Positions 1-64,000 of a DNA stretch of 64,000 nucleotides are shown here, piece after piece. A program made the position numbers and the translations under genes. Source of the stretch: Diacronema lutheri (lineage: Eukaryota > Haptophyta > Pavlovophyceae > Pavlovales > Pavlovaceae). A model generated the notes under the pieces. The model was not told where the DNA came from. It worked only from the letters and a program-made list of their open reading frames with translations, and did not search any database. How positions within the stretch are numbered: position 1 is the stretch's first letter; every line of letters starts with the position of its first letter. The stretch covers positions 248,001 through 312,000 of the forward strand of contig JAGTXO010000009.1 in assembly GCA_019448385.1 (NCBI GenBank), written 5' to 3'.

Positions 1-2
1 CG

Positions 3-481
3 GCGGCGCTCGGCCGCCGGCAGCACGTCGGCGCGGGCGGCAGCGCGGCAGGCCGGCGGCTCGCGGCCATCGCACGGCGGGAGCGCGGCGTGCGTGCGCT
101 GCCGCCTGCCGCGCGCTTCCTCGCCACGCTGCCGCCACCGCCACGCGACGGCCTCGCGCGCACGAGCAAGCAGGCGCGCGCGAGGCGCAACGCGGACGGA
201 CGGCCGGCGCACGCGCGCGCGGCCAACGCGCGCGCCTTCTACCGCGGCGTGGAGCTCGGCGTGCACGCGACGCGCGCCATCGTCGACGCGCGCCACGCCG
301 ACCTGCCGCAGGCCGTCTTCGTGGCGGAGGCGCGGGCGATCATCGCGCGCTCCGCCGGTGGCGGCGCGCTGCTCGCGCCGGACGACGTGCGCGACCTGTG
401 CGACGCGCAGACGGACGCCGATCGCGCTGCGATCTGGGCGGCGGTGGGCGCGCACGAGGCGACGCGCATCTTCGCGCTCGT
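3..481 (+). CDS. 5'-truncated ORF leading into the chromo-Fanzor gene; function unknown
   Basis: An open frame runs in from the window edge and has codon-like composition (for example FYRGVELGVHATRAIVDAR, then VFVAEARAIIARS). It gives way near 480-490 to the frame that carries the chromodomain and nuclease. The switch needs a -1/+2 shift, and I could not find a plausible intron to explain it: the only GT...AG pair nearby would be about 50 nt and out of phase. Either it is the N-terminal part of the next gene with a frameshift (mutation or assembly error in GC-rich DNA), or a separate host gene fragment into which the element inserted. I recognise no domain. The true start lies outside the window. 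Confidence 0.4.
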
Positions 482-3400
482 CACGCGCGCAACGCGAGCT
501 TGGCGGGCGCGGCGCTGCTCGTGCTGCACACGCCGGCGGACGATCCGGCGCGCGCGCTCGGACTCGTGGCGACGCGCTCGCGCGCGCCGTCGACGGGCGC
601 GCCGCGCGACGCACACAGGGCGATGGTGCAGCGGTTGGACGTGCTGACGGGCGCGATCGCCGCGGCGCGAGGCGCGCCGCCGCTCGAGCTCGAGCTCGCG
701 CTCGCGCCCGAGCCGCAGAGCGCGTGCAACGCGCGTGCGGCCGCGCTGCTCTGCCTGCAGGCCGTCGCGGACGCGAGCGACCGTCCCGCCGCTGAGGACG
801 CGCTGGCCGCGCTCGACGACGCGCGCGGCATCGACCGGCACTGCCACGCCGTCCGGCAGCAGATCGAGGCGAAGCTCGCGTGGCGGCGCGCCGACGGCGC
901 CGTATGCGCCGACGGCGCCGACGGCGCGCCCGCGCTCGCGCCTGCCGCCGCACCGCCGGCGTGTGCGCCGGCGCACGCTGCCGGCGAGGCGGCAGTCGAC
1001 CAGGCGATCGTCACGCGGGTGCGCGACGCGCTGCGCGCGTGGGCGACGACTGGCACCGCGCCCAGCGCGGCGGTGCTCGACGACGCCTGCGCCGCGTACA
1101 CGGCGCGCGCACGCGCGCGCAAGGACGCGCGCACGGCGCTGGACCCGACGCGCGCGGCCGAGCTGCTCGCCGCGGCCGCGCGCGGCGGAGCCGACGGGGC
1201 GGATGCCGCGCGCGCGCTGCTCGGCGGCACGCCGCGCCTGCTCGTCGTGCTCCTCTGCGTGCCCGTCGCCGCGCCGTCCGGCGAGCCGCCGCGCCCGGTC
1301 GGGCTGCTCGTCGCCGACCGGCCGACGGACGACTCGCGCCCGGCCGCGCTCGTGCGCTACGACTTTGCGCCGCTCGACGCGGACGTGGCCGTCGCGGTCG
1401 GCGCGCATGCCGTCGCGCTGGCCACTGCGATCTGGCCGCTGCTCGCGGCCGAGGGGGAGCCGCAGCCATCGCCCGTCGTGCGCTCGCAGCCGCGCGGCGG
1501 CGACGATGGCGCGCGTGCGCTCGCAACGTTCGCGTGCCTCGACGCGCTGATGACCGCCAGCGTCGGCGCGCACGGCCTCGCGGGCGGCGCGGGCATGCTG
1601 CCCGCGCTGGTCGCGCGAGGCGCCGCGGCCACCCAGCGCGAGCGGCAGCTGCGCGCGGCCGCCGAGAGGCTGGGCGGCACGGTCGCTGGGTGGCCGGACA
1701 CGGGCGCGAGCGCGGCGGGCGCGAGCGTCGACGAGGAGGCGCGCACGTACGAGGTCGAGACGGTCGTCGGCGAGCGCCGCAAGGCGGGCAAGAGGGTGAC
1801 GTTCCAGTTCCGGATCAGGTGGCTGGGCAACGACGAGAGCGCCGACACGTGGGAGCCTGAGGCCAACGTGAGCAGCGACCTCGTCGCCCAGTTCCGCACG
1901 ACGCGCGACGAGCAGAAGCGGCGCGCGGGCGGATCGGGCAGCGGCAGCGGCGGCGCGGGCGCGGCGTCGGCATTGGCGTCGGCGCCGCTTCGCGCGCACG
2001 GCGTGTCGGGCGCCGCGGGCAAGCGCGCCGCGGCGGGTGCCGCCGCGAGCGCGCGCGACGCCGCGCGCGCGCGCGCGCCGAGCGTTCCCCGCGCGCGCGG
2101 CGTCGAGAGCGCGCGCGTGGACGAGCCCGCTGCGCCGAGCGCGCGCGCCGCCGGCGGCGCGACGGCGCGCACGCGCGGCAGCGTGCTCCCGGGCTTCGTG
2201 GTCAAGCGCTCGACGCTCAACGCGGGGCCGCAGGCGGTGACGGCGCAGCCCGGTGCGCGGAAGGAGCTGCGGCGCATCGCGGCGGCCGTGCACAAGCTCA
2301 CGACACAGGCGTACCGCGTCATCAACAAGGTGGTGCGCGACGAGGCTGCGGTGGCGAGCGCGCAGGCCGCCGGCGCGGCGTCGGGCGGCCCGTCGACCAG
2401 CGTGCACACGTCGACCACGATGGACACGGGAACCGTCCGTGCGATCTTCTCGGCCATCGGCTGGCACCAGGACGAGAGCACGTACGGTGCAGCGCCCCGA
2501 GGCAAGCCCGCCGAGCAAGCCGCCGCGCAGACCAAGGCGGTGACGGCGCGCGCCGTCGGAGAGATGGCCGAGGGCGTCCAGCCCGTCTGCGCGGTGGGCC
2601 TCGCGAGCATCCTCGGTGAGGAGGCGACGCAGGTGTCCACCGCGTGCCTGATGCACCCATCGCGCGTCGTGAACGGGCTGCTCCGCGACGTCGTCCGCGC
2701 GGCAGTCGAGCGCGACGAGGCGCTCGTCGCGCTGCCCGAGATGCAGCGAAACGCGCGCGTGCGCGAGCTGTGCGAGCGGCTGCTGCGCGGCGACGTGGCG
2801 GGCGCGCGCGTCGGCTGCCCCGCCGCGCTCGACCGCCACCTGCCCGACATGGTCCTCCACAAGATCGACTACGAGTGCGCGCCCACGCCCAGGTGGAATT
2901 GCGACCGGCACACGACGCGCTACTTCCTCGTGCAGATCCGCAACCTGCAGCACGTGGCCGAGGGGCAGGCGCTGCTCTGCCGGCTCGCGCACATCCACAC
3001 GCAGCTGACCGGACGGCCGCCGCGGTACAATGTGGCGCCACTGCGCACGCACAATGTGCGCGCGAGGCGCGGCTGCCGCTGCCGCCACCGTGCGCCCAAG
3101 CGCGCGCGCCGCCGCCGTGCGCGCCGCCCCGCGGCCAGGTTGGTCACGCGCCCGCGCGCTCGCACGCCGCGCGCTGCGCGCAGGTGCCGCGCAACGTGCG
3201 CCTCACCGCGAACGCTATCTGGGAGACGCTCCCGGACGACGAGCGCAAAGAGCTGCGCGCGCGGCTCAAGGCGCTGGACCTGCGCGACCACGATGGCGAG
3301 CCGATCAAGTGGACCGCTCAAGGCGGCTCGTTTGTCCCGCCAATGTCGGACGTGCGCGTCAGGTACGCGGTCTTCGCGACGCGCTTCGACATCTCCAACC

Positions 3401-4902
3401 GCGTCTTCGACTACGCCGGGCGCGAGCGGCCGCCGGCCGACCTGCCGTGGCACGCGCGGCGCTCGTGGGTTGGCCTCGCGCCGCTGCCGCGCGTGCCGCT
3501 CCCGGGCCGGCAGCCCGTCAAGTCGGTGGTGACGGATGGCGTCGCCGTGCACGCCGTCGGGACCGTCCTCGTGCCGAAGGCGCAGGCGCCGGCCGGCAGC
3601 TCGAGCGTCCTGCACCGCTGGCGCCGGCCGGACGGGCGCATCGCCGTCGCGCTCGGCTCTGAGCTGCAGCGGGCGATTGATGAGGAGGAGGCGGTCGTCG
3701 TCGCGGCCGACCCGAACATGGGCAACATCACCACCTACTCTGCGCACGTCGGGCGGGCGGCCGTCTGGCGGCAGTTCACGCAGCGCGCGCGCGCGCGCGC
3801 CGCGGGCTTTGCGCGCGAGACGGCCAAGACCAACGCGGCGCGGCGGCGCGTGCGCAAGGACGGGCGCGGCGAGGAGTTTAGCGTGGAGGCGGACGAGGCG
3901 CGGCTTGGCGAGGCGCACAGCGCCAAGGTGCTCGGCGAGGGCGAGTTCCTCGCCTTCCACCGCGAGAGCGCGCGGGTGCGCGAGCGCGCCGCCGAGCACG
4001 TGTACGACGCGCCGGCGCGCCGGAAGGAGCGCTGGCGGCGCGACAGCGGCGGGCGGTCCAACGCGGCGCGCGTCGCCGAGGCGCTCATCGCGGCGCACTG
4101 CGTCGACGGCGTGACGCGCGACCGGCTGCTCGTGTGTGTGGGCAAGTGGCTGCACGACCACAAGGGCGCGCAGCCCAAGGGCGCGCCGCCCGCCTTCCAG
4201 GTGGGGCTGCTGCGCGAGCTGCGGCGGCGCGGCGTCGCGGCCGTCTTCGTGCCCGAGCCGTACACGTCGATGCACTGCTCGATGCCGCGGCTCGCCAAGG
4301 GCGGCAGGCTGCAGCGCTGCGGCGCGGAGCTCGCGCAGGACCCGCGCCTGCCCGTGGCAAAGGGCGGCACGCGCACGGTGCACGCGCTCGTCATCTGCCC
4401 GGCGTGCAACGGCGGCAAGAAGCCAGTGCACCGCGACTACGACGCCGCGCGCAACATCTTCTACGACGTGCACGACATTGCGGCGCACGCGGCCGGGCGC
4501 GACACCACATCGACGCCTGAGCGCTTTGCCCTCGTGCTCGCCTGGTGGGCGCGCGGCGAGGTGTGGGAGCGTGAGGAGCGCATGGTGCACGGCGAGGGCG
4601 ACGACTGCGACGACGAGGGCGACGGCGACGACGAGGGCGGCGGCGACGACGACGACGACGACGGCAGCGGCGACGGCGGCGGCGGCGAGGGCGACACTGA
4701 CGGCGACGGCGACGGAGGCGGCGGCGGCGACGACGACGATGACGGCGGGGGAGGCGGCGGCGGCGACGGCGGTGGCGACGACGGCGGCGGGCGCGGCGGC
4801 GGTGGCGGCGGCGGCTCTCGCGCCCGCACCCCCGCCCGCGGAGCTGCCAGCGCCAGTGCCGGCGGCGGCAGCGCGCGCGGGCCGAAGCGCGGCCGGCGTT
4901 GA
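482..4902 (+). CDS. Chromodomain-Fanzor fusion (TnpB-like RuvC nuclease)
   Basis: Exons 482-3055 and 3184-4902 are joined across a 128-nt phase-0 GT-AG intron (AAT|GTGCGCG ... GCGCAG|GTG). A chromodomain lies near 1749-1920 (YEVETVVGERRKAGK, then the aromatic-cage context TWEPEANVSSDL). A helical region follows (RKELRRIAAAVHKLTTQAYR, about 2260-2340), resembling the TnpB/Fanzor N-terminal segment. The C-terminal half has the RuvC signature: RuvC-I Asp in VVAADPNMGN (3709), an acidic residue just before the zinc ribbon in VPEPYTSMHCS (4255), four ribbon Cys (4276, 4318, 4395, 4405), and RuvC-III in HRDYDAARNI (Asp at 4435). That order is known from Fanzor proteins, RNA-guided relatives of IS605 TnpB. 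The tail is an Asp/Gly-rich low-complexity stretch ending in a basic, NLS-like KRGRR. Fanzor identity is well supported. Activity and RNA guidance are inferred. The 5' end is unresolved. Confidence 0.85.
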
Positions 4903-5352
4903 CGCACGGCCGAGCCACGCAGCGGTCGACGCTTTGCGGGCTCTGCCCAGATCGCGCGCGGCTGGCGACGCGTGCCGCGCGCGGCACGCCCGTGCACGCC
5001 GCCGCCCACGGCCGAGCGCGCCGCACCAGACGGCCCGCTCCAACCGCCGTGCGGATCACGGACGCTCGCTACGGCTCGTCGGCGCGCGTCACCTGCGCCG
5101 GCGGCCAGGGCGCCGTCTGCTCCGGCCTCGTCGCGAGCAGCCCGACCGCTGCTCGCCGCCCGCACGCCGCCGCAGCAACGCTGCGCGTCGTGCTCCCCCG
5201 CTCGCCAAGCGAAGAGCTCCCTCACAAGGACGTCCTTCCGAACGGCCCGCGCTGCACTCGGGGCGCTCAACCGTGCCCCTGATCGGATTTGGCTTGACCA
5301 TCTATACGCACGCCGCTTCCGCCCGGCGCCCGCCCGTCGCCGAAAGCGAGGC
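4903..5352. other. 3' flank of the Fanzor gene, no gene seen
   Basis: No coding pattern on either strand. It holds a 20-bp perfect palindrome 67 bp after the Fanzor stop. In this family the guide (omega) RNA is usually encoded next to or overlapping the nuclease gene, so this flank is the natural place to look. I could not identify element ends or a target-site duplication by eye. Confidence 0.4.
4970..4989. repeat. 20-bp perfect palindrome downstream of Fanzor
   Basis: GCGTGCCGCGCGCGGCACGC is its own reverse complement. It could fold into a hairpin in the Fanzor 3' UTR or be part of a structured guide RNA. In DNA this rich in CGCG, short palindromes also arise by chance. Confidence 0.5.
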
Positions 5353-5690
5353 TCAGAGTGAGACGACCGTGTTGTCTGCCTTGAAGATGTACGTAGGCTG
5401 AAAGCTGTTATCGAGGTAGGTGATGCCGCATGCGAGGACGTTGGAGCGCTTCACTTCTGGATCATCTTGGAGCAGCTTCAGCGCGATCGCGTTCGCTGAG
5501 CCCACCGACAACTCGTCCCCTCCAGTATATACGATTTGCCCGTATCCGACGACGGCTCATCGAAAGCCATCAGCAGCGCGCACTTGGGCCCAGGCTTGTG
5601 CCCGGCGGTGTACGCGCTATTCGGATGCGGGTGCCCGTCGATACGCTCGAAGATCGAGTCGGCCTCGCGCTCTTGCCTGCGCGGCGTCGC
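5353..5690 (-). pseudogene. Unrecognised coding remnant in two frames
   Basis: On the minus strand a protein-like stretch (ADSIFERIDGHPHPNSAYTA, later MAFDEPSSDTGKSYILEG) continues, after a frame change near 5520, as GGDELSVGSANAIALKLLQD and ends at a TGA at 5355 after FKADNTVVSL. Both halves have lower local GC and look like true coding sequence. There is no room for an intron at the junction. I recognise no family. It may be the 3' end of a dead gene, or a live gene with a sequencing error. Confidence 0.4.
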
Positions 5691-5751
5691 GCTCAGGTCG
5701 GGTCGCGCGACAGCGTCCGCCAGCGCCGGCCGCGCGCGCGCAGCGCGCGCG

Positions 5752-6235
5752 TCACGCCGACGAGGATGGCGACGAGCAGGCTGGCGAGCTCAGAGCAGAG
5801 AGACGCCACGTCGTCGGGCTTGGAGAGGTCGTACGGGAACATGCGCACGTCCGCCTTGCGCTTGGCGTGGACGAGCGACAAGGCCTGCAGCTCCTGCTGC
5901 AGCGCCGCGAGCCTGTCGCCGCGGCGCGCGACGAGGATCAGGTCGAAGCCGCGGCACGCGAGCTCTCGCGCGATCTGAGCGCCGATGCCGGACGAAGCTG
6001 GCGCTGCAGCAGGCAGAGCGCGGCCTTGCACGCGTACAGTGTGGGCGGGATGTCGCCGGAGAAGGGCCAGCGGTATCTGCACGCGTACAGTGTGGGCGCG
6101 GCCTTGCACGCGAGGAGGATCGACGCGAAGAAGGACCAGAGAGCGAACGCGCCCACACTGTACGCGAGGACCAGCAGCGTGGCGAATGGAGAGGTCGAAG
6201 GGATCTTGAGCGGCGCCGTCTCGGCCGGAGCCGAG
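5752..6235 (-). pseudogene. Short-chain dehydrogenase (17-beta-HSD/ketoacyl-reductase type) fragment
   Basis: A minus-strand exon starting about 5997 encodes the NAD(P)-binding turn and following helix of an SDR: (G)|ASSGIGAQIARELACRGF, then DLILVARRGDRLAALQQEL, then DVRMFPYDLSKPDDV. Just upstream (about 6130-6235) is a hydrophobic segment, SPFATLLVLAYSVGAFALW, like the N-terminal membrane anchor of ER-bound 17-beta-HSD12-type reductases. The beta-1 strand that should precede ASSGIG is not found between them; that space holds tandem repeats instead. The catalytic Tyr-x3-Lys part is also absent nearby. I read it as a broken gene, though a missed micro-exon is possible. Confidence 0.6.
6028..6165. 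repeat. CACGCGTACAGTGTGGGCG repeats, direct and inverted
   Basis: The 19-mer occurs directly near 6029 and 6080 and inverted near 6148 (GCGCCCACACTGTACGCG). The copies lie inside and beside the SDR fragment and even encode part of its predicted membrane segment on the minus strand. Confidence 0.75.
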
Positions 6236-6265
6236 GCGTGCTGGTCGTTCGAGCGAGAGTCGGGC

Positions 6266-6380
6266 GGCCACTCAATCTTGGATGCGTGTTCCGTCCGGCC
6301 AGCCAAGATTGGCCACTCAATCTTGGTGGAGTGTTCCGTCCGGCCAGCCAAGATTGGCCACTCAATCTTGGTTGAGCAAG
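6266..6380. repeat. About 45-bp tandem repeat containing a hairpin
   Basis: Two full units and a partial third of GGCCACTCAATCTTGG, a short variable stretch, then GTGTTCCGTCCGGCCAGCC. At each junction, CCAAGATTG and CAATCTTGG form a perfect 9-bp stem around GCCACT, so transcripts would fold into a series of hairpins. Confidence 0.8.
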
Positions 6381-6409
6381 ATTGGCAAACCCTCCTGTGG
6401 CTACACTTT

Positions 6410-6550
6410 TCGAGTCCGTACAGTACACAGCCCCCTGGCGCCGGCTGTCCGTACAGCCGAGTCCGTACAGCGGCTGTCGTGGCGCGAGTCCGTACCGTAC
6501 ACGGGTCGAGTCCGTACAAGAGACCGTGCAGCAGTCCGGCCAGAGTCCGG
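6410..6550. repeat. Short dispersed GAGTCCGTAC repeats
   Basis: GAGTCCGTAC and close variants (CCGTACAG, GTCCGTACC, GAGTCCGG) recur about six times in 140 bp with irregular spacing, like a decayed minisatellite. No coding pattern is seen. Confidence 0.6.
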
Positions 6551-6613
6551 GAGTGGGCGCGGTGCGCCGGGCTGCGCGCGCGTCCGCGCAGGCAACCTGC
6601 GCCCTCAAGCTGC

Positions 6614-7072
6614 TCACGCGCTCGCCGGTGCTCCCTCCTCGTCCGGCTCCTCATCAAGCTGGAACTCGTCGCACCCATTGTCGAAGATGGGGTCCTCCTC
6701 CTCATTGACCTCGATGTCCTCGTCGACGAGGCCAAAGGCATACCTTGAGGAGTTGTGCAGGCCATGGTTGATGCACGGCACCCAATCGATGCCCTTCTCC
6801 TTGGCGAGGTCGATGCAGCACTGGCGCACGTTCGCGCCCGAGTCGGTCGCGATAGACGCGATGTCCGAGTTAGTGAGGCCAAACTCTTGGAAGCGAGACT
6901 CGAGGTGCTCCTTGATCCCGACAGCTGTGTGCGCGCCGAAAAACTTGACGACACCCAGCTTGAGCGTCGCGAGCTCGCCAGTCTGCGGATCGGCAAAGCG
7001 CAGCGCCAACGAACTGTATGCGTCGCCGGAGTGGCGCGCGGTCCACATGTCCGTCGTCGCGTGCGCCCACGC
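6614..7072 (-). pseudogene. hAT-superfamily transposase fragment
   Basis: The minus strand encodes the first part of a hAT RNase-H-like domain: ATTDMWTARHSGDAYSSLAL (first catalytic Asp), FFGAHTAVGIKEHLESRF, SIATDSGANVRQCC (second Asp), then WVPCINHGLHN and an acidic stretch EVNEEEDPIFDN. The T-x-D-x-W-T, TDSGANV and W-x-P-C-x-x-H motifs are characteristic of hAT elements. The N-terminal BED finger, third acidic residue and dimerisation domain are missing, so this is a remnant that cannot work alone. Confidence 0.8.
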
Positions 7073-7074
7073 CA

Positions 7075-7271
7075 GGCCGCTGTACGAGCACTATGCGAAG
7101 CGCCTGCGCGAGTTCACCAAGGACGACGAGCTCTGCAAGAAGATCCCCGCGCTCTCGCAGGGCGCGCGCCGCAAGTTGCTGCTGGAGATCGAGAACCTGT
7201 GGGCGGATGACGAGGACGATGTGCCCGCAGCTGATGCGCCGCCCGAGAGTCCGAGTGCAGAGGCCGAGTGA
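7075..7271 (+). pseudogene. Helical acidic ORF fragment abutting the hAT remnant in opposite orientation
   Basis: The plus strand carries RPLYEHYAKRLREFTKDDEL, then LLLEIENLWADDEDDVP and a stop at 7269-7271. It has amphipathic-helix character like the helical insertion of hAT transposases, but no diagnostic motif. It begins within a few bases of where the minus-strand hAT frame begins, which suggests an inversion breakpoint near 7073. Confidence 0.35.
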
Positions 7272-7412
7272 TCGGCTCCGGCGGCTGCTTCTGCTGCTGT
7301 CGTGCTGGATTGGCAGAGATCAGGTACTGACCCATCTCTGCCGCCGCTGCAAAGCGCACCGCCGCCCGCCGCCAGCGTGGTAAGCGCCGCGATGCCGCCC
7401 GCGTGGCCGCGC

Positions 7413-7790
7413 ACGCGCGCCTCGCCGCCCCCAAACCCACCGACCGGGGCGAAAAGTACGTTGTTCGTGGTGCCGGCGCAGTCGATGGGCAGGGGCGGCG
7501 GGGCGCGCGGAGCGCGGCCACCAGAGCGCGAGGGCGCAGCCGTCGCAAGCAGAGCAATCGTCGGAGGACAGGCCACGCCACCGTCGTCCGCGCAGCCGCG
7601 CGCGCGCGCCTCGCCGCCCCCAAACCCACCGACCGGGGCGAAAAGTACGTTGTTCGTGGTGCCGGCGCAGTCGCTGAGCAGGGGCGGCGGGGCGCGCGGA
7701 GCGCGGCCGGCAGAACGCGAGAACGCAGCCGAGACGATTAAGGCAAACATCGTCGAGGCGGCCGGCATTCCGAAGCCTCCGGCCGGCGCG
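7413..7790. repeat. 189-bp tandem repeat, array A
   Basis: Two units with identical starts (CAAACCCACCGACCGGGGCG at 7432 and 7621, 189 bp apart), each containing GAAAAGTACGTTGTTCGTGG and GGGGCGGCGGGGCGCGCGGA. The same repeat with the same 189-bp period is found inverted at 46.5 kb. The open frames running through it are composition artefacts. Confidence 0.85.
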
Positions 7791-7889
7791 GGCGCGCGGG
7801 CGCGCGCCGCGCCGTTGGGGACCACGGGGCCTCGCAGTATACTGGATGGGCGCCGCCAGGCGCCCGAAGCTCTGGCACACTGGCACCAA

Positions 7890-8200
7890 AAAAATACTTC
7901 ACCGCCCACTCCTACCCTTCCGACGCGGCCGGCGCGGCGGCGACCTTCGACGCTGCCGTCCTTCGGGCCGCCACCGTCGCCCTTGGCGTCTCGGTGTCCA
8001 CGGATGCTCACGCCTGCCGCCGGCTGTTCCTGCCGGTCGCGCAGCACGGCGGCGGCCTGCGCCGGCAGGCCGACTCTGCGCTCGCGGAAGTCTGGGGCGC
8101 AGCGTGGCGGGTCGTGCCGCACTTGCTCGACACGCTCGCGCCGGACGGCACGGTGCTCATGCAGGGCATCCTCGACCGCCCGGCCATCGCATCCGACATT
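7890..8200 (+). pseudogene. Probable non-LTR retrotransposon (reverse transcriptase C-terminal) fragment
   Basis: One frame reads SYPSDAAGAAATFDAAVLRA, then RRLFLPVAQHGGGLRRQADS and ALAEVWGAAWRVVPHLLDTL. The LP-x5-GG-GLR motif followed by a Trp-rich helix is typical of the region just after the RT domain in algal LINE-like ORF2 proteins. No catalytic FADD box is present and the frame is lost after 8200. The assignment is by pattern only. Family and exact borders are uncertain. Confidence 0.4.
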
Positions 8201-8654
8201 GCCACCAGGCGGAGGTGGCGGCGGCGCAGGCGGCAGCGGATCTGGCGCGCCAGCGCCAAGCTCCTTGAGTTCGAAGCAGTGCCCGCAGAAAAGGTGCCCA
8301 TCCTCGTCGCCCTCTCGCAGAACACAGCTGAGTGCAGGTAGCATTTGCACGTCATGCACCTGGCCACTGGCCGTAGGACAGCCGCATCGTAGCCTTGGTC
8401 TCCTCCGAGTCGTTTCGCACCCTGCTGTACGGACCAATATAGCAGGCGCAGCACCATTTCGAATCGGCGGGCAATGTCCGGTCTGTCGCGCCATCATCGA
8501 CGCGCCACGGCACGGCTCAAAAGCTCTCCTGAAGCGTGCATCCTCACGAGCGCTCAGTCGACCTGCTGCTCGTAGTGGGCACGAGACGCAGGGTAGGATA
8601 CGCGCGTACCAAAAGCTCTAAGACGCGCGAATCGCTGGGCTCGGTGCGCGAGCT

Positions 8655-8755
8655 GGCGCGCGCGAAGCTGACCACGCGAAGCTGGCGCGCGCGAAGCTGG
8701 CGCGCGCGAAGCTGGCGCGCGCGAAGCTGGCGCGCGCGAAGCTGGCGCACGCTCT
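8655..8755. repeat. 15-bp minisatellite (GCGCGCGAAGCTGGC)
   Basis: About seven near-perfect head-to-tail copies of a 15-bp unit without spacers. It lies between the LINE-like and MULE remnants. Confidence 0.9.
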
Positions 8756-8823
8756 CGTACCAGATCGCACGGCAATGACAAGCCGCAAATCAATACCATC
8801 GGGCTGCTCTGCAATCAGCGTGC

Positions 8824-9600
8824 CTATGTGCGGGATCGGGTTGACTCGACCAGGCCCTGTGAAGATGCTCCAGCGATTGGTAGCCCAAGCTGCGCACGCC
8901 ATCCGCGCACCGTATGGCACTTGGGCATGTAGTCGCTTAGGTTGACCTTGGCGACAGAGCACACGTGGCAAATGTGAACGCACGGATACCGCGAGAGCTG
9001 CAAAGCCGGGCAGCAGGTGTAGTCGGCCAGGCTTACCTTCCATGTCTCCGTCGAATGGCCCAGCCTGCCCACCTACCAAACACCGTCACCCAGAGCCCGC
9101 GCCCGCGTACTGCTCATCTTGGTCGCGCGCGCGCGCGTGTCCTTCAAACGCTTGACCACATCTGGCGGAACCCCGGGCATCACCTGGTCGCGCGCCTGGG
9201 AGTGCTCGATGGCGCAAAGCTGCTGCGTTGCCATCCTCTCCGCGCAGCGCTCGACAAGAATAGCAAGGGCAGAGAATGGATCCAGGGCGCGAACGTCGGC
9301 AAGGGCATTGTTCTCCGACTCTGCGGCCGATGAGGTGTACCATCCATGCAGCTCCTGCTCACACTTGATGCGGAAGTACTTACGCCACTCGGTCTCTGGG
9401 AAAAGACGCTTGGCGGCGTCAGGCATGCGGCTCCAGGCCGCGTCCCATGCGAGATTCGTTGCCGCACGAACGCTCGACTTGCCTCGAACACACAATTGAC
9501 TGCCTGCCAAAGGCTGCAAAACCGTGATCTTCCTTCCCAGGCGCAGTGCAACGGCAATAAGATCCACCCAGCTGATCCACCTGACGGGGCAGCCAAAAAC
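8824..9600 (-). pseudogene. Mutator-like (MULE) transposase remnant with SWIM zinc finger
   Basis: The minus strand encodes the C-terminal part of a MULE transposase: AAWSRMPDAAKRLFPETEW, HGWYTSSAAESENNALADVR (matching the TSN-x-ES-x-N motif), then, past an in-frame TAG at 9073-9075, WKVSLADYTCCPALQLSRYP with CVHICHVC, a Cys-x-Cys...Cys-x-His SWIM finger. Both parts share one frame, so a single nonsense change separates them. The catalytic DDE core upstream is not recognisable, and the poly-C tract and dispersed repeat follow. The element is dead. Confidence 0.75.
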
Positions 9601-9803
9601 GTGCAGCTTTGCACGGCGCGCAGATGTCAAACGCGGGCTTGTTAACGATGCAACCCCCTTCCCGCTCCCGTCCCGCTTCGCGCGCGTCGGCCACGCGTCG
9701 CGCGCACCAATGTGGTCTCGGGAAACGCGCGCGCAGCCGAAAACAGCTATGTCGCCAGTAATAAACGCGAGCGCGTCGCCGTAGGCGTCTTCCCGGGGCG
9801 ACG

Positions 9804-9847
<44 letters not shown>
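9804..9847. repeat. Poly-C tract (44 bp)
   Basis: An uninterrupted run of C directly joined to the left end of the dispersed repeat. The other repeat copy also starts with a short C run (CCCCCCC), so an insertion preference for, or carriage of, C-rich ends is possible. Such runs are prone to assembly length errors. Confidence 0.9.
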
Positions 9848-9849
<2 letters not shown>

Positions 9850-10097
9850 AATCCGCCATCCAATTCTACTGGGCGTCAATCACTCGAGCCCTTCTCGTCG
9901 CCCGCATTCCGGGGTCGGACCCCCCGTCGGCCCGGCTCGGGTCCTCCGTCCGCCGCGCCCGCTCGACCCCGAATTCTACTCAAAATCGACCGGACAGGGG
10001 GGGTTCCAGTCCCGGATTCGTCTTGAACCTCGCTCCGACCCCTCGGGCGCTGATCGGCTGGCCTTAAACCCGTGATTGTACGGCCCGGGTCGTACTC
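9844..10097. repeat. Dispersed repeat, copy 1 (about 250 bp)
   Basis: Nearly the same sequence recurs at 48984-49213, same orientation: CGGAATCCGCCAT, CAATTCTACTGGGCGTCAAT, CCCGCATTCCGGGGTCGGAC, GAATTCTACTCAAAATCG and CTCGCTCCGACCCCTCGGGC are shared, with small indels towards the right. The two ATTCTACT blocks are about 118 bp apart. It has no terminal inverted repeats and no coding capacity. It resembles a SINE or other short non-autonomous element. Here it overlaps the 3' end of the coiled-coil gene. Confidence 0.85.
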
Positions 10098-10824
10098 CTG
10101 GCCGGACCGGCCCGGACCGCGCCATATATAGCCCACTCCGATAGCCGGCAAACTTGCGGTGGTGCAGCGGCTGGGAAAGGCGGTTGTAGAGGGTCTCGAG
10201 ATTGCCCTTCAAGACGTTCGAGTGCTCAGGGCAGCCAAGGTCGCGCGCAATGGTAGCGGCAGCGGCGCCGAGTTTGTCTGCAGCTGCGTCCAGCACATGT
10301 TCCTTGTAGAACCGGGCCCACGCCACCGTCGCGACGAATTTCTTGCCGTGTTCGGGGGGATACTTGGCGCGGAGCGCGATCTCCATCAGCATGCGCGGCT
10401 GAAGCACGGCTTCGTAGTTGGCCAATTTGAAAGTCGTCTCCACGAGCTCCTTTTCGACCAGCAGCTTCTCCGCGGCGAGCGTGTTCTTCTCCGACTTCTC
10501 TGCCTCCTTTTGCGCGGCGAGCGTGTTCTTCTCCCCTGCCAACTTCTCCGCCTCCCTGTCCTTCTCCACATTCTCCGCCCAAAGCTCCAGGTACCGCCTC
10601 CCGTACTCGTCGCCGGCAACCTTGGCGAGGTTGAATGCGTATTGAACCTCGTCGGCCGCGGAGCGCGGCGAGGTCAACGTGCTCGCCATGCGCACGGGCC
10701 CAACGCGTCCAATGCTCATGAAGCGCACGCGCGTGAAGCGCCAAGGACTTACAAAGCGGAGCGCGTCTGTGCGCCCCGCAACGGCGCGCACCACCAGCAA
10801 CAGGGCCGCCATCGTCGTGGCCAT
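9976..10824 (-). CDS. Coiled-coil protein with N-terminal hydrophobic or targeting segment
   Basis: A single-exon frame of 282 aa starts at an ATG (10824). The N-terminus (MATTMAALLLVVRAVAGRTD) is a short hydrophobic stretch followed by Arg-rich sequence, consistent with a signal or mitochondrial presequence. Residues about 60-135 form a Lys/Glu-rich coiled coil with a repeated EKNTLAAQK/EKNTLAAEK unit. A folded-looking region follows (MEIALRAKYPPEHGKKFVAT, LKGNLETLYNRLSQPLHHR). The last roughly 40 residues are encoded inside the dispersed repeat, so the true stop may differ or the repeat may have supplied one. I recognise no family. It is head to head with the TTLL gene. Confidence 0.65.
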   Translation of the reverse strand: MATTMAALLLVVRAVAGRTDALRFVSPWRFTRVRFMSIGRVGPVRMASTLTSPRSAADEVQYAFNLAKVAGDEYGRRYLELWAENVEKDREAEKLAGEKNTLAAQKEAEKSEKNTLAAEKLLVEKELVETTFKLANYEAVLQPRMLMEIALRAKYPPEHGKKFVATVAWARFYKEHVLDAAADKLGAAAATIARDLGCPEHSNVLKGNLETLYNRLSQPLHHRKFAGYRSGLYMARSGPVRPGVRPGPYNHGFKASRSAPEGSERGSRRIRDWNPPCPVDFE

Positions 10825-11066
10825 TTGCCGCCGCTAGGTTTGTTTTCGGGTGAGGCTCGAAAGTATGGCCGTGCCAGCCGTGTGCGTTTTTGCGCAGTGC
10901 CAGCCGTGTGCGTTTTTGCGCAGCTACGGCGCTCGGCGGCGTGCTGCCGCGCGCGCACCTCTCTTGCGAGAAAGCGTGCTCCACGTGGCCGTTTTGAAAA
11001 CACGACGGAATTCTCCCTTTTGAACACCCTTTTAAAATCCGTTGGCCGTTTTGCGCTCGTCACGTC
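10825..11066. promoter_or_regulatory. Bidirectional promoter interval with 26-bp tandem duplication
   Basis: Only 242 bp separate the two divergent ATGs. It contains an exact 26-bp direct duplication (GTGCCAGCCGTGTGCGTTTT...GCGCA at 10871 and 10897) and an AT-richer patch near the TTLL start (TTTTGAACACCCTTTTAAAA, 11018-11037) that could hold core-promoter elements. Promoter function is inferred from position. Confidence 0.5.
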
Positions 11067-12938
11067 ATGGCGTCGAGCGAGGATGAGGGCGAATGCGACG
11101 AGCCGATGATTGCGCTGGGCGGGCCGCAGGGCCGGACCGAGTACGTGCTGCTTCATCCACCCGCCGCTCTGCCGCCCGGCTGGGCGCGAGCTTCGCCGTC
11201 GGAGGGTGCCGCCGCCGGGAGCTTGCCGTACGACCTGACGTACCGTATGCTCCGCACCGAGTGCCGGCTCGTGCGCGACGTACTCGAGGCGAATGGGTTC
11301 CGGCCGACGAGCGGCCCGGACTTTAATGTGTTATGGACGGGCGCTGCGGTGACCCACGCGCAGCTGCAGGGGCTCAACGCCTACCAGAAGGTCAACCGCT
11401 TCCCGCACATGCATGAGATCACGCGCAAGGACCGGCTGTGCCGAAATATTTTCCGCATGCGCGAGTTGCACGGCGCGCGCCACTTTGACTTCATCCCATC
11501 AACATACGTGCTGCCCGCAGAGTACGACCAGCTCATTGCCGAGCACCAGCGCATTAGGGACGCGGTTTGGATAACCAAGCCATGCGCGTCGTCATGCGGG
11601 CGTGGGATCACGATCGGCGCCGCGTTGCACCACCTGCCCATCGACGAGCCATGCGTCGTCTCGCGCTATCTCACCAATCCGCTGCTCGTCGACGGCTTCA
11701 AGTTCGACATGCGGCTGGTGCGCGTGCCGCGCCGTCCGTCCGCGAGCGCCCCGCGCGCTTCGCCCGCGCGCGCGGCCGCCTCTCTCACGCGCGCGATCTG
11801 CGCCGGCGCGTCGCGGCAGTACGTTGCGGTCACGTCGTACGAGCCGCTCAGGCTGCACCTGTACGAGGAGGGGCTCGCGCGGTTTGCTACCGAGAAGTAC
11901 CACAACTCGCGCTACACGCTCTCCAACCACTTCATGCACCTGACAAACTACTCGGTGAACAAAGCGAACCGCAACTTCGTCGACAACGTCGACGCGAGCG
12001 CGGACGACTATGGCAACAAGTGGTCGCTCTCGGCGCTCAAGCGCTTCTTGCACAAGCGCGGCGTGCCCGTCGAGCTCGTCTTCCGGCGCATCGACGACAT
12101 GATCCTCAAGACCGCCATCTCGATCGAGCCGCACGTCCTCGCGCAGCTCAAGGCGTCGATGCCGCACCGCGCGAACTGCTTCCAGCTGCTCGGCTTCGAC
12201 GTGCTCATCGACGATACGCTCAAGCCATGGCTGATCGAGGTGAACCTCGGGCCGTCGCTCGCGGCGGACACGCCGCTCGATTACAAGGTGAAGAGCACGA
12301 TGCTCGCCGATCTGTTCACCCTCCTCTCGCTGCAACCGTTTGACAAGCGGACGGTGCGAGACGCGCGCAGGCGGCAGGCGGCCGGCGCCGTCGACCGGCT
12401 CAGCCGCGGACAGCCGGCGCACGGCCAGCTCGCCGAGCAGCGTGCAATCGCCGCCGCCGCAGGCGCTTTCGCGCCGCCCGGCGGCCACCCGCCCTCGCGC
12501 GCGATGCCTCCGCCGCCGCCCGGCGCGGACGCGCTGCCTGCAGAGACGCTGTACCCTTCCGAGCTGCGGCGCGCGCTGCGCGAGTGCGACGAGGGCGATA
12601 GCAAGGCGGCGCGCTGGCGGCGGCTCTTCCCCGCGGCCTCGTCGCACGCGTACCTCGGCTTCTTCGACGTCGATCGCCCGTCCAACGTCGCCCTCGCCGA
12701 CGCCTACCTGCGCAGGTTTCGCGCGGCCAAGGCGGCGCGCGAGCGCGAGCGTGAGCCGGGCGGCGCGGCCGAGCCGCCGCCGCGCGCCACCACGCCGCGC
12801 GCCGGCGGCGCGCGCGCGCACGCCGCGCCGGGCGCAGCTGCGGCGGCCGAGCGCGGCGGTATTTCCAGCCCCGCCGCGGCGGGCGCGCCCGCGCCCGCCG
12901 CGGTCGCGCCGAGCTGCGAGCCCGGCCGCACCGAGGCC

Positions 12939-12975
<37 letters not shown>

Positions 12976-14549
12976 GGCCGCGCGGCGACGACGCCGCGCC
13001 ATCGCCGACGCGGCCGCAGCCGCCGCCTCCGCCCGCGCAGGCGGCGTTGCTCGGCGTGCACGCGCTCACCGTCGCGAACCGCGCCGCTGCGGACGCGCCG
13101 CGGCCACGCGCCCTCACCGCGCGTGGTCCGCCTCCGTTGCCGATTCTGCACGCCGCGGCGCGCGACGGCGTCGCGGCCGATGGCGGCGCGGGCGCGCGTG
13201 GCCGGCCTGGGTGCGCGGCGAGCTTGTCCACGCCCGTTCGGAGCTACGCGTCGGCGCAGCTCTCGCCGTTACAGGCGCGTGACGCCTTCTCTGCTTATTT
13301 GCGCAGAATGCACGGCCGGTTGCGCGCAGAGCTCGCGCTGATCGCCGCGCCGACCGGCGGCGCCGACGCCGAGACGCGCGCGGGCGCGGGCGCGGCGGTG
13401 GACGCGGACGAGGCGGCGGCGCTCGCGGCGACGGACGCGCGCCTCGACGTGATCGAGCGGCTCGTCGCGCGCCACCATTGCCCCGTGCCCGACGGCCTGA
13501 TCGGTGGCGACGCCGACCGGCAGACGGGCGCAACGGGCGCGGGCGGGAACGGAGGCGACGGGCCGCGCTCGGACGCGCGCGCCGCGCGTGCGCAGCGCTG
13601 CCTGGTGCTCACGCAACGGCTCTCGTCCTACATGGCCTCGTATGACGTGCAAACGCAGCGCCTCGCCGAGAAGGCAGCCATGGGCTTTTCGAGGGCGGGC
13701 AGCGCCGCGGCCGCGGCCGTCACGCGCACGCGCGACGAGTTTCGCGCGTGGCTCGGCGCGGCTGACGACGCGCAGCTCGAAGCAATCCTCGCGCGCTTCA
13801 TCTCCACATCGGCGGCGGCCGGCGTGTCGCCCGCACGCCCGACGGGCGGCGCGCACGCGTCGCACGCGACCGGCTCGGCCGGAGGCGCCGACGCCGAGCG
13901 GCGGCCGCGCGCGAGCGCGTCATCGGCCTCGCACAGCGGCGGCGCGCCGGCGGCGAGCGCGCGCGCGGCGCACAGCGGCGGCGCTGACGGCGCCGGACTC
14001 ATAGAGCGCGCCTCGACGGGCGCGCCGACCGGCAGGCCGCGCCCGCAGAGCGCGACGCACGCGCGCCACCAACACGGGGCGCGCGCAGTCGCCGGAGGCG
14101 CGGCGTTCGCGGCCGACGCGGCGGCCGTGCGGAGCAGTAGGCTCGTCGAGCGGGCGAGCGCGAGCGAGCCCGCCGCCGTCCGACCGCCCGTGCCGCCGTA
14201 CGAGCCCGTGCGCGCGTGGGCCACGAGCCCCGCCGGCACGCTCACGCCGGCGCAGCGCGTGCGCTCGCAGTCCGCCGAGGTGGCCGCTCGCCGACGCGCG
14301 CTCGGCATCGACGGCGCGCGCCGCCTCGCCGCCGACCCGTCGAGCGGCAACTTCGCGCGCGCGCCGTCGGACGTGCGCGCGTTTGCGCTTGGCGGCGACG
14401 GCAGCCGCTTGAGCGCGGGCGCGCGCGAGGATGCGGCGTGGACGATCTTCCAGCACAGCGAGAAGGGCGCCGAGCGCTCGAACGGAGGAGGCTCGCCGTT
14501 TGGTACGCACGCGCTCCCCAGCTACGATCGGTATAGGATGTACCGCTAG
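11067..14549 (+). CDS. Tubulin tyrosine ligase-like polyglutamylase (TTLL)
   Basis: TTLL enzymes add glutamate chains to tubulin tails in cilia and cytoskeleton. The ATP-grasp core spans about residues 60-400: WITKPCASSCGRGITIG (nucleotide loop), YLTNPLLVDGFKFDMRL, then YVAVTSYEPLRLHLYEEGLA, HLTNYSVNKAN, and LLGFDVLIDDTLKPWLIEVN (metal-binding end). The family motif FDMRLYVAVTSY is broken by 34 extra basic residues in the genomic frame. Removing a 102-nt phase-0 GT-AG intron (11718-11819) restores it exactly, giving about 1,126 aa. The rest is a long Ala/Pro/Arg-rich disordered tail with a proline run near 12940-12975. The best fit is the TTLL4/5-type polyglutamylases. The dynein gene nearby fits a flagellated cell. 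Confidence 0.9.
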
Positions 14550-14662
14550 TCGCGCAGAAATGGCCCACCACGCGCGGACCAGGTCCGCGTGGTGAGCACG
14601 TTCTTCCGACCGACGTCCCCTTTGTGCTGATGACTGCTGCTGGCCTCGCGCAGGCCGCGTAC

Positions 14663-14701
14663 GGGGTACCAAGTCGGGGTACCAAGTCGGGGTACCAAGT
14701 C
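14663..14701. repeat. 13-bp triplication GGGGTACCAAGTC in the 5' leader
   Basis: Three exact head-to-tail copies directly upstream of the glycosyltransferase ATG at 14708. They could be a leader or promoter element. They make the upstream in-frame codons an unlikely N-terminus. Confidence 0.85.
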
Positions 14702-14707
14702 TGTTGT

Positions 14708-17700
14708 ATGCCCACCGCGACACCGATGGCGGGGGCGCTCTGGGCACGATCGCTCGCTCTCCTCGTCGCGCCGGGCGGTGCGGCCGGCGCGTGCTGCGCT
14801 GAGGCGTTCCGCAGCCGCGCCGTGGCGGTTCTCGAGCGCACGCAGCGGCCGCGAGACTGCGCGCGCGCGCGGTTGCTCGTCGTCCGCGCCGAGCGCAAGG
14901 ATTATGAGGGCGTGGGCAGTGTGCTCATCGGCGTCGCCGAGGCGCTCGCCGAGGCGCACGCGTCGCGCCGCGCTCTCATCTGGGGCCCGCGCGAGGCACA
15001 GCCGCACATTTTGCGAAGTGCGCCATGCCCGGCGAGCGACGGCTTCTCCTGCTACTTCCAAAGCCTCGGCGCGTGCAGCTGGGCGGACGTGCATCGCGAG
15101 GAGGCGGCGGAGCTGCCGCTCGCCGGTGACACGGCGCGCGTCACGCTCAGCCACCCGCGGCGCGGCGGCCCCGCGCTCTACACGCCACCAGCTACGCTTG
15201 CCGCGCACCTCGCCGATGGCGGTGCGGACGCGGCCGACGCGGCCGAGTGCTGGGCGGGCGCGGTCGTCACGTTCGTGCTCAGACCGACCCCGACGCTCGC
15301 GCGCCGCCTCGCCGACCTCGACGCGCGCCTCGCGCTCGCGCGGCCGTGGGTTGGCGTACACTTGCGCATGGGCGATGTTGCCCTGCCCGCGCGCGCAGCA
15401 GGCGGTGCCGAGCGGCTGTACGCGCACAAGGCCTTGCCAAGCGCGCACGAGCTTGGCATCGTCGCGCGCGATGCCATCGCCGCGCTCGGCTGGGCGCAGC
15501 CGCCGCGAGCGGCCTATTTGGCGACGGACGCTGTCGATGCCGCGCCCGCCGTGCGCGAGCTTGCACTCGCGCTTGGCCTGGCCGACGGCGCGGTCGCGCA
15601 CCTCGAACGCTACCGCACGCCGCACGGCTCGCACACGAGTGCGTTCGCCGCGGAGCTGCTCGAGCGCGACGGCATCCTCACGCTGCCGCACGCCTTCATT
15701 GCGGCACACGTACCGCACGCGCTCCTCGAGCGCGGCTCGGGCGGCGGGAGCGCTGGCGACCCCGTGCGCGCGTGGGGCGAAGGCGCACGCGAGTGCGCGA
15801 CGCCGCGCGTCGACGGCGCGGCGCGTGACGAGCCGCGCCGTTTTTCAATATCTCCGCCGCTCGCGCTCGCCATCCCCGCCGCTCGCGATGGCGACGGCGC
15901 GAACGGCGGGGGTGGCGAGCGCGCCGAGCGCGCGGGCGCGCTGCGCGAGCGCGTGCGCCTCGAGGCGATCGAGGACGCGTGGATCCTCTCGTCGTGCGAT
16001 CTCTTCGTCGGCGTCGCCTCGTCGCACTTTGCGGTCGTCGCGAGGCTCTGGGCGGTCGGCCGCGCGGATGGGTGCGCGCGCGGACGGGTGTCGGGCGCGC
16101 CCGGCGCGCACGAGCCGCGCGCCGCGCCGCAGGCGTGCGCGTGGGCCGACGCGGTGGGCGTCGAGTCGGGCGCGCTCACGCACGGCTTCTTCCATGGGAT
16201 GGTGAACGGCACGGGCCTGCTCGCGCGCGGCGGCGCGCGCTTTGAGGCCGCGCTTCTTCGGCTTGGCGAGTGGCGCGAGCGTCCGGCGGGCGAGGAGATC
16301 AGGCTCGCGCCGGGCGGACGGCTCGTGCCACTCGTCCCGCACGCGCTCGTCGAGCGGCTCGCGCGCGTCTCGTGGCGCGCGCGCGGCGGCGTGGGCGGCG
16401 GCGTCGCGGGCGGCGGCGGGCGCGAGGGCGCGTGTACGTCGTGCGTGCTGCCACGTGGCTGCGACACAGCCGCGCTGATCAATGCGGGCGCCGAATTCGC
16501 GTCCCCGGCGCACATGAAACCCGCGCTCGCGCTCGCGTGCTGGCGTCGCGCGCTGATGGCTGGGCGCGCGCAGCACAGCCAGCTTGCCGACGGCACGCCG
16601 ACGGCGCGCGACGCCATGCTCGCGGCCGCGCGCGCAAACATACGCGCCGTCGAGGCGCGCGAGCGCGCGCGCTTTGGCACGTACGCCGCCGCGGCTGCGA
16701 GCGCGTCGGTGCGCGGGAATGGCGACGCGAGCGACGCGGCCCGCGCGTACGACGGCGCGCGCGACGATCGCGGACGGCGCGCCGCGGGGGCGCGCGAGCG
16801 CGCGCCCGCCGGCGCACGCGCGCTGCCGCGCTCGACCGCGCGGCTGATCATCCGCGTCGAAGGCTGGCGCGGTGTCGAGCACGCGCTGGCCGTTGCTGCC
16901 GCCGGCGTGCTCGCCGAGCTCGCGCGCAGGCCTGGCGTCGCTGTGCAATGGGCGGATGCGCCCCTCCCGCCGCGCTGGCGCGCGAGCGCGCTGCCGCCAA
17001 ACCTCCCGCCCGCCGTGAAGTATGTGCCGTTTGCTGCGCGCGCGCCGGCGCACTCGGTCGTGCTGCGGCTCTCGCTGCCGCCCAACGGCACGGCCGCCGT
17101 CGGCGCTGTGCGCACCGCCGCATTTGCACCCGCCGGCATGCTCTGCGCAGATGGCACGCTCGCGGGCGGAGCGCCCCTGGCCTTTTCCGACGCCATCCTC
17201 GTCGCGCAATCGCGATGGGTGGCGGAGGGGCTGCTGCGCTCCGGAGCGCCTGCTGAGCGCGTCGCGCTCGCTCCGCTTGGTGTCAACGTCGACGTGTTCG
17301 CGCACCGCTCGACGGGCGAGCGGCTCAGCTCCTCCGATGCGGCCGCCCGCGCGAGCGACGCTTCCGTGCGCGCGCTCCGCCGCGGGCTCGGCTGGGGCGA
17401 GGCGGGCGAGGCGGTGGTGGACGACGGCGAGGGCCAACGCATGCGCGCAGCGCGCTTCGCCTTCCTGCACGTTGCCCCCGCTGCGGCGACGGTGGACGGT
17501 GCGAACGGGCGCCCGCTCGCGGCGGTGGTCGAAGCGTTTGCCGACGTGCTTGCGCGCTGGCCGGCAGAGGGCGGAGGCGCGCCAGAGCCGGTGCTCGTGC
17601 TGCTCGGCTTGGGCAGCGCAACAAACGAGGCCGCCATCGTAGGCTCCGCCTCGCCCTCGGCGGCCGGCGCGCACACAATGGCGCACCTGCGCAACGGTAG

Positions 17701-18133
17701 CGGCCGAGTGGTGCGGCTGGGTGGCGCGTGGCCCGAGGCCGCCGTCGCGCAGCTCTTCCGCGCGTGCGACGCCCTTGTCACCGCCGAGGGCGCGGACGGC
17801 TACGCGCCGGATCTCTCGCGCGCGGCCGCGGCCGGCCTCGTCGTCATCGCGCCGAGCGGCGCTGCGGTCGAGGAGCTCGTCGACGAGAGCTTTGCGCTGC
17901 TCGTGCCTTCGGAGCTCGCCGACGCGCCCGGCGCGCCGTGCGGTCTCACACTGCGCACGAGTCAACAAGCGCTCGCTCGTGCGATGCTGCGCGCGGCGAC
18001 CGACCGCGAGCTGCGCGGCGCCGCGTCGGTCGCTGGGCCTCGGCACGCGCGAGAGCGCCTGCGCATGGAGACCACCGTCGATGTCTTGCTCGGCATCCTG
18101 CAAGACGACATGTGGCCGGACGACCAAGTGTGA
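14708..18133 (+). CDS. Double glycosyltransferase: fucosyltransferase-like plus GT4-like
   Basis: The single frame is about 1,141 aa. ATG 14708 or 14726 is preferred because it gives a signal peptide or anchor (MAGALWARSLALLVAPGGAA), implying secretory-pathway location. Residues about 50-480 resemble GT23/O-fucosyltransferase-type enzymes: RPWVGVHLRMGDV matches their HxRxxD-like donor motif, followed by AAYLATDAVDAAPAV and AWILSSCDLFVGVASSHFA, like the late sugar-nucleotide-binding region. Residues about 710-1141 look like a GT4 (GT-B) domain: SDAILVAQSRWVAEGLLRSG, VALAPLGVNVDVFAH, DALVTAEGADGYAPDLSRAA and GLVVIAPSGAAVEELVDE (the E-x7-E region). Two glycosyltransferases in one chain would suit stepwise extension of one glycan. 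The substrate is unknown. An unrecognised intron in the Gly/Ala-rich linker (about 15740-15930) cannot be excluded. Confidence 0.75.
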   Translation: MPTATPMAGALWARSLALLVAPGGAAGACCAEAFRSRAVAVLERTQRPRDCARARLLVVRAERKDYEGVGSVLIGVAEALAEAHASRRALIWGPREAQPHILRSAPCPASDGFSCYFQSLGACSWADVHREEAAELPLAGDTARVTLSHPRRGGPALYTPPATLAAHLADGGADAADAAECWAGAVVTFVLRPTPTLARRLADLDARLALARPWVGVHLRMGDVALPARAAGGAERLYAHKALPSAHELGIVARDAIAALGWAQPPRAAYLATDAVDAAPAVRELALALGLADGAVAHLERYRTPHGSHTSAFAAELLERDGILTLPHAFIAAHVPHALLERGSGGGSAGDPVRAWGEGARECATPRVDGAARDEPRRFSISPPLALAIPAARDGDGANGGGGERAERAGALRERVRLEAIEDAWILSSCDLFVGVASSHFAVVARLWAVGRADGCARGRVSGAPGAHEPRAAPQACAWADAVGVESGALTHGFFHGMVNGTGLLARGGARFEAALLRLGEWRERPAGEEIRLAPGGRLVPLVPHALVERLARVSWRARGGVGGGVAGGGGREGACTSCVLPRGCDTAALINAGAEFASPAHMKPALALACWRRALMAGRAQHSQLADGTPTARDAMLAAARANIRAVEARERARFGTYAAAAASASVRGNGDASDAARAYDGARDDRGRRAAGARERAPAGARALPRSTARLIIRVEGWRGVEHALAVAAAGVLAELARRPGVAVQWADAPLPPRWRASALPPNLPPAVKYVPFAARAPAHSVVLRLSLPPNGTAAVGAVRTAAFAPAGMLCADGTLAGGAPLAFSDAILVAQSRWVAEGLLRSGAPAERVALAPLGVNVDVFAHRSTGERLSSSDAAARASDASVRALRRGLGWGEAGEAVVDDGEGQRMRAARFAFLHVAPAAATVDGANGRPLAAVVEAFADVLARWPAEGGGAPEPVLVLLGLGSATNEAAIVGSASPSAAGAHTMAHLRNGSGRVVRLGGAWPEAAVAQLFRACDALVTAEGADGYAPDLSRAAAAGLVVIAPSGAAVEELVDESFALLVPSELADAPGAPCGLTLRTSQQALARAMLRAATDRELRGAASVAGPRHARERLRMETTVDVLLGILQDDMWPDDQV

Positions 18134-18180
18134 CGATGGCTCTGTGGCCACTTGACTGTAGTACACTGTGAAGCCACGCG

Positions 18181-18908
18181 TCATTGCCGCTTCTTATGAT
18201 CCGCCGGCCCCGCCGTCGTGGGCACCGCGCTCGGCTGGCCGCGCGCCTTTTCGAGCGAGTGAACCAGCCGAAGCGCGGCTGCCCCGGGCCGTGCGCGCGC
18301 CTCGGCGCCCCCCGTGACGCGCTGCAGCAGCCGCCGCACGCGCAGCGACGGCGGGAAGAGCACCTCGCGCACGTTGCGCGCCACGCCGCGATTATACGCG
18401 TTGTCGAGTGTGGCGTCCGCGAGAGGGTACGTGCCGCGCGTGCGCGGCATCGCGCCCTCCGCCGCGGGGCCGGGCACGCCGTCCGGGCCCGCCGCGTCCG
18501 CGCGCTCTCGCTCGCGCGCCCTCCGTTGCCTGCGCTGCTCTGCGTGCAGGTCGGCCCACTTGTACGTCTCGTTGGTCGTCAGCCCCGACCCGACCAGGTA
18601 GGCGTGGTAGCCTGCGGCGACGGGTGGGCGCGCGGCGCGCGGCGCGCGCCAACCCGCAGCCGCGTCTCGCGCGCCGCGTGAGCGCCAGCCGCTCGTGCGG
18701 GTCACCATGCTGGCGCCACCATGCTCACCATGCTGGCGCCACCATGCTCACCATGCTGGCGCGGTCTGCGGTGCCGCTCGTGCTCGCGCCGCCAAGCCGG
18801 CGCGGTGCAGTGCAAGCGCGGTCTGCGGGGGCTGCGTGCGTGACGCGGTGTGGAGTCGCCAAAGATGGCGCCGATGACGATGGCGTGCAAGGGAGGAGGG
18901 AGAGGGGT

Positions 18909-18939
<31 letters not shown>

Positions 18940-19822
18940 GGGGTGGCATGCCGGTGCGTGCGGTCGCACCGAAGAAGGCGCAAATGACGCAGCCCATGAT
19001 CGAGGCGAAGAAGAGCATGGAGAAGACGGCGGGATGCAGCGCCATTAAGTACTGCACGCCGACCGTCACGCTCACCGCTACGTGCGCGCCCCGCTCGTCG
19101 AGGTAGTAAGCGTCGTGCAGCTTGTGCACGTCAAACGCCAACCATGCGCCGATCCGGACAAGCATCGCAGCGCCGTACGCGCAGACGAAGACGTGGTAGG
19201 CGAGGAAGGCGAGGAAGAGGCGGTAATTGCGCTCGCCCGCGCACGTGTTGATCCACGGGCAGTGGTGGTCGAACTTTGCGACGCACCGGTCGCAGATGGC
19301 GCAGTGCTTTGAGCGTGCGGGCCGGACGATTCGGCACGTCTCGCAGAATTTGGGCGTGTACATGACGCCGTCGTACGGGAAGCCGTCGGCGAATTCGGCA
19401 ACCGTCTCGCACGTGATGACGCCTGGGTTGGCGTAGCAGCACAGCTGGTGCAGCGCGACGCCGCCTGCGATGATCGCGAGCGAGAGCGGTCGGTGCACCC
19501 ACGGCACGCGCTCGTTCGGCACGAGCGGGAAGAGGAAGCGGACGACGGCGAAGGCGAAGGCGAGCATGATGGAGACGTACAGGCTCGCAAGCAGCGGATT
19601 GGGCCGCCAGCACACGTAGTCTTCCGCCGTCTCAAGCCGCTGGCAGCACGCCTGCCCGACGATGCGCTCGACCGTCTGGCGGAAGTTTGCGAGGCAGCCG
19701 CACACGCCGCGATGCACACGGCCGATCGGCCCGTCCGAGCTCGGCCCAAAGAGCATCACCACGCAAAAGACGACCGCGAGCAGCACGTACACGCCAAGCA
19801 GGTAGAGCGACAACCCGGGCAT
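18181..19822 (-). CDS. DHHC palmitoyltransferase
   Basis: Exons run 19822-18970 and 18611-18181, with a 358-nt phase-1 GT-AG intron (TTCTTCG|GTGCGAC ... GCCGCAG|GCTACCAC), giving about 427 aa. The enzyme attaches fatty acids to cysteines of membrane proteins. The Cys-rich DHHC domain is intact: [39 protein letters not shown] and [10 protein letters not shown]. Membrane segments: [20 protein letters not shown] at the N-terminus, then [37 protein letters not shown], and two after the DHHC domain. The post-intron part holds the family TTxE motif ([19 protein letters not shown]). The intron carries a 29-bp poly-G (poly-C in the sense strand) and a tandem ACCATGCTGGCGCC-type repeat. Confidence 0.92.
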
Positions 19823-19961
19823 GGCGTGCTCACCGCCGCGCCTACCTCGGGCGCGGTGCGTGTGTCCCCGCACAGATGCGCCAAGACGTGGAGAAAGTAA
19901 GCTGTGTTGGCCGTTTCCTTTGGGCCGCCCCCGCCATCGTGTGCCCCAGCTGGCCGGGGCC
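19823..19961. promoter_or_regulatory. Shared promoter interval, DHHC / dynein
   Basis: The divergent start codons are 139 bp apart, too short for two full separate promoters. There is no obvious TATA box. Confidence 0.45.
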
Positions 19962-22900
19962 ATGGTGTACGCGGCGGCCCCGGGCGGCGGGCTCATCTCA
20001 GACGGCATGCCCCTGGCGCTCACGTCATTGCGCACGTCGCAGCTGCCGCAACCCGCTAAGAAGGGGCCCATCCTCTTGCAGGAAGAGCTGCAGGCGCACG
20101 GCGTCGACTACAGCGCGCCGCAAAAGTCCAGGCTGGTGCGCGCGCGCGTTGAGCGGCAGTCCCACATTGCGCAGCTCTCCACATGGGCGCGCTGCGCGCT
20201 GCCGCGTCGCGCGCAGGCGTGCACGGCGCCAAATAGCGCGCCTGACGCGCACGCGCGCGCGCTCGCGCGGCCGCCCACGCGCCGCGCCGGTGTGCCGCCC
20301 GCGCTCCGCGCAGGGCTTCGACACGCGCTTGCCGCTGAGCTGGTTTGATGACACGGACCACGAGACGCGCGCGGCGCACGAGTGGGTTGCGAGCTTTCGC
20401 AAGGCTAACAGGCGCGCCGACGGGCTTGCGCTCGTCACGCGCCCGGGCGGTTCGGGCGAAGGCACGTGGCGATACATGAAGGTGCACAAGTACGCGGCGG
20501 ACGCGGGGCAGTACCTGATCAGCGCGATGGACGAGAGCGGCTCGATGAGCGGCAAGCCCTTCCTCGAGCACCGCGTCAACCTCTACTTCTCCGACGAGCG
20601 CGCGCGCACGTTTGCGCAGCGGCTCGCGTCCGCGCACGCGCGGCGCGACGCCGCTGAGGAGGAGCTGTTGCGCCGTTTCTACGTGGCCAACATGCCGGTG
20701 GGCGAGCTGCGGCAGATTTCGACGCAGCAGCTCAACCGCATCCTCGAGCTCGCCTACTCGACAGAGCAGCTGCGGCAGGGCGCGCTCGACCCGACGTCGC
20801 TCGTGGAGGAGACGCGCCTCGAGTACGCGCGCGCGCTCAACGGCCTGCTCTTTGAAAAGGAGCTGCGCCAGCCGACATTCCGCTCGCAGGTGCGGCTCGT
20901 CGAGCTCGATCCGCCGCGCAAGCCTCCCGTCCCGCACATCGGCGTCGTGCCCGCGTGGCTGCCGTCCGCGTACGAGTTCAAGCGGTGTCAGGCGTCGTTT
21001 GACGCGATCTCAGCGTGCGCGCTGCCCGAGGCGCTCGGCGCGATGATGCAGGCGCAGTACGAGTGCCTGCAGCTGCAGAAGCTCTCGCTTTTCTCGGTCG
21101 ACGTCTCCGCGAGCATCCGCCTCGAGGACTTTGAGCAGCTGCAGATGCAGCATATGATGCGCTTCGTGCAATTCGTGCGCGACTCGTGGGCGGCGTCCGT
21201 GAAGAAGGGCGTGCTCTCGGCGATCGTGCACGCGTCGCCGCGCTGGCGCGAGCACGCGCCGCGGCCGCAGGTGTACGAGACGGCGCAGGCGCTCCAGATC
21301 GGCCGCCTCTCCGACGACGAGCGCGACGACCCCGACCACGGCTCGCGCCCGCACCGTTTGACGCGCCTTTTAAACTTGATGGCCGCGGACGCGCTCAGGA
21401 TCGTGACCAACGTGTCGCTCGTCGCGTACGCCGATTTTGTGTGCGCGCGCGCGGAGGTGCGCTCGTACGCGGAGGACCCGGAGACGCTAAGCGACCCGCC
21501 GCCCCTCTTCATCCTCGACCTTGTCTCGCATGACGACGAACTCTTCTTGTCGACGTCGGCCGACTTCTTCGCGGCCGTGCCGGCGAGGCTTGTTGACGAG
21601 GCGGTCGCGGCGCTCGGCGGGCTGCAGCCGCTCGACCCGTTCGACTTGGCGTTCGGCGCGGCGTCGAATGCGCTTGGCGCGCTGCCCACCGTCGGCGTCG
21701 ACGAGCCGCAGGTGGGCGCGTGCAAGGAGCGCCTGAGCGCCGCGTTGCGCGCGTCGACGGTGCCGCTCGCCGATTTCGTCGCGGACTTTGCGAAGCACAT
21801 GCCGCACATCGCGCTCGACGTGCACGCGCACGTGCGCGACTTTGCCGCGGTGGACAAGCCGGTGGAGGAGCGCCCCAGCCTTCGCCAGATGGAGGCCAAG
21901 CTCCACGAGCACACGGCGACGCGCGCGCGGCTCGAGGCGGAGGTGCCGCAGGTGGTGCAGATCGGCACGTACCTCGTCTCGGTCGCGCAGGTGAAGCAGC
22001 AGATGCTCGACAAGCAGGCGCAGCTCATAGAGCTCACGCTCCATCTCATCGACGACCGCGCGCGCGAGGCGGCACAGCGCCTCGCGCGCGAGTTCAGCGC
22101 GATGCACGGCACGCTGCAAGAGCAGCCCAAGGACATTGAGCAGCTCACGCGGCTGCGCGCCTACATGGCGGAGTGCGCGGCGCAGGTCGACGCGATGCAA
22201 GGCGCCATCGATGAGATGATGACGCACTACGATGTCCTCGAGGCGCGCGCGCGAGCGCGTCCCCGCTGCTGCGCGCCGCGCCACGCCGCGCCACGCCGCC
22301 CTCACCGCGCGCCGCCGCGCCCTTCTCGCCTTCGCCTTGCGCCCGCGCTCGTCGCCACACGCCGCCCATCCCGCGCGCGCCGCCCTCGCCGCGTCAGGAG
22401 TTCAAGCACGACGCGTCGCGCGAGGACCTGAGCGCGCGCTGGGCGGCGTACCACTGGCCGACGCGCATGGCTGCCAAGCTGAGCGAGGCGTCAAAGCTGA
22501 TGGAGGAGGACATGGCCACCTTCTTTAACGTGATGCTCGCCGAGCAGAAGGGCTTTGACCGCTCGCTTGACGAGCTCAAATTTCAAGTCGGCGCATTCGC
22601 GCAACATGTTGACCTTTCCCGCGTCGACCAGGTGTACGCAGCGGTTGGGCAGACCGAGGCGGCGATTGCGGACGCGAAGGCGCGCGCGACGCAGTTCGCG
22701 TCGCGCGAGGAGCTCTTTTCCGTCGACGAGCGCACAGACTACGAGCTCATCGAGCAGGTGTGTGCTTCCCTCTGCTTCCGTGCCCCGCAGCCGCAGCATG
22801 GAGCCCGGCCACCCCGAGGGCGGCAGGCACGCGGTGGGGCATGGCGGCACGCGCCTTGACCACGCGCGCGCGCCCCGCCGCGCCGCGCTCGCCATTCTGC

Positions 22901-25900
22901 GCCCGATAAATCTGCTCCCTCCCCCCCCCCCCTCTCTTTCCACCACGTGAAAGATTGGGCGCGACTTTGAGCCGTTCGCATCGCTTTGGGGCAATGCGTA
23001 TAACTGGGCGCGCTGGCAGTCGCAGTGGCTTGACGGGCCGCTCCTCGACCTCGAGCCCGACGTTGTCGACAAGTCATTTGGCGAGGCGCAGAAGGCGATG
23101 GTGCGCGCTCTTGCGCGGCACCGTTTGGCCCACGCCTGCCCGGCTCTGCGCGCATGCAGCTGCGCAAAGGCCTGCAGTCTTGCGCGGCACGTCCTCGCTG
23201 CACGCGCTCGCGGCATGGCTTGCAGCCGCGCGGAAGCGCTCGTGCCTCGCCTCCTTCTGCGTGTCCTCTTGTTCAAACTCCTCCCCTCCCCTACCTCCAC
23301 CCCCCCCCCCCCCCACCACCACCAACCGCCAAATTGGACCAGGTGCGCGCGGTGAAGGTCTTCAAGGAGCAGCCCGGCTGCCTCGCGATCGCCTCACAGC
23401 TCAAGGACGAGATGGCGGCCTTCGCGCCGTTCGTGCCACTCGTCAAGGCGCTGCGCGACCCGGGGATGCGCGAGCGGCACTGGGAGAGCCTTTCAACAGA
23501 GCTCGGCTTCGACTTGCACCCCAACGCCACCTTCACCTTGCGCGATGCGACCGACGGCCTGCAGCTGCACGCGCCGAAGACGCTCGAGGTGGTCGAGCGC
23601 GCGTGCGACAAGGCGCGCAAGGAGTACGCGATCGAGAAGAGCCTCAACGAGATGCAGGCCGCATGGGCAGAGCTCAACTTTGAGGTGATGCCGTACCGCA
23701 ACACGGGCACGTGCGTGATCAAGCTGTCGGATGAGGTGAGCACGATCCTCGACGACCACATCGTGCTCACGCAGCAGTTCTCCTTCTCGCCGTACAAGGG
23801 CCCCTTCGAGGAGCGGATCGCGCAGTGGGAGCGCCAACTGCGCCTCGTGCAGGAGGTTTCGTCAGAGTGGCTCGCCTGCCAGCGCAACTGGATGTACCTG
23901 CAGCCCATCTTCGACTCGGAGGCGCGCGCACGCGCGCGCCACACCGCGGGCGTGCGCCTGCTGCGCGCGCGCGCGCGCCCGCCGCGCTGCCATCCCACCT
24001 CGCGCCCGCGCGCGACACACGCCTCGCCGCGCAGGACATCAACCGGCAGCTGCCCGCCGAGGGCAAGCGCTTCTCGGGCGTCGACCGCAACTGGCGCAAG
24101 ACGATCGAGCGCGTGAGCGCCGCGCCAAACATTGTGAGCTTTTGCGACGACGACGAGCTGCTCCGCCTCTTCTCAAAGTCGAACGAGGACCTCGAGCGCG
24201 TGCAGAAGAACCTGGCCGAATACCTCGAGACCAAGCGCGCCGGCTTCGCCCGCTTCTACTTCTTGTCCAACGACGAGCTCATCTCGATCCTCTCGCAGAC
24301 CAAGGACCCGGCGGCGGTGCAGCCGCACTTGCGCAAGTGCTTCGAGGCGGTCAACCGGATCACGATGAGCGGCGAGGAGCACGCGATGACCGACATGGTC
24401 TCCGCCGAGAAGGAGGCCGTCGTCTTTGTCGAGCCGCTGCTCCCCAAGGGCTCGGTCGAGTTCTGGATGGGCGACATTGAGCGGATGATGCAGCGCTCGG
24501 TGCGCAAGCGAATTGAGCTCGCGATTAGCGACTACCGCACGCCCGAGCAGACGCGCGGCGCCTTCTGCCTCAAGTGGGAGGGGATGGTGGTCCTCGCAGC
24601 GACGGGCTACTACTGGACCGTCGAGGTCGAGGAGGCGCTCGCCGACTTGACGGCGGGCGTGCGCGCCTACCACGGCAAGCAGCTCGCGCAGCTCAAGGAG
24701 CTCAGCCTGCTCGTGCGCACGCAGCTCTCATCGCTGCAGTCGAAAACGATGGCCGCGCTCATCGTGATGGAGGTGCATGCGCGCGACGTGGTCGAGAAGC
24801 TCCTCGAGGTGGGGATTGAGCGAGCGACGGACTTTGAGTGGGTCTCGCAGCTGCGCTACTACTGGGAGGAGGCGCGCACCGACTTTGGCGACTGCAACCT
24901 CCTTGCGCGCATGGTGCAGTGCACCTTCCCGTACGGGTACGAGTACCTGGGCAACTCGTCGCGCCTCGTCGTCACGCCGCTCACCGACAAGTGCTACATG
25001 ACGTTGATGGGCGCTCTGCACATGCACCTCGGCGGCGCACCCGCTGGGCCGGCGGGGACGGGCAAGACCGAGAGCGTCAAGGACCTCGCCAAGGCCCTCG
25101 CCAAGCAGTGCGTCGTCTTCAACTGCTCGGACGGCCTCGACTACAAGGTGCGCGCGCGAGGCGCACGCGGCCGGCTCGCTCGCGCGCGCGCGCGCCGCCG
25201 CCGCCGCTGCCGCCGCCGGTACGTTGCGAGCCTCGTGCTCCCGGCCTGACGTCGCCCGCTTACCCGTGCCGACCCGCATGCCCGCGCCGCGCCGTTCGCC
25301 TTTCTGGCGCGTGCGCGCGCGCGCGCGCGCCTGCCTGCCGTGCGGCTGCGTGTGCGCAGTCGATGGGCCGCTTCTTCAAGGGCATCGCGACGGCGGGTGC
25401 GTGGGCGTGCTTTGACGAGTTCAACCGGATCGACATCGAGGTGCTCTCCGTCGTCGCGCAGCAGATCCTGACGATCACCAACGCGATCATCGACGCGAAG
25501 GTGCAGTTCGAGTTTGAGGGCTCCGTCGTCAAGCTGAACGCGACCTGCTCCGTCTTCATCACGATGAACCCGGGCTATGCGGGCCGCACCGAGCTGCCCG
25601 ACAACCTCAAGGTACTCTTCCGCCCCGTCGCGATGATGGTGCCCGACTACGCGCTCATCGGCGAGATCCGCCTCTTCTCCTTTGGCTTCGACGCGCCCAA
25701 GCTGCTCGCGCAGAAGCTCGTCGGCACCTTCCGCCTCTCGTCGGAGCAGCTCTCGTCGCAGGACCACTACGACTTTGGGATGCGCGCGGTGAACACGGTC
25801 ATCCAGGCCGCGGGCATCCTCAAGCGCTCGCACGCCGACATGGCCGAGGACCTGATCATGCTGCGCGCGATCCGCGACTCGAACATGCCCAAGTTCCTGC

Positions 25901-28900
25901 GCGACGACATCATCCTCTTCCGATCGATCATCTCGGACCTCTTCCCGGGCGTGAAGGAGCCGAAGGCCGAGTGCGCCGCACCGCGCGCTGCGCCACGCGC
26001 GCGGCCCGCCCCTCGCTCAGCCCGTGCCGCGCCACGGGGGTGATCTTCCGATCGATCGATCGAGCATGCATTCTCCGCCCCGCCTCTCTTCCCGGCCCGC
26101 CCCCTCTTCCAATCGATCATCTCGGCCGACCGCGCGCCGCCGCGCGCCGCCGCGCGCCGCGCTGCGCTCGGCGCCGCGCACCAGGTACCCGGGCCTCGAG
26201 AAGGCAATCCACGAGGTGTCCGCCGACTTCGGACTGCAGTGCGTGCCCGAGTTTTTGCTCAAGTGCATCCAGCTCTACGAGATGACCGTCGTGCGCCATG
26301 GGATGATGCTCGTCGGGCCAACGGGCGGTGGCAAGTCGCGCGTGCTGCGCGTGCTGCAGGGCGCCATCTCGAAGCTCAAGGGCGTGGAGGAGGATTTCGA
26401 GATGGTGCGCATCTACCTGGCCAACCCAAAGTCCATCTCGCAGAACCAGCTCTACGGCGCCTTTGACCTGCAGACGGGCGAGTGGACCGATGGGATCGCC
26501 GCGACGCTCATCCGGCACATGTCGCAGCCCAACTATGACGAGACGGGCGTCACCGAGGCGAACATCAAGTGGATGATGTTCGACGGGCCCGTCGACGCGG
26601 TGTGGATTGAGAACATGAACACGGTCCTCGACGACAACAAGAAGCTGTGCCTCACATCCGGCGAGATCATCCCACTCGCGCCAACGAACCGGATGATGTT
26701 TGAGGTGGAGGACCTTGCCGTCGCCTCGCCCGCGACGGTTTCGCGCTGCGGCATGATCTTCGTCGAGCCGGGCTACCTGCTGCCCGAGTCGCGCATCAAC
26801 CCGGGCACGGGCGCCAAGCCGAGCGAGACGCCGCTGATCAAGTCGTGGCTCGCCGCGCTGCCGGCCGAGCTCGCACAGGCGCGCGAGCCGCTCATGAAGC
26901 TCTTCAACCACTACGTGCACGACGCACTTGAGCTCGTGCGCCTCACGTTGCGCCAGCCCGTCCCCGCCGTCCAGCCCAACCAGGTCGCCGGCCTGCTGCG
27001 GATGCTCGACGCGCAGCTTCTGCCGCTCGTCGCGCCCGAGGGCGCGCAGGCCGACGTCGCCGAGCAGATGGGCGCGAGGCTGGCGAGCGCGCTCGAGACT
27101 ACGGTGCTCTCGGCCATCTTCCAGTACGCGCTCACCTGGTCGCTTGGCGCGGTCGTCGGCGGCGAGTCGCGCGCCGCGTGGGACGGCTGGCTGCGCGAGG
27201 CGGGCGGACCGTACCGGACGAGTCCGGAGCTGCCAAAGGGTGGCCTCGTCTTTGACTACGCGCTCGAGCTGCACAACGACGCGCCGCGGTGGTGCAAGTG
27301 GATGGGCACGCAGCCTGCGTACGCGGTGCCCGACAAGCTCGACTTCCAGCGCGACTTCGGTTCGATCATCGTGCCGACGGACGCGTCGATCTGTTACGCG
27401 TCGGTGATGGAGCAGTTACTCAACGGCAGCTTCCACGTGCTGTGCGTCGGGCCGACGGGCACGGCCAAGTCGGTGACGGTGCAGCAGAAGCTGAGCCGCG
27501 GGATGGGCGAGCGCTTCGAGCCGATCCTCATGTCCTTCTCCGCGCAGAGCAGCGCCAACCAGACGCAGCAGATCCTCGAGTCCAAGTTTGAAAAGCGGCG
27601 GCAGGGCACGGACAAGGACACGGGGCTGCAGTACACAATGTGGGGGCCGGTGCTCGGCAAGCGCTTCAACATCTTCATCGACGACTTCAACATGCCCAAG
27701 CGCGAGGTGTACGGCGCGCAGCCGCCCCTCGAGCTGCTGCGCACGGCCATCGACCTCGCGCCGAGCAAGCACACTGGCTTGGCGGGTGGCGGCTGGTACG
27801 ACCTCAAGTCGCTCAAGTGGCGGTCGGTGGTGGACATCAACCTGATCGGCGCGATGGGCCCGCCAGGCGGCGGTCGTAACCCCGTGTCGAACCGCGTGCT
27901 CCGCCAGCTCCACTTCATCTCGTTCGTCGACATGAGCGACGCGGTGATCGTGACGATCTTCGGCACCATCCTCAACGCGCTCTGCGCCGCGCACTTTGCC
28001 GAGCTGGCCGACCTCGTCACGCCGCTGCTCGGCGCGACGCTCGCCGTGTACCACACCGTGTGCGCGTCGCTGCTGCCCACGCCCGCAAAGTCGCACTACA
28101 CCTTCAACCTGCGCGACATCGCAAAGGTCGTGCAGGGCGTGTGCATGGCGGACAAGCGCCGCACGGCCGACCGGCGCGACCTCGTCCGTCTGTGGCTGCA
28201 CGAGAGCCGGCGCGTCTTCGCCGACCGGCTGATCAACGACGAGGACCGCGGCTGGTTCGACGGCCTGCTGCGCGCGCAGTGCAAGGCGCATTTCGACGTG
28301 CCTTTCGAGGCGGTCGTGCCCGAGGGCAGCAGGCTCGTCTACTGCGATTTTTACACGCCCAACCAGGAGGTGCCCATCTACGAGCAGGTCGTCGACCACG
28401 CCAAGCTCGACGAGACAGTGGGTCACGCGCTGCGCGAGTACAACGAGCTGCACATGCCGATGCACCTCGTGCTCTTCACCGACGCGATCGAGCACGTGTG
28501 CAAGCTGACGCGCGTACTCCGCCAGCCCGGCGGCAACGCGCTCCTCCTCGGCGTCGGCGGCTCGGGCCGGCAGTCGCTGTCCAAGCTCGCGGCGCACCTT
28601 GCGGACCACGAGCTTTTCATGGTCGAGATCACAAAGTCGTACGGCCTGCGCGAGTGGCGCGACAACCTCAAGCAGGTGCTCACGCGCTGCGGGCACGACG
28701 GCAAGCTCGTCACGTTCCTCTTCACGGACACGCAAATCATCCACGAGCTCTTCCTCGAGAACATCAACAACATCCTCTCGTCGGGCGAGGTGCCCAACCT
28801 CTTCGACGACTCGGACCTCGGCCCGATCTTTGAGAAGGTGACGCCGCAGCTGCAGCGGCAGAAGGTGCCGATCACCAAGACCAACCTCTACGCCGCGTTC

Positions 28901-31900
28901 GTCGAGCAGATCCGCGCGAGGATTCACATCGTCCTCGCGATGTCGCCGCTCTCCGAGGCGTACCGCACGCGCATCCGGCAGTTCCCGTCGCTCGTCAACT
29001 GCTGCACGATCGATTGGTTCTCGCCGTGGCCCGAGGTTGCGCTCTCGTCCGTCGCGCGCACCAACCTGTCGGACGTGCAGGCGTCGATCAGCGCGGCGGA
29101 GTACGAGGGCGTGATCCGGATGTGCGTCACGATGCACCAGTCGGTCGAGCACGCGTCGGTGCGGTACATGGACGAGGTGCAGCGGTACAACCAGGTGACG
29201 CCCACCTCGTACCTCTCGCTCCTCTCGGTGCTCAAGTCGATCTTGCGCTCGCGCGTCTCGCACCTGAGCGAGCAGCGCAACCGGCTCGTGATCGGCCTCG
29301 AGAAGCTCGCGACGACAAAAGAGCAGGTGTCGGGGCTGCAGGCGCAGCTCGAGGCGAATCGGCCGATCCTCGAGCGCACCAAGGTGGAGGTCGAGCAGCA
29401 GCAGGTGCAGATTGCCGCCGACAAAGAGGAGGCGGCGGTCGTGCAGGTCGACGCCGAGGCCGCCGCCGAGGGCGCGTCGTCCAAGGCGGCCGAGTGCGAG
29501 GCGATCAAGGCGTCGGCGGAGGAGGGGCTCGCCAAGGCGCTGCCCGCGCTCGACGAGGCGGTCAAGTCGCTGGGCAAGCTGAAGAAGGACCAGATCGTCG
29601 AGATCAAGGCGCTCAAGAAGCCGCCGGGCGGCGTGCGGCTCGTGCTCAAGGCGGTGTGCATCATGTTCGAGATCAAGCCGGGCAAGACAACCGACCCGGA
29701 CTCGGGCCAGAAGGTGGACGACTGGTGGGGCGCGTCGCAAAAGATGCTCGGCGACCTCGGCCCGGACAAGCTCAAGGCGAAGCTCGTCGAGTTCGACAAG
29801 GAGTCGATCAAGGAGGCGACGATCAAGGTGATCGACCCGATCTGCGACGACAAGGAGTCCTTCTCGCCCGAGGCGATCGCGAAGGTGTCCGTCGCGTGCG
29901 AGGCGATGTGCATGTGGGTGCACGCGATGCGCACCTACTACTACGTCTCGAAGGAGGTCGCGCCCAAGCGCCAGCAGCTCGCCGAGGCGACGGAGCAGCT
30001 CAACGCGGCCGCCGCGCAGCGCGACGCCGCCGCCGGCCGGCTCGACGCCGTCACGCGCCGCCTCGCCAAGCTCGAGGCCGACCTGAACGGCGCCATCGAC
30101 AAGAAGGCGTCGCTCGAGGAGGAGACCGAGCGGTGCACGCGCCAGCTCGACAACGCCGAGAAGCTGCTTTCGGGCCTGGGCGGCGAGGCGGCGAGCTGGG
30201 AGCAGCAGAGCGAAGAGTATGGCCGTCAAATGGCGAGCGTCGCGGGCGACGTGATGATCTGCGCGGCGCTCATCTCGTACCTCGGCCCCTTCGTCGCGAG
30301 CTACCGCGCCGACCTGATCGCCGTGTGGAAGGCCGCGCTCGACGAGAACAAGGTGCCCTACTCGAAGGGCGTGAGCGTGCAGCACATCCTGTCGACGCCG
30401 GTCGAGATCCGCCAGTGGAACATCGACGGGCTGCCGGCAGACACCTTCTCGATCGAGAACGGGTGCATCATGGCGCGCACGTCGCGCTGGCCGCTGCTCA
30501 TCGACCCGCAGGGCCAGGCCAACAAGTTCCTCAAGACGTCGCAGGCCAAGCTGCAGCTCAAGACGATCAAGGCGTCCGACTCGTCCAAGAAGATCACGCA
30601 GAACCTCGAGCTCGGCATACGGCTCGGCACGCCCGTGCTGCTCGAGAACGTGCTCGAGGAGCTCGATCCCTTCCTCGAGCCCGTCCTGCTCAACCAGACG
30701 TACAAGGACAGCTCGGGCACGCTCGTGATTAAGCTGGGCGACAACGTGATCCCGTTCCACGCCGACTTCCGCTTCTCGCTCACGACCGTCATCCCCAATC
30801 CGCACTATGCGCCCGAGGTGCAGGTGAAGGTGACGCTGATCAACTTCACGATCACGCCCGACGGCCTCGAGGAGCAGCTGCTCGGCACCGTCGTCGCGAC
30901 CGAGCGGCCCGACCTCGCCGAGCTCAAGAACCGGCTCGTCGTCAACGGCGCCGAGAACCGGCGCAAGCTCGCCGAGCTGCAGTCGGACATCTTGCACATG
31001 CTCTCCAACTCGACGGGCAACATCCTCGACGACACCAAGCTCATCGACACGCTCGGCGTCTCCAAGGTCACCTCCGAGCAGATCCAGACCGCGCTGACCG
31101 AGGCGGGCAAGGCGGAGCGCGAGATCGACGAGACGCGCATCAAGTACGTGCCCGTCGCCTTCCGCGGTTCGACGCTCTTCTTCGCCATCTCGGACCTGTC
31201 GCTGATCGACCCAATGTACCAGTACTCCCTCTCGTGGTTCTCGCACCTCTTCGTGAGCGGCATCCTCAAGGCGGAGCCGTCGGACGAGCTGGGCGCGCGG
31301 CTGAGCAACGTGAACGAGTACGTGACCTACTCGCTCTACGCCAACGTGTGCCGCTCGCTCTTCGAGACGCACAAGCTCATGTTCTCCTTCCTCGTGTGCG
31401 TCAAGATCCTGATGGGCGCGGCGATGATCGACATGGCGGAGTGGCGCTTCTTGCTCGCGGGCGGCATGGCGACGGGCGCGGGCCACGCGGTCGCAAAGCC
31501 GGCCAACGCGCCGTGGCTCAACGACAAGGTGTGGGTCGAGCTGCTCAACCTCGCGGCGATGCCAAAGTTCGCCGGGCTCGACGCGGACGTGAGCGCCAAC
31601 CCGCTGCCGTGGCGTGCCATCATGGACTCGCCCACGCCGCAGGACGAGCCGCTGCCCGGCCGGTGGAACGACGCGCTCGACATGCTGCAACGCATGCTCG
31701 TGCTCCGCGCCTTCCGACCGGGCAAGATCATCCCGGCGATCCAAAACTTTGTGCGGCACCACCTGGGGCAGCGGTTCATTGAGCCGCCGCCCTTCGACCT
31801 CGCCCTCGCCTACCCCGACTCGAGCCCCACCCTGCCGCTCATCTTTGTTCTGTCGTCGGGAGCCGACCCGGTGAAGGTGCTGCGCGAGTACGCGCGCGAC

Positions 31901-33978
31901 GTGGGTATGGCTGACAAGCTCGAGTCGATCTCGCTCGGGCAGGGGCAGGGGCCCAAGGCGGAGAAGATGATCAAGGAGGGGAAGGAGCAGGGCAAGTGGG
32001 TACTCCTGATGAACTGCCACCTCTTCCAGTCGTGGATGCCGCAGCTCGAGAAGGAGGTCGAGGACGTCGAGCTCGACCGCACCAACCCGGACTACCGCCT
32101 CTGGCTCACGTCAATGCCCTCCAAGTTCTTCCCCGTCTCGGTGCTGCAGAATGGCGTCAAGATGACCTTCGAGCCGCCCAAGGGCCTCAAGCTCAACCTG
32201 CGCACCGCCCTCCTCTCCGCGCCCGACGACGCGTTCAGTGCGACCAAGGCGCCCGACGTGTGGCGGCGCGTCATGTTCTCGCTCATGCTCTTCCACGCGA
32301 CAATTCTCGAGCGCAAAAAGTTTGGCGCCCTCGGCTGGAATATCCCGTACGAGTTCACGGACGGCGACCGCGATGTGTGCATCATGCAGGCGCGCATGCT
32401 CGTCGACGAGTACGACGAGGTCCCGTGGAAGGTGCTCAACATTTTGACGGCCGTCGTCAACTACGGAGGGCGCGTCACCGACACGTGGGACATCCGGCTC
32501 ATCGGCACGATGCTCGAGGCCTACCTCAACGAGGGCGTGACGCGCGACGGGTACCGCTTCACCGCGTCGGGCGCGTATCGCTCGATCGGCGCCTCCGACA
32601 AGCAGGGCTACCTCGACTTTGTCGCCGAGCTGCCGGTCAACGCCGCGCCCGAGGCGTTCGGCCTGCACGACAACGCTGACATCACCTACGCGCAGAACGA
32701 GACACTCCACCTCTTCGCCACAATCCTCAAGCTGCAGCCGCGGCAGAACGTGGGCGGCGGCAAGTCGCGCGACGACGTCATCGCCGACGTGGCCACCGAC
32801 ATCCAGGTGCGCGTGCCACGCTGACGCGCGCGCGACGCGCGCGCCTGCGCTGCCGCTGACCGCGCCCGCCGCCGCCGCGCGCAGGGCCGGGTGGCTGCTG
32901 AGTTTGACTACGAGGACGCGGTGGTGCGGTACCCGACCAAGTACGAGGAGTCGATGAACACGGTGCTGCAGCAGGAGATCATCCGGTACAACAAGCTCCT
33001 CAAAGAGATCCACGCCTCGCTCCGCTCGTTGAAGAAGGCGCTCAAGGGCGAGGTCGTCATGTCGGAGGAGCTCGAGAAGATGGGCACGTCGCTCTTCAAC
33101 AACCAGCTGCCCGACATGTGGGCGGCAAAGGCCTACCCCTCTCTCAAGCCGCTCGCCGCGTGGGTCAACGACCTCAAGGTTCGCGCGCCGGGGGCGCGCT
33201 CGCGCCGCTCGGCCGCGCAGGCGTACCGCGCCGCGGCCCGCGCGCTCACGCCGCGCGATGCGCCGCTCCGGCGCCGCGCAGGAGCGCACGTCGTTTGTGC
33301 AGCGCTGGTTCGATGAGGGCAAGCCGCTCACCTTCTGGATCTCCGGATTCTTCTTCCCGCAGGCCTTCCTGACGGGCACGCTGCAGAACTACGCGCGCAA
33401 GACGCAGCTGCCAATCGACACCATCTCGTGGGCGTACAAGATGATCGACACGCCCGCCGATCAGCTCGCGGCCGAGCCGGAGATCGGCGTGTACATCTAC
33501 GGCCTCTTCATCGAGGTGCGCGCGCCAGCACATCCACATCCGCATCCGCGTCCGCGTCCGCGCGCCTCCAACTTGGCCGTCGCGCTCCCACGCTGAGGCG
33601 AGAGCGCACGCGCACGCCGTCATCGCTGCGTCGCCGCCGCACGCCCCGCCCCGCCTCGGCTCGCGCCGCGCGTGCTCGGCACCCGCGCGCTCGCAGGGTG
33701 CGGTGTGGGACTCGACGGTCAAGCTGCTCGCCGAGGCGCGCCCCAAGGAGTTGTACGCATCGATGCCTGTCATCAACTTGCAACCGACGCCCGACAGGAT
33801 CAAGCCCAAGACGGGCATCTACACCGCGCCCACGTACAAGACGGTCGCGCGATTCGGTGTGCTCAGCACGACGGGCCACTCGACCAACTATGTGATGCCG
33901 ATCGAGATCCCGACTGACCTGAAAGAGTCGCACTGGATCAACCGCGGTGTCGCGCTCATCACGCAGTTGCGATACTAG
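19962..33978 (+). CDS. Single-headed axonemal (inner-arm type) dynein heavy chain
   Basis: This is the motor of ciliary beating. I assemble 11 exons: 19962-20135 (end uncertain), 20314-22242, 22398-22757, 22954-23100, 23343-23921, 24035-25147, 25360-25970, 26185-32806, 32885-33178, 33282-33515, 33697-33978. The product is about 4,114 aa, typical of single-headed inner-arm chains. P-loops: AAA1 [10 protein letters not shown] (about aa 1400), AAA2 GPTGGGKS (1680), AAA3 GPTGTAKS (2060, Ala in place of the usual Gly before Lys), AAA4 GVGGSGRQ (2430). The stalk coiled coil and microtubule-binding tip span about 2640-2970 ([18 protein letters not shown] to [19 protein letters not shown]). The C-terminus ends VALITQLRY. 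Introns after aa 701 (DVLE|EFKH) and 1063 (DSE|DINR) use GC donors. Other introns are GT-AG, 78-242 nt. Closest to the DNAH1/3/6/7/12 group; the exact paralogue is undetermined. Confidence 0.95.
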
Positions 33979-34072
33979 GCACCCCCCCCCCCCCCCCTGG
34001 GGATGGGCGGGGGGGGGAACGGGGCTTCGGTGTGGTCCGCTCAGACTACGGTTCTTCTCACGCTCAGCGAAA
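33979..34072. repeat. Poly-C/poly-G spacer between dynein and the Myb-like gene
   Basis: C16 (33982-33997), CTGGGGATGGGC, then a G run follow within 20 bp of the dynein stop. The two runs could pair into a hairpin or form quadruplexes in the short gap between two convergent genes. Confidence 0.7.
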
Positions 34073-36919
34073 TCAAAACCATTCCGCGCCAGTTAAGAGC
34101 GTGTTGAACTCGCTCGCGCCGACCGTGTGGCTCGGGCGCCCTTCGCCGCGCTCGCTTTGCAGGTGCGCGCCCGCAGCGCGCTCTCCGCACGGCCCTGTGC
34201 GCTGCCACGCCTGCGTGCTGGCAGCCGGGTCAACCGTCGACGGGAGCGCAGTCGCGATGTGCGCGGACGGCGCGTGCACGTACGGCGGTGGCTCGTTCAA
34301 GAGGAAGGTGTCGTTACACGAGGCCCTTCTCTCTGAGGCGCACCGGTGTGCATGGCAGACCGAAGCCGCCATATGCGGCGGTGGCGCGGAGTAGGGCGCG
34401 CCGTGCGACCACGCAGCGGGCGGTGCACGCGGCAGCGGCTGTGGAGGCGCCATGCCGCCCACGCCCGCGTAGAAGAGCCCCGCCGCCTGTGGCGGCCGTT
34501 GGTTGTGCGGGCACTGGGGCGGGTAGTGCTGCGGCTGGAGCTGCGCGGCGTGCGGCTGCGCGTACGGACGGAAGCACGGCTGCGGCTGCACGAGGTGCAC
34601 ATGCGCCGGCGGCTGCACGTGCACCATCGCCGGCGCGCGCCCGCATGCGTGCGGCTGCGTGTGTGGATTGGCGCACGGCGTGTCGCCGCGCGTGAGCAGC
34701 CGGTGCATGCCGAGCAGCTGCATCTCGTGCTGGTTGCGCAGCGTCTGCAGCTGCATGTGCTGCACCGCCCTCAGCCGGCGCAGCTGCGCGAGCGCTGCGT
34801 CGGTGGCGGGCGGCGCGGGGAGCGCCTGCGCCTGCATCGCGCCGCAGGGCGTACCCTCTTGGGCGGGCGCGCGCGGCGCCATCGTGTGCGCCGCTCGCCC
34901 CGCGAATTGTGCGTGCGGCTGCGCGCCCGGCCGCTGCTGCTCAAACGCGAGCAGCGCGTGCGCCATTGTGAGCGCTGCCTCCGGCGCGGCGCTTGCGCCT
35001 GGCGGATGCGCCGCGCCGTCGGCGAGCGCGCGCGTCTCGCGCTCGGGCGCTGCTGCGTGTGTGGGTGCGGTCGCCCACCAGAACTGCGGCGCGGCGGCGC
35101 CGCAGTTGGCCGCGTCGGACGGCGCGCGCGGCGACGCCATGGCCGACGCGGGGCATGCGCCCGTCAGCATGTCGCGCTCGGTTGGAAGGCCGCAGCCGAG
35201 CGCAGAGCCGCCGTGCGCTCCGGCGGCGACGGGCGACGGCGCGTGCGACGCCTGCAGGCACGCCGCTCCGTCGGGCGAGCCGAGCGCGTCGTTGCTGCCG
35301 TCGTCCTGCGGCGTCGCGCACGCCTGCTCACGCACAGCGCTACGCAGCTCCGTGGGCGTTTCCGACGTGCGCGCAGGCGGCATTCCATCCGAGGGTGCTC
35401 CCGATATTCCATCCGAGGGTGCTCCCGATATTCCATCCGCGCCTGCCCGCCCGTCGTGCGGCGCGTAGCTCGCGCACCGCGTGCCGCCGTGCGCGGTGGG
35501 CAGCGTCGAGCTCACGCGCGCGGCGGGCGGTGCCGTAAGCTGCTCGCGCGTGTGACTCTTTCGAAGGCAGCTGCCGGAGGAGCTGCTGCCCCCGTCGAGG
35601 CTCGCGCAGCGCGGCGCCGGTAGGAACGCGAGTGGTTGCGGGCTCGGCTGCTGCTCGGGCGGCAACGCGCCGCTGCCGTCGATCGTGGCCGCATCTGCTG
35701 ACGGCTGCGCGGCACACGCCGCGTCGGTGCGAGGGCGCTTTGCCACGAGAGACCAGCAGCTGCCACCGCCACCGCCATCGCCGTCGCCGTCGTCGTCGTC
35801 GCCATCGTCACCGCCGTCGTTGCCGTCGCGGTCGCGGTCGATTTCAGCGTCGGCATCGGCGTCGGCATCGCCGTCTTGGGCGAGACTGCCCTCGCACGCG
35901 GCGCGCTGGCGGACATTGTACCGGCTGCGGACTGCGCGCTCCGTCCTGCCGGGCACGTGTCCTGCGATCCGCCTCGAGACCGGACTGGAGGCATCATCCT
36001 CGTCTGCCGACCATCCCATCGCGTCCTTGCCGGCGTCGGCCGACGCGTCGAGCGGCGCGTGCGTAGCGTTGGGCTGGGCATGCAGCCGCGAGCGCGCGCG
36101 ACATTGCTCGTCTGTGCGCCCGAAGACGCGCCGCGCGATCGCCGCCCAGTCGTGCTTGCCCTCCTCGCGGATGGCGCGCTCCAGCAGGCCGTCCTCTTCC
36201 GCGGTCCACGCGCTGTCGTGCACGGCGGTTCTTGGCGGGAATGCGCTGGCAACGGCGGTTGGGCGGAGCGTGGGAAAGCCCACATGCGCAAGCGTGTGCT
36301 TGCTTGACGCGTCCCCGTGCGCGCCGGACGTGTCGTCGCGCCCGTGCGGCTGGGCGATGCCGACGCTCTCGGCCGCCCTGAGGAGCGCGCCACGCTCGAG
36401 CGGCAGCTCGCGTGCGTGTGTGCCACAGCAGCCGGGTTCGAGCGCGGCTGACGGTGACTCTGCTCGCAAAGGCGCCGCACTTGCACAATTTGCGCCCGCG
36501 CTGAGCGCCTGCGCGAGCGCGTCGTCGTGCCCGACGCGCACTCGCACAACGGTTTGCCTCTTCGGGCGAACGCAACGCGGGTCGACGATGATCGCGCTCG
36601 AGGCGCGCGCCACGCCGGCATGCGCTGGCCACGGCGTCGGCTCGTTTGCCCATGCTGCCGCGCCGCCGGCCGGCCAGACGGCCGTCATTGCCGGCGCAGC
36701 GTTTGCGCGTTGGAGCTGCGCAAACGGCGTGCACGGTGGGGCGAAGCCGTTGATGGGAATCCACCGCGGCTGGACCGGTGCGCCGTCTGGCCAGCCGGGC
36801 GCGTGCGTTGGCCACACAGCCAATCCAAAGCCGGCCGCGCCGGGCGCGCCGCCAAAGGGCGCGTACGCGAGCTGGGTGAACGACCGATCGCCGCCGCCGC
36901 GATCGTCGGCGTTCATCAT
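34073..36919 (-). CDS. Myb/SANT-domain protein, probable transcription factor
   Basis: A single-exon frame of about 948 aa from the first ATG pair (36919/36916). The open frame extends upstream without ATG. A Myb/SANT repeat lies around 36070-36210: SAWTAEEDGLLERAIREEG, DWAAIARRVFGRTDEQCRAR. A second, shorter SANT-like stretch follows (MGWSADEDDASSP, then GRTERAVRSRYNVRQRAA). After it come an acidic Asp/Gly run, long disordered regions and His/Gln/Pro-rich C-terminal sequence (LRRLRAVQHMQLQTLRNQHE). A 24-bp tandem repeat (about 35388-35440) encodes repeats of SDGISGAP. Nuclear DNA-binding function is inferred from the Myb repeat. Targets are unknown. Confidence 0.75.
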   Translation of the reverse strand: MMNADDRGGGDRSFTQLAYAPFGGAPGAAGFGLAVWPTHAPGWPDGAPVQPRWIPINGFAPPCTPFAQLQRANAAPAMTAVWPAGGAAAWANEPTPWPAHAGVARASSAIIVDPRCVRPKRQTVVRVRVGHDDALAQALSAGANCASAAPLRAESPSAALEPGCCGTHARELPLERGALLRAAESVGIAQPHGRDDTSGAHGDASSKHTLAHVGFPTLRPTAVASAFPPRTAVHDSAWTAEEDGLLERAIREEGKHDWAAIARRVFGRTDEQCRARSRLHAQPNATHAPLDASADAGKDAMGWSADEDDASSPVSRRIAGHVPGRTERAVRSRYNVRQRAACEGSLAQDGDADADADAEIDRDRDGNDGGDDGDDDDGDGDGGGGGSCWSLVAKRPRTDAACAAQPSADAATIDGSGALPPEQQPSPQPLAFLPAPRCASLDGGSSSSGSCLRKSHTREQLTAPPAARVSSTLPTAHGGTRCASYAPHDGRAGADGISGAPSDGISGAPSDGMPPARTSETPTELRSAVREQACATPQDDGSNDALGSPDGAACLQASHAPSPVAAGAHGGSALGCGLPTERDMLTGACPASAMASPRAPSDAANCGAAAPQFWWATAPTHAAAPERETRALADGAAHPPGASAAPEAALTMAHALLAFEQQRPGAQPHAQFAGRAAHTMAPRAPAQEGTPCGAMQAQALPAPPATDAALAQLRRLRAVQHMQLQTLRNQHEMQLLGMHRLLTRGDTPCANPHTQPHACGRAPAMVHVQPPAHVHLVQPQPCFRPYAQPHAAQLQPQHYPPQCPHNQRPPQAAGLFYAGVGGMAPPQPLPRAPPAAWSHGAPYSAPPPHMAASVCHAHRCASERRASCNDTFLLNEPPPYVHAPSAHIATALPSTVDPAASTQAWQRTGPCGERAAGAHLQSERGEGRPSHTVGASEFNTLLTGAEWF

Positions 36920-37606
36920 ATATCCGCCCGGTTCGGTCTTTGACGACCGATATGAACCGAGGGGGAAGAAAGCTGGACACTCCGCCACTCCGCCTCTAAT
37001 TAGTGAGTACCGACCCGTCCTTGAAGACAATTCCTAGAACGCCGTCAACGTTCCAACCTTCCTGGACGCGGCGGACGTCCAGCGCACGCGCCCGTACTCG
37101 GCAACGCGCTCGCGCCCGCGATTGGCGGTGTCAGACCTCCATCTTCTTGGCGGCTCAGCCTTGTCGCGCTTTCCCCCCATTTCGACAAGGGCACTGTCGC
37201 GGCCACGCATGCGCGCGCGCGCTCGAGCACGCCGCGCTTTCGTCCGCTGCGGCGACATCTCCTGCACACGAGAGGCGCGTGCCGCATTGTCGGCGGAAAG
37301 CTTGCACGCGCGATTGCCGACGGCGCTGCTCGTCCGGTTCGGGCAGCCCGGGGCTGGCGGCGGGCGGGCCGTCGCTCGCCGCCTCGCGCCTCGTTTGACG
37401 CGCGCGCCGCGCGCGCGCGGAGGGGTGGGGATGGGGTGAGGCGCCCGTAGGCGAGCGGTCGCGCGCAGGCCCGCGCGGTGCAGCTCTACCATGCGGTCAT
37501 CGCCATGCGCGCTCAGCGGCGCGGCGGGAAAAGGGTGAAGGCGCACATTGCCGCACCTGCTTGCGCACATGGCCGATTAGTGCGACGTGTCCGAGAAGGG
37601 GGGGGG

Positions 37607-37662
<56 letters not shown>

Positions 37663-37777
37663 GGGAAGTGTTGATACTTGGCATGCGCAGAGGCGGTGTA
37701 CAGCGTAGCGATTGCGCAGCCGTGCTCGGACTCTCTCGCGTGGGGTCGAGCCACGATGGTGGTACAGCATCGATTGT
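36920..37777. other. Intergenic, with long poly-G tract
   Basis: No convincing gene. A 52-bp poly-G run (37610-37661, after G11A) dominates the right half. A minus-strand open frame (37034-37570) ends RWRSDTANRGRERVAEYG...GTLTAF and starts without ATG. Its Arg-rich composition matches random translation of this DNA, so I do not call it. The Myb-like gene promoter should lie at the left edge. Confidence 0.5.
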
Positions 37778-37786
37778 TTATAAAGT
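37778..37786 (+). promoter_or_regulatory. TATA-like box upstream of 5S rRNA
   Basis: TTTATAAAG sits about 20-28 bp before the predicted 5S start, in an AT-rich patch that stands out from the GC-rich surroundings. An upstream TATA box helps set the start in several eukaryotic 5S genes. Confidence 0.55.
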
Positions 37787-37805
37787 CTTAATTTCCTCGC
37801 TACAT

Positions 37806-37922
37806 CAGGGGCGGCCACAGGTGTCGGAACATACCGGATCCCATCCGACCTCCGAAGTCAAGCCGGCAACCGCCCAGGTAGTAGTGCGGTGGGGGACCAC
37901 GCGCGAAGTCTGGGTGCTGCTC
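37806..37922 (+). rRNA. rrn5: 5S ribosomal RNA
   Basis: It aligns by eye along its length with eukaryotic 5S rRNA: CGGCCACAGGTGTCGGAAC, then ATACCGGATCCCATCCGACC, TCCGAAGTCAAGCCGGC (internal control region), GTAGTAGTGCGGTGGGGGAC and TCTGGGTGCTGC. Length is about 117-120 nt, as expected. The terminal stem (5' ATCAGGGGC with the 3' end) pairs imperfectly by eye, so ends are good to a few bases and a decayed copy is possible. It is a single copy here, not in a tandem array. Confidence 0.85.
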
Positions 37923-37926
37923 TTTT
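37923..37926 (+). terminator. RNA polymerase III T-run after 5S
   Basis: TTTT immediately follows the predicted 5S 3' end, the standard Pol III stop signal. Confidence 0.7.
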
Positions 37927-38121
37927 GCTGCTCTCATACTGCGGCGCGCCCTTTCTGCTGCCTAGCCGAATGACATCGAACGAGTCCTTACGTAGCCACC
38001 TCCCCCCCGAGTCGACGCGCTGCGGTCGACGCGTGGGAGAGGGACCGGCGCCGCGGCGTGGGAAAGGCGGGCGACCGCACAGACCCCCCCCCAAAAAAAA
38101 CCAAACCGGTGGGTGGCGTTG

Positions 38122-41100
38122 ATGATGTCGGCCAGCATGCCGCCGACGGGCGGATTCGGATTCACGTCGGCCGGCATGCCGCTCGCGCCGCTCGGCGCGC
38201 TGCCGGCGGTGATCGGTGGCGTGGCATGCGCGGCGGTGGGCGACGATCGAGTCTACGTGGGCACCACCGACGGCGCGCTCGTCTGCTGCCACGCCGCGCC
38301 CGCGTCTGCGACTCCGGGCGCGTGCGCCGCGGCGGGCGAGATCGAGTGGCGGCTCGGCCGACGGCTGCCGCTCGGGATCGGCCGGCGGCGAGTTGAGCAG
38401 CTCGAGCTAGTGCCGACGTTCGGCATGCTTCTCGTGCTTGCCGACGGCGCCGTCGGCGTGCACGACGCCGAGACGCTCGAGCGGCGCGGCACGCTCGAGC
38501 AGTCTAAGGGCGCGGGCGCGTTCTGCGTCTCGCCCGCCGCGTCGGGCGCGGCCGCGTGCCGCGTGTGCGTCGCGCTGCGCCGGGGAAAGCCGCTGCGCCT
38601 CGTGCTGTACGAGCTGGGCGCGCTGCCCGCACCCTCCGCCGCCGCCGCGCCCGCCGGCATGCTCAGCGCGATTGCGCCAATGCGCGCCATGCCGGGCTGG
38701 GCGCCGTTCAAGACGCTTCTCACGCCCGAGCCGCCGCTCGCGCTCGCGTGGGGCGCGGAGCAGATCTGCGTGGGGTACGCGGCGGAGTACGCGCTGGTGC
38801 ACGACGCGAGCGGCGAGGTCGTCGAGCTGCTCGGCAACGAGCCGCCCGCGCCGCCGCTCATCCTCGCGCTGGGCGCGCGCGCCGGCCAGGCGTCGGCCGA
38901 CGGGCACGAGGAGTTGCTCATTGTCACCGGCGCGGTCGGCACGTTCGTCGACCTCGCGCACGCAACGGCGGCGGCGCGCTCGCCGATCGCGTGGGACGAC
39001 GCGCCACGCGCGCTCGCGCACGTGGGCCCCTTCATTCTCGCCCTCCTGCCGGCAAGTATTGACGTGCACCTGCTCGGGGACGCGTCGATGCCGCACGCGC
39101 GCGTGCAGAGGCTGCCGCCGCCGCCGCGCGCGCACGGCGCGGGCACGGTGGGCGGCGCGGGCGCGGCGGGCGGCGCGTCGGGCGCGGACGGCGGGGCGCC
39201 CGCATTTGCCGTCGGCTCGCTGCGCGCCGCCGCAACCGGCACCTCGGCCGTGCGGCCCGAGCGGCCCGTGCAGCTTGTGCTCTGCTGCGATGGCGGCGCC
39301 GTGCGCGCGCTGCGGCTGGCGACGCTCGCGGAGCAGGTGTGCGGCGCGCTCTCGACGGCGCGAGGGCGGCGCGGGGAGCGCGCCACGCTGCGCGTGGCGC
39401 CGTGTCGCCCCGCCAGCACGCGCGCGACGCGCGGGCGCTGAGGCGCGCCGCTCCCGCGCTCCCGCGCTCCCGCGCTCCCGCGCTCCCGCGCTCCCGCGCT
39501 CCCGCGCTCCCGCGCTCCCGCGCTCCCGCGCTCCCGCGCGCCGTACGCGTCAGCTCGCCGAGCTGTGCGACGACGGCCGGATCGACCAGGCGCTCGACCT
39601 CATCAGCCGCACACCCGCGCTCACGCGCGCGCGCGCGCACTCCTTCGCGCGCTCCGCACGCTGTCATGCGGCGCGTGCGCTGCTCGCGCGCGGATCGGCG
39701 GCGGACGCGGAGACGGCGCTGCGGCTGCTGCCGCGCTCGAGCGCGCGCCCCGCAGCCGTCGTCGCCTTCTTCGCCGACTGGCTGTGCGTGCCCGCGGCGT
39801 GCGCCGATGCCGTGCGCGCCGCCGCGCCGCCGCTCGTCGGCATCGCCCGCGCGCCGGACTCGTCGCCGGACTCGTCGCCCGACAACGCCACACGCACCGT
39901 CGGCTCGACCTTGCCCTCGCTCACGCCCGGCGAGAACGTGCGGCTGCGCGCCGCGCTCCTTGACTACCTCGCGTTCGCGCACGCCGCGCTGCCCGCGCCT
40001 TCGGCCGACCCGTGCCAGCCCGACGGAGGCGACGCGCACGATGGCGCCCGCCCGCACGCCGGGCGGGCAGAGCGCGCCGTCGCCACTGCCACGTTGCGCG
40101 CGACGCGGCGCGACGCGGCCTTGGGCGGCGCGTGCACGGGCGCGGGCACGGGCGCGGGCGCAGACGTGGAGATGGTAGCGGAGGTGGAGGCGGAGGCGGA
40201 GGTGGAGGCGGATGTGCTCGTCCCGCGCGCGCTCGAGGCCGCGCTGATCGTGCTCAGCGCGCAGCAGCGCTCACCCCATTGGCGCGCGCTGCTTGACCCC
40301 CTGCCGGACACCCTGCCGGACACCCTGCCGGACCTTCTGCCGGACCCGGTCTCCGACCCTCTCGCCGCCGGCGGCGACGGCCGCAGCGCGAGCCGCTCGG
40401 CCTCGAGCGCGCCGTACGAGGGCCAGAGACCGGCAGGGGGTCCGTGTGCGCAGGAGACGGACCCCCTGCCGGAACCCCTGCCGGACCTTCTGCCGTACGA
40501 GGGCGCGCGCACGCGCGCGTTGCCGCCGATCCGCGTGCGCCCGCTCGACGTGCAGCTCGCGCTGCTCGCGGGCGCACGCGAGGACAGCCCGCTCGCTCCG
40601 GACGCGCGCGCCGAGTGCCTCCTCGCCTTGGGCTGCCTGTGCGCGCGCGCCGGCCCGGCGGACGCGCGGCGCGCGCTCGAAATGTTTGCGCTACCAACCG
40701 TCGTCGGCGCGGGCGGCGCGGCGCGCGCGGCGGAGCTGCTGAGGCGGAGCTCGGACGACGCGCTGCTCGCCGAGTGGCTGCCGTGGGTGCTGCGCGCGGC
40801 GGCGCTCGCCGACGTGCTGCGCATGCTGTGCGCGCGGCCGCGCGGGCGGGCGGCGCGCGCGCTGCCCGCCGAGCGCGCGTGGGCGGCGCTGCGCGACGCG
40901 GAGGCGGAGGCGGAGGCGGAGGCGGAGGCGGAGGCGGAGGCGGAGGCGGAGGCGGAGGCGGAGGCGGCGCTTGCGGCGCTCGCGCACACGGACGGCGCGC
41001 CGGCCGGCGGCGAGGCGCGCGCGCGCTGCGCCGAAGCCGCCGACGAGCGCGCGGCGGCCGTGCACGCTGCGTGCATAGGTTTCGCCGAGTGGGCAGCGGG

Positions 41101-42233
41101 CAGGCTGCTGCTGCCGCCGCGTGCAGGCGCGGACGGCGGCGGCGTAGCGGGCGGCGGCGCGGATGACGGGACGGACGGCGAGGATGTGTCGCGCGCAGAC
41201 CGCAGCGCGCGGCTGAGCACGTGGCGCACGCGGCTCGCCGACGCGCTGATGCGCGCGCTCGCCGCGTCTGGCCTCAACCGATGCAACATCGACCGATCAG
41301 GCCTCAACCGATGCAACATCGACCGATCGGGCCTCAACCGATCGGATGGAGGCGCGCGCGCGCGCTCGGACGCCGCGCTGCGCGCGCGCCTCGCAGCTGT
41401 GCTGCGCGGCGCGCAGCCGCTCGATGTTGACGCCCTCGTCGCGCGCGCGCGCGCGCTGCGGCTGCACGCCCAAGTCGCGCTGCTGTGTGCGCGCGCTGGT
41501 GAGCATGTGCAGGCGCTGCGCGCCCTCGCGCTCGACGCGCGCGACGTGCGCGCCGCGCTCGCGCACTGCGCGGACGCGGCAGCGGGCGATCGGACGGTCG
41601 AGGCGGCGCTTGTCCTCCGGCTGATCGCCGAGCTGCTCGGCGCCGCGCCCGCCGCCAGCCCGGAGCGCTCGGCCGCGTGGGTCGCCGTGCAGCTCGTCCT
41701 CGAGGCAAGCGCCGAGTGGTTGCCCGCGCAAAGCGTCCTCGACGCTCTCCCGCCCGATGCGCCACTCGCCGCGTTCGCCGCGCTCGCCGCCGCGCGCCTG
41801 CGCGCTGACGCGGCGGACGCGCGGGCGGCGCGCGTTTCGCGCGCGCTCGAGAGGGCACAGCTCCTCGCGGTGGGCGCGCGCGCGTAGCGCGCGCGCGCGC
41901 GCACCTCTGCGCGCGACCCGGCCGCGCGCGCGCGCGCGCTGAGCGCAACGCGCCCTTTGCGCCGTGTGCGCCGCGTGCGCCGCGCGCGCACAGACGCGCG
42001 CGCAGCTGCTCGCGGAGCGGCGGAGGCGCGTGAGCGTTGACCTCTTCTCCGACTGCGCGGCGTGCGGCAGGCCGCTCGGCGCCTCCGCGCTTGCCACGTT
42101 CCCGGACGGCGGGACGGTGCACCTCGCCTGCACGCGCGGCGCGCTGCACGTCTGCCCGGTGAGCGGGCGGACATTTGCGCGTGCGGACGCAGAGCACGGC
42201 GGTGCGCGCGCGCAGGCCGCTGATGGGGCATGA
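38122..42233 (+). CDS. Vps39/TGFBRAP1/Vps3-family endolysosomal tethering subunit
   Basis: The family links Rab GTPases to the HOPS/CORVET tethering complexes. Exons 38122-39336, 39554-41869 and 41994-42233 join in phase 0 with GT-AG introns of 217 and 124 nt, giving about 1,256 aa. The N-terminal part (VIGGVACAAVGDDRVYVGTT to PVQLVLCCDGGAVRALRLA) is a CNH-type beta-propeller. The exon-2 start LAELCDDGRIDQALDLISRT begins the helical Vps39_1-like clathrin-repeat region. Exon 3 encodes a C-terminal zinc module (DLFSDCAACGRPLG, FPDGGTVHLACTRG, HVCPVSGRTF), matching Vps39_2. Low-complexity insertions in exon 2 include a Glu-Ala run (40908-40970), LPDTLPDTLPDLLPD repeats and a NRCNIDRSGL tandem repeat; one may be a missed intron. 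Member within the family is not resolved. Confidence 0.8.
39451..39538. repeat. CTCCCGCG octamer array inside an intron
   Basis: Eleven head-to-tail copies of an 8-bp unit, filling most of the first Vps39-like intron just before its acceptor. In the sense strand it supplies repeated CTCCC pyrimidine blocks. Confidence 0.9.
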
Positions 42234-42354
42234 CGGGAAGGGCGTCGTTCGTATAACACTGTGCGGCGGACGGCCTGATGGCCGAGCGCCCGAGCCCCTC
42301 GCAGGGGAGGGGTCTGTCCAGGGGGGCGACCACCCTCCCTCCGAGATGCGCGTG

Positions 42355-42417
42355 GGAGGTTTGTTCGCGGTATCCAACCGGTGCTGGAGGCTTGTTCGCG
42401 GTGTCCAACCGGTGCAG
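42355..42417. repeat. 32-bp direct duplication in the 5' region of the next gene
   Basis: GGAGGTTTGTTCGCGGTATC...CCGGTGCT is followed by a near-identical copy (GGAGGCTTGTTCGCGGTGTC...). It lies 80-140 bp before the ATG of the downstream membrane-protein gene, so may be a promoter or leader element. Confidence 0.7.
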
Positions 42418-42494
42418 GTTGGAGATTTGTTCCGAAAAGTGGACGAGCACGGCTGTCTTCCTTGAAACGACTTCCGTTTTGGAGGGAAGGGAGA

Positions 42495-44222
42495 ATGCGA
42501 GTGAGCTTGTTGGCCATCACCATTGTCGCGCTCGCCGCGGCGGCGCCCGCGCCTGCGCCGCGGCGCGCGGGCGGGGCGCGCCGGACGGACGGCGAGCGCC
42601 TCGGCTCCGGCGCGCTGCTCTCCGTCGCGGAGAGCCGAGTCGCTCTGCGCGCGTCCAAGACGGCGCGCGCGGCGTACGCCGCGCGCCGCGCCGAGTTCCG
42701 GCTCGCGTGCGGCATGACGGGCGGCGTGGCGGCGCTGCTCGCCTACTTGACGGACGTTTGCCTGACGCGCGACTCACCGCTTGAGATCCCGCGCACCGGC
42801 CTCTCCAAGCTCACCGGCATCGACCGGCCGCGGCTTCAGCTGCTGCTCGTCGCCGCGATCACCATCGGCGAGCTGTGGGCGCTCTACCGGCTCACCCTGC
42901 TCTACGCCGTGCGCGTCTCGCGCGCGCTGGGGCTGCCGGACCGGCCGGAGGTGCGCGCCGCGATCCACGCGCTCGTCCGCTCGACGGCGCTCGGCGCGCC
43001 GCCGCTCTCGCTTTCGCGCTCGGCGGCGAGCCGCGAGGCGGAGGTGCGTCTCGGCCTCGCGCTCGTTGCGGCCGGCCCGCGCGCCGAGTCGCTCGCGCGC
43101 AGCGGCGCGCAGCTGGCGATCTCGCTGAGCACGCAGGTGCGGCAGGTGCTCAGCCGCGGCCACCGCCAGGTCTTCCGCTCGTGGAGCAGCGGGCGCGGTT
43201 CGTCGGCGCTGCTCGTGCGCCTCTCGTCGCGCTTCCTTGGGCGCGAGGCGACGCGCCTCGCACTGCCGCTCACGGCGGTGCCGTTCTGGGTGCTGTGGAA
43301 CGTGGCCAAGGCGAACGCGGTGATGGCTGAGTGCACCGCGCTCACCATCGGCCCCGCCCTCGCCATCGAGGCCGTCGACGGCCTCTTGCCGCGCGCGACC
43401 CTCCTCGAGATGCCGCGCGCGCACCGCGAAGCCGTCGTGCGCGCTGTCGCCGCGTCGATCCTGCACAACGTGCGGCGCGTGCAGCTGCCGCTGCCCGGCT
43501 TTGGCTTCTCCGCGGCGGCGGGCTCGGTCCACCCCAACGCCGCCGCGCTCCTCGAGCACTTGCAGGCGCGCTGCGGCATCCGCGCGCACGTGTCGCTGCG
43601 GCATTCGCGCGTCCCCGAGTGCGGACCGCTCGACTCGGTGCACGGCTTTCAAAATCAGGCGCGCGCCCCAACGCGTCGCGGCCGTGCGTTGCGGTGCTCG
43701 TGCGCCGTGCGCGCGCTCCGGCCGATGAGCGCTCCGCCCTGCGCTCCTCTACCCCCCTTCCCCCCCCACCCCCCCCCCCCCCCCCCTTCCCCATCCCCAT
43801 CCTCCGCCCAGGTCCTGCCGGCGCTCGACGCGACGGGCCGTGTGCTCGCGCTGCGCGTCCTGGCGCTCGCGCTCTGCCTCGACGGGCACGTCAACCTGCC
43901 CGACCGCTTCTTCTTCGTGCGCTGCGCGCGCGCGGCGGGCATGCCCATCGACCCGGCCGCCATGCGCCAGTTCTACGCGCTCGAGCAGCTGTTTGGAGCG
44001 GGCGCTCTCGACTCGCGCGCGGTCCGGCGCCTCTTCGAGGCGAGCGCGTTGCGCGCGCGCGCGGAGCGCGAGGCGTGGCTGGTGCGCACGCTGCGCGGGT
44101 TGGTGCCCGGTGCGCGGGGGCGTCGAGTGCTGGCGCTGGCTGCCAACCGAGGGCGTGTGGGCGTCGGCCACGGCGCGGCAAGCTGGTGGGCGGACGTGCT
44201 CATGACTGTCGTCCCGTCTTAG
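42495..44222 (+). CDS. Predicted membrane protein of unknown function
   Basis: Exons 42495-43658 and 43812-44222 give about 524 aa. A signal peptide (MRVSLLAITIVALAAAAPAP) is followed by several hydrophobic helices (GGVAALLAYLTDVC, LLLVAAITIGELWALYRLTL, LPLTAVPFWVLWNVAKANAV). After the splice, VLALRVLALALCLDGHVNLP resembles the helical pattern of TerB-like domains. The intron needs a GC donor (AATCAG|GCGCGCG ... CGCCCAG|GTCCTG). It is 153 nt, open in frame and carries a poly-C run before the acceptor, so naive ORF calling reads through it. I recognise no firm family. Confidence 0.7.
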   Translation: MRVSLLAITIVALAAAAPAPAPRRAGGARRTDGERLGSGALLSVAESRVALRASKTARAAYAARRAEFRLACGMTGGVAALLAYLTDVCLTRDSPLEIPRTGLSKLTGIDRPRLQLLLVAAITIGELWALYRLTLLYAVRVSRALGLPDRPEVRAAIHALVRSTALGAPPLSLSRSAASREAEVRLGLALVAAGPRAESLARSGAQLAISLSTQVRQVLSRGHRQVFRSWSSGRGSSALLVRLSSRFLGREATRLALPLTAVPFWVLWNVAKANAVMAECTALTIGPALAIEAVDGLLPRATLLEMPRAHREAVVRAVAASILHNVRRVQLPLPGFGFSAAAGSVHPNAAALLEHLQARCGIRAHVSLRHSRVPECGPLDSVHGFQNQARAPTRRGRALRCSCAVRALRPMSAPPCAPLPPFPPHPPPPPPSPSPSSAQVLPALDATGRVLALRVLALALCLDGHVNLPDRFFFVRCARAAGMPIDPAAMRQFYALEQLFGAGALDSRAVRRLFEASALRARAEREAWLVRTLRGLVPGARGRRVLALAANRGRVGVGHGAASWWADVLMTVVPS

Positions 44223-44244
44223 CTCATGTTCCTTTTTTTGGTTT

Positions 44245-44316
44245 GGGGGAGGGGGGGGGGGGGGGGGAAGGGGAGGGGGGGGGGGGGGGGGGAAGGGGGG
44301 GGGGAAGGGGAGGGGG
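44245..44316. repeat. Interrupted poly-G tract between convergent genes
   Basis: Long G runs broken by AA, in the 217-bp gap between the 3' ends of the membrane-protein gene and the prominin-like gene. Confidence 0.85.
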
Positions 44317-44439
44317 GGCTCCAGACAATATTGACAAACCAATGCGGTGCAGCGAAGCTGCCCGGCATGCGCGCCCTCCTCGCTCGCCTGCAGGCGGCCG
44401 CGCCAGTGCTCGTCTCGATCGCGCCACCAATGACGCGCT

Positions 44440-46463
44440 CTAGGCGGAGGCGGTCGGCTTGCCGCTGCCCTCAAGCTGCGCCTCAAAGTCAACGTGTGCC
44501 ATCGCGAGCAGGATCTGCTTGCCGATCATCAGCAGCAGCGAGCCGAGCACAATGCTGATCAGCCCGCCACCCGCGAGGGTGATAGCGAGCCAGAGGACCG
44601 CGCTGAGCGTCACGACGCACGTGGCGTTGTGCAGGCCCCAGAAGCGCGCGCGAAGGCTCGAGCAGTCACCCGCTTTGTCAAGGTCCTTGATCGCGTCGAA
44701 AATCGGCTTGAGCAGCCCCTCGACGTCCGCTAGCGCGTCGGCAATGGCCGAGAGCGCTGTTTTGAGCTCGGTCGCTTCCGTCACGATCACCGACGCCTTG
44801 GTGCGGATGTCGTCGAGACGCGCGTTGACGGTGGCGTTGGCCGTGGCTTGCGCGGCGGAATTGACGATGGCCTCGATGCCAAAATCGCGCCACGACACCG
44901 AGTCGGCCGCCGTCTCGATCGCGCTGAACGGCGCGAGGTCAAGATCCGATGCAACGTTCAGATCGTCGAGCTCGTCAAAGTCGATCGCCGTCACGTCAGC
45001 AAAGTTGTCGGCGATGCCGAGCGACTTGACGAGCGGCGAAGGCGGGAGCAGCAGGCAACCCTCGAGCACGTCCGCCACCACGTTCGAGTCGCCCTCGCCG
45101 AACGTGGAGAGGTAGGGGCGCGGCGCGGCGCCAAAGTCGTAGACCACCTCGCACGCGTCCGAGAGAATGTAGCCGGGCACGAAGAGCAGTCCGCCAAGCG
45201 CACAGCCAAAGATCACGTAGATCCACGAGGCGCAGAAGCTCGAGTGCGCCACGCGCAGCGACGCCTTCTTCGTCGGGTAGCGCAGCAGCATCAGCGCGCC
45301 GACAGCGCCGGCAAGCGTCGCGACGATCGAGAAGGCAAAGCAGCTCGAGCCGCCCGCCGCGAAGCCGCGCTGGTATCCGATCACCTCGTTGACGATCAGC
45401 TGCGTGGCGGTCGTCTGCGCGTTGCTGATCGTGCCGATGAGCTTGCTGACCGCGCCATCCGCGCTCTTGATCGCGCTCTTGAGCGTATCGCGCGGCGTGA
45501 TGACCGCGTCGAGTACGGAGTCCTTCAGGTCGCCAAGGCTCTTGGTCACCTCGCTGAAGACCTGCAGCATGCTCTCGGACGACGAGCTTGGCGTGGAGAG
45601 GGTGGACTGCGCGGTGGACGCGGTGACATCTGGGATGTTGCTCAGGTCGTCGACGGCCGTCTGCGCTCGTATCGTTGGAGGGCAGCGCGGCGGAGGTGGG
45701 GGGGGGGGGGGGGGGGGCGCACGATCAGGCGTGCAAACACGCACGGTCGAGCGCGCGCGCGCGCCGCGCGGCCAGCCGCGCGCACGTTGTACGCAGTGAG
45801 CGCGTTCTTGAGGTCGGTCAGCAGCGCGTCTTGGTCGCTCGTCGCGTCGAGCTTCGCCTCGATGTCGTCGATCACGTCATTGAGCGCGTCCTTGATCTTC
45901 TCGAGAGGGTCGGTCGCGGTGGAGAGAAGCGACTTGGTGTCCTCCAAGACCTGGATGGTCTCGCAGCCGAAGAGGGAAACGCCCGTGTTCAAGCCAGATA
46001 CGTACTCGAGACCCTTGGCCGCCGCCACAAGCGCGCACACGCCGAACAGCCCGTACGCGAACGCGTGCGCGCCACGCGAGCGCGCCGGCGCGCCGCGCGA
46101 CGGGTTGGGCGCGCAACACTTGCAGCGCGTACGGCAACAGAGGCGCGCGCAGCAAAGGTAGGGAAAAGCAAGGAACGCAAGCGCGCCGATGCCGACGAAC
46201 GCCGCCGTGGCGACAAGCAGCTGCCGGACGTACGGCTCGATGGTCTCGCGGTTTACCGCGTCAAAACCGTCGCCGCTCTTGAGCGTCTGCATAATGAAGT
46301 TGTCGTCCGAGCGTGCGGCGCTTACTTGCGCGGTCACGTTGACGGGTTCGGGCAAGAGCTCAAGGCTTACGCCACTGCAATACCCCTCAGGCAGGCCCGT
46401 CGCTGCGCGCGCTGTGGCGAGCATCGCGAGTGCGGCCGCGGCCCGAAACATGCGCATAGACAT
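44440..46463 (-). CDS. Prominin-like pentaspan membrane protein
   Basis: Exons 46463-45786 and 45660-44440 join in phase 0 across a 125-nt GT-AG intron (TACAAC|GTGCGCG ... GAGCGCAG|ACGGCC), giving about 632 aa. The architecture is prominin-like: a signal peptide (MSMRMFRAAAALAMLATARA), TM1 (LLVATAAFVGIGALAFLAF) followed at once by a Cys-rich cytoplasmic loop (YLCCARLCCRTRCKCCAPNP), TM2 (FAYGLFGVCALVAAAKGLEY), a helical outer loop, TM3 and TM4 (FSIVATLAGAVGALMLL; ASWIYVIFGCALGGLLFV), a second outer loop rich in helices, and TM5 (LWLAITLAGGGLISIVLG). Prominins organise membrane protrusions and bind cholesterol. Sequence similarity is weak, so the call rests on topology plus the Cys-rich loop; a tweety-like channel is the alternative. 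Confidence 0.6.
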
Positions 46464-46519
46464 GGGCCAAAATCCAACTGCCGGTAGTACTATCAGAACC
46501 TTTCCCCCCTGTATGGGTA

Positions 46520-46910
46520 CTTTTCGCCCCGCACGAGCGACGGCGGCGTGGCCTTCTCTACGACGAAACCTTCGCTTGCGACGGCTGCGCCCTCGCGCTC
46601 CGATGGCCGCGCTCCGCGCGCCCCGCCGTCCCTGCCCATCGACTGCGCCGGCACCGCGAACAACGTACTTTTCGCCCCGGTCGGTGGGTTTGGGAGTGGC
46701 GGGGCGCGCGCGCACGGCCGCACGAGCGACGGCGGCGTGGCCTTCTCTACGACGAAACCTTTGCTTGCGACGGCTGCGCCCTCGCGCTCCGATGGCCGCG
46801 CTCCGCGCGCCCCGCCGCCCCTGCCCATCGACTGCGCCGGCACCGCGAACAACGTACTTTTCGCCCCGGTCGGTGGGTTTGGGGGCGGCGGGGCGCGCGT
46901 GCGCGGCCAC
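46520..46910. repeat. 189-bp tandem repeat, array B (inverted relative to array A)
   Basis: Units start GCACGAGCGACGGCGGCGTG at 46532 and 46721 (189 bp apart) and contain the reverse complement of the array A sequence (AACAACGTACTTTTCGCCCC, CTGCCCATCGACTGCGCCGG). It lies 60 bp upstream of the prominin-like start, in its likely promoter. Confidence 0.85.
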
Positions 46911-47753
46911 GCGGCCAGCATCGCGGCGCTTGCCACGCTGGCGGCGGGTGGCGGTGCGCTTCGCGGCGGCGGCAGGGGGCTGCGACGCGGCGGGGAGGGC
47001 GGCGGCCCGCTGGCGGCGGGCGTCGCGCTCTGCAGCGGCGGCGGGCGGCTTGGCGACGTGGCAGGCGGCGGCTCGGGGGTGGCGGTCGTCGCCGACGATC
47101 TTCGGGCCTCGGCGTGCGCGTGCGCGTCGGCCGGTGGTGTGGTAGACGGCGGCCAGGGGGTTGACGGCGGCCAGGTGGTGTGGTTGACGGCGGCCGGTGG
47201 TGTGGTTGACGGCGGCCAGGGGGGGGGGGGGGGGGGGGGGGGGGGGGGCGGGGGGTTGACGGCGGCCATCGGCGAGCGCGCGACCGCCGTATCGCCGCGC
47301 TCCCGACCGCACGCGCCCGGGCCGCACGGATGCGGGCCCGCCGGGGGGGGGGGGGGGGGGGGGGGGGGGTCCCCTTCGCGCGCGCGTTCCGAACGTGCGC
47401 GGACGGCCGTTGGCTTCGCGCCACTTCTCAACCGGCCTCTGCGCGCCAACGGACCGGTCCCGCCAAGCCCCGCCGAGCGTCGTCTCAGAGGCGGTCGGTG
47501 TGGTACGCCGCGCGCATCGTCAGCGCCGCGGCGTCGAGCTCGGCGGGCGAGGGCGCGTACGCGGCGCCGCTCAGCGCCCGTCCGCGCCACCCCTCGTCGC
47601 GATTGCCGTCTCCGTGCGCGCAGGCGGCTTCGTGAAAAAAAAAAAAAAAAAAGGAGGTGCATTCGCGCGCTGCATCGTCCGATACTCGGTCCGACGCGCT
47701 CCTCCTCTCCGGACGGACGGCACGCCCAAGATCTCGGGGCACGCTCGCACAAC
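46911..47753. other. Repeat-rich, non-genic
   Basis: Contains GGTTGACGGCGGCCAG/GGTGGTGTGGTTGACGGC repeats (47140-47220), two poly-G tracts (47219-47248 and 47343-47369) and an A15 run near 47635-47651. The long open frames across it have no codon pattern and are read as artefacts. Confidence 0.6.
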
Positions 47754-48744
47754 ATGTACCCACAGAACGTCTCCGAGCTGCTGCCCGACGTGATCTTCGG
47801 CGACGACCTGCTCGTCGCCCGGCACTACCGCGTGCGCATCCTGCGGCGCATCGCCCACCGCCGCGATGCGGCCGAGGCCAACTTTTGGCTCGACGGCGGG
47901 CCCGCCGACTTGGTCGTTGGCGCGTGCATGTGCGGCCGCCGGCCGGGTCTGCGCGCTCAAGTGCGCGGGCCGGCTCGTGCGCGGCGCCCGGATCCTCGCG
48001 CTGCTGCGCAAGAATGTCGCGCTCGGCACGTGCCGCGCGCACCTCATGGGCCACATGCTCCAGCGCATCGTCGGCGACGGCGGCGTCGCGCGGCTGCTGC
48101 AGCTGGTTGCAGCTCGTTCGCGTGGATCACGACACGCTCAACGCCGAACACCAGGCCTTGGAAGCACAGCATGGCTCCGGCCAAATCATGCGACGGCATG
48201 TGCGCGCGCGCCGATGCGCTCTCCAAGGACCTCGTACGGGCGCACGTGCACGCTTACAAGCTCGATGGCTCTCTAAGGTGGTGCAGTGAGCGCCTCCGTG
48301 AGAGTGACTCTTTCAACGGAGCGCTCAAGAACCTGATCACGCGGTGCAGCATGAGATGTGCTGGCTCCACGCCGAGATATCGTCGCTCGTTGCGGGTTCG
48401 CCCGAGGTTTACGCGAACGACAGCGAGGCCACCGACTTCAAGGAGCACGGCGTGTGCGTCGAGTTCGATGTCTTCAACCGCGACGGGGTCGAGGGCGCGC
48501 CCGTGCCCGCGACCGCGCCCACGAAGGCAGAGCCGGGCATCGAGTTCAAGTGCACCGCGCCCGCACAGGCAGAGCCGGGCAGCGAGCCCGAGTGAGCCAA
48601 CGTGCCGCCGAACTCGCCCATGCTCTCGTCGGTCGACAGCCAGGCCACCGAGTACAAGACCTCCTGCGCGAACTCACGTGCTCGCCACCTGCAACGCCTC
48701 GAGTTTACGCACGCGTTCGAGTCTGTGCTGGCCGAGGTCGCTTA
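47754..48744 (+). pseudogene. Frame-broken remnant of an unknown protein gene
   Basis: Coding-like pieces follow one another in changing frames with no space for introns: MYPQNVSELLPDVIFGDDLL and ANFWLDGGPADLVVG (frame 3), CALKCAGRLVRGARILALLR (frame 1), VDHDTLNAEHQALEAQHG (frame 2), DALSKDLVRAHVHAYKLDGS (frame 3), HAVQHEMCWLHAEISSLVAG and ATDFKEHGVCVEFDVFN (frame 2), then past an in-frame TGA (48593), SVDSQATEYKTSCANSRARH to a TAG at 48742. At least four shifts and one stop make a pseudogene likely. I do not recognise the ancestor; it could be an old mobile-element ORF, given the repeats around it. Confidence 0.5.
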
Positions 48745-48983
48745 GTCAAAGCGCGCCAAGGTTCCGGCCACCGGCGCATCGAGGCGCTGGCTGCGCAACA
48801 CGGCGGTGCGCAACACCCGCAGCTCGGCCAAGGGCAAGTTGCGCGCCGGCGCAGCGCACGGTATGCCGCGGCGAGCTCAGTCGCGAAGACTGTCCGAGGC
48901 CGCACCCTCCACGGGGTGCACGCGCACTCGGCGCGGTCCGGTCAGTCAGAGCGCCTCAGCTTGCGCGATGCCAGTTGCGACCC

Positions 48984-49213
48984 CCCCGGAATCCGCCATT
49001 CAATTCTACTGGGCGTCAATCACCCAAGCCCTTCCGGTCGCCCGCATTCCGGGGTCGGACCCTCCGTCGGCCCGGCTCGGGCGTTCCGTCCGCCGCGCCC
49101 GCTCGACCCCGAATTCTACTCAAAATCGGCCGGTCAGGGGGTTCTCAGTCCTAGGCTCGTCCTAAGCCTCGCTCCGACCCCTCGGGCGGACTTAAACCCT
49201 CGAGGGTCGTACT
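48984..49213. repeat. Dispersed repeat, copy 2
   Basis: Second copy of the element at 9844-10097, same strand, clearly similar with small indels. It begins 150 bp beyond the SHMT stop codon, on the 3' side of that minus-strand gene. Confidence 0.85.
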
Positions 49214-49362
49214 CTCCCCCACCACCTCGTCGTCGTCGTCGCCTCCCGCACCGCCGCCGAACGTGATGTGCATTGGTGGCGGCTGGCGGCATTCGCCTTT
49301 GCGGTGAGGAGCGCGTCGAGGCGCCCCTGCGTGCAAAGGAGGACTCCCAACAGGCGCAGCGC

Positions 49363-51262
49363 CTACTGGCCGGTGCTCGGGTACTTCATGCTCTCCTCGG
49401 TGAAGCCGACCGTGGGGAAGCTCGCGGAGAAGGCCTCGACCTCCTTGCGCAGCGCGGTCACGCCCTGCGCGCAGCAAGGGCGGGTGGGCGCGGGCGCGGC
49501 GATCTCAGCGGGTGCCCGCCCGAAGTCCTCGGCGTTGGCCGGCTCGCCCTCGCACGGCCGCTCGTGCCCTGCCGGCCGACACGCGCGCGCGCCTCCGCGC
49601 CGCTCACCGCCGGCTCCGCCGAGTAAAGGGCGGACTTGAAGTCCGCGAGCTTCTTGCCCGGCACCTGCTTGTTGAGCTCGATCGCAAGCTGCACGCCGCG
49701 GTGCACGAAGTCTGCGACTGTCTCCATGTCCGCCTGCGCCGCGACAACGGGGAAGGGCGCGCGCGCGCGCGCGCGCGCACGGCCGCAGCAGGGACTCGCA
49801 CGTGGCGTGAGCTGCCCGCCTGAGCGCAGTGTGTGCGGGAACGCGCGCGCGAGAGAAAAAGCGTCCAGGCGTGCGAGCGGCGTGTGGACGCCGCCGTCGG
49901 CCATCGTGCGCGCGCTGGCCGGCCGGCGCGCCGACGCCGCACGCGCCGCGCGCCGCCGCGCGCGCGCACCACGCCGAGGCCGCGCGTCGTGAGCGCGGGC
50001 GTGCCCATGCGGATGCCACCGGGCACGAAGGCGCTCTTGTCGCCAGGCACGGTGTTCTTGTTGAGCGCGATCGACACCTTCTCCATCACCGCCTCGACGC
50101 GCGCGCCGTCGATGCCGTTGGGCTTGAGGTCGATGAGGAGGAGGTGGTTGTCCGTCCCGCCCGACACGATCGAGTACCCCTTGGCCGAGAAGGCCTTGTA
50201 CATGGCCTGGCAGTTGCGCAGCACGTCGTGCTGGTACGCCTTGAACTCGGGCGACGCCGCCTGCTTGAGCGCGACCGCGAGCGCGGTGATCGTGTGGTTG
50301 TGCGGGCCGCCCTGATGGCCGGGGAAGACGGCCTGGTTGATCGGCGCCTCGAGGTTGTACATGATCGGCTCGCCCTTCTTGTCCGCCTTGCGCACGCCCT
50401 TGCGGAAGAAGATCATCGAGCCGCGCGGCCCACGCAGCGACTTGTGCGTCGTCGTCGTCACCACGTCCGAGTGCTCGAAGGGTGACGGCGTGACGCCGCC
50501 CGCGACGAGGCCGGCGATGTGCGCCATGTCAGACATGAGATACGCGTTCACCGAGTCGGCGATCGCCTTCATGCGCGCGTAGTCGTAGTTGCGCGAGTAG
50601 GCGGAGGCGCCGGCGATGATCAGCTTGGGCCGGATGATCGACGCGCTCTTCTGCAGCGCGTCATAGTCGATGATGCCCGTGCTCTCGTCGAGCCGGTACG
50701 GGAACGTCTCAAAGTAGATGGACACGGCCGACACCTTCTTCGTCTCGGTCTGGAAGCCGTGCGAGAGGTGGCCGCCGTGCGGCAGGTCGAGGCCCATGAT
50801 GCGATCGTGCGGGTTGAGCAGCGCCGTGAACACGTACATGTTGGCCGGCGAGCCCGAGAGCGGCTGCACGTTGACGCCCCACTCGCTCGGGTCCAGGTGG
50901 AACGCTGCGAGCGCGCGCTTCTGGCAGAGGCTCTCGGCGGCGTCGATCCACTCGTTACCACCGTAGTAGCGCGCGCCCGGGTAGCCCTCCGAGTACTTGT
51001 TCTGCATCACCGAGCCGAGCGCCTCGAGCACCGCCGAGCTCGTGTAGTTCTCCGACGGGATGAGCGTCAGCGACGTGCGCTGCCGGCACTTCTCGCGCTC
51101 AATCACCTCGAACACCTCCGGGTCGAGGGTGGCGAGCCCCTCGTCAAGCAGGTGCGACAATCGGCCCGTCTGCGCCGCCTGCGCGAGGCTCCGCCGTGCG
51201 GCGAGCGGCGCCGCCCGGGGCACGCCCGCGCGGAGCACGGGAATCATGCCGGCGCGCAGCAT
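49363..51262 (-). CDS. SHMT: Serine hydroxymethyltransferase, mitochondrial type
   Basis: PLP enzyme converting serine and tetrahydrofolate to glycine and methylene-THF; in algae the mitochondrial form serves photorespiration. Exons 51262-49970, 49733-49593 (or to 49608) and 49464-49363; about 511 aa. The N-terminus ([20 protein letters not shown]) is an Arg-rich, acid-free mitochondrial-type presequence. Hallmarks: [58 protein letters not shown], and the PLP-lysine site [20 protein letters not shown]. Later [17 protein letters not shown] joins [19 protein letters not shown] across a 236-nt intron. The second intron can be read with a GT donor (GCG|GTGAGC) or a GC donor (GAG|GCGCGCG) like those in the dynein gene; the two differ by 5 codons and keep frame. 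Confidence 0.96.
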
Positions 51263-52532
51263 GTTTGTGTGCACAGGTCGAAAATTACACCCACCGGGAG
51301 CAAGGCTCGAGAACGATCGCCAAACGGGGGATTTTTGGACTTGGACGGCGGGAGGGACGGCGACGGCGTTTGACGTCGAGCGCGTCGCGCACCCAACCGT
51401 CGAGCGCGCAAGCGCGGGCGCGGCGAAGCGCGCGCGCGAGCCGCGCTGCGAGCGCGACGGCGACGGCGACGGTGGGTGGCGAGTCACCGTGATGCACGCT
51501 CGTCGCGGGCGCGGGGCGCTGCCGGTCGCGCTTTGCCGGATCGCGCGGCGCCGGCGCGAGCGGCGGGCCGCGCGCAACAGTGCGGCGCGCCGCCCATGGC
51601 TGGCATGACGCCGCGGCGCGAGCCAGCCTCGCCCCGCTGCCGCGCGCACGGCGAGCGAGCGCGTGTGGCCGGCGCCGCGCGCCACCTGTTCGTGAGCGCG
51701 CGCGCGCCGGCCCCCTCGTGAAAAGCGCGTTGCGCACACACTGGGCTGCGTGCGGCAGCTTAACCCTTCGGCGCACGCGACTACGCCTCGTACTACCAAC
51801 AACAGGTGCTGTGCGCGGGCCAGCGACCCGCCGTGGTGCGCACAGCTGGGGCGCGAGCGCGCCCGGCGGGCACGGCGTCACGTGCCGAGGCGCTGCTTAT
51901 GGACGAGGGTGATTGCTGCCGCGCGCAAGCTCCATCTGCGCGCGCTCGTCGGCGCGCTGCCAGCCATCGCCCATTTTGGCATTCGCACGCGGTGGCGACC
52001 ATTTCGACGCAACGGAACGCAAAAGACAAGGCCGCACGCATGGCGAGATCACGGTCCAACGTGTGTCGTCGGGATCGCAGCACCCTGCGCGCGCGTCGCT
52101 ACGCTCACGGTATCCGGGCGGGCATGCACGCAGCAGCCGGCGCGCGCCGTGCAGGCGCGCCCGTACGCCGCTGACGAGAGGCGCAGCGGCGTACTGGCGC
52201 AGCGGCGTACGCCGTGCATGCGCGCCCGCTCGCGCGCGCCCAGCGCGAAAATTTTTTTTTGGTCGTCAGCATGCGCAGCCATTGTGCGCAGAGCCCCCAT
52301 CACCAACGCGCTTCGTCGATCGTCGTGTCTCATGAGCAGGGCCGATTCCGCGCGCCCGTTGTAGGGGCCGGCGGCCTCCCGCGCGGGCGGACGGCGCGCG
52401 CGCGTGCACAACGCATGGGGCTGCACGTACACGAGCGTGCGCCCATTCTGCTGCGCGCGGCGGCTTGCGAGGGCACACCTGCGGCCTCGTGCGGGCGCGC
52501 AGCTCGAGGTCAGAGCTCAAAGGTCATCCTTG
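51263..52532. other. Intergenic between SHMT and the dehydrogenase
   Basis: No coding pattern recognised. Contains a T10 run (52251-52260) and a short GCGCAGCGGCGTAC duplication near 52180-52210. The SHMT promoter must lie at the left end and the dehydrogenase promoter at the right, where an AT-richer patch (AGTGTGGGTAAATTCCCCAC, 52560-52579) precedes the preferred ATG. Confidence 0.5.
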
Positions 52533-52679
52533 ATGAACTCGCGAGCAGCTTCGAGCTTTCGAGTGTGGGTAAATTCCCCACACAGAGTGTCAGTCAGAGC
52601 TCCAGGGGAGGCGGTGGACGGGGTGCCGATCGGCGCACGTCTCGAACCCGAGCCCGAGGCCGACCCGCGCGACGAGTTG

Positions 52680-54275
52680 ATGCGCCTGAGTGAAGCGACG
52701 CTCGCCGAAGCGCCGGCGCTGCCGGCGATCGAATACGCGCGCGGCGACCTTCGGCCCGGCATCGTCCACCTTGGCCTCGGCGCCTTCTTCCGCGCGCACG
52801 GCCTCGTGTACACGCACCGCGCGCTCTCGCACGCGCCGGCGGACGAGGCGGCCAAATGGGGCGTGGTCGGCGTGAGCATGCGCTCGGCGACGATGGCGGA
52901 GATGATCGGACCACAGGACGGGCTGTACACCGTGCACGAGCGCGCGACCGGCGCAGACCCCGTCGTTGTGCTCGTCGGCTGCCTGCTGCGGTGCGTTGTG
53001 CACGCGCGCGCGCCGTCCGCCGTGCTCGACCTGCTCGCGTCGGCCGACGTGCGCATCGTCTCGCTCACGGTGACGGAGAAGGGGTATTGCTACGACCCCG
53101 CCTCGCGCGCGCTCGATCTCGCCAATGTCGACGTCATCCACGACCTCGATCCAGCGAACGCGCGCGCACCGCGCTCGGCGGTCGGCCTGCTCGTGCTCGC
53201 GCTCCGCGCGCGCCGCGCGGCGGGCGTGCCGCCGTTCACCTGCCTGTCGTGTGACAACCTGCCTCACAACGGCCGCACGCTGCGCGGCCTCTGCGTCGCC
53301 TTCGCACGCGCACTCGAGCCCGCGTCCGACCTCGCCCGCTGGATTGGCGAGTTGGTACCCTTCCCGTGCACTATGGTCGATTGCATCGTGCCCGCCGTCC
53401 AGCCCGCCGACGTGGACGCAGCCGCGGCGCCGGACGGGCCGCTGCGCGGCGTGCGCGACGAGGCGATGGTGATGTGCGAGCCCTTCCGCCAGTGGGCCGT
53501 CGAGGACGCGTTCGGCCCGCTCGGCCGGCCGCCATGGGAGCTCGCGGGCGCGCAGCTCGTCGCCGACGTAGCGCAGCACGAAGCGCTCAAGCTGCGCGTA
53601 CTCAACGCGTGCCATTCGACACTCGCGTACGTGGGCACGCTCTGCGGCTTTGAGACCATTGCGCACGCCATGCGCGAGCCCGCCCTCGCGAAGCTCGTCG
53701 CCGCGCTCGTCGAGCTCGACGTGCTGCCCGCGCTCGAGCCGCCCGCCGGCGTCGACGTCCACGAGTACGCGCGCAGCACGTTCTCGCGCTTTCGCAACGA
53801 GCTGCTCGGCCACCGCACGGAGCAGATTGCGATGGATGGCTCGCAGAAGCTGCCGCAGCGCTTGCTCGCCACCGCGCGCGCGCGCCTCGCCCGCGCCGAC
53901 GCCGAGCCGTGCACTGCGAGCGCCGAGCCAGCGCTCCGCGTGCTGCCACTCGCCGTCGGCGCATGGATGGCGCACAGCACGCGACTCGACGCGGACGGTC
54001 AGCACGTGCCCGTGCGCGACCCGCTCGCGTCCAAGTTCGCCGCGATTGCCACCGCCTCGACGCGCGAGCCCCGAACGATCGCTGCGCGGATGCTCGCGCT
54101 GCGCGAGGTGTTTGGCGACGACGCGCTCGCGGCTGACGACACGCGCTTCGCGCGGCCGGTCGCGCAGCAGCTGGCCGCGCTGATGGAGGCACGCACGCCC
54201 GAACGCGTGCTCGCGCACGTGCGCGCGTTCGCCGACGCTCTGCCCGACGCGACGCTGCTCGCGCCCGGCGCGTGA
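52680..54275 (+). CDS. Mannitol/fructuronate-type long-chain polyol dehydrogenase
   Basis: NAD(P)-dependent oxidation of sugar alcohols (mannitol to fructose and relatives). About 531 aa from ATG 52680, close to the usual 480-500 for the family; an in-frame ATG at 52533 would add 49 residues. The N-terminal Rossmann part has GIVHLGLGAFFRAHGLVYTH and VSLTVTEKGYCYDP. The catalytic polyol-dehydrogenase motif Lys-x4-Asn-x2-His is present in LKLRVLNACHSTLAY. FSRFRNELLGHRTEQIAMDG and SQKLPQRLL are also family hallmarks. Specificity (mannitol, arabinitol, fructuronate) cannot be told from sequence. Mannitol is a known storage carbohydrate in haptophytes, so mannitol is a reasonable guess. Confidence 0.9.
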   Translation: MRLSEATLAEAPALPAIEYARGDLRPGIVHLGLGAFFRAHGLVYTHRALSHAPADEAAKWGVVGVSMRSATMAEMIGPQDGLYTVHERATGADPVVVLVGCLLRCVVHARAPSAVLDLLASADVRIVSLTVTEKGYCYDPASRALDLANVDVIHDLDPANARAPRSAVGLLVLALRARRAAGVPPFTCLSCDNLPHNGRTLRGLCVAFARALEPASDLARWIGELVPFPCTMVDCIVPAVQPADVDAAAAPDGPLRGVRDEAMVMCEPFRQWAVEDAFGPLGRPPWELAGAQLVADVAQHEALKLRVLNACHSTLAYVGTLCGFETIAHAMREPALAKLVAALVELDVLPALEPPAGVDVHEYARSTFSRFRNELLGHRTEQIAMDGSQKLPQRLLATARARLARADAEPCTASAEPALRVLPLAVGAWMAHSTRLDADGQHVPVRDPLASKFAAIATASTREPRTIAARMLALREVFGDDALAADDTRFARPVAQQLAALMEARTPERVLAHVRAFADALPDATLLAPGA

Positions 54276-54406
54276 GCAGCAGGCTGCCCATCCCACGCCT
54301 TTGGCCAAGCCTCGCGCCCCTGGCACTGCGTCGGGGGCGTCTGCGTCTGCTGTACCCATACTGCCGACTGTCAGAGACTGAAATCACATTCGCTTTAGCG
54401 CAAATC

Positions 54407-55477
54407 ATGCGAATCATGCTGCGCCTCATCGCTCGCCGGGCGCTCTCCACGGCCGCGCCGCGACGCGTGCGCACGGCCCCGCACGCGCGCGTGACCGTGC
54501 GCGGCGGCGCGCATGGCGGTGACGTGGCCTTTTCGACCAACATGGAGAGCGATGTGGCTACGATCAGCGCGACCGCCTGCGGCGTCGCGCTCGACACGGC
54601 CACGGCGCTGAGCGTCGCGCACGATGGCGCGGACTTCGAGGTGCTCGCCGAGGGCAATGCGGGCGTGTCGCTTGCAATCAGCGTGCCATCGAGCTTCACC
54701 GTCGTCGCGTGCCGCGCAGGCCGGCCGTCTAACGTGCGCGTGGACGGGTGGATCGAGGGCGGCGTGGAGCTCACAACGGAGCGCGGCGACGTGAGCGTGC
54801 GGACGGTGCGCGGGATGCTCACGACGCTCGCGACGGGCGAGGGGCACGTGTGCGCGGAGATGATCGAGGGCGACGCGCGCATGTCCACCGGCCGCGGCTC
54901 CGTTTCCATCGGCAAGCTGCAGGGCAAGGTACTGCACGCGTCGAGCGCGCACGGCGATGTGACCGCCCGCGCCATCTACTGCCACGACGCGCGCCTGAGC
55001 GCGCGGGCGGGCAGCGTCAAACTCGGCTTTTTGCACACGGAGCGAGCGACCATCGAAGTCGCCGCCGGCGAGGTGCGCATCGACGCGCTCGACGGCGGCG
55101 CGTGCGTGCGCGCGACGGACGGCGGTCGGATTCGCGTGCAGCTCTCGGACGGCGCGCGCGAGCTCGAGTTGCACGCAGACGGCGACGTGGAGGTGCTCGT
55201 GCCAGAGCACCTGGCCTTTCGCGCTGAGGCGAACGGCATCGGCGTGCACTGCGACCCCGCGCTGCAGGGTCTGGTGACGCACGACGCGCAGTCGGGCGAC
55301 ACGCGCACAGTGCGCCTCGCGCGCGCGCCGCCGGCGGGCGGTGCACCCGCGGACGGGCTGCCTGCTGGCTCGCCCGTGGTGCGCGCCACTTCGACGGCTG
55401 GCACGGTGCGTTTCCTCGCGCACAGCTGGCTTGACCGCTTCAAAACGGCCCAGCCGGGAGGCACAGCACCTGCCTGA
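54407..55477 (+). CDS. FAM185A-like beta-helical protein, probably mitochondrial
   Basis: About 356 aa. ATG 54407 (or 54416) gives a mitochondrial-type presequence (MRIMLRLIARRALSTAAPRR). The body is a run of short beta repeats with alternating Val, Gly and Asp: ISVPSSFTVVACRAGRPSNV, GWIEGGVELTTERGDVSVRT, GDARMSTGRGSVSIGKLQGK, HASSAHGDVTARAIYC. This matches the DUF4097/adhesin-like beta-solenoid found in FAM185A proteins. Function is not established for the family. It ends 9 bp from the stop of the convergent thioesterase gene, so the two transcripts must overlap or share their 3' UTRs. Confidence 0.65.
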   Translation: MRIMLRLIARRALSTAAPRRVRTAPHARVTVRGGAHGGDVAFSTNMESDVATISATACGVALDTATALSVAHDGADFEVLAEGNAGVSLAISVPSSFTVVACRAGRPSNVRVDGWIEGGVELTTERGDVSVRTVRGMLTTLATGEGHVCAEMIEGDARMSTGRGSVSIGKLQGKVLHASSAHGDVTARAIYCHDARLSARAGSVKLGFLHTERATIEVAAGEVRIDALDGGACVRATDGGRIRVQLSDGARELELHADGDVEVLVPEHLAFRAEANGIGVHCDPALQGLVTHDAQSGDTRTVRLARAPPAGGAPADGLPAGSPVVRATSTAGTVRFLAHSWLDRFKTAQPGGTAPA

Positions 55478-55486
55478 CACAGACAG

Positions 55487-56767
55487 CTACTCGTCGCGCG
55501 TCTCGTCCGCGGCGATCCGCGCAAGCACGCGCTGCGCCTCGTCCGAGGAAGTGGGCAGCACGCGCTTCACCGTCTCGGCCTCGGGCAGCGCGAACGTGAT
55601 CATCGTCGTGTTCACGTGCCTCGACGTGTGCTGCCCCGGCCGGACGACGTGCGCGATGATCTCGACGTGCACCTCGGGCGGCAGCACGACGACCGCGCGC
55701 GTGCTCTCGCGCACGGTGCGCTTGGGCGTCGTGTAAAGGACGCGCGCGTCAAACATGAGAAGGTCGCCCACCTCGACGGGCGCGACGAACTGCACGCGGT
55801 CCACCTCGATGAACTGCGGCTTGGAGCCGCTGAAGAGGAACGCGGTCGCGTACGCGAGCTCGAACGCGCGCCGCATGAGCAGCCCGCCAAAGATGCGGTC
55901 CTGCGTGTTGCGGTGCTGCGGCTGACAGACGAACGCGTTCGTCTGCCGCGTGTCGCTCATGAGCACGGTCGTCGGATCGGAGAGCGCAGGCATGAGCACC
56001 GCCGGCAGAGCGGCCGCGACGAGCTGCGCGGTCGCGGCCGCGTTGGCTTGCGCGCACGGCGGCGCGGCGCGCTGCGCGCGGTCGCGTTCGACCTTGGCGG
56101 CGACGCGCGAGAAGATTGCGCGCTCCGCTTCCGTGCGCAGCTCGAGCGGATCAATCGGCGCGCTCTTCTGCGTCGCCGGGTCGCGCGCGACAAACGTGAA
56201 GTCCGCCTCAAGCCACGGCTGCGCGCCGCCGAACACTCCGTCCGAATAGGCGTTCAGCTTGAGCACCATGCTCGAGCGGCCGACCCACGCGACGTAGCCT
56301 GAGAGCCGCATGTCGGACGCCGTGTCGCAGTTGTGCAGCAGAGCGATCCGGTCGACCGACGCGGTGACGAGCATGAGGTGCTTCGGCGCGCGCGGCCGCG
56401 TATGCTTGAACGCGATCGTGCCGGCGAGCGCGTCCAGGTCCTCGAGCACGCGGCCAATACGGACCAGGCCGTACGGATTGCGGTACTGCTCGGCGAGCAT
56501 CGGGTTGGAGACAAAGTCGTAGCGCGCGACAGTGCGGCTCGCGTCCGCGTGCTTTGGCGTCGGCCCGGCGCCCACGGCGTCGTCATCGGCGGCGCGGTCG
56601 TCGGCGCTCTCGGCGTGGCGCACCGCCCAGAGCGCGTCAACAATCGGCGAGTGGAACTTGCCCACGGCGACCGCGCCCTTTGCATCCGTCGCAAGCCGGC
56701 GGACGGCGGCGAGCGATCGCGCGCCGAATAGCGGCATCGCTTGCGTGAAAACGACCATCATCGACAT
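55487..56767 (-). CDS. Acyl-CoA thioesterase, ACOT9/10-like double-hotdog
   Basis: Hydrolyses acyl-CoA to free acid and CoA, typically in mitochondria. About 426 aa, start ATG 56767. The N-terminus (MSMMVVFTQAMPLFGARSLA, AAVRRLATDAKGAV) looks like a presequence. First hotdog domain: YGLVRIGRVLEDLDALAGTI, SVDRIALLHNCDTASDMRLS, GYVAWVGRSSMVLKLNAY. Second: NTQDRIFGGLLMRRAFELAY, IEVDRVQFVAPVEVGDLLMF, FDARVLYTTPKRTVRES. The R-I-FGG-LMR-A-EL motif and the duplicated fold are standard for ACOT9. No intron is needed. Its ATG is 21 bp from the divergent mL54 ATG. Confidence 0.88.
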   Translation of the reverse strand: MSMMVVFTQAMPLFGARSLAAVRRLATDAKGAVAVGKFHSPIVDALWAVRHAESADDRAADDDAVGAGPTPKHADASRTVARYDFVSNPMLAEQYRNPYGLVRIGRVLEDLDALAGTIAFKHTRPRAPKHLMLVTASVDRIALLHNCDTASDMRLSGYVAWVGRSSMVLKLNAYSDGVFGGAQPWLEADFTFVARDPATQKSAPIDPLELRTEAERAIFSRVAAKVERDRAQRAAPPCAQANAAATAQLVAAALPAVLMPALSDPTTVLMSDTRQTNAFVCQPQHRNTQDRIFGGLLMRRAFELAYATAFLFSGSKPQFIEVDRVQFVAPVEVGDLLMFDARVLYTTPKRTVRESTRAVVVLPPEVHVEIIAHVVRPGQHTSRHVNTTMITFALPEAETVKRVLPTSSDEAQRVLARIAADETRDE

Positions 56768-56788
56768 TGGCCGCTTCAAGCGCGCACG
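56768..56788. promoter_or_regulatory. 21-bp gap between divergent start codons
   Basis: The thioesterase and mL54 ATGs are back to back with only 21 bp between them. Either each transcript starts inside this gap with almost no leader, or the transcripts overlap and start within the other's coding region. Confidence 0.5.
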
Positions 56789-57302
56789 ATGCCGGCAGCG
56801 ATGAGGCTGCTCGAGGGTGCGTTGAGGGAAGGGGGCGGGCGAGCGCACCTCGCGCGCGGCCTCGCCAAGAAGGCGGGCAAAACAGACGCGAAGGTGGCGG
56901 CGGCTCCCAAGCTCACGGGTCAGTTCGCCGCCGCGAGGCATCCACGCGCGCGCGCGCCGTGCGACATGCTAGGCGCTGCGCGCCTCCCGCGAGCACCGCC
57001 GCGGATGCACCCACCAGGCGCCACCGTGCGTGCGCCGCGCACGCACAGTGCCACAAGCCGGCGCGAATTCGGCGACGGTTGTGGGCATCAGCTTCATCAA
57101 AGGCGGGGAGGACCCGCCCATCCTGCCGCACGGCGAATACCCAGCGTGGCTGTGGACGCTCGCAAACGAGCAGGCTCTGTACCCGGAGGTGCGCAAGCGT
57201 TTTGAGAGCGGCGTGAAGATGAGCAAGGAGGAGATGAAAAAGTTCTTGACCATGCGCCGCAGAGCCGAGATCAAGGAGCGGAACGCCGAGCTCGCCAAGT
57301 GA
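56789..57302 (+). CDS. Mitochondrial ribosomal protein mL54 (L37/MRPL54 family)
   Basis: A component of the mitochondrial large ribosomal subunit. The model is 56789-56918 joined to 57049-57302, phase 1, about 127 aa; a GC donor slightly later is possible, so the junction is provisional. Exon 1 is a basic presequence (MPAAMRLLEGALREGGGRAH, LARGLAKKAGKTDAK). Exon 2 holds the family core: GANSATVVGISFIKGGEDPP, then the conserved EYPAWLWTL, and a Lys/Arg-rich helical end (KEEMKKFLTMRRRAEIKERN). Size and the YP-x-WLW motif fit mL54. Head to head with the mitochondrial-type thioesterase. Confidence 0.85.
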
Positions 57303-57442
57303 GCTCGGCGTGGTCTGCGGGGTCAAGGCGGCGTGAGCGCTCGCACGACGACGCGTGTGAGGTCAATGCTCTTCAGTTGAGGATGAACGATGCGGCCACG
57401 CTTTTTACTCCCTTTGAGCGCAACGGCCCGCAGTTGCGGTAA

Positions 57443-57489
<47 letters not shown>

Positions 57490-57507
57490 CGGGGGGGGGG
57501 GGGGGGG
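57443..57507. repeat. Poly-G tract (G47-C-G17)
   Basis: Lies in the 328-bp gap between the mL54 stop and the stop of the convergent oxygenase gene. The rest of the gap has no coding signal. Confidence 0.9.
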
Positions 57508-57630
57508 TTGGGGCACCCCAGCTGCGACCTCAAGGCCACAGAACGAAAGGCGCTCGGAGCCTCGGACGCGCCAAAGTCTGAACGGGCACTGGCTGCGCAG
57601 CACCACGGCCACTTCAGCTCCCCCTGACTC

Positions 57631-58638
57631 CTACTCCGACGTCGGCTCGCCCACGTCGAGCGTAACCTCGGCGTGGACGCGCACAACGGGCGGCGCCGCG
57701 GCCGCCCCTTCGCCGAACAGCCGCCGGAGTGCGCGCGCTTCGACCGACACGCGCGCGTGCGCCATGTCACCGACGGGAAAGTCGAGGCGCACCGCGCTCG
57801 CACGCGCGCGCGCGGCGCTCAAGCCCTCCGCACCAGCTACCCCGGGCAGGGCCCGCAGCTCGAGCGGCGGCGGCTGGCCGGGCGCGAGCGACGAGCTCGC
57901 TGGCGGCCGCGCGCGTTTGCCGACGTGCGCTGCCGTTTCGATGCCGGCGGGCCGATGGTTGAGCCAGATGTTGACGAGCACAGTGCGCCGCTCGTACGAC
58001 TGCACCCGCTGGAAGGCGAGCTCGATCGGGCAGCCGTGGAGCAGCCGGCCGTTGAAGGCGAGGTGCCGCCCACGGCGCGGGTAACTGACAGTCGCGCACG
58101 ATGCGGATGCGGCGGGCGCGTCGAGACGCGCGCCGGTGCCGTCGAGGTCGATGCGGACGGGCATCACGACGGTCGGCGCGCCCGCATCGGAGAGGTAGGT
58201 GACCGTCGAGATGTGCGGGTGCACGAAGACGCCATGCGCCTCGCGCAACGCCTCATCCTTGTCGAAATGCCAATTGATCGACTGCGCCGCGCGCGCCGAG
58301 CGGCTCGACCGGCGCTGCGCCCAAAACTCGACGCCGCTGCGCGCAAGGTCGCACTCGGCGGGTGTCCGCCCGTGCATGTGGAACGCCCACACGTCAAGCG
58401 CGAACCGCTCGAGCGGCGTGCGCGCCGCGCCGTCCGCACCGACCCAAAAGCTGCTGTCCGTCGCGCCGAGCTCGGCGCATGCCGCCTCGAGGCTCGCGAG
58501 CGTCTCGGCGGGGACGAGGTCGTCCCACGCGCGCACGTCGAAAGCGCACTCAATCTCGAGCGCGGCCGCGTCGAGCTGCACCTCCTCCGCCGAGTCGGCC
58601 GACGACGACGATCCGTCGCCGTTGTTGTCGGTCGCCAT
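57631..58638 (-). CDS. 2-oxoglutarate-Fe(II) oxygenase-like protein
   Basis: Single exon, 335 aa, ATG 58638. The core looks like a double-stranded beta-helix dioxygenase: INWHFDKDEALREAHGV provides a His-x-Asp pair, then HPHISTVTYLSDAGAPTVVM, and GRHLAFNGRLLHGCPIEL supplies the distal His, with RRTVLVNIWLNHRP carrying an Arg that could hold 2-oxoglutarate. This order (HxD...H...R) is the standard facial-triad layout. The substrate is unknown. The N-terminus is acidic (MATDNNGDGSSSSADSAEEV) with no targeting signal, so cytosolic or nuclear. Start codons of this gene and the phosphatase are 67 bp apart. Confidence 0.7.
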   Translation of the reverse strand: MATDNNGDGSSSSADSAEEVQLDAAALEIECAFDVRAWDDLVPAETLASLEAACAELGATDSSFWVGADGAARTPLERFALDVWAFHMHGRTPAECDLARSGVEFWAQRRSSRSARAAQSINWHFDKDEALREAHGVFVHPHISTVTYLSDAGAPTVVMPVRIDLDGTGARLDAPAASASCATVSYPRRGRHLAFNGRLLHGCPIELAFQRVQSYERRTVLVNIWLNHRPAGIETAAHVGKRARPPASSSLAPGQPPPLELRALPGVAGAEGLSAARARASAVRLDFPVGDMAHARVSVEARALRRLFGEGAAAAPPVVRVHAEVTLDVGEPTSE

Positions 58639-58705
58639 CGCCGATCCCCGCCCGCGGGATTATTAATTATGCTTGTCGAGGCCGGGCGTCGGGCGGAACG
58701 GCAGA

Positions 58706-59563
58706 ATGCTGGCAGCGCGTGGCGCGGCGAGGGCCGCGTCGAGACGGCTGCTGGGCAGCAGTGCGGATGCGGGCTGCAAGCGCGGCGGATTCCGGCCCCG
58801 GCGCATCGTCCTCGTACGCCACGGCGAGTCGCTCGGCAACCTTGACGAGGCTGTCTACACAACGACGCCCGACTGGATGATCCCGCTTACGCAGCGCGGG
58901 ATCGAAGAGGCGATGGCGGCCGGGCGCGCACTGAACAAGCTGCTCGCGCACCCCGACGCCAATGTCTTCTTCTATCACTCGCCCTACCTGCGCGCGCGCA
59001 TGACCCTCGACGAGATGGTCGCGCAGCTCGACCCCCAAAAGGTCGTAGGCGTGCGCGAGGAGCCGCGCATCTCCGAGCAGCAGTTTGGCAACCTGCAGTC
59101 GGTCGCGCTGATGCAAGAGGCGAAGAGCGATCGCAACGCCTTCGGGCGCTTCTACTACCGCTTTCCCGACGGCGAGTCCGCGCTTGACGTCTACTCGCGC
59201 GTCTCGTCGTTCATCGCCACCGTCTACCGCGACGTCGACTCGATGCGCTCGCAGCGCGTGCTCACGGAGGAGACGCACATCGTGATGGTCGCGCACGGCC
59301 TGTCCGCGCGCACGTTCATCATGCGCTGGTTCCAACTCCCCGTCGCCGATTTTGAGAAGCTCGCCAATCAGCCCAACGGCTCGCTGCTCGTCATGGAGCG
59401 CCAGCAGAACGCCGCTGGTGAGCAGTGGTACGAGCTCAGTCAGGAGAGCTGGAACCTGCTCAACCTGCACGGAGACATCGACCTCAACGTCGTGCGCGCG
59501 CACGGCAAGGGCTTCGGCTCGCGTAGGCTCGTCTGCGCAGACGCGCAGGACATTGACGGCTGA
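58706..59563 (+). CDS. Histidine phosphatase (phosphoglycerate-mutase-like)
   Basis: About 285 aa from ATG 58706. The N-terminus (MLAARGAARAASRRLLGSSA) looks like a mitochondrial or plastid presequence. The catalytic RHG motif is in RRIVLVRHGESLGNLDEAVY. Other family landmarks: IPLTQRGIEEAMAAGRAL, YHSPYLRARMTLDEMV, ISEQQFGNLQS, FYYRFPDGESALDVYSRVSS (the proton-donor Glu), and ETHIVMVAHGLSARTFIMRW (second His). The substrate cannot be told; the PDGES variant is shared with small-molecule phosphatases rather than glycolytic mutases. Divergent from the oxygenase gene. Confidence 0.88.
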   Translation: MLAARGAARAASRRLLGSSADAGCKRGGFRPRRIVLVRHGESLGNLDEAVYTTTPDWMIPLTQRGIEEAMAAGRALNKLLAHPDANVFFYHSPYLRARMTLDEMVAQLDPQKVVGVREEPRISEQQFGNLQSVALMQEAKSDRNAFGRFYYRFPDGESALDVYSRVSSFIATVYRDVDSMRSQRVLTEETHIVMVAHGLSARTFIMRWFQLPVADFEKLANQPNGSLLVMERQQNAAGEQWYELSQESWNLLNLHGDIDLNVVRAHGKGFGSRRLVCADAQDIDG

Positions 59564-59612
59564 CAGCGTCGCGCTGGCGCATCGGCTTTGACGGCGGGGC
59601 GCTCACACAACA

Positions 59613-59641
59613 CCCCCCCCCCCCCCCCCCCCCCCCCCCCC
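59613..59641. repeat. Poly-C tract (29 bp)
   Basis: Sits between the 3' ends of the phosphatase and the second Myb gene (convergent pair, 182 bp apart). Confidence 0.9.
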
Positions 59642-59745
59642 TTCTCAATTTCCCGCTAGCTCTGCTTGAGAACAGGCGGCTGAGCGTCTGAAGGTCAGAA
59701 GGTGCGACCTTGTCGAAGGGCCTTCAAAGGCATGGCGGCCAAACG

Positions 59746-61458
59746 TCATCGCCCGGGCGTATGCGCGAAGAGCTCGGACATGCTGAGCCCAGTTGCGCCA
59801 ATCCCTAGCGCTCGGAGCGACTCGTCGTCAAACATGGGTGCGTCCGCGCAGCCATCGTGCGCGAGAGGCGACGCTTCGCTCGCGCTCGCCGTGCGCGCGC
59901 CCCATCCGAGCGCGTTGGGTGGCGCGCCGTCGGACGCGCTCGCACCGCCAAGCTGCGCGCCGGCCGACGCACCCTGCGCGATGGGCTGTGCGCCGTCGTC
60001 GCTCGGCGGCTGCGTCGCGTCGAAGGCGACGGCTGCTGCTGGCTGGGCGACGCGCAAATTGTGTTCCGAGTAAAAGCGTTGTAACCGGTGCCACCGGTTG
60101 CGCACCGCGTGCGATGATCGTCCGGGCCTGTGCGCCGCACGCGGGGGGTGCGCGCGGCGGCGGCGAGGCGACAGGTCGGCGGGCGAATCGCGCGCTCCGC
60201 ACGTCGCCTCGGGCGCGTGCGCTGCTCCACCCCGCTGCGCGCTCCGCGTGCGCACACATGGACTGCGCGATCACGTTCCATCGCGGCCCAACCTGCCGCA
60301 CGCCTGCCATGATGAGCTGGTCTTCTGCTCGTGTCCACACGGGTTTGAGTAACGGCCCGGACGCGGCGGCGCCAAGGCCCCCGGCTGCGCTCGCGGCGCC
60401 CTCGTCGGCGGTGGTGGCGGTGGCCGTGGCGGCCCCGGCGGCGGCCTGCTGCGTGAGCTGAAGGCGGCGCGCGGCTGATGCGGGCGAGCTCCCATCCATT
60501 TGGCAGAGGTGGTTGCGCTTGGGCTGGCCTGCGGTGCGCGGCAAAGGAGGGAAAGGCGGGAAAGGCTGTTGGAGGCGGGAAAGGCGGGAGGGCGTGAAGA
60601 TGCGGCGCGGGACCGCGGCGCGGCGTGCCGCACGCGCGACGGCGCGCGCCAAGCCCGGCATCGTCCGGACCGCTGCAGGCTGCCTACCGCACTTGCCGCA
60701 CTTGTACGCGTTCGGCTTGGTACCCGGCGCGCTGCTGCTGCTGCCCGTATGGGCGCACGGCCGGCTGGCCGGCGCGACGCCCTGGGCGGCAGACGCGCCG
60801 GTCGTCGGCCTTCCCACTCGAGCACCGTGGCCAAGCGCGCCGAGGCCGAGCGTCGAGCGCTCACATCCGCCGACCAGCTCGGCGGCGGCGGCGGCTGCGT
60901 GCGTGTCGTGCATCGGCGCAGCGTGCACGGTGACGGTGACAAGCGACGGCGCGAACGGTGACGCGGACGGCGTCTGCGGCAGCGAGGGCAGCGAGGTCGA
61001 GGCGCGTGGCTGCGGTGCTGAGCCGGCGACGGGTTGGGGCGGCGTGGCGCGCGAGAATGGCAGCTCGAGCGCGTGCGGCGCAAGGCGTTCGCCATTGTGC
61101 GCGCTGTCCGTAGGCACAGACGGCGCCGGTTGCGGCGCCGAGCTCACGGACGGCGGCAACGGCTGCGCGTGTCGGTCGACCATCGCCGCGCCGGGCGAGC
61201 AGCGCGCCAGGGCCGCGGCGGGCGCGTCGAAGGTATCGAAGGCGTCCGACACGTGCGGCCACGACAGATGCGCGGCGCCAGCCGCGGCGTGCTCGTGCGC
61301 TGGCAGCAGGACGTCTGCGTCGAGGGCAGAGTCTGCCGCGCGGCCTCCGTGTGCGCATTCGCGGGCGCTGAGACCGGCGCGCGCGTCCTCGTGCTGCGGC
61401 TGCAAGCGTGCGAGCGGCTGCTGCAGCTGCTGCTGCTGCAGCAGCAGCAGCTGCTGCA

Positions 61459-61523
<65 letters not shown>

Positions 61524-62633
61524 GGCTGCTGCCAGTGCGAGCCGAGCGCATCGCACGCGCTGAACGGCGGGATCGGGCCTGGCGCGCCGCCGGGCAGGTT
61601 TTCGCTCGCGCGCGCGTACAGGGCCGCAAGCGTCGCCACCTCGTCGTGCGCGGGCGCGGCCGCGTACGGCGCGAAGGCGTACACTGCACCGGGCGGCAGC
61701 TTTGGTCGCGCGCTGTGCTGCAGCCTATGCCAACGGTTACGCACCGCGTCATGCGAGCGGCCGGGGAGCGAAGCGGCGATCTTTCGCCAGCGGAAGCCGA
61801 GCTTGGCGACGCCCTCCGCGATGATCGCATCTTCGGCTGCGCCCCACAGGTTCTTCTCGGCCGGCGCGACCGGCGCGCGCCCCTCGGACGCCGAGTGGCC
61901 CGCCCCCGCGCCGCGCGCGCCGGTCGTTCCGCCATCGGCGTCGGCGCCGCCGTACGCGACGTCAAGGCCGAGCCACCGGTCGGAGAGCTCGTCCGACAAG
62001 TTGTCGCGAGCGTCCGTCGCAAGCGCGGCCGCAGCCGCGCTCGCAGCCGCCTGGTGCGGCCGCTTGACTGCCGAACGCGGCAGGGTGCCACCTGCCAGGA
62101 CGAGCGCGCGTCGGTCGGGTGCGAACGTCGCCGAAGGCGCGCCGTCGCCGAGCGGGAAGGAGACGGACTCGAGGCGCGAGTCGTCCATCGTCGTGTGAGC
62201 CGGCCAATGCAACGGGCTGCCGCGCGTGCCGCCCGCGCACGGCGCGCACGCTCCGCCTGCGACCGCGCCGTCAAACTGGGCGGGCGCAAACTGGGCGGGC
62301 GCAAAGTGGGCGGGCGCAAAGTGGGCGCGCAGGAACTCAGCGCCGCTCAGCAGCGCGCCGCGCGGCGCGGCCATCGCGCGCGCGGCGTGGCCGGCCGCAA
62401 GTAGGTCGTGCCCGCCGCCACCGCCGCCCGCCGCCTCGGTGCTCGGGTCGACAAAGTGCATCGACGTGAGAGCCGGCCGCGCGCCCCGGCCGGCCGCGGG
62501 CATGCACGCCGCGCCATGCGCGGCACAGCCGACGCGCACGTCCCACGCGGGGGCGCGCGCGCGCGCGCGCGCGCCGCCGGCGGCGCCGAGGCTCTGCACC
62601 ATCCGACGCTTGGGCGCGGACGTGAAGGACTCG

Positions 62634-62668
<35 letters not shown>

Positions 62669-63703
62669 GCCGTCGTTGTCGCGGCCGTCGGCATCGTACC
62701 GACGAGCACCGGACATCCGGCTGAACGTGGCTGCATGCTCGAAGCAGTTGGAGAGCTCGTTGAGCGAGGGCATGCGGCGGAGCGGCGCAGCGTGCTCTGC
62801 GTGGCCCAGCGCGGGTGCGCTCGTCTGCGCGCGCGAGAGGCGCGGCCACGTGCCCACCGACGCGCTGTACGGATCGAGGTGCTCGTAAGGCTGTGGCTGC
62901 CCGTCATAGGAGGGCAAGTACCGCAAAGCGGGCAGGAGCGCGTGCGCGTCGAGCGGCTCGGGCGAGCCGCCGCCCGCGGGCGTGGCGGCCGAGTTGAACG
63001 AATCGGCTCGATAGCTGTGCATCCATTGCACCTGCGCCGCCTCCGAGCAACCGCCGGCCGCGCCGGCGGCAATTCCGGCGCATCCACCGGCGCATCCACC
63101 GAGCGCACGCGCGCCGCCTGGCGCGGCCGGCGCGCCTGCGCGCGGCTTGTCGTCGTCGTCGTCGTCGTCGAGCGGCAAGTCCCTATGGCGAAGCGGCCGT
63201 GCAGTCTCACCTTCGCCGCGCATCGCGCGCGCAGCCATCTCGTGCGCACGCAGCTGGCGAACGCGCGACGCGGTCTGCGTGAGCGTCTCCTGCAGCGCCT
63301 CGTCCTTGCCGAGGGACTCCCAGTCGAGCAGCCCAGCCAGCTCGGTGGCGGCCTCTGAGCCGAGCGCGTCCTGCAGCAGCTGAGCCTGCTGCTGCTGCAG
63401 CTGCAGCTTGTGCGCGCCGGCGTGCGCGGCGAGCAGCGCGTCGCCAGCGTCGTGTGGCGCCGGCGCGCGCCGGTCGGGCTCGACGCGCTGCTCGTCCATG
63501 CGCGAAGATGGCAATGCAAAGGCGTTCGAATCTGCCATGAGCGCGTCCGCGTCGGGCGTCCCGCCGCCCTGGGCGAGGTTTGCCCAGTCGATCATGAAGT
63601 CCTCCAGGTCCTCATAGTTGATCTGCGCGAGCTCGTTGCAGTGCGGCGCACTGCTCGGCGGCGGCGGCGGACGGGCGGCGGCGGAGCGCGCAGGAGCGCA
63701 CAT
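59746..63703 (-). CDS. Two-repeat Myb protein with zinc knuckle and polyQ
   Basis: Exons 63703-60688, 60528-60258 and 60127-59746 give about 1,222 aa. Intron 1 (159 nt, phase 1) rebuilds the knuckle YKCGKCGQPKRNHLC. Intron 2 (130 nt, phase 2) splits a Myb repeat and on removal gives WNVIAQSMPGRSSHAVRNRW. The first Myb repeat is NLWGAAEDAIIAEGVAKLG with RWRKIAASLPGRSHDAVRNR; the second is PVWTRAEDQLIMAGVRQVG with the spliced part above. Both keep the DAVRNRWHRLQ/HAVRNRWHRLQ recognition helix. A CAG-coded Gln run lies at about 61425-61525, and acidic and Asp-rich stretches elsewhere suggest activation domains. A nuclear transcription factor is inferred. The spliced CxxCG-PK-H-C knuckle next to Myb repeats is a distinctive combination. 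Confidence 0.85.
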
Positions 63704-64000
63704 GTGCTGTCAGCGCGCGCAAAGGGGCGCGTGATCGAGCGTGGGCCGAGCTAGCTCGCCCGGTAAATGGACGCGGCCGCACCTGTCGAGCAGGGCCATC
63801 CCTGCCCAACGCTCACGCCGCCAAAAAGGAAGCCCTATTTAAAATTGGGTCGGGGACTGCGGCAGTGGGCACTGGGCACTCATTCATGTCGGCGAGCGTC
63901 TCGACGGTCTCGGAGGGGACTCTGCATTTTCTCGCTCACGGAAAGCCACCCCCCGTGGGCGTTGGGGTAGAGTGAACAATTCGGTGAGCAGCCACGCCGC
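63704..64000. other. Upstream region of the second Myb gene
   Basis: No gene recognised. A GCGCCCCTTTGCG-type stretch and an AT-richer patch (CCCTATTTAAAATTGGG, 63832-63848) could be core promoter for the minus-strand Myb gene or for a gene beyond the window. Confidence 0.4.

Follow-up and report, generated by a model that had tools for sequence, protein, structure and literature searches.

A chromodomain and a Fanzor-type nuclease in one spliced reading frame at the 3' end of a 31-kb mobile element of Diacronema lutheri

Chromovirus (Ty3/gypsy) integrases have a C-terminal chromodomain, that is, one fused to a mobile-element enzyme, and the Helitron2 superfamily of DNA elements has a PIF1-type helicase. 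The chromodomain has been described as an accessory domain of LTR elements (PMC6338049), and published Fanzors as nucleases that are directed by an RNA, with the guide located at one end of the transposon (PMC10432273). Here we analyse a 64,000-nucleotide stretch of the haptophyte Diacronema lutheri (assembly GCA_019448385.1, contig JAGTXO010000009.1, positions 248,001 to 312,000; hereafter the window), in which a chromodomain precedes a Fanzor-type protein. The protein shares with Fanzor1 (e.g. SpuFz1 of Spizellomyces punctatus) the D-X-N RuvC motif, the glutamate before the zinc ribbon, the C4 ribbon and the RD pair; as with Fanzor1, it is carried by a mobile element and its 3' non-coding end lies beside the element boundary. 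However, thousands of residues, a chromodomain among them, come before it in frame, and the element spans 31 kb, whereas the SpuFz1 locus is given as roughly 2.1 kb in the description drawn on here (PMC10432273). The Chlamydomonas Helitron2 elements with Fanzor1 (CRe-1, 2 and 3) are likewise algal DNA elements with a Fanzor1 and a 3' hairpin, but the element described here has other termini, a YqaJ domain, a chromodomain and a length of 31 kb, and Pfam recognised no Rep domain in those of its frames that were scanned. Unlike in chromoviruses, the partner enzyme is a TnpB-type nuclease, and Pfam searches of the element frames scanned returned neither a reverse transcriptase nor an integrase. 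A first reading made from the sequence alone (the sequence-only reading) knew of no description of the pairing for Fanzor, and among the papers of an open-access collection no report of a fusion between Fanzor or TnpB and a chromodomain came to light.

The chromodomain–Fanzor reading frame

In the window copy, an open frame 2 runs from base 2 up to its stop at 3530, and an open frame 1 spans 2620 to 4902. G+C at third codon positions is 0.94 in both exons, the frame switch falls near 3056-3184, and the best of the seven gt..ag pairs listed there is a phase 0 intron of 128 nt (3056..3183, + strand). The deposited D. lutheri protein KFE25_006464, a model from RNA-seq-guided annotation, joins ...PLRTHN to VPRNVRL... 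exactly at this splice. A near-identical copy on another contig, C71, aligns with the window exon without gaps across 855 codons, and the 2-nt length difference between the two copies lies inside the intron, which measures 130 nt in the C71 copy, where it occupies 180594-180723, and 128 nt in 28 of 29 D. lutheri loci. The whole C71 copy extends from 151839 to 182853 of its contig.

The exon before the intron (491..3055, +), delimited by open frame 2, its third-position G+C and the C71 alignment, encodes the tail of an upstream polyprotein and the chromodomain, followed by a linker that leads into the N-terminal Fanzor-type region. Position 491 is a low bound, set where the codon-for-codon alignment with the C71 copy starts; the sequence-only reading had placed the start at 1740, but the coding frame continues upstream of that point. 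Within this exon, all on the + strand, the chromodomain occupies 1748..1897 and is followed in the same frame by a linker whose translation is rich in Ala, Gly and Arg (1922..2191) and by the Fanzor N-terminal part (2192..3055), the expected WED/REC region, which is assigned by its position in the open frame and over which no Pfam profile matched. The exon after the intron (3184..4902, +; stop codon 4900-4902) encodes the RuvC and zinc-ribbon part with an acidic, glycine-rich tail, as indicated by its open frame, PF07282 and the motif codons. It is almost certain that chromodomain and Fanzor-type protein are laid out in this way, in one frame with one intron. Open frames come easily at such G+C content, and two separate genes, or a gene-prediction artefact in G+C-rich DNA, might therefore be suspected; yet a single unbroken frame with that third-position G+C takes in the chromodomain and, after it, 288 Fanzor codons in the window copy, none of the 29 loci retrieved has a stop in exon 2 between chromodomain and intron, the splice between the Fanzor halves matches the annotated protein, and the length difference between copies is confined to the intron, all of which makes this explanation highly improbable.

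The chromodomain of the window copy scores 36.6 bits against PF00385 (E 4.2e-9; residues 583-632 of the frame that opens at base 2), above the curated cut-off of 25.1 bits, and aligns with the chromodomains of HP1, CDYL and Clr4; the C71 copy scores 47.6 bits, and the family had matches in none of 14 control genomes. At the positions expected from HP1 to form the aromatic cage, the window copy has Y (1748), W (1820) and N (1829), where the high-copy loci retrieved have Y, so that the three-residue cage is incomplete in the window copy, whereas the Y/W/Y cage is complete in 29 of 29 retrieved D. lutheri loci. Between the window and C71 copies, dN/dS over exon 2 is 1.19 and the chromodomain carries 6 non-synonymous and 0 synonymous changes; no constraint on the chromodomain is therefore evident from this pair. 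The AlphaFold model of the chromodomain plus the Fanzor N-terminal part, built on two sequences, showed helices, with no barrel strands, in the chromodomain stretch, but its confidence (mean pLDDT 39.7) is too low to weigh for or against a chromo barrel.

In the Fanzor-type half, codons for the motif residues D (3709), N (3715) and E (4255), four cysteines (4276, 4318, 4396 and 4405) and the RD pair (4432-4437) are present. The spacings, 184 residues from D to [TS][TS] and 8 from the last cysteine to RD, fall within the pattern D-X(125,275)-[TS][TS]-XX-C4-X(5,50)-RD as set out for Fanzor and TnpB in PMC3627910. A chromodomain followed by RuvC and zinc-ribbon landmarks in one spliced frame, as claimed by the sequence-only reading, is thus borne out by the PF00385 match, the motif codons and the KFE25_006464 splice. 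Profile searches of the open frames agreed in full for the chromodomain and in part for the nuclease: PF07282 reached 23.2 bits in the window copy, below its curated cut-off of 26.3, but 28.3 bits in the C71 copy, above it. All 148 rows listed in the D. lutheri genome search passed the same cut-off. In a separate list of 76 rows, the best 30 were taken, and exon 3 encodes 574 aa with D, E, cysteine cluster and RD in 30 of 30 of these loci. More distant links were marginal, both to Cas12f1 among PDB sequences (E 0.015) and to the NCBI guided TnpB model (14 bits against a cut-off of 100); the sequence search of the PDB returned no match to the solved Fanzor structures, and the AlphaFold model of the RuvC half had very low confidence (mean pLDDT 44.3), too low to speak for or against a RuvC fold.

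The pairing is real and is repeated genome-wide. With the matches of P0003, a relative of the window's RuvC exon, added to the genome search, 112 of 150 scored chromodomain matches pair with a same-strand Fanzor match at fixed spacing; 90 of the 150 pair with a listed PF07282 row above cut-off, and in every one of the 29 loci covering this part the chromodomain is directly followed by Fanzor. P0003 also aligns with the protein of L087:1205-3139:-, which represents a second Fanzor-type family in D. lutheri with the same motif order (25% identity, 332 aa, E 1e-7) and whose 1681-aa frame, read by eye, holds no chromodomain. The only relatives found outside D. lutheri, P0005 and P0006, start about at the intron end, so a chromodomain in them is without support, and a search of viral contigs with P0003 gave no relatives.

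A 31-kb element and its decayed copy in the window

The chromodomain–Fanzor module forms the 3' end of a mobile element of 31,015 bp that begins TATATA and ends CTATAC. Six copies have a common 5' start, and the 3' boundary is exact in 29 of 30 loci, which are all of the 29 that reach that far. In the window the element ends at 5307. The coding frame extends thousands of residues upstream of the chromodomain, within a polyprotein some 6,250 residues long, so that chromodomain and Fanzor are only its end. The element also encodes a PIF1 helicase (PF05970, 53.3 and 87.0 bits, two frames sharing the domain) and a YqaJ-type nuclease domain, and Pfam scans of its frames, so far as they went, recognised no transposase. 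Some stretches of the polyprotein looked like cysteine proteases by eye, but Pfam and PDB searches with those tried gave nothing useful, and we make no claim for a protease. A recent amplification may have produced many dozens of copies of the element, which may account for several per cent of the D. lutheri genome.

Could this be an ordinary Helitron or Helitron2 with a Fanzor1, as described in 2013, to which the chromodomain is a minor addition? The PIF1 helicase and a short G+C-rich hairpin at the 3' end would fit, as would the Fanzor1 reported from Helitron2 of a green alga (PMC3627910). Against it, Pfam found no Rep domain in the frames scanned, and an H-x-H search through all six frames of the C71 element turned up many matches, none of which we judged to be a Rep site, though an H-V-H in the coding frame, at C71 176562, may still be a candidate. 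The termini TATATA...CTATAC also differ from TC...CTRR, and, in contrast to the asymmetric inverted repeats of Helitron2, no inverted match of at least 7 bases links the 60 bases at the start of the element to the 160 at its end. We consider such an assignment improbable. A chromovirus-like retroelement, suggested by the many chromodomain frames of 4,500 residues, was dropped given the Fanzor exon at fixed spacing and the lack of a reverse transcriptase match in the frames scanned with Pfam.

Many copies lie at contig ends, and targeting to telomeres or subtelomeres was considered and set aside, since we read these ends as places where the assembly breaks at a long repeat. Among 11 contig starts chosen for having a copy, seven (C1, C5, C6, C10, C12, C83 and C92) start no more than 2 bases away from the 3' end of the element, two (C26 and C29) about 9-12 bases inside the element, and two after flank of 10 (C80) and 46 bases (C90). 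Nine other contig ends comprise five with telomere-like simple repeats (e.g. GGGGTA), both ends of C71, with the element's 3' end, and two with neither.

The chromodomain–Fanzor feature of the window belongs to the 3' end of a copy that is truncated on its 5' side and decayed. Both the 5' half of the element and its YqaJ segment are missing from this copy, and these losses, together with the altered cage residue, suggest that the copy is probably dead. Two further relics of this element family lie on the - strand: one of the element's 5' terminal 302 bp (9841..10130; 84% identity), whose end coincides with base 1 of the element, and one of its 5' part, element bases 93-1974 (47380..49188; 88% identity). 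Since the window copy is truncated and decaying, with its third cage residue changed, any idea of chromatin targeting concerns its intact relatives and not this locus.

Guide RNA, chromatin tethering and alternatives

The non-coding stretch at the element's 3' end (4903..5307, +), ending ...CTTGACCATCTATAC at the boundary that is exact in 29 of 30 loci, is where we infer that a guide RNA would be expected. Between the window and C71 copies, 393 of 403 aligned bases of this region are identical, a conservation no higher than at synonymous sites, and it folds little better than shuffled sequences (z -1.29 for the last 200 nt and -1.18 for the 408 nt of the 3' non-coding end). Weak folding and conservation not above that of synonymous sites give no positive sign of a guide RNA.

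The best reading of the fusion is that the chromodomain would bring to marked chromatin either a programmable nuclease or the element that carries it. This proposal of the sequence-only reading has support in part: the pairing recurs across the genome, and the retrieved high-copy loci retain the residues on which both activities would depend. Under such a model, the module, acting within the polyprotein or after release from it, would take up a guide RNA made from the element's 3' non-coding end, with flanking host sequence as the guide, and would cut matching DNA beside a TATA-containing motif. The chromodomain would keep the complex on chromatin with methylated histones, where silent element copies would lie, and cutting followed by repair would copy the element or retain it in place; alternatively, new insertions would be steered to such chromatin. 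Most likely, the module would be such a chromatin-tethered, RNA-guided nuclease, one that would help the element to spread or persist. Judged from sequence, the case for a chromatin-tethered, RNA-guided function is evenly poised, and we lean slightly towards the whole account in which the window carries a decayed copy of a 31-kb, high-copy element whose chromodomain–Fanzor module is a tethered, RNA-guided one. A bolder version is tentative and rather unlikely: the element would represent a new class of giant eukaryotic transposons, 31 kb long, replicating by their own PIF1 helicase and YqaJ-type nuclease, in which the chromodomain–Fanzor at the polyprotein end would scan methylated chromatin for empty sites that match its guide and cut them, and repair would copy the element in.

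It is also possible, though we doubt it, that the Fanzor-type protein is real but a captured cargo of a large replicative transposon. The chromodomain would then serve another step, such as targeting of a transposition complex as in chromoviral integrases; the two domains would not cooperate, and the polyprotein may be cut apart. The frame running thousands of residues upstream, which makes the two domains merely the polyprotein's end, and the linker rich in Ala, Gly and Arg between them are consistent with a passenger role, as is the account of Fanzor1 as cargo of many DNA transposons (PMC3627910). The catalytic residues kept in 30 of 30 retrieved loci and the chromodomain placed directly before Fanzor in all 29 covering loci speak against it, although the youth of the copies also predicts both.

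The host element is of interest in itself: it is 31 kb long, has constant ends, and encodes a helicase and a YqaJ-type nuclease but no transposase that we could recognise. Engineers have joined chromatin readers to programmable nucleases; if the tethered reading is true, D. lutheri would hold a natural union of the two, in young, near-identical copies. It would offer a testable case of how eukaryotic RNA-guided nucleases meet chromatin, and of what a Fanzor does for the element that carries it.

A spliced frame uniting chromodomain and Fanzor region

In the haptophyte alga Diacronema lutheri, the window carries a chromodomain that leads into a Fanzor-type region within one spliced reading frame on the forward strand, as the sequence-only reading had proposed. 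Scanning the window, we found frame 2 open from base 2 to a stop at 3530 and frame 1 open at 2620-4902, and third-position G+C marks coding in frame 2 over about 500-3055 and in frame 1 from 3184. The chromodomain, previously placed at about 1749-1920, is recovered by PF00385 at 1748-1897 (36.6 bits, cut-off 25.1), and its top PDB sequence matches are the chromodomains of CDYL, Clr4 and HP1. An Ala/Gly/Arg-rich linker of about 270 bases separates it, in one frame, from the Fanzor region, whose expected N-terminal part begins in translation with GFVVKRST at 2192. Among seven listed stop-free gt..ag pairs, 3056-3183 was taken as the intron because the junction then reads PLRTHN-VPRNVRL. This exact junction is present in a deposited gene model that carries SAM domains, KFE25_006464 (P0007), from an annotation made with RNA-seq (PMC8379373). 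At its start this protein has part of the element's Fanzor, joined across the element's intron; it may be a chimera, a gene that has exonised the fragment, or an artefact of annotation. The intron stretch measures 128 nt in 28 of 29 loci and 130 nt in the near-identical reference copy on contig C71, a difference that would not be tolerated in an exon.

Further copies of the fusion were found throughout the genome searched (43,492,796 bases, 103 contigs, with the window at C36:248001-312000); the published NIVA-4/92 assembly comprises 43,502,671 bases in 103 contigs at 73.25% G+C (PMC8379373). The chromodomain search gave 150 scored rows among 260 candidates, and in 112 of the 150 cases a Fanzor row lies on that strand at a constant distance. 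Among the 38 scored rows without a Fanzor partner in the matches listed, four have scores that set them apart from the family, possibly as host genes with a chromodomain, while the partner of some others may be missing from the matches listed. P0003, a database relative at 95% to the window and 100% identical to two D. lutheri genome copies, has at least 76 matches at 99-100% identity (scored, among 458 candidates). In the best 30 of these 76, exon 3 comprises 574 residues with the D, E, Cys cluster and RD in every locus; all 29 loci that extend to the chromodomain have the cage residues Y/W/Y, and the frame is open from chromodomain to intron in 29 of 29.

Fanzor assignment and proposed working

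The claimed Fanzor landmarks form a complete motif in the window copy, including the acidic residue before the zinc ribbon: a codon check places D at 3709, N at 3715, E at 4255, Cys at 4276/4318/4396/4405 and RD at 4432-4437, with spacings inside the published Fanzor/TnpB pattern (PMC3627910). SpuFz1 has D383, N385, E541 and D606 (PMC10432273). The ribbon profile PF07282 recognises the C71 copy (28.3 bits against a cut-off of 26.3) but falls under that cut-off in the window copy (23.2 bits). Against solved structures, a RuvC-half profile of four sequences gives a weak link to Cas12f1 (E 0.015), and the NCBI guided-TnpB model matches P0003 weakly (14 bits, cut-off 100). Another Fanzor-type protein of the genome, L087:1205-3139:-, aligns with P0003 through all motif sites (332 residues, 25%, E 1e-7), and comparison of their profiles gives a probability of 96% over 184 columns; in the PDB, L087's own match to SpuFz1 reaches no better than E 0.38 and ranks after four unrelated entries. 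Reading by eye, we saw no chromodomain in this protein. Other Fanzor-type families are present; 31 of the 148 PF07282 rows listed exceed 31.5 bits, and 13 of these share a score of 43.9 bits, their frames reaching 1,779 residues. The database search, which scored the 8000 candidates with most shared words, also returned P0005 (46%) and P0006 (39%) from sources other than D. lutheri, both starting about at the intron's end. Structure models were too poor for use: the RuvC half, modelled from four sequences, had a mean pLDDT of 44.3, and the chromodomain with the N-terminal Fanzor region, modelled from two, had 39.7 and no barrel strands.

Chromodomains are readers of methyl-lysine on histone H3, and the module would unite this reading with the guide-RNA function of a Fanzor. 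The predicted guide RNA would comprise the 408-nt 3' end of the element, with flanking host sequence as guide; in published Fanzors the guide RNA comes from the transposon end (PMC10432273). The adjacent motif is predicted to be TATA-type; that of SpuFz1 is CATA (PMC10432273). Fold statistics and conservation of the 3' end gave no independent support for a guide RNA. Given this result and the poor models, we split our confidence: we are nearly certain of the anatomy and evenly divided on tethered RNA-guided function. The second model left this unchanged because its pLDDT was too low for use. Searching an open-access library, we found no report of a Fanzor-chromodomain or TnpB-chromodomain fusion; PMC6338049 mentions Fanzor and chromodomain in unrelated passages. 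Within that literature the pairing looks undescribed, in agreement with the sequence-only reading, which knew of no such report.

The carrying element and its share of the genome

The module closes the 3' end of a mobile element, which reads ...CTTGACCATCTATAC before differing flanks in the 29 loci that extend there, the thirtieth being cut by a contig end and excluded. From probes and from the sequence flanking six copies, the element begins with TATATA(C/G)GGCGCGG (C71 151839) and therefore measures 31,015 bp in C71. An older relic, at window positions 9841-10130, has its end at this same first base. Directly after TATA, copies that are nearly identical elsewhere differ in their bases (C4 has TATAGAGGG), so part of this end may be target sequence. 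Also in the 5' part is an inverted repeat, about 870 bases long and 91% identical (C71 ~153836-154707; L049/L044), with telomere-like TACACCC repeats inside.

The element contains a PIF1 helicase (PF05970, 2B domain) with at least 92 scored genome matches and a giant gene at C71 163544-182445. The 485-residue segment from its ATG at C71 163544 has at least 88 matches at 100% identity (scored, among 218 candidates), and 60 of the 92 scored PIF1 rows lie 8.0-9.0 kb before this N-terminal segment, most commonly 8.34-8.45 kb. PIF1, N-terminal segment and chromodomain occur together in at least 39 loci. The giant gene changes frame near 167200 in C71, within a GC-repeat run; in C11, C48 and C75 a single unbroken frame, of 6136, 5746 and 5733 residues respectively, is reported by both the N-terminal row and the chromodomain row, from which it is likely that the element encodes a single polyprotein of about 6,250 residues. 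YqaJ (PF09588; 23.3 and 25.6 bits, cut-off 22) precedes the chromodomain in it. Downstream of the PIF1 gene lies a UCH ubiquitin-peptidase match (PF00443, 33.5 bits, C71 159418-159684, L044:4418-4684).

Two blocks of the window copy match the element, -3214 to -709 (84.0%; C71 171486-174000) and -723 to 5307 (95.9%; C71 176786-182853); the first 19.6 kb from the 5' end, which contain the PIF1 gene, and the 2.8 kb that carry YqaJ are therefore missing. In this copy N replaces Y as the third cage residue, and dN/dS relative to C71 comes to 1.19 for exon 2 and to 0.43 for the core of exon 3. By these sequence comparisons, the window copy is a remnant. Directly upstream lies a flap-endonuclease-like gene (L009:4345-6342:-; XPG_N 66.8 bits, XPG_I 95.7 bits), and pieces that resemble hAT transposase by eye flank the copy (L009 ~1020-3500; window 6614-7090).

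The starts of contigs C1, C5, C6, C10, C12, C26, C29, C80, C83, C90 and C92, and both ends of C71, coincide exactly or nearly with the element's 3' end. The element is therefore a probable cause of breaks in the published assembly, which would undercount it. If all 88 N-terminal-segment rows represent full-length copies, the family would amount to about 2.7 Mb, or 6% of the assembly.
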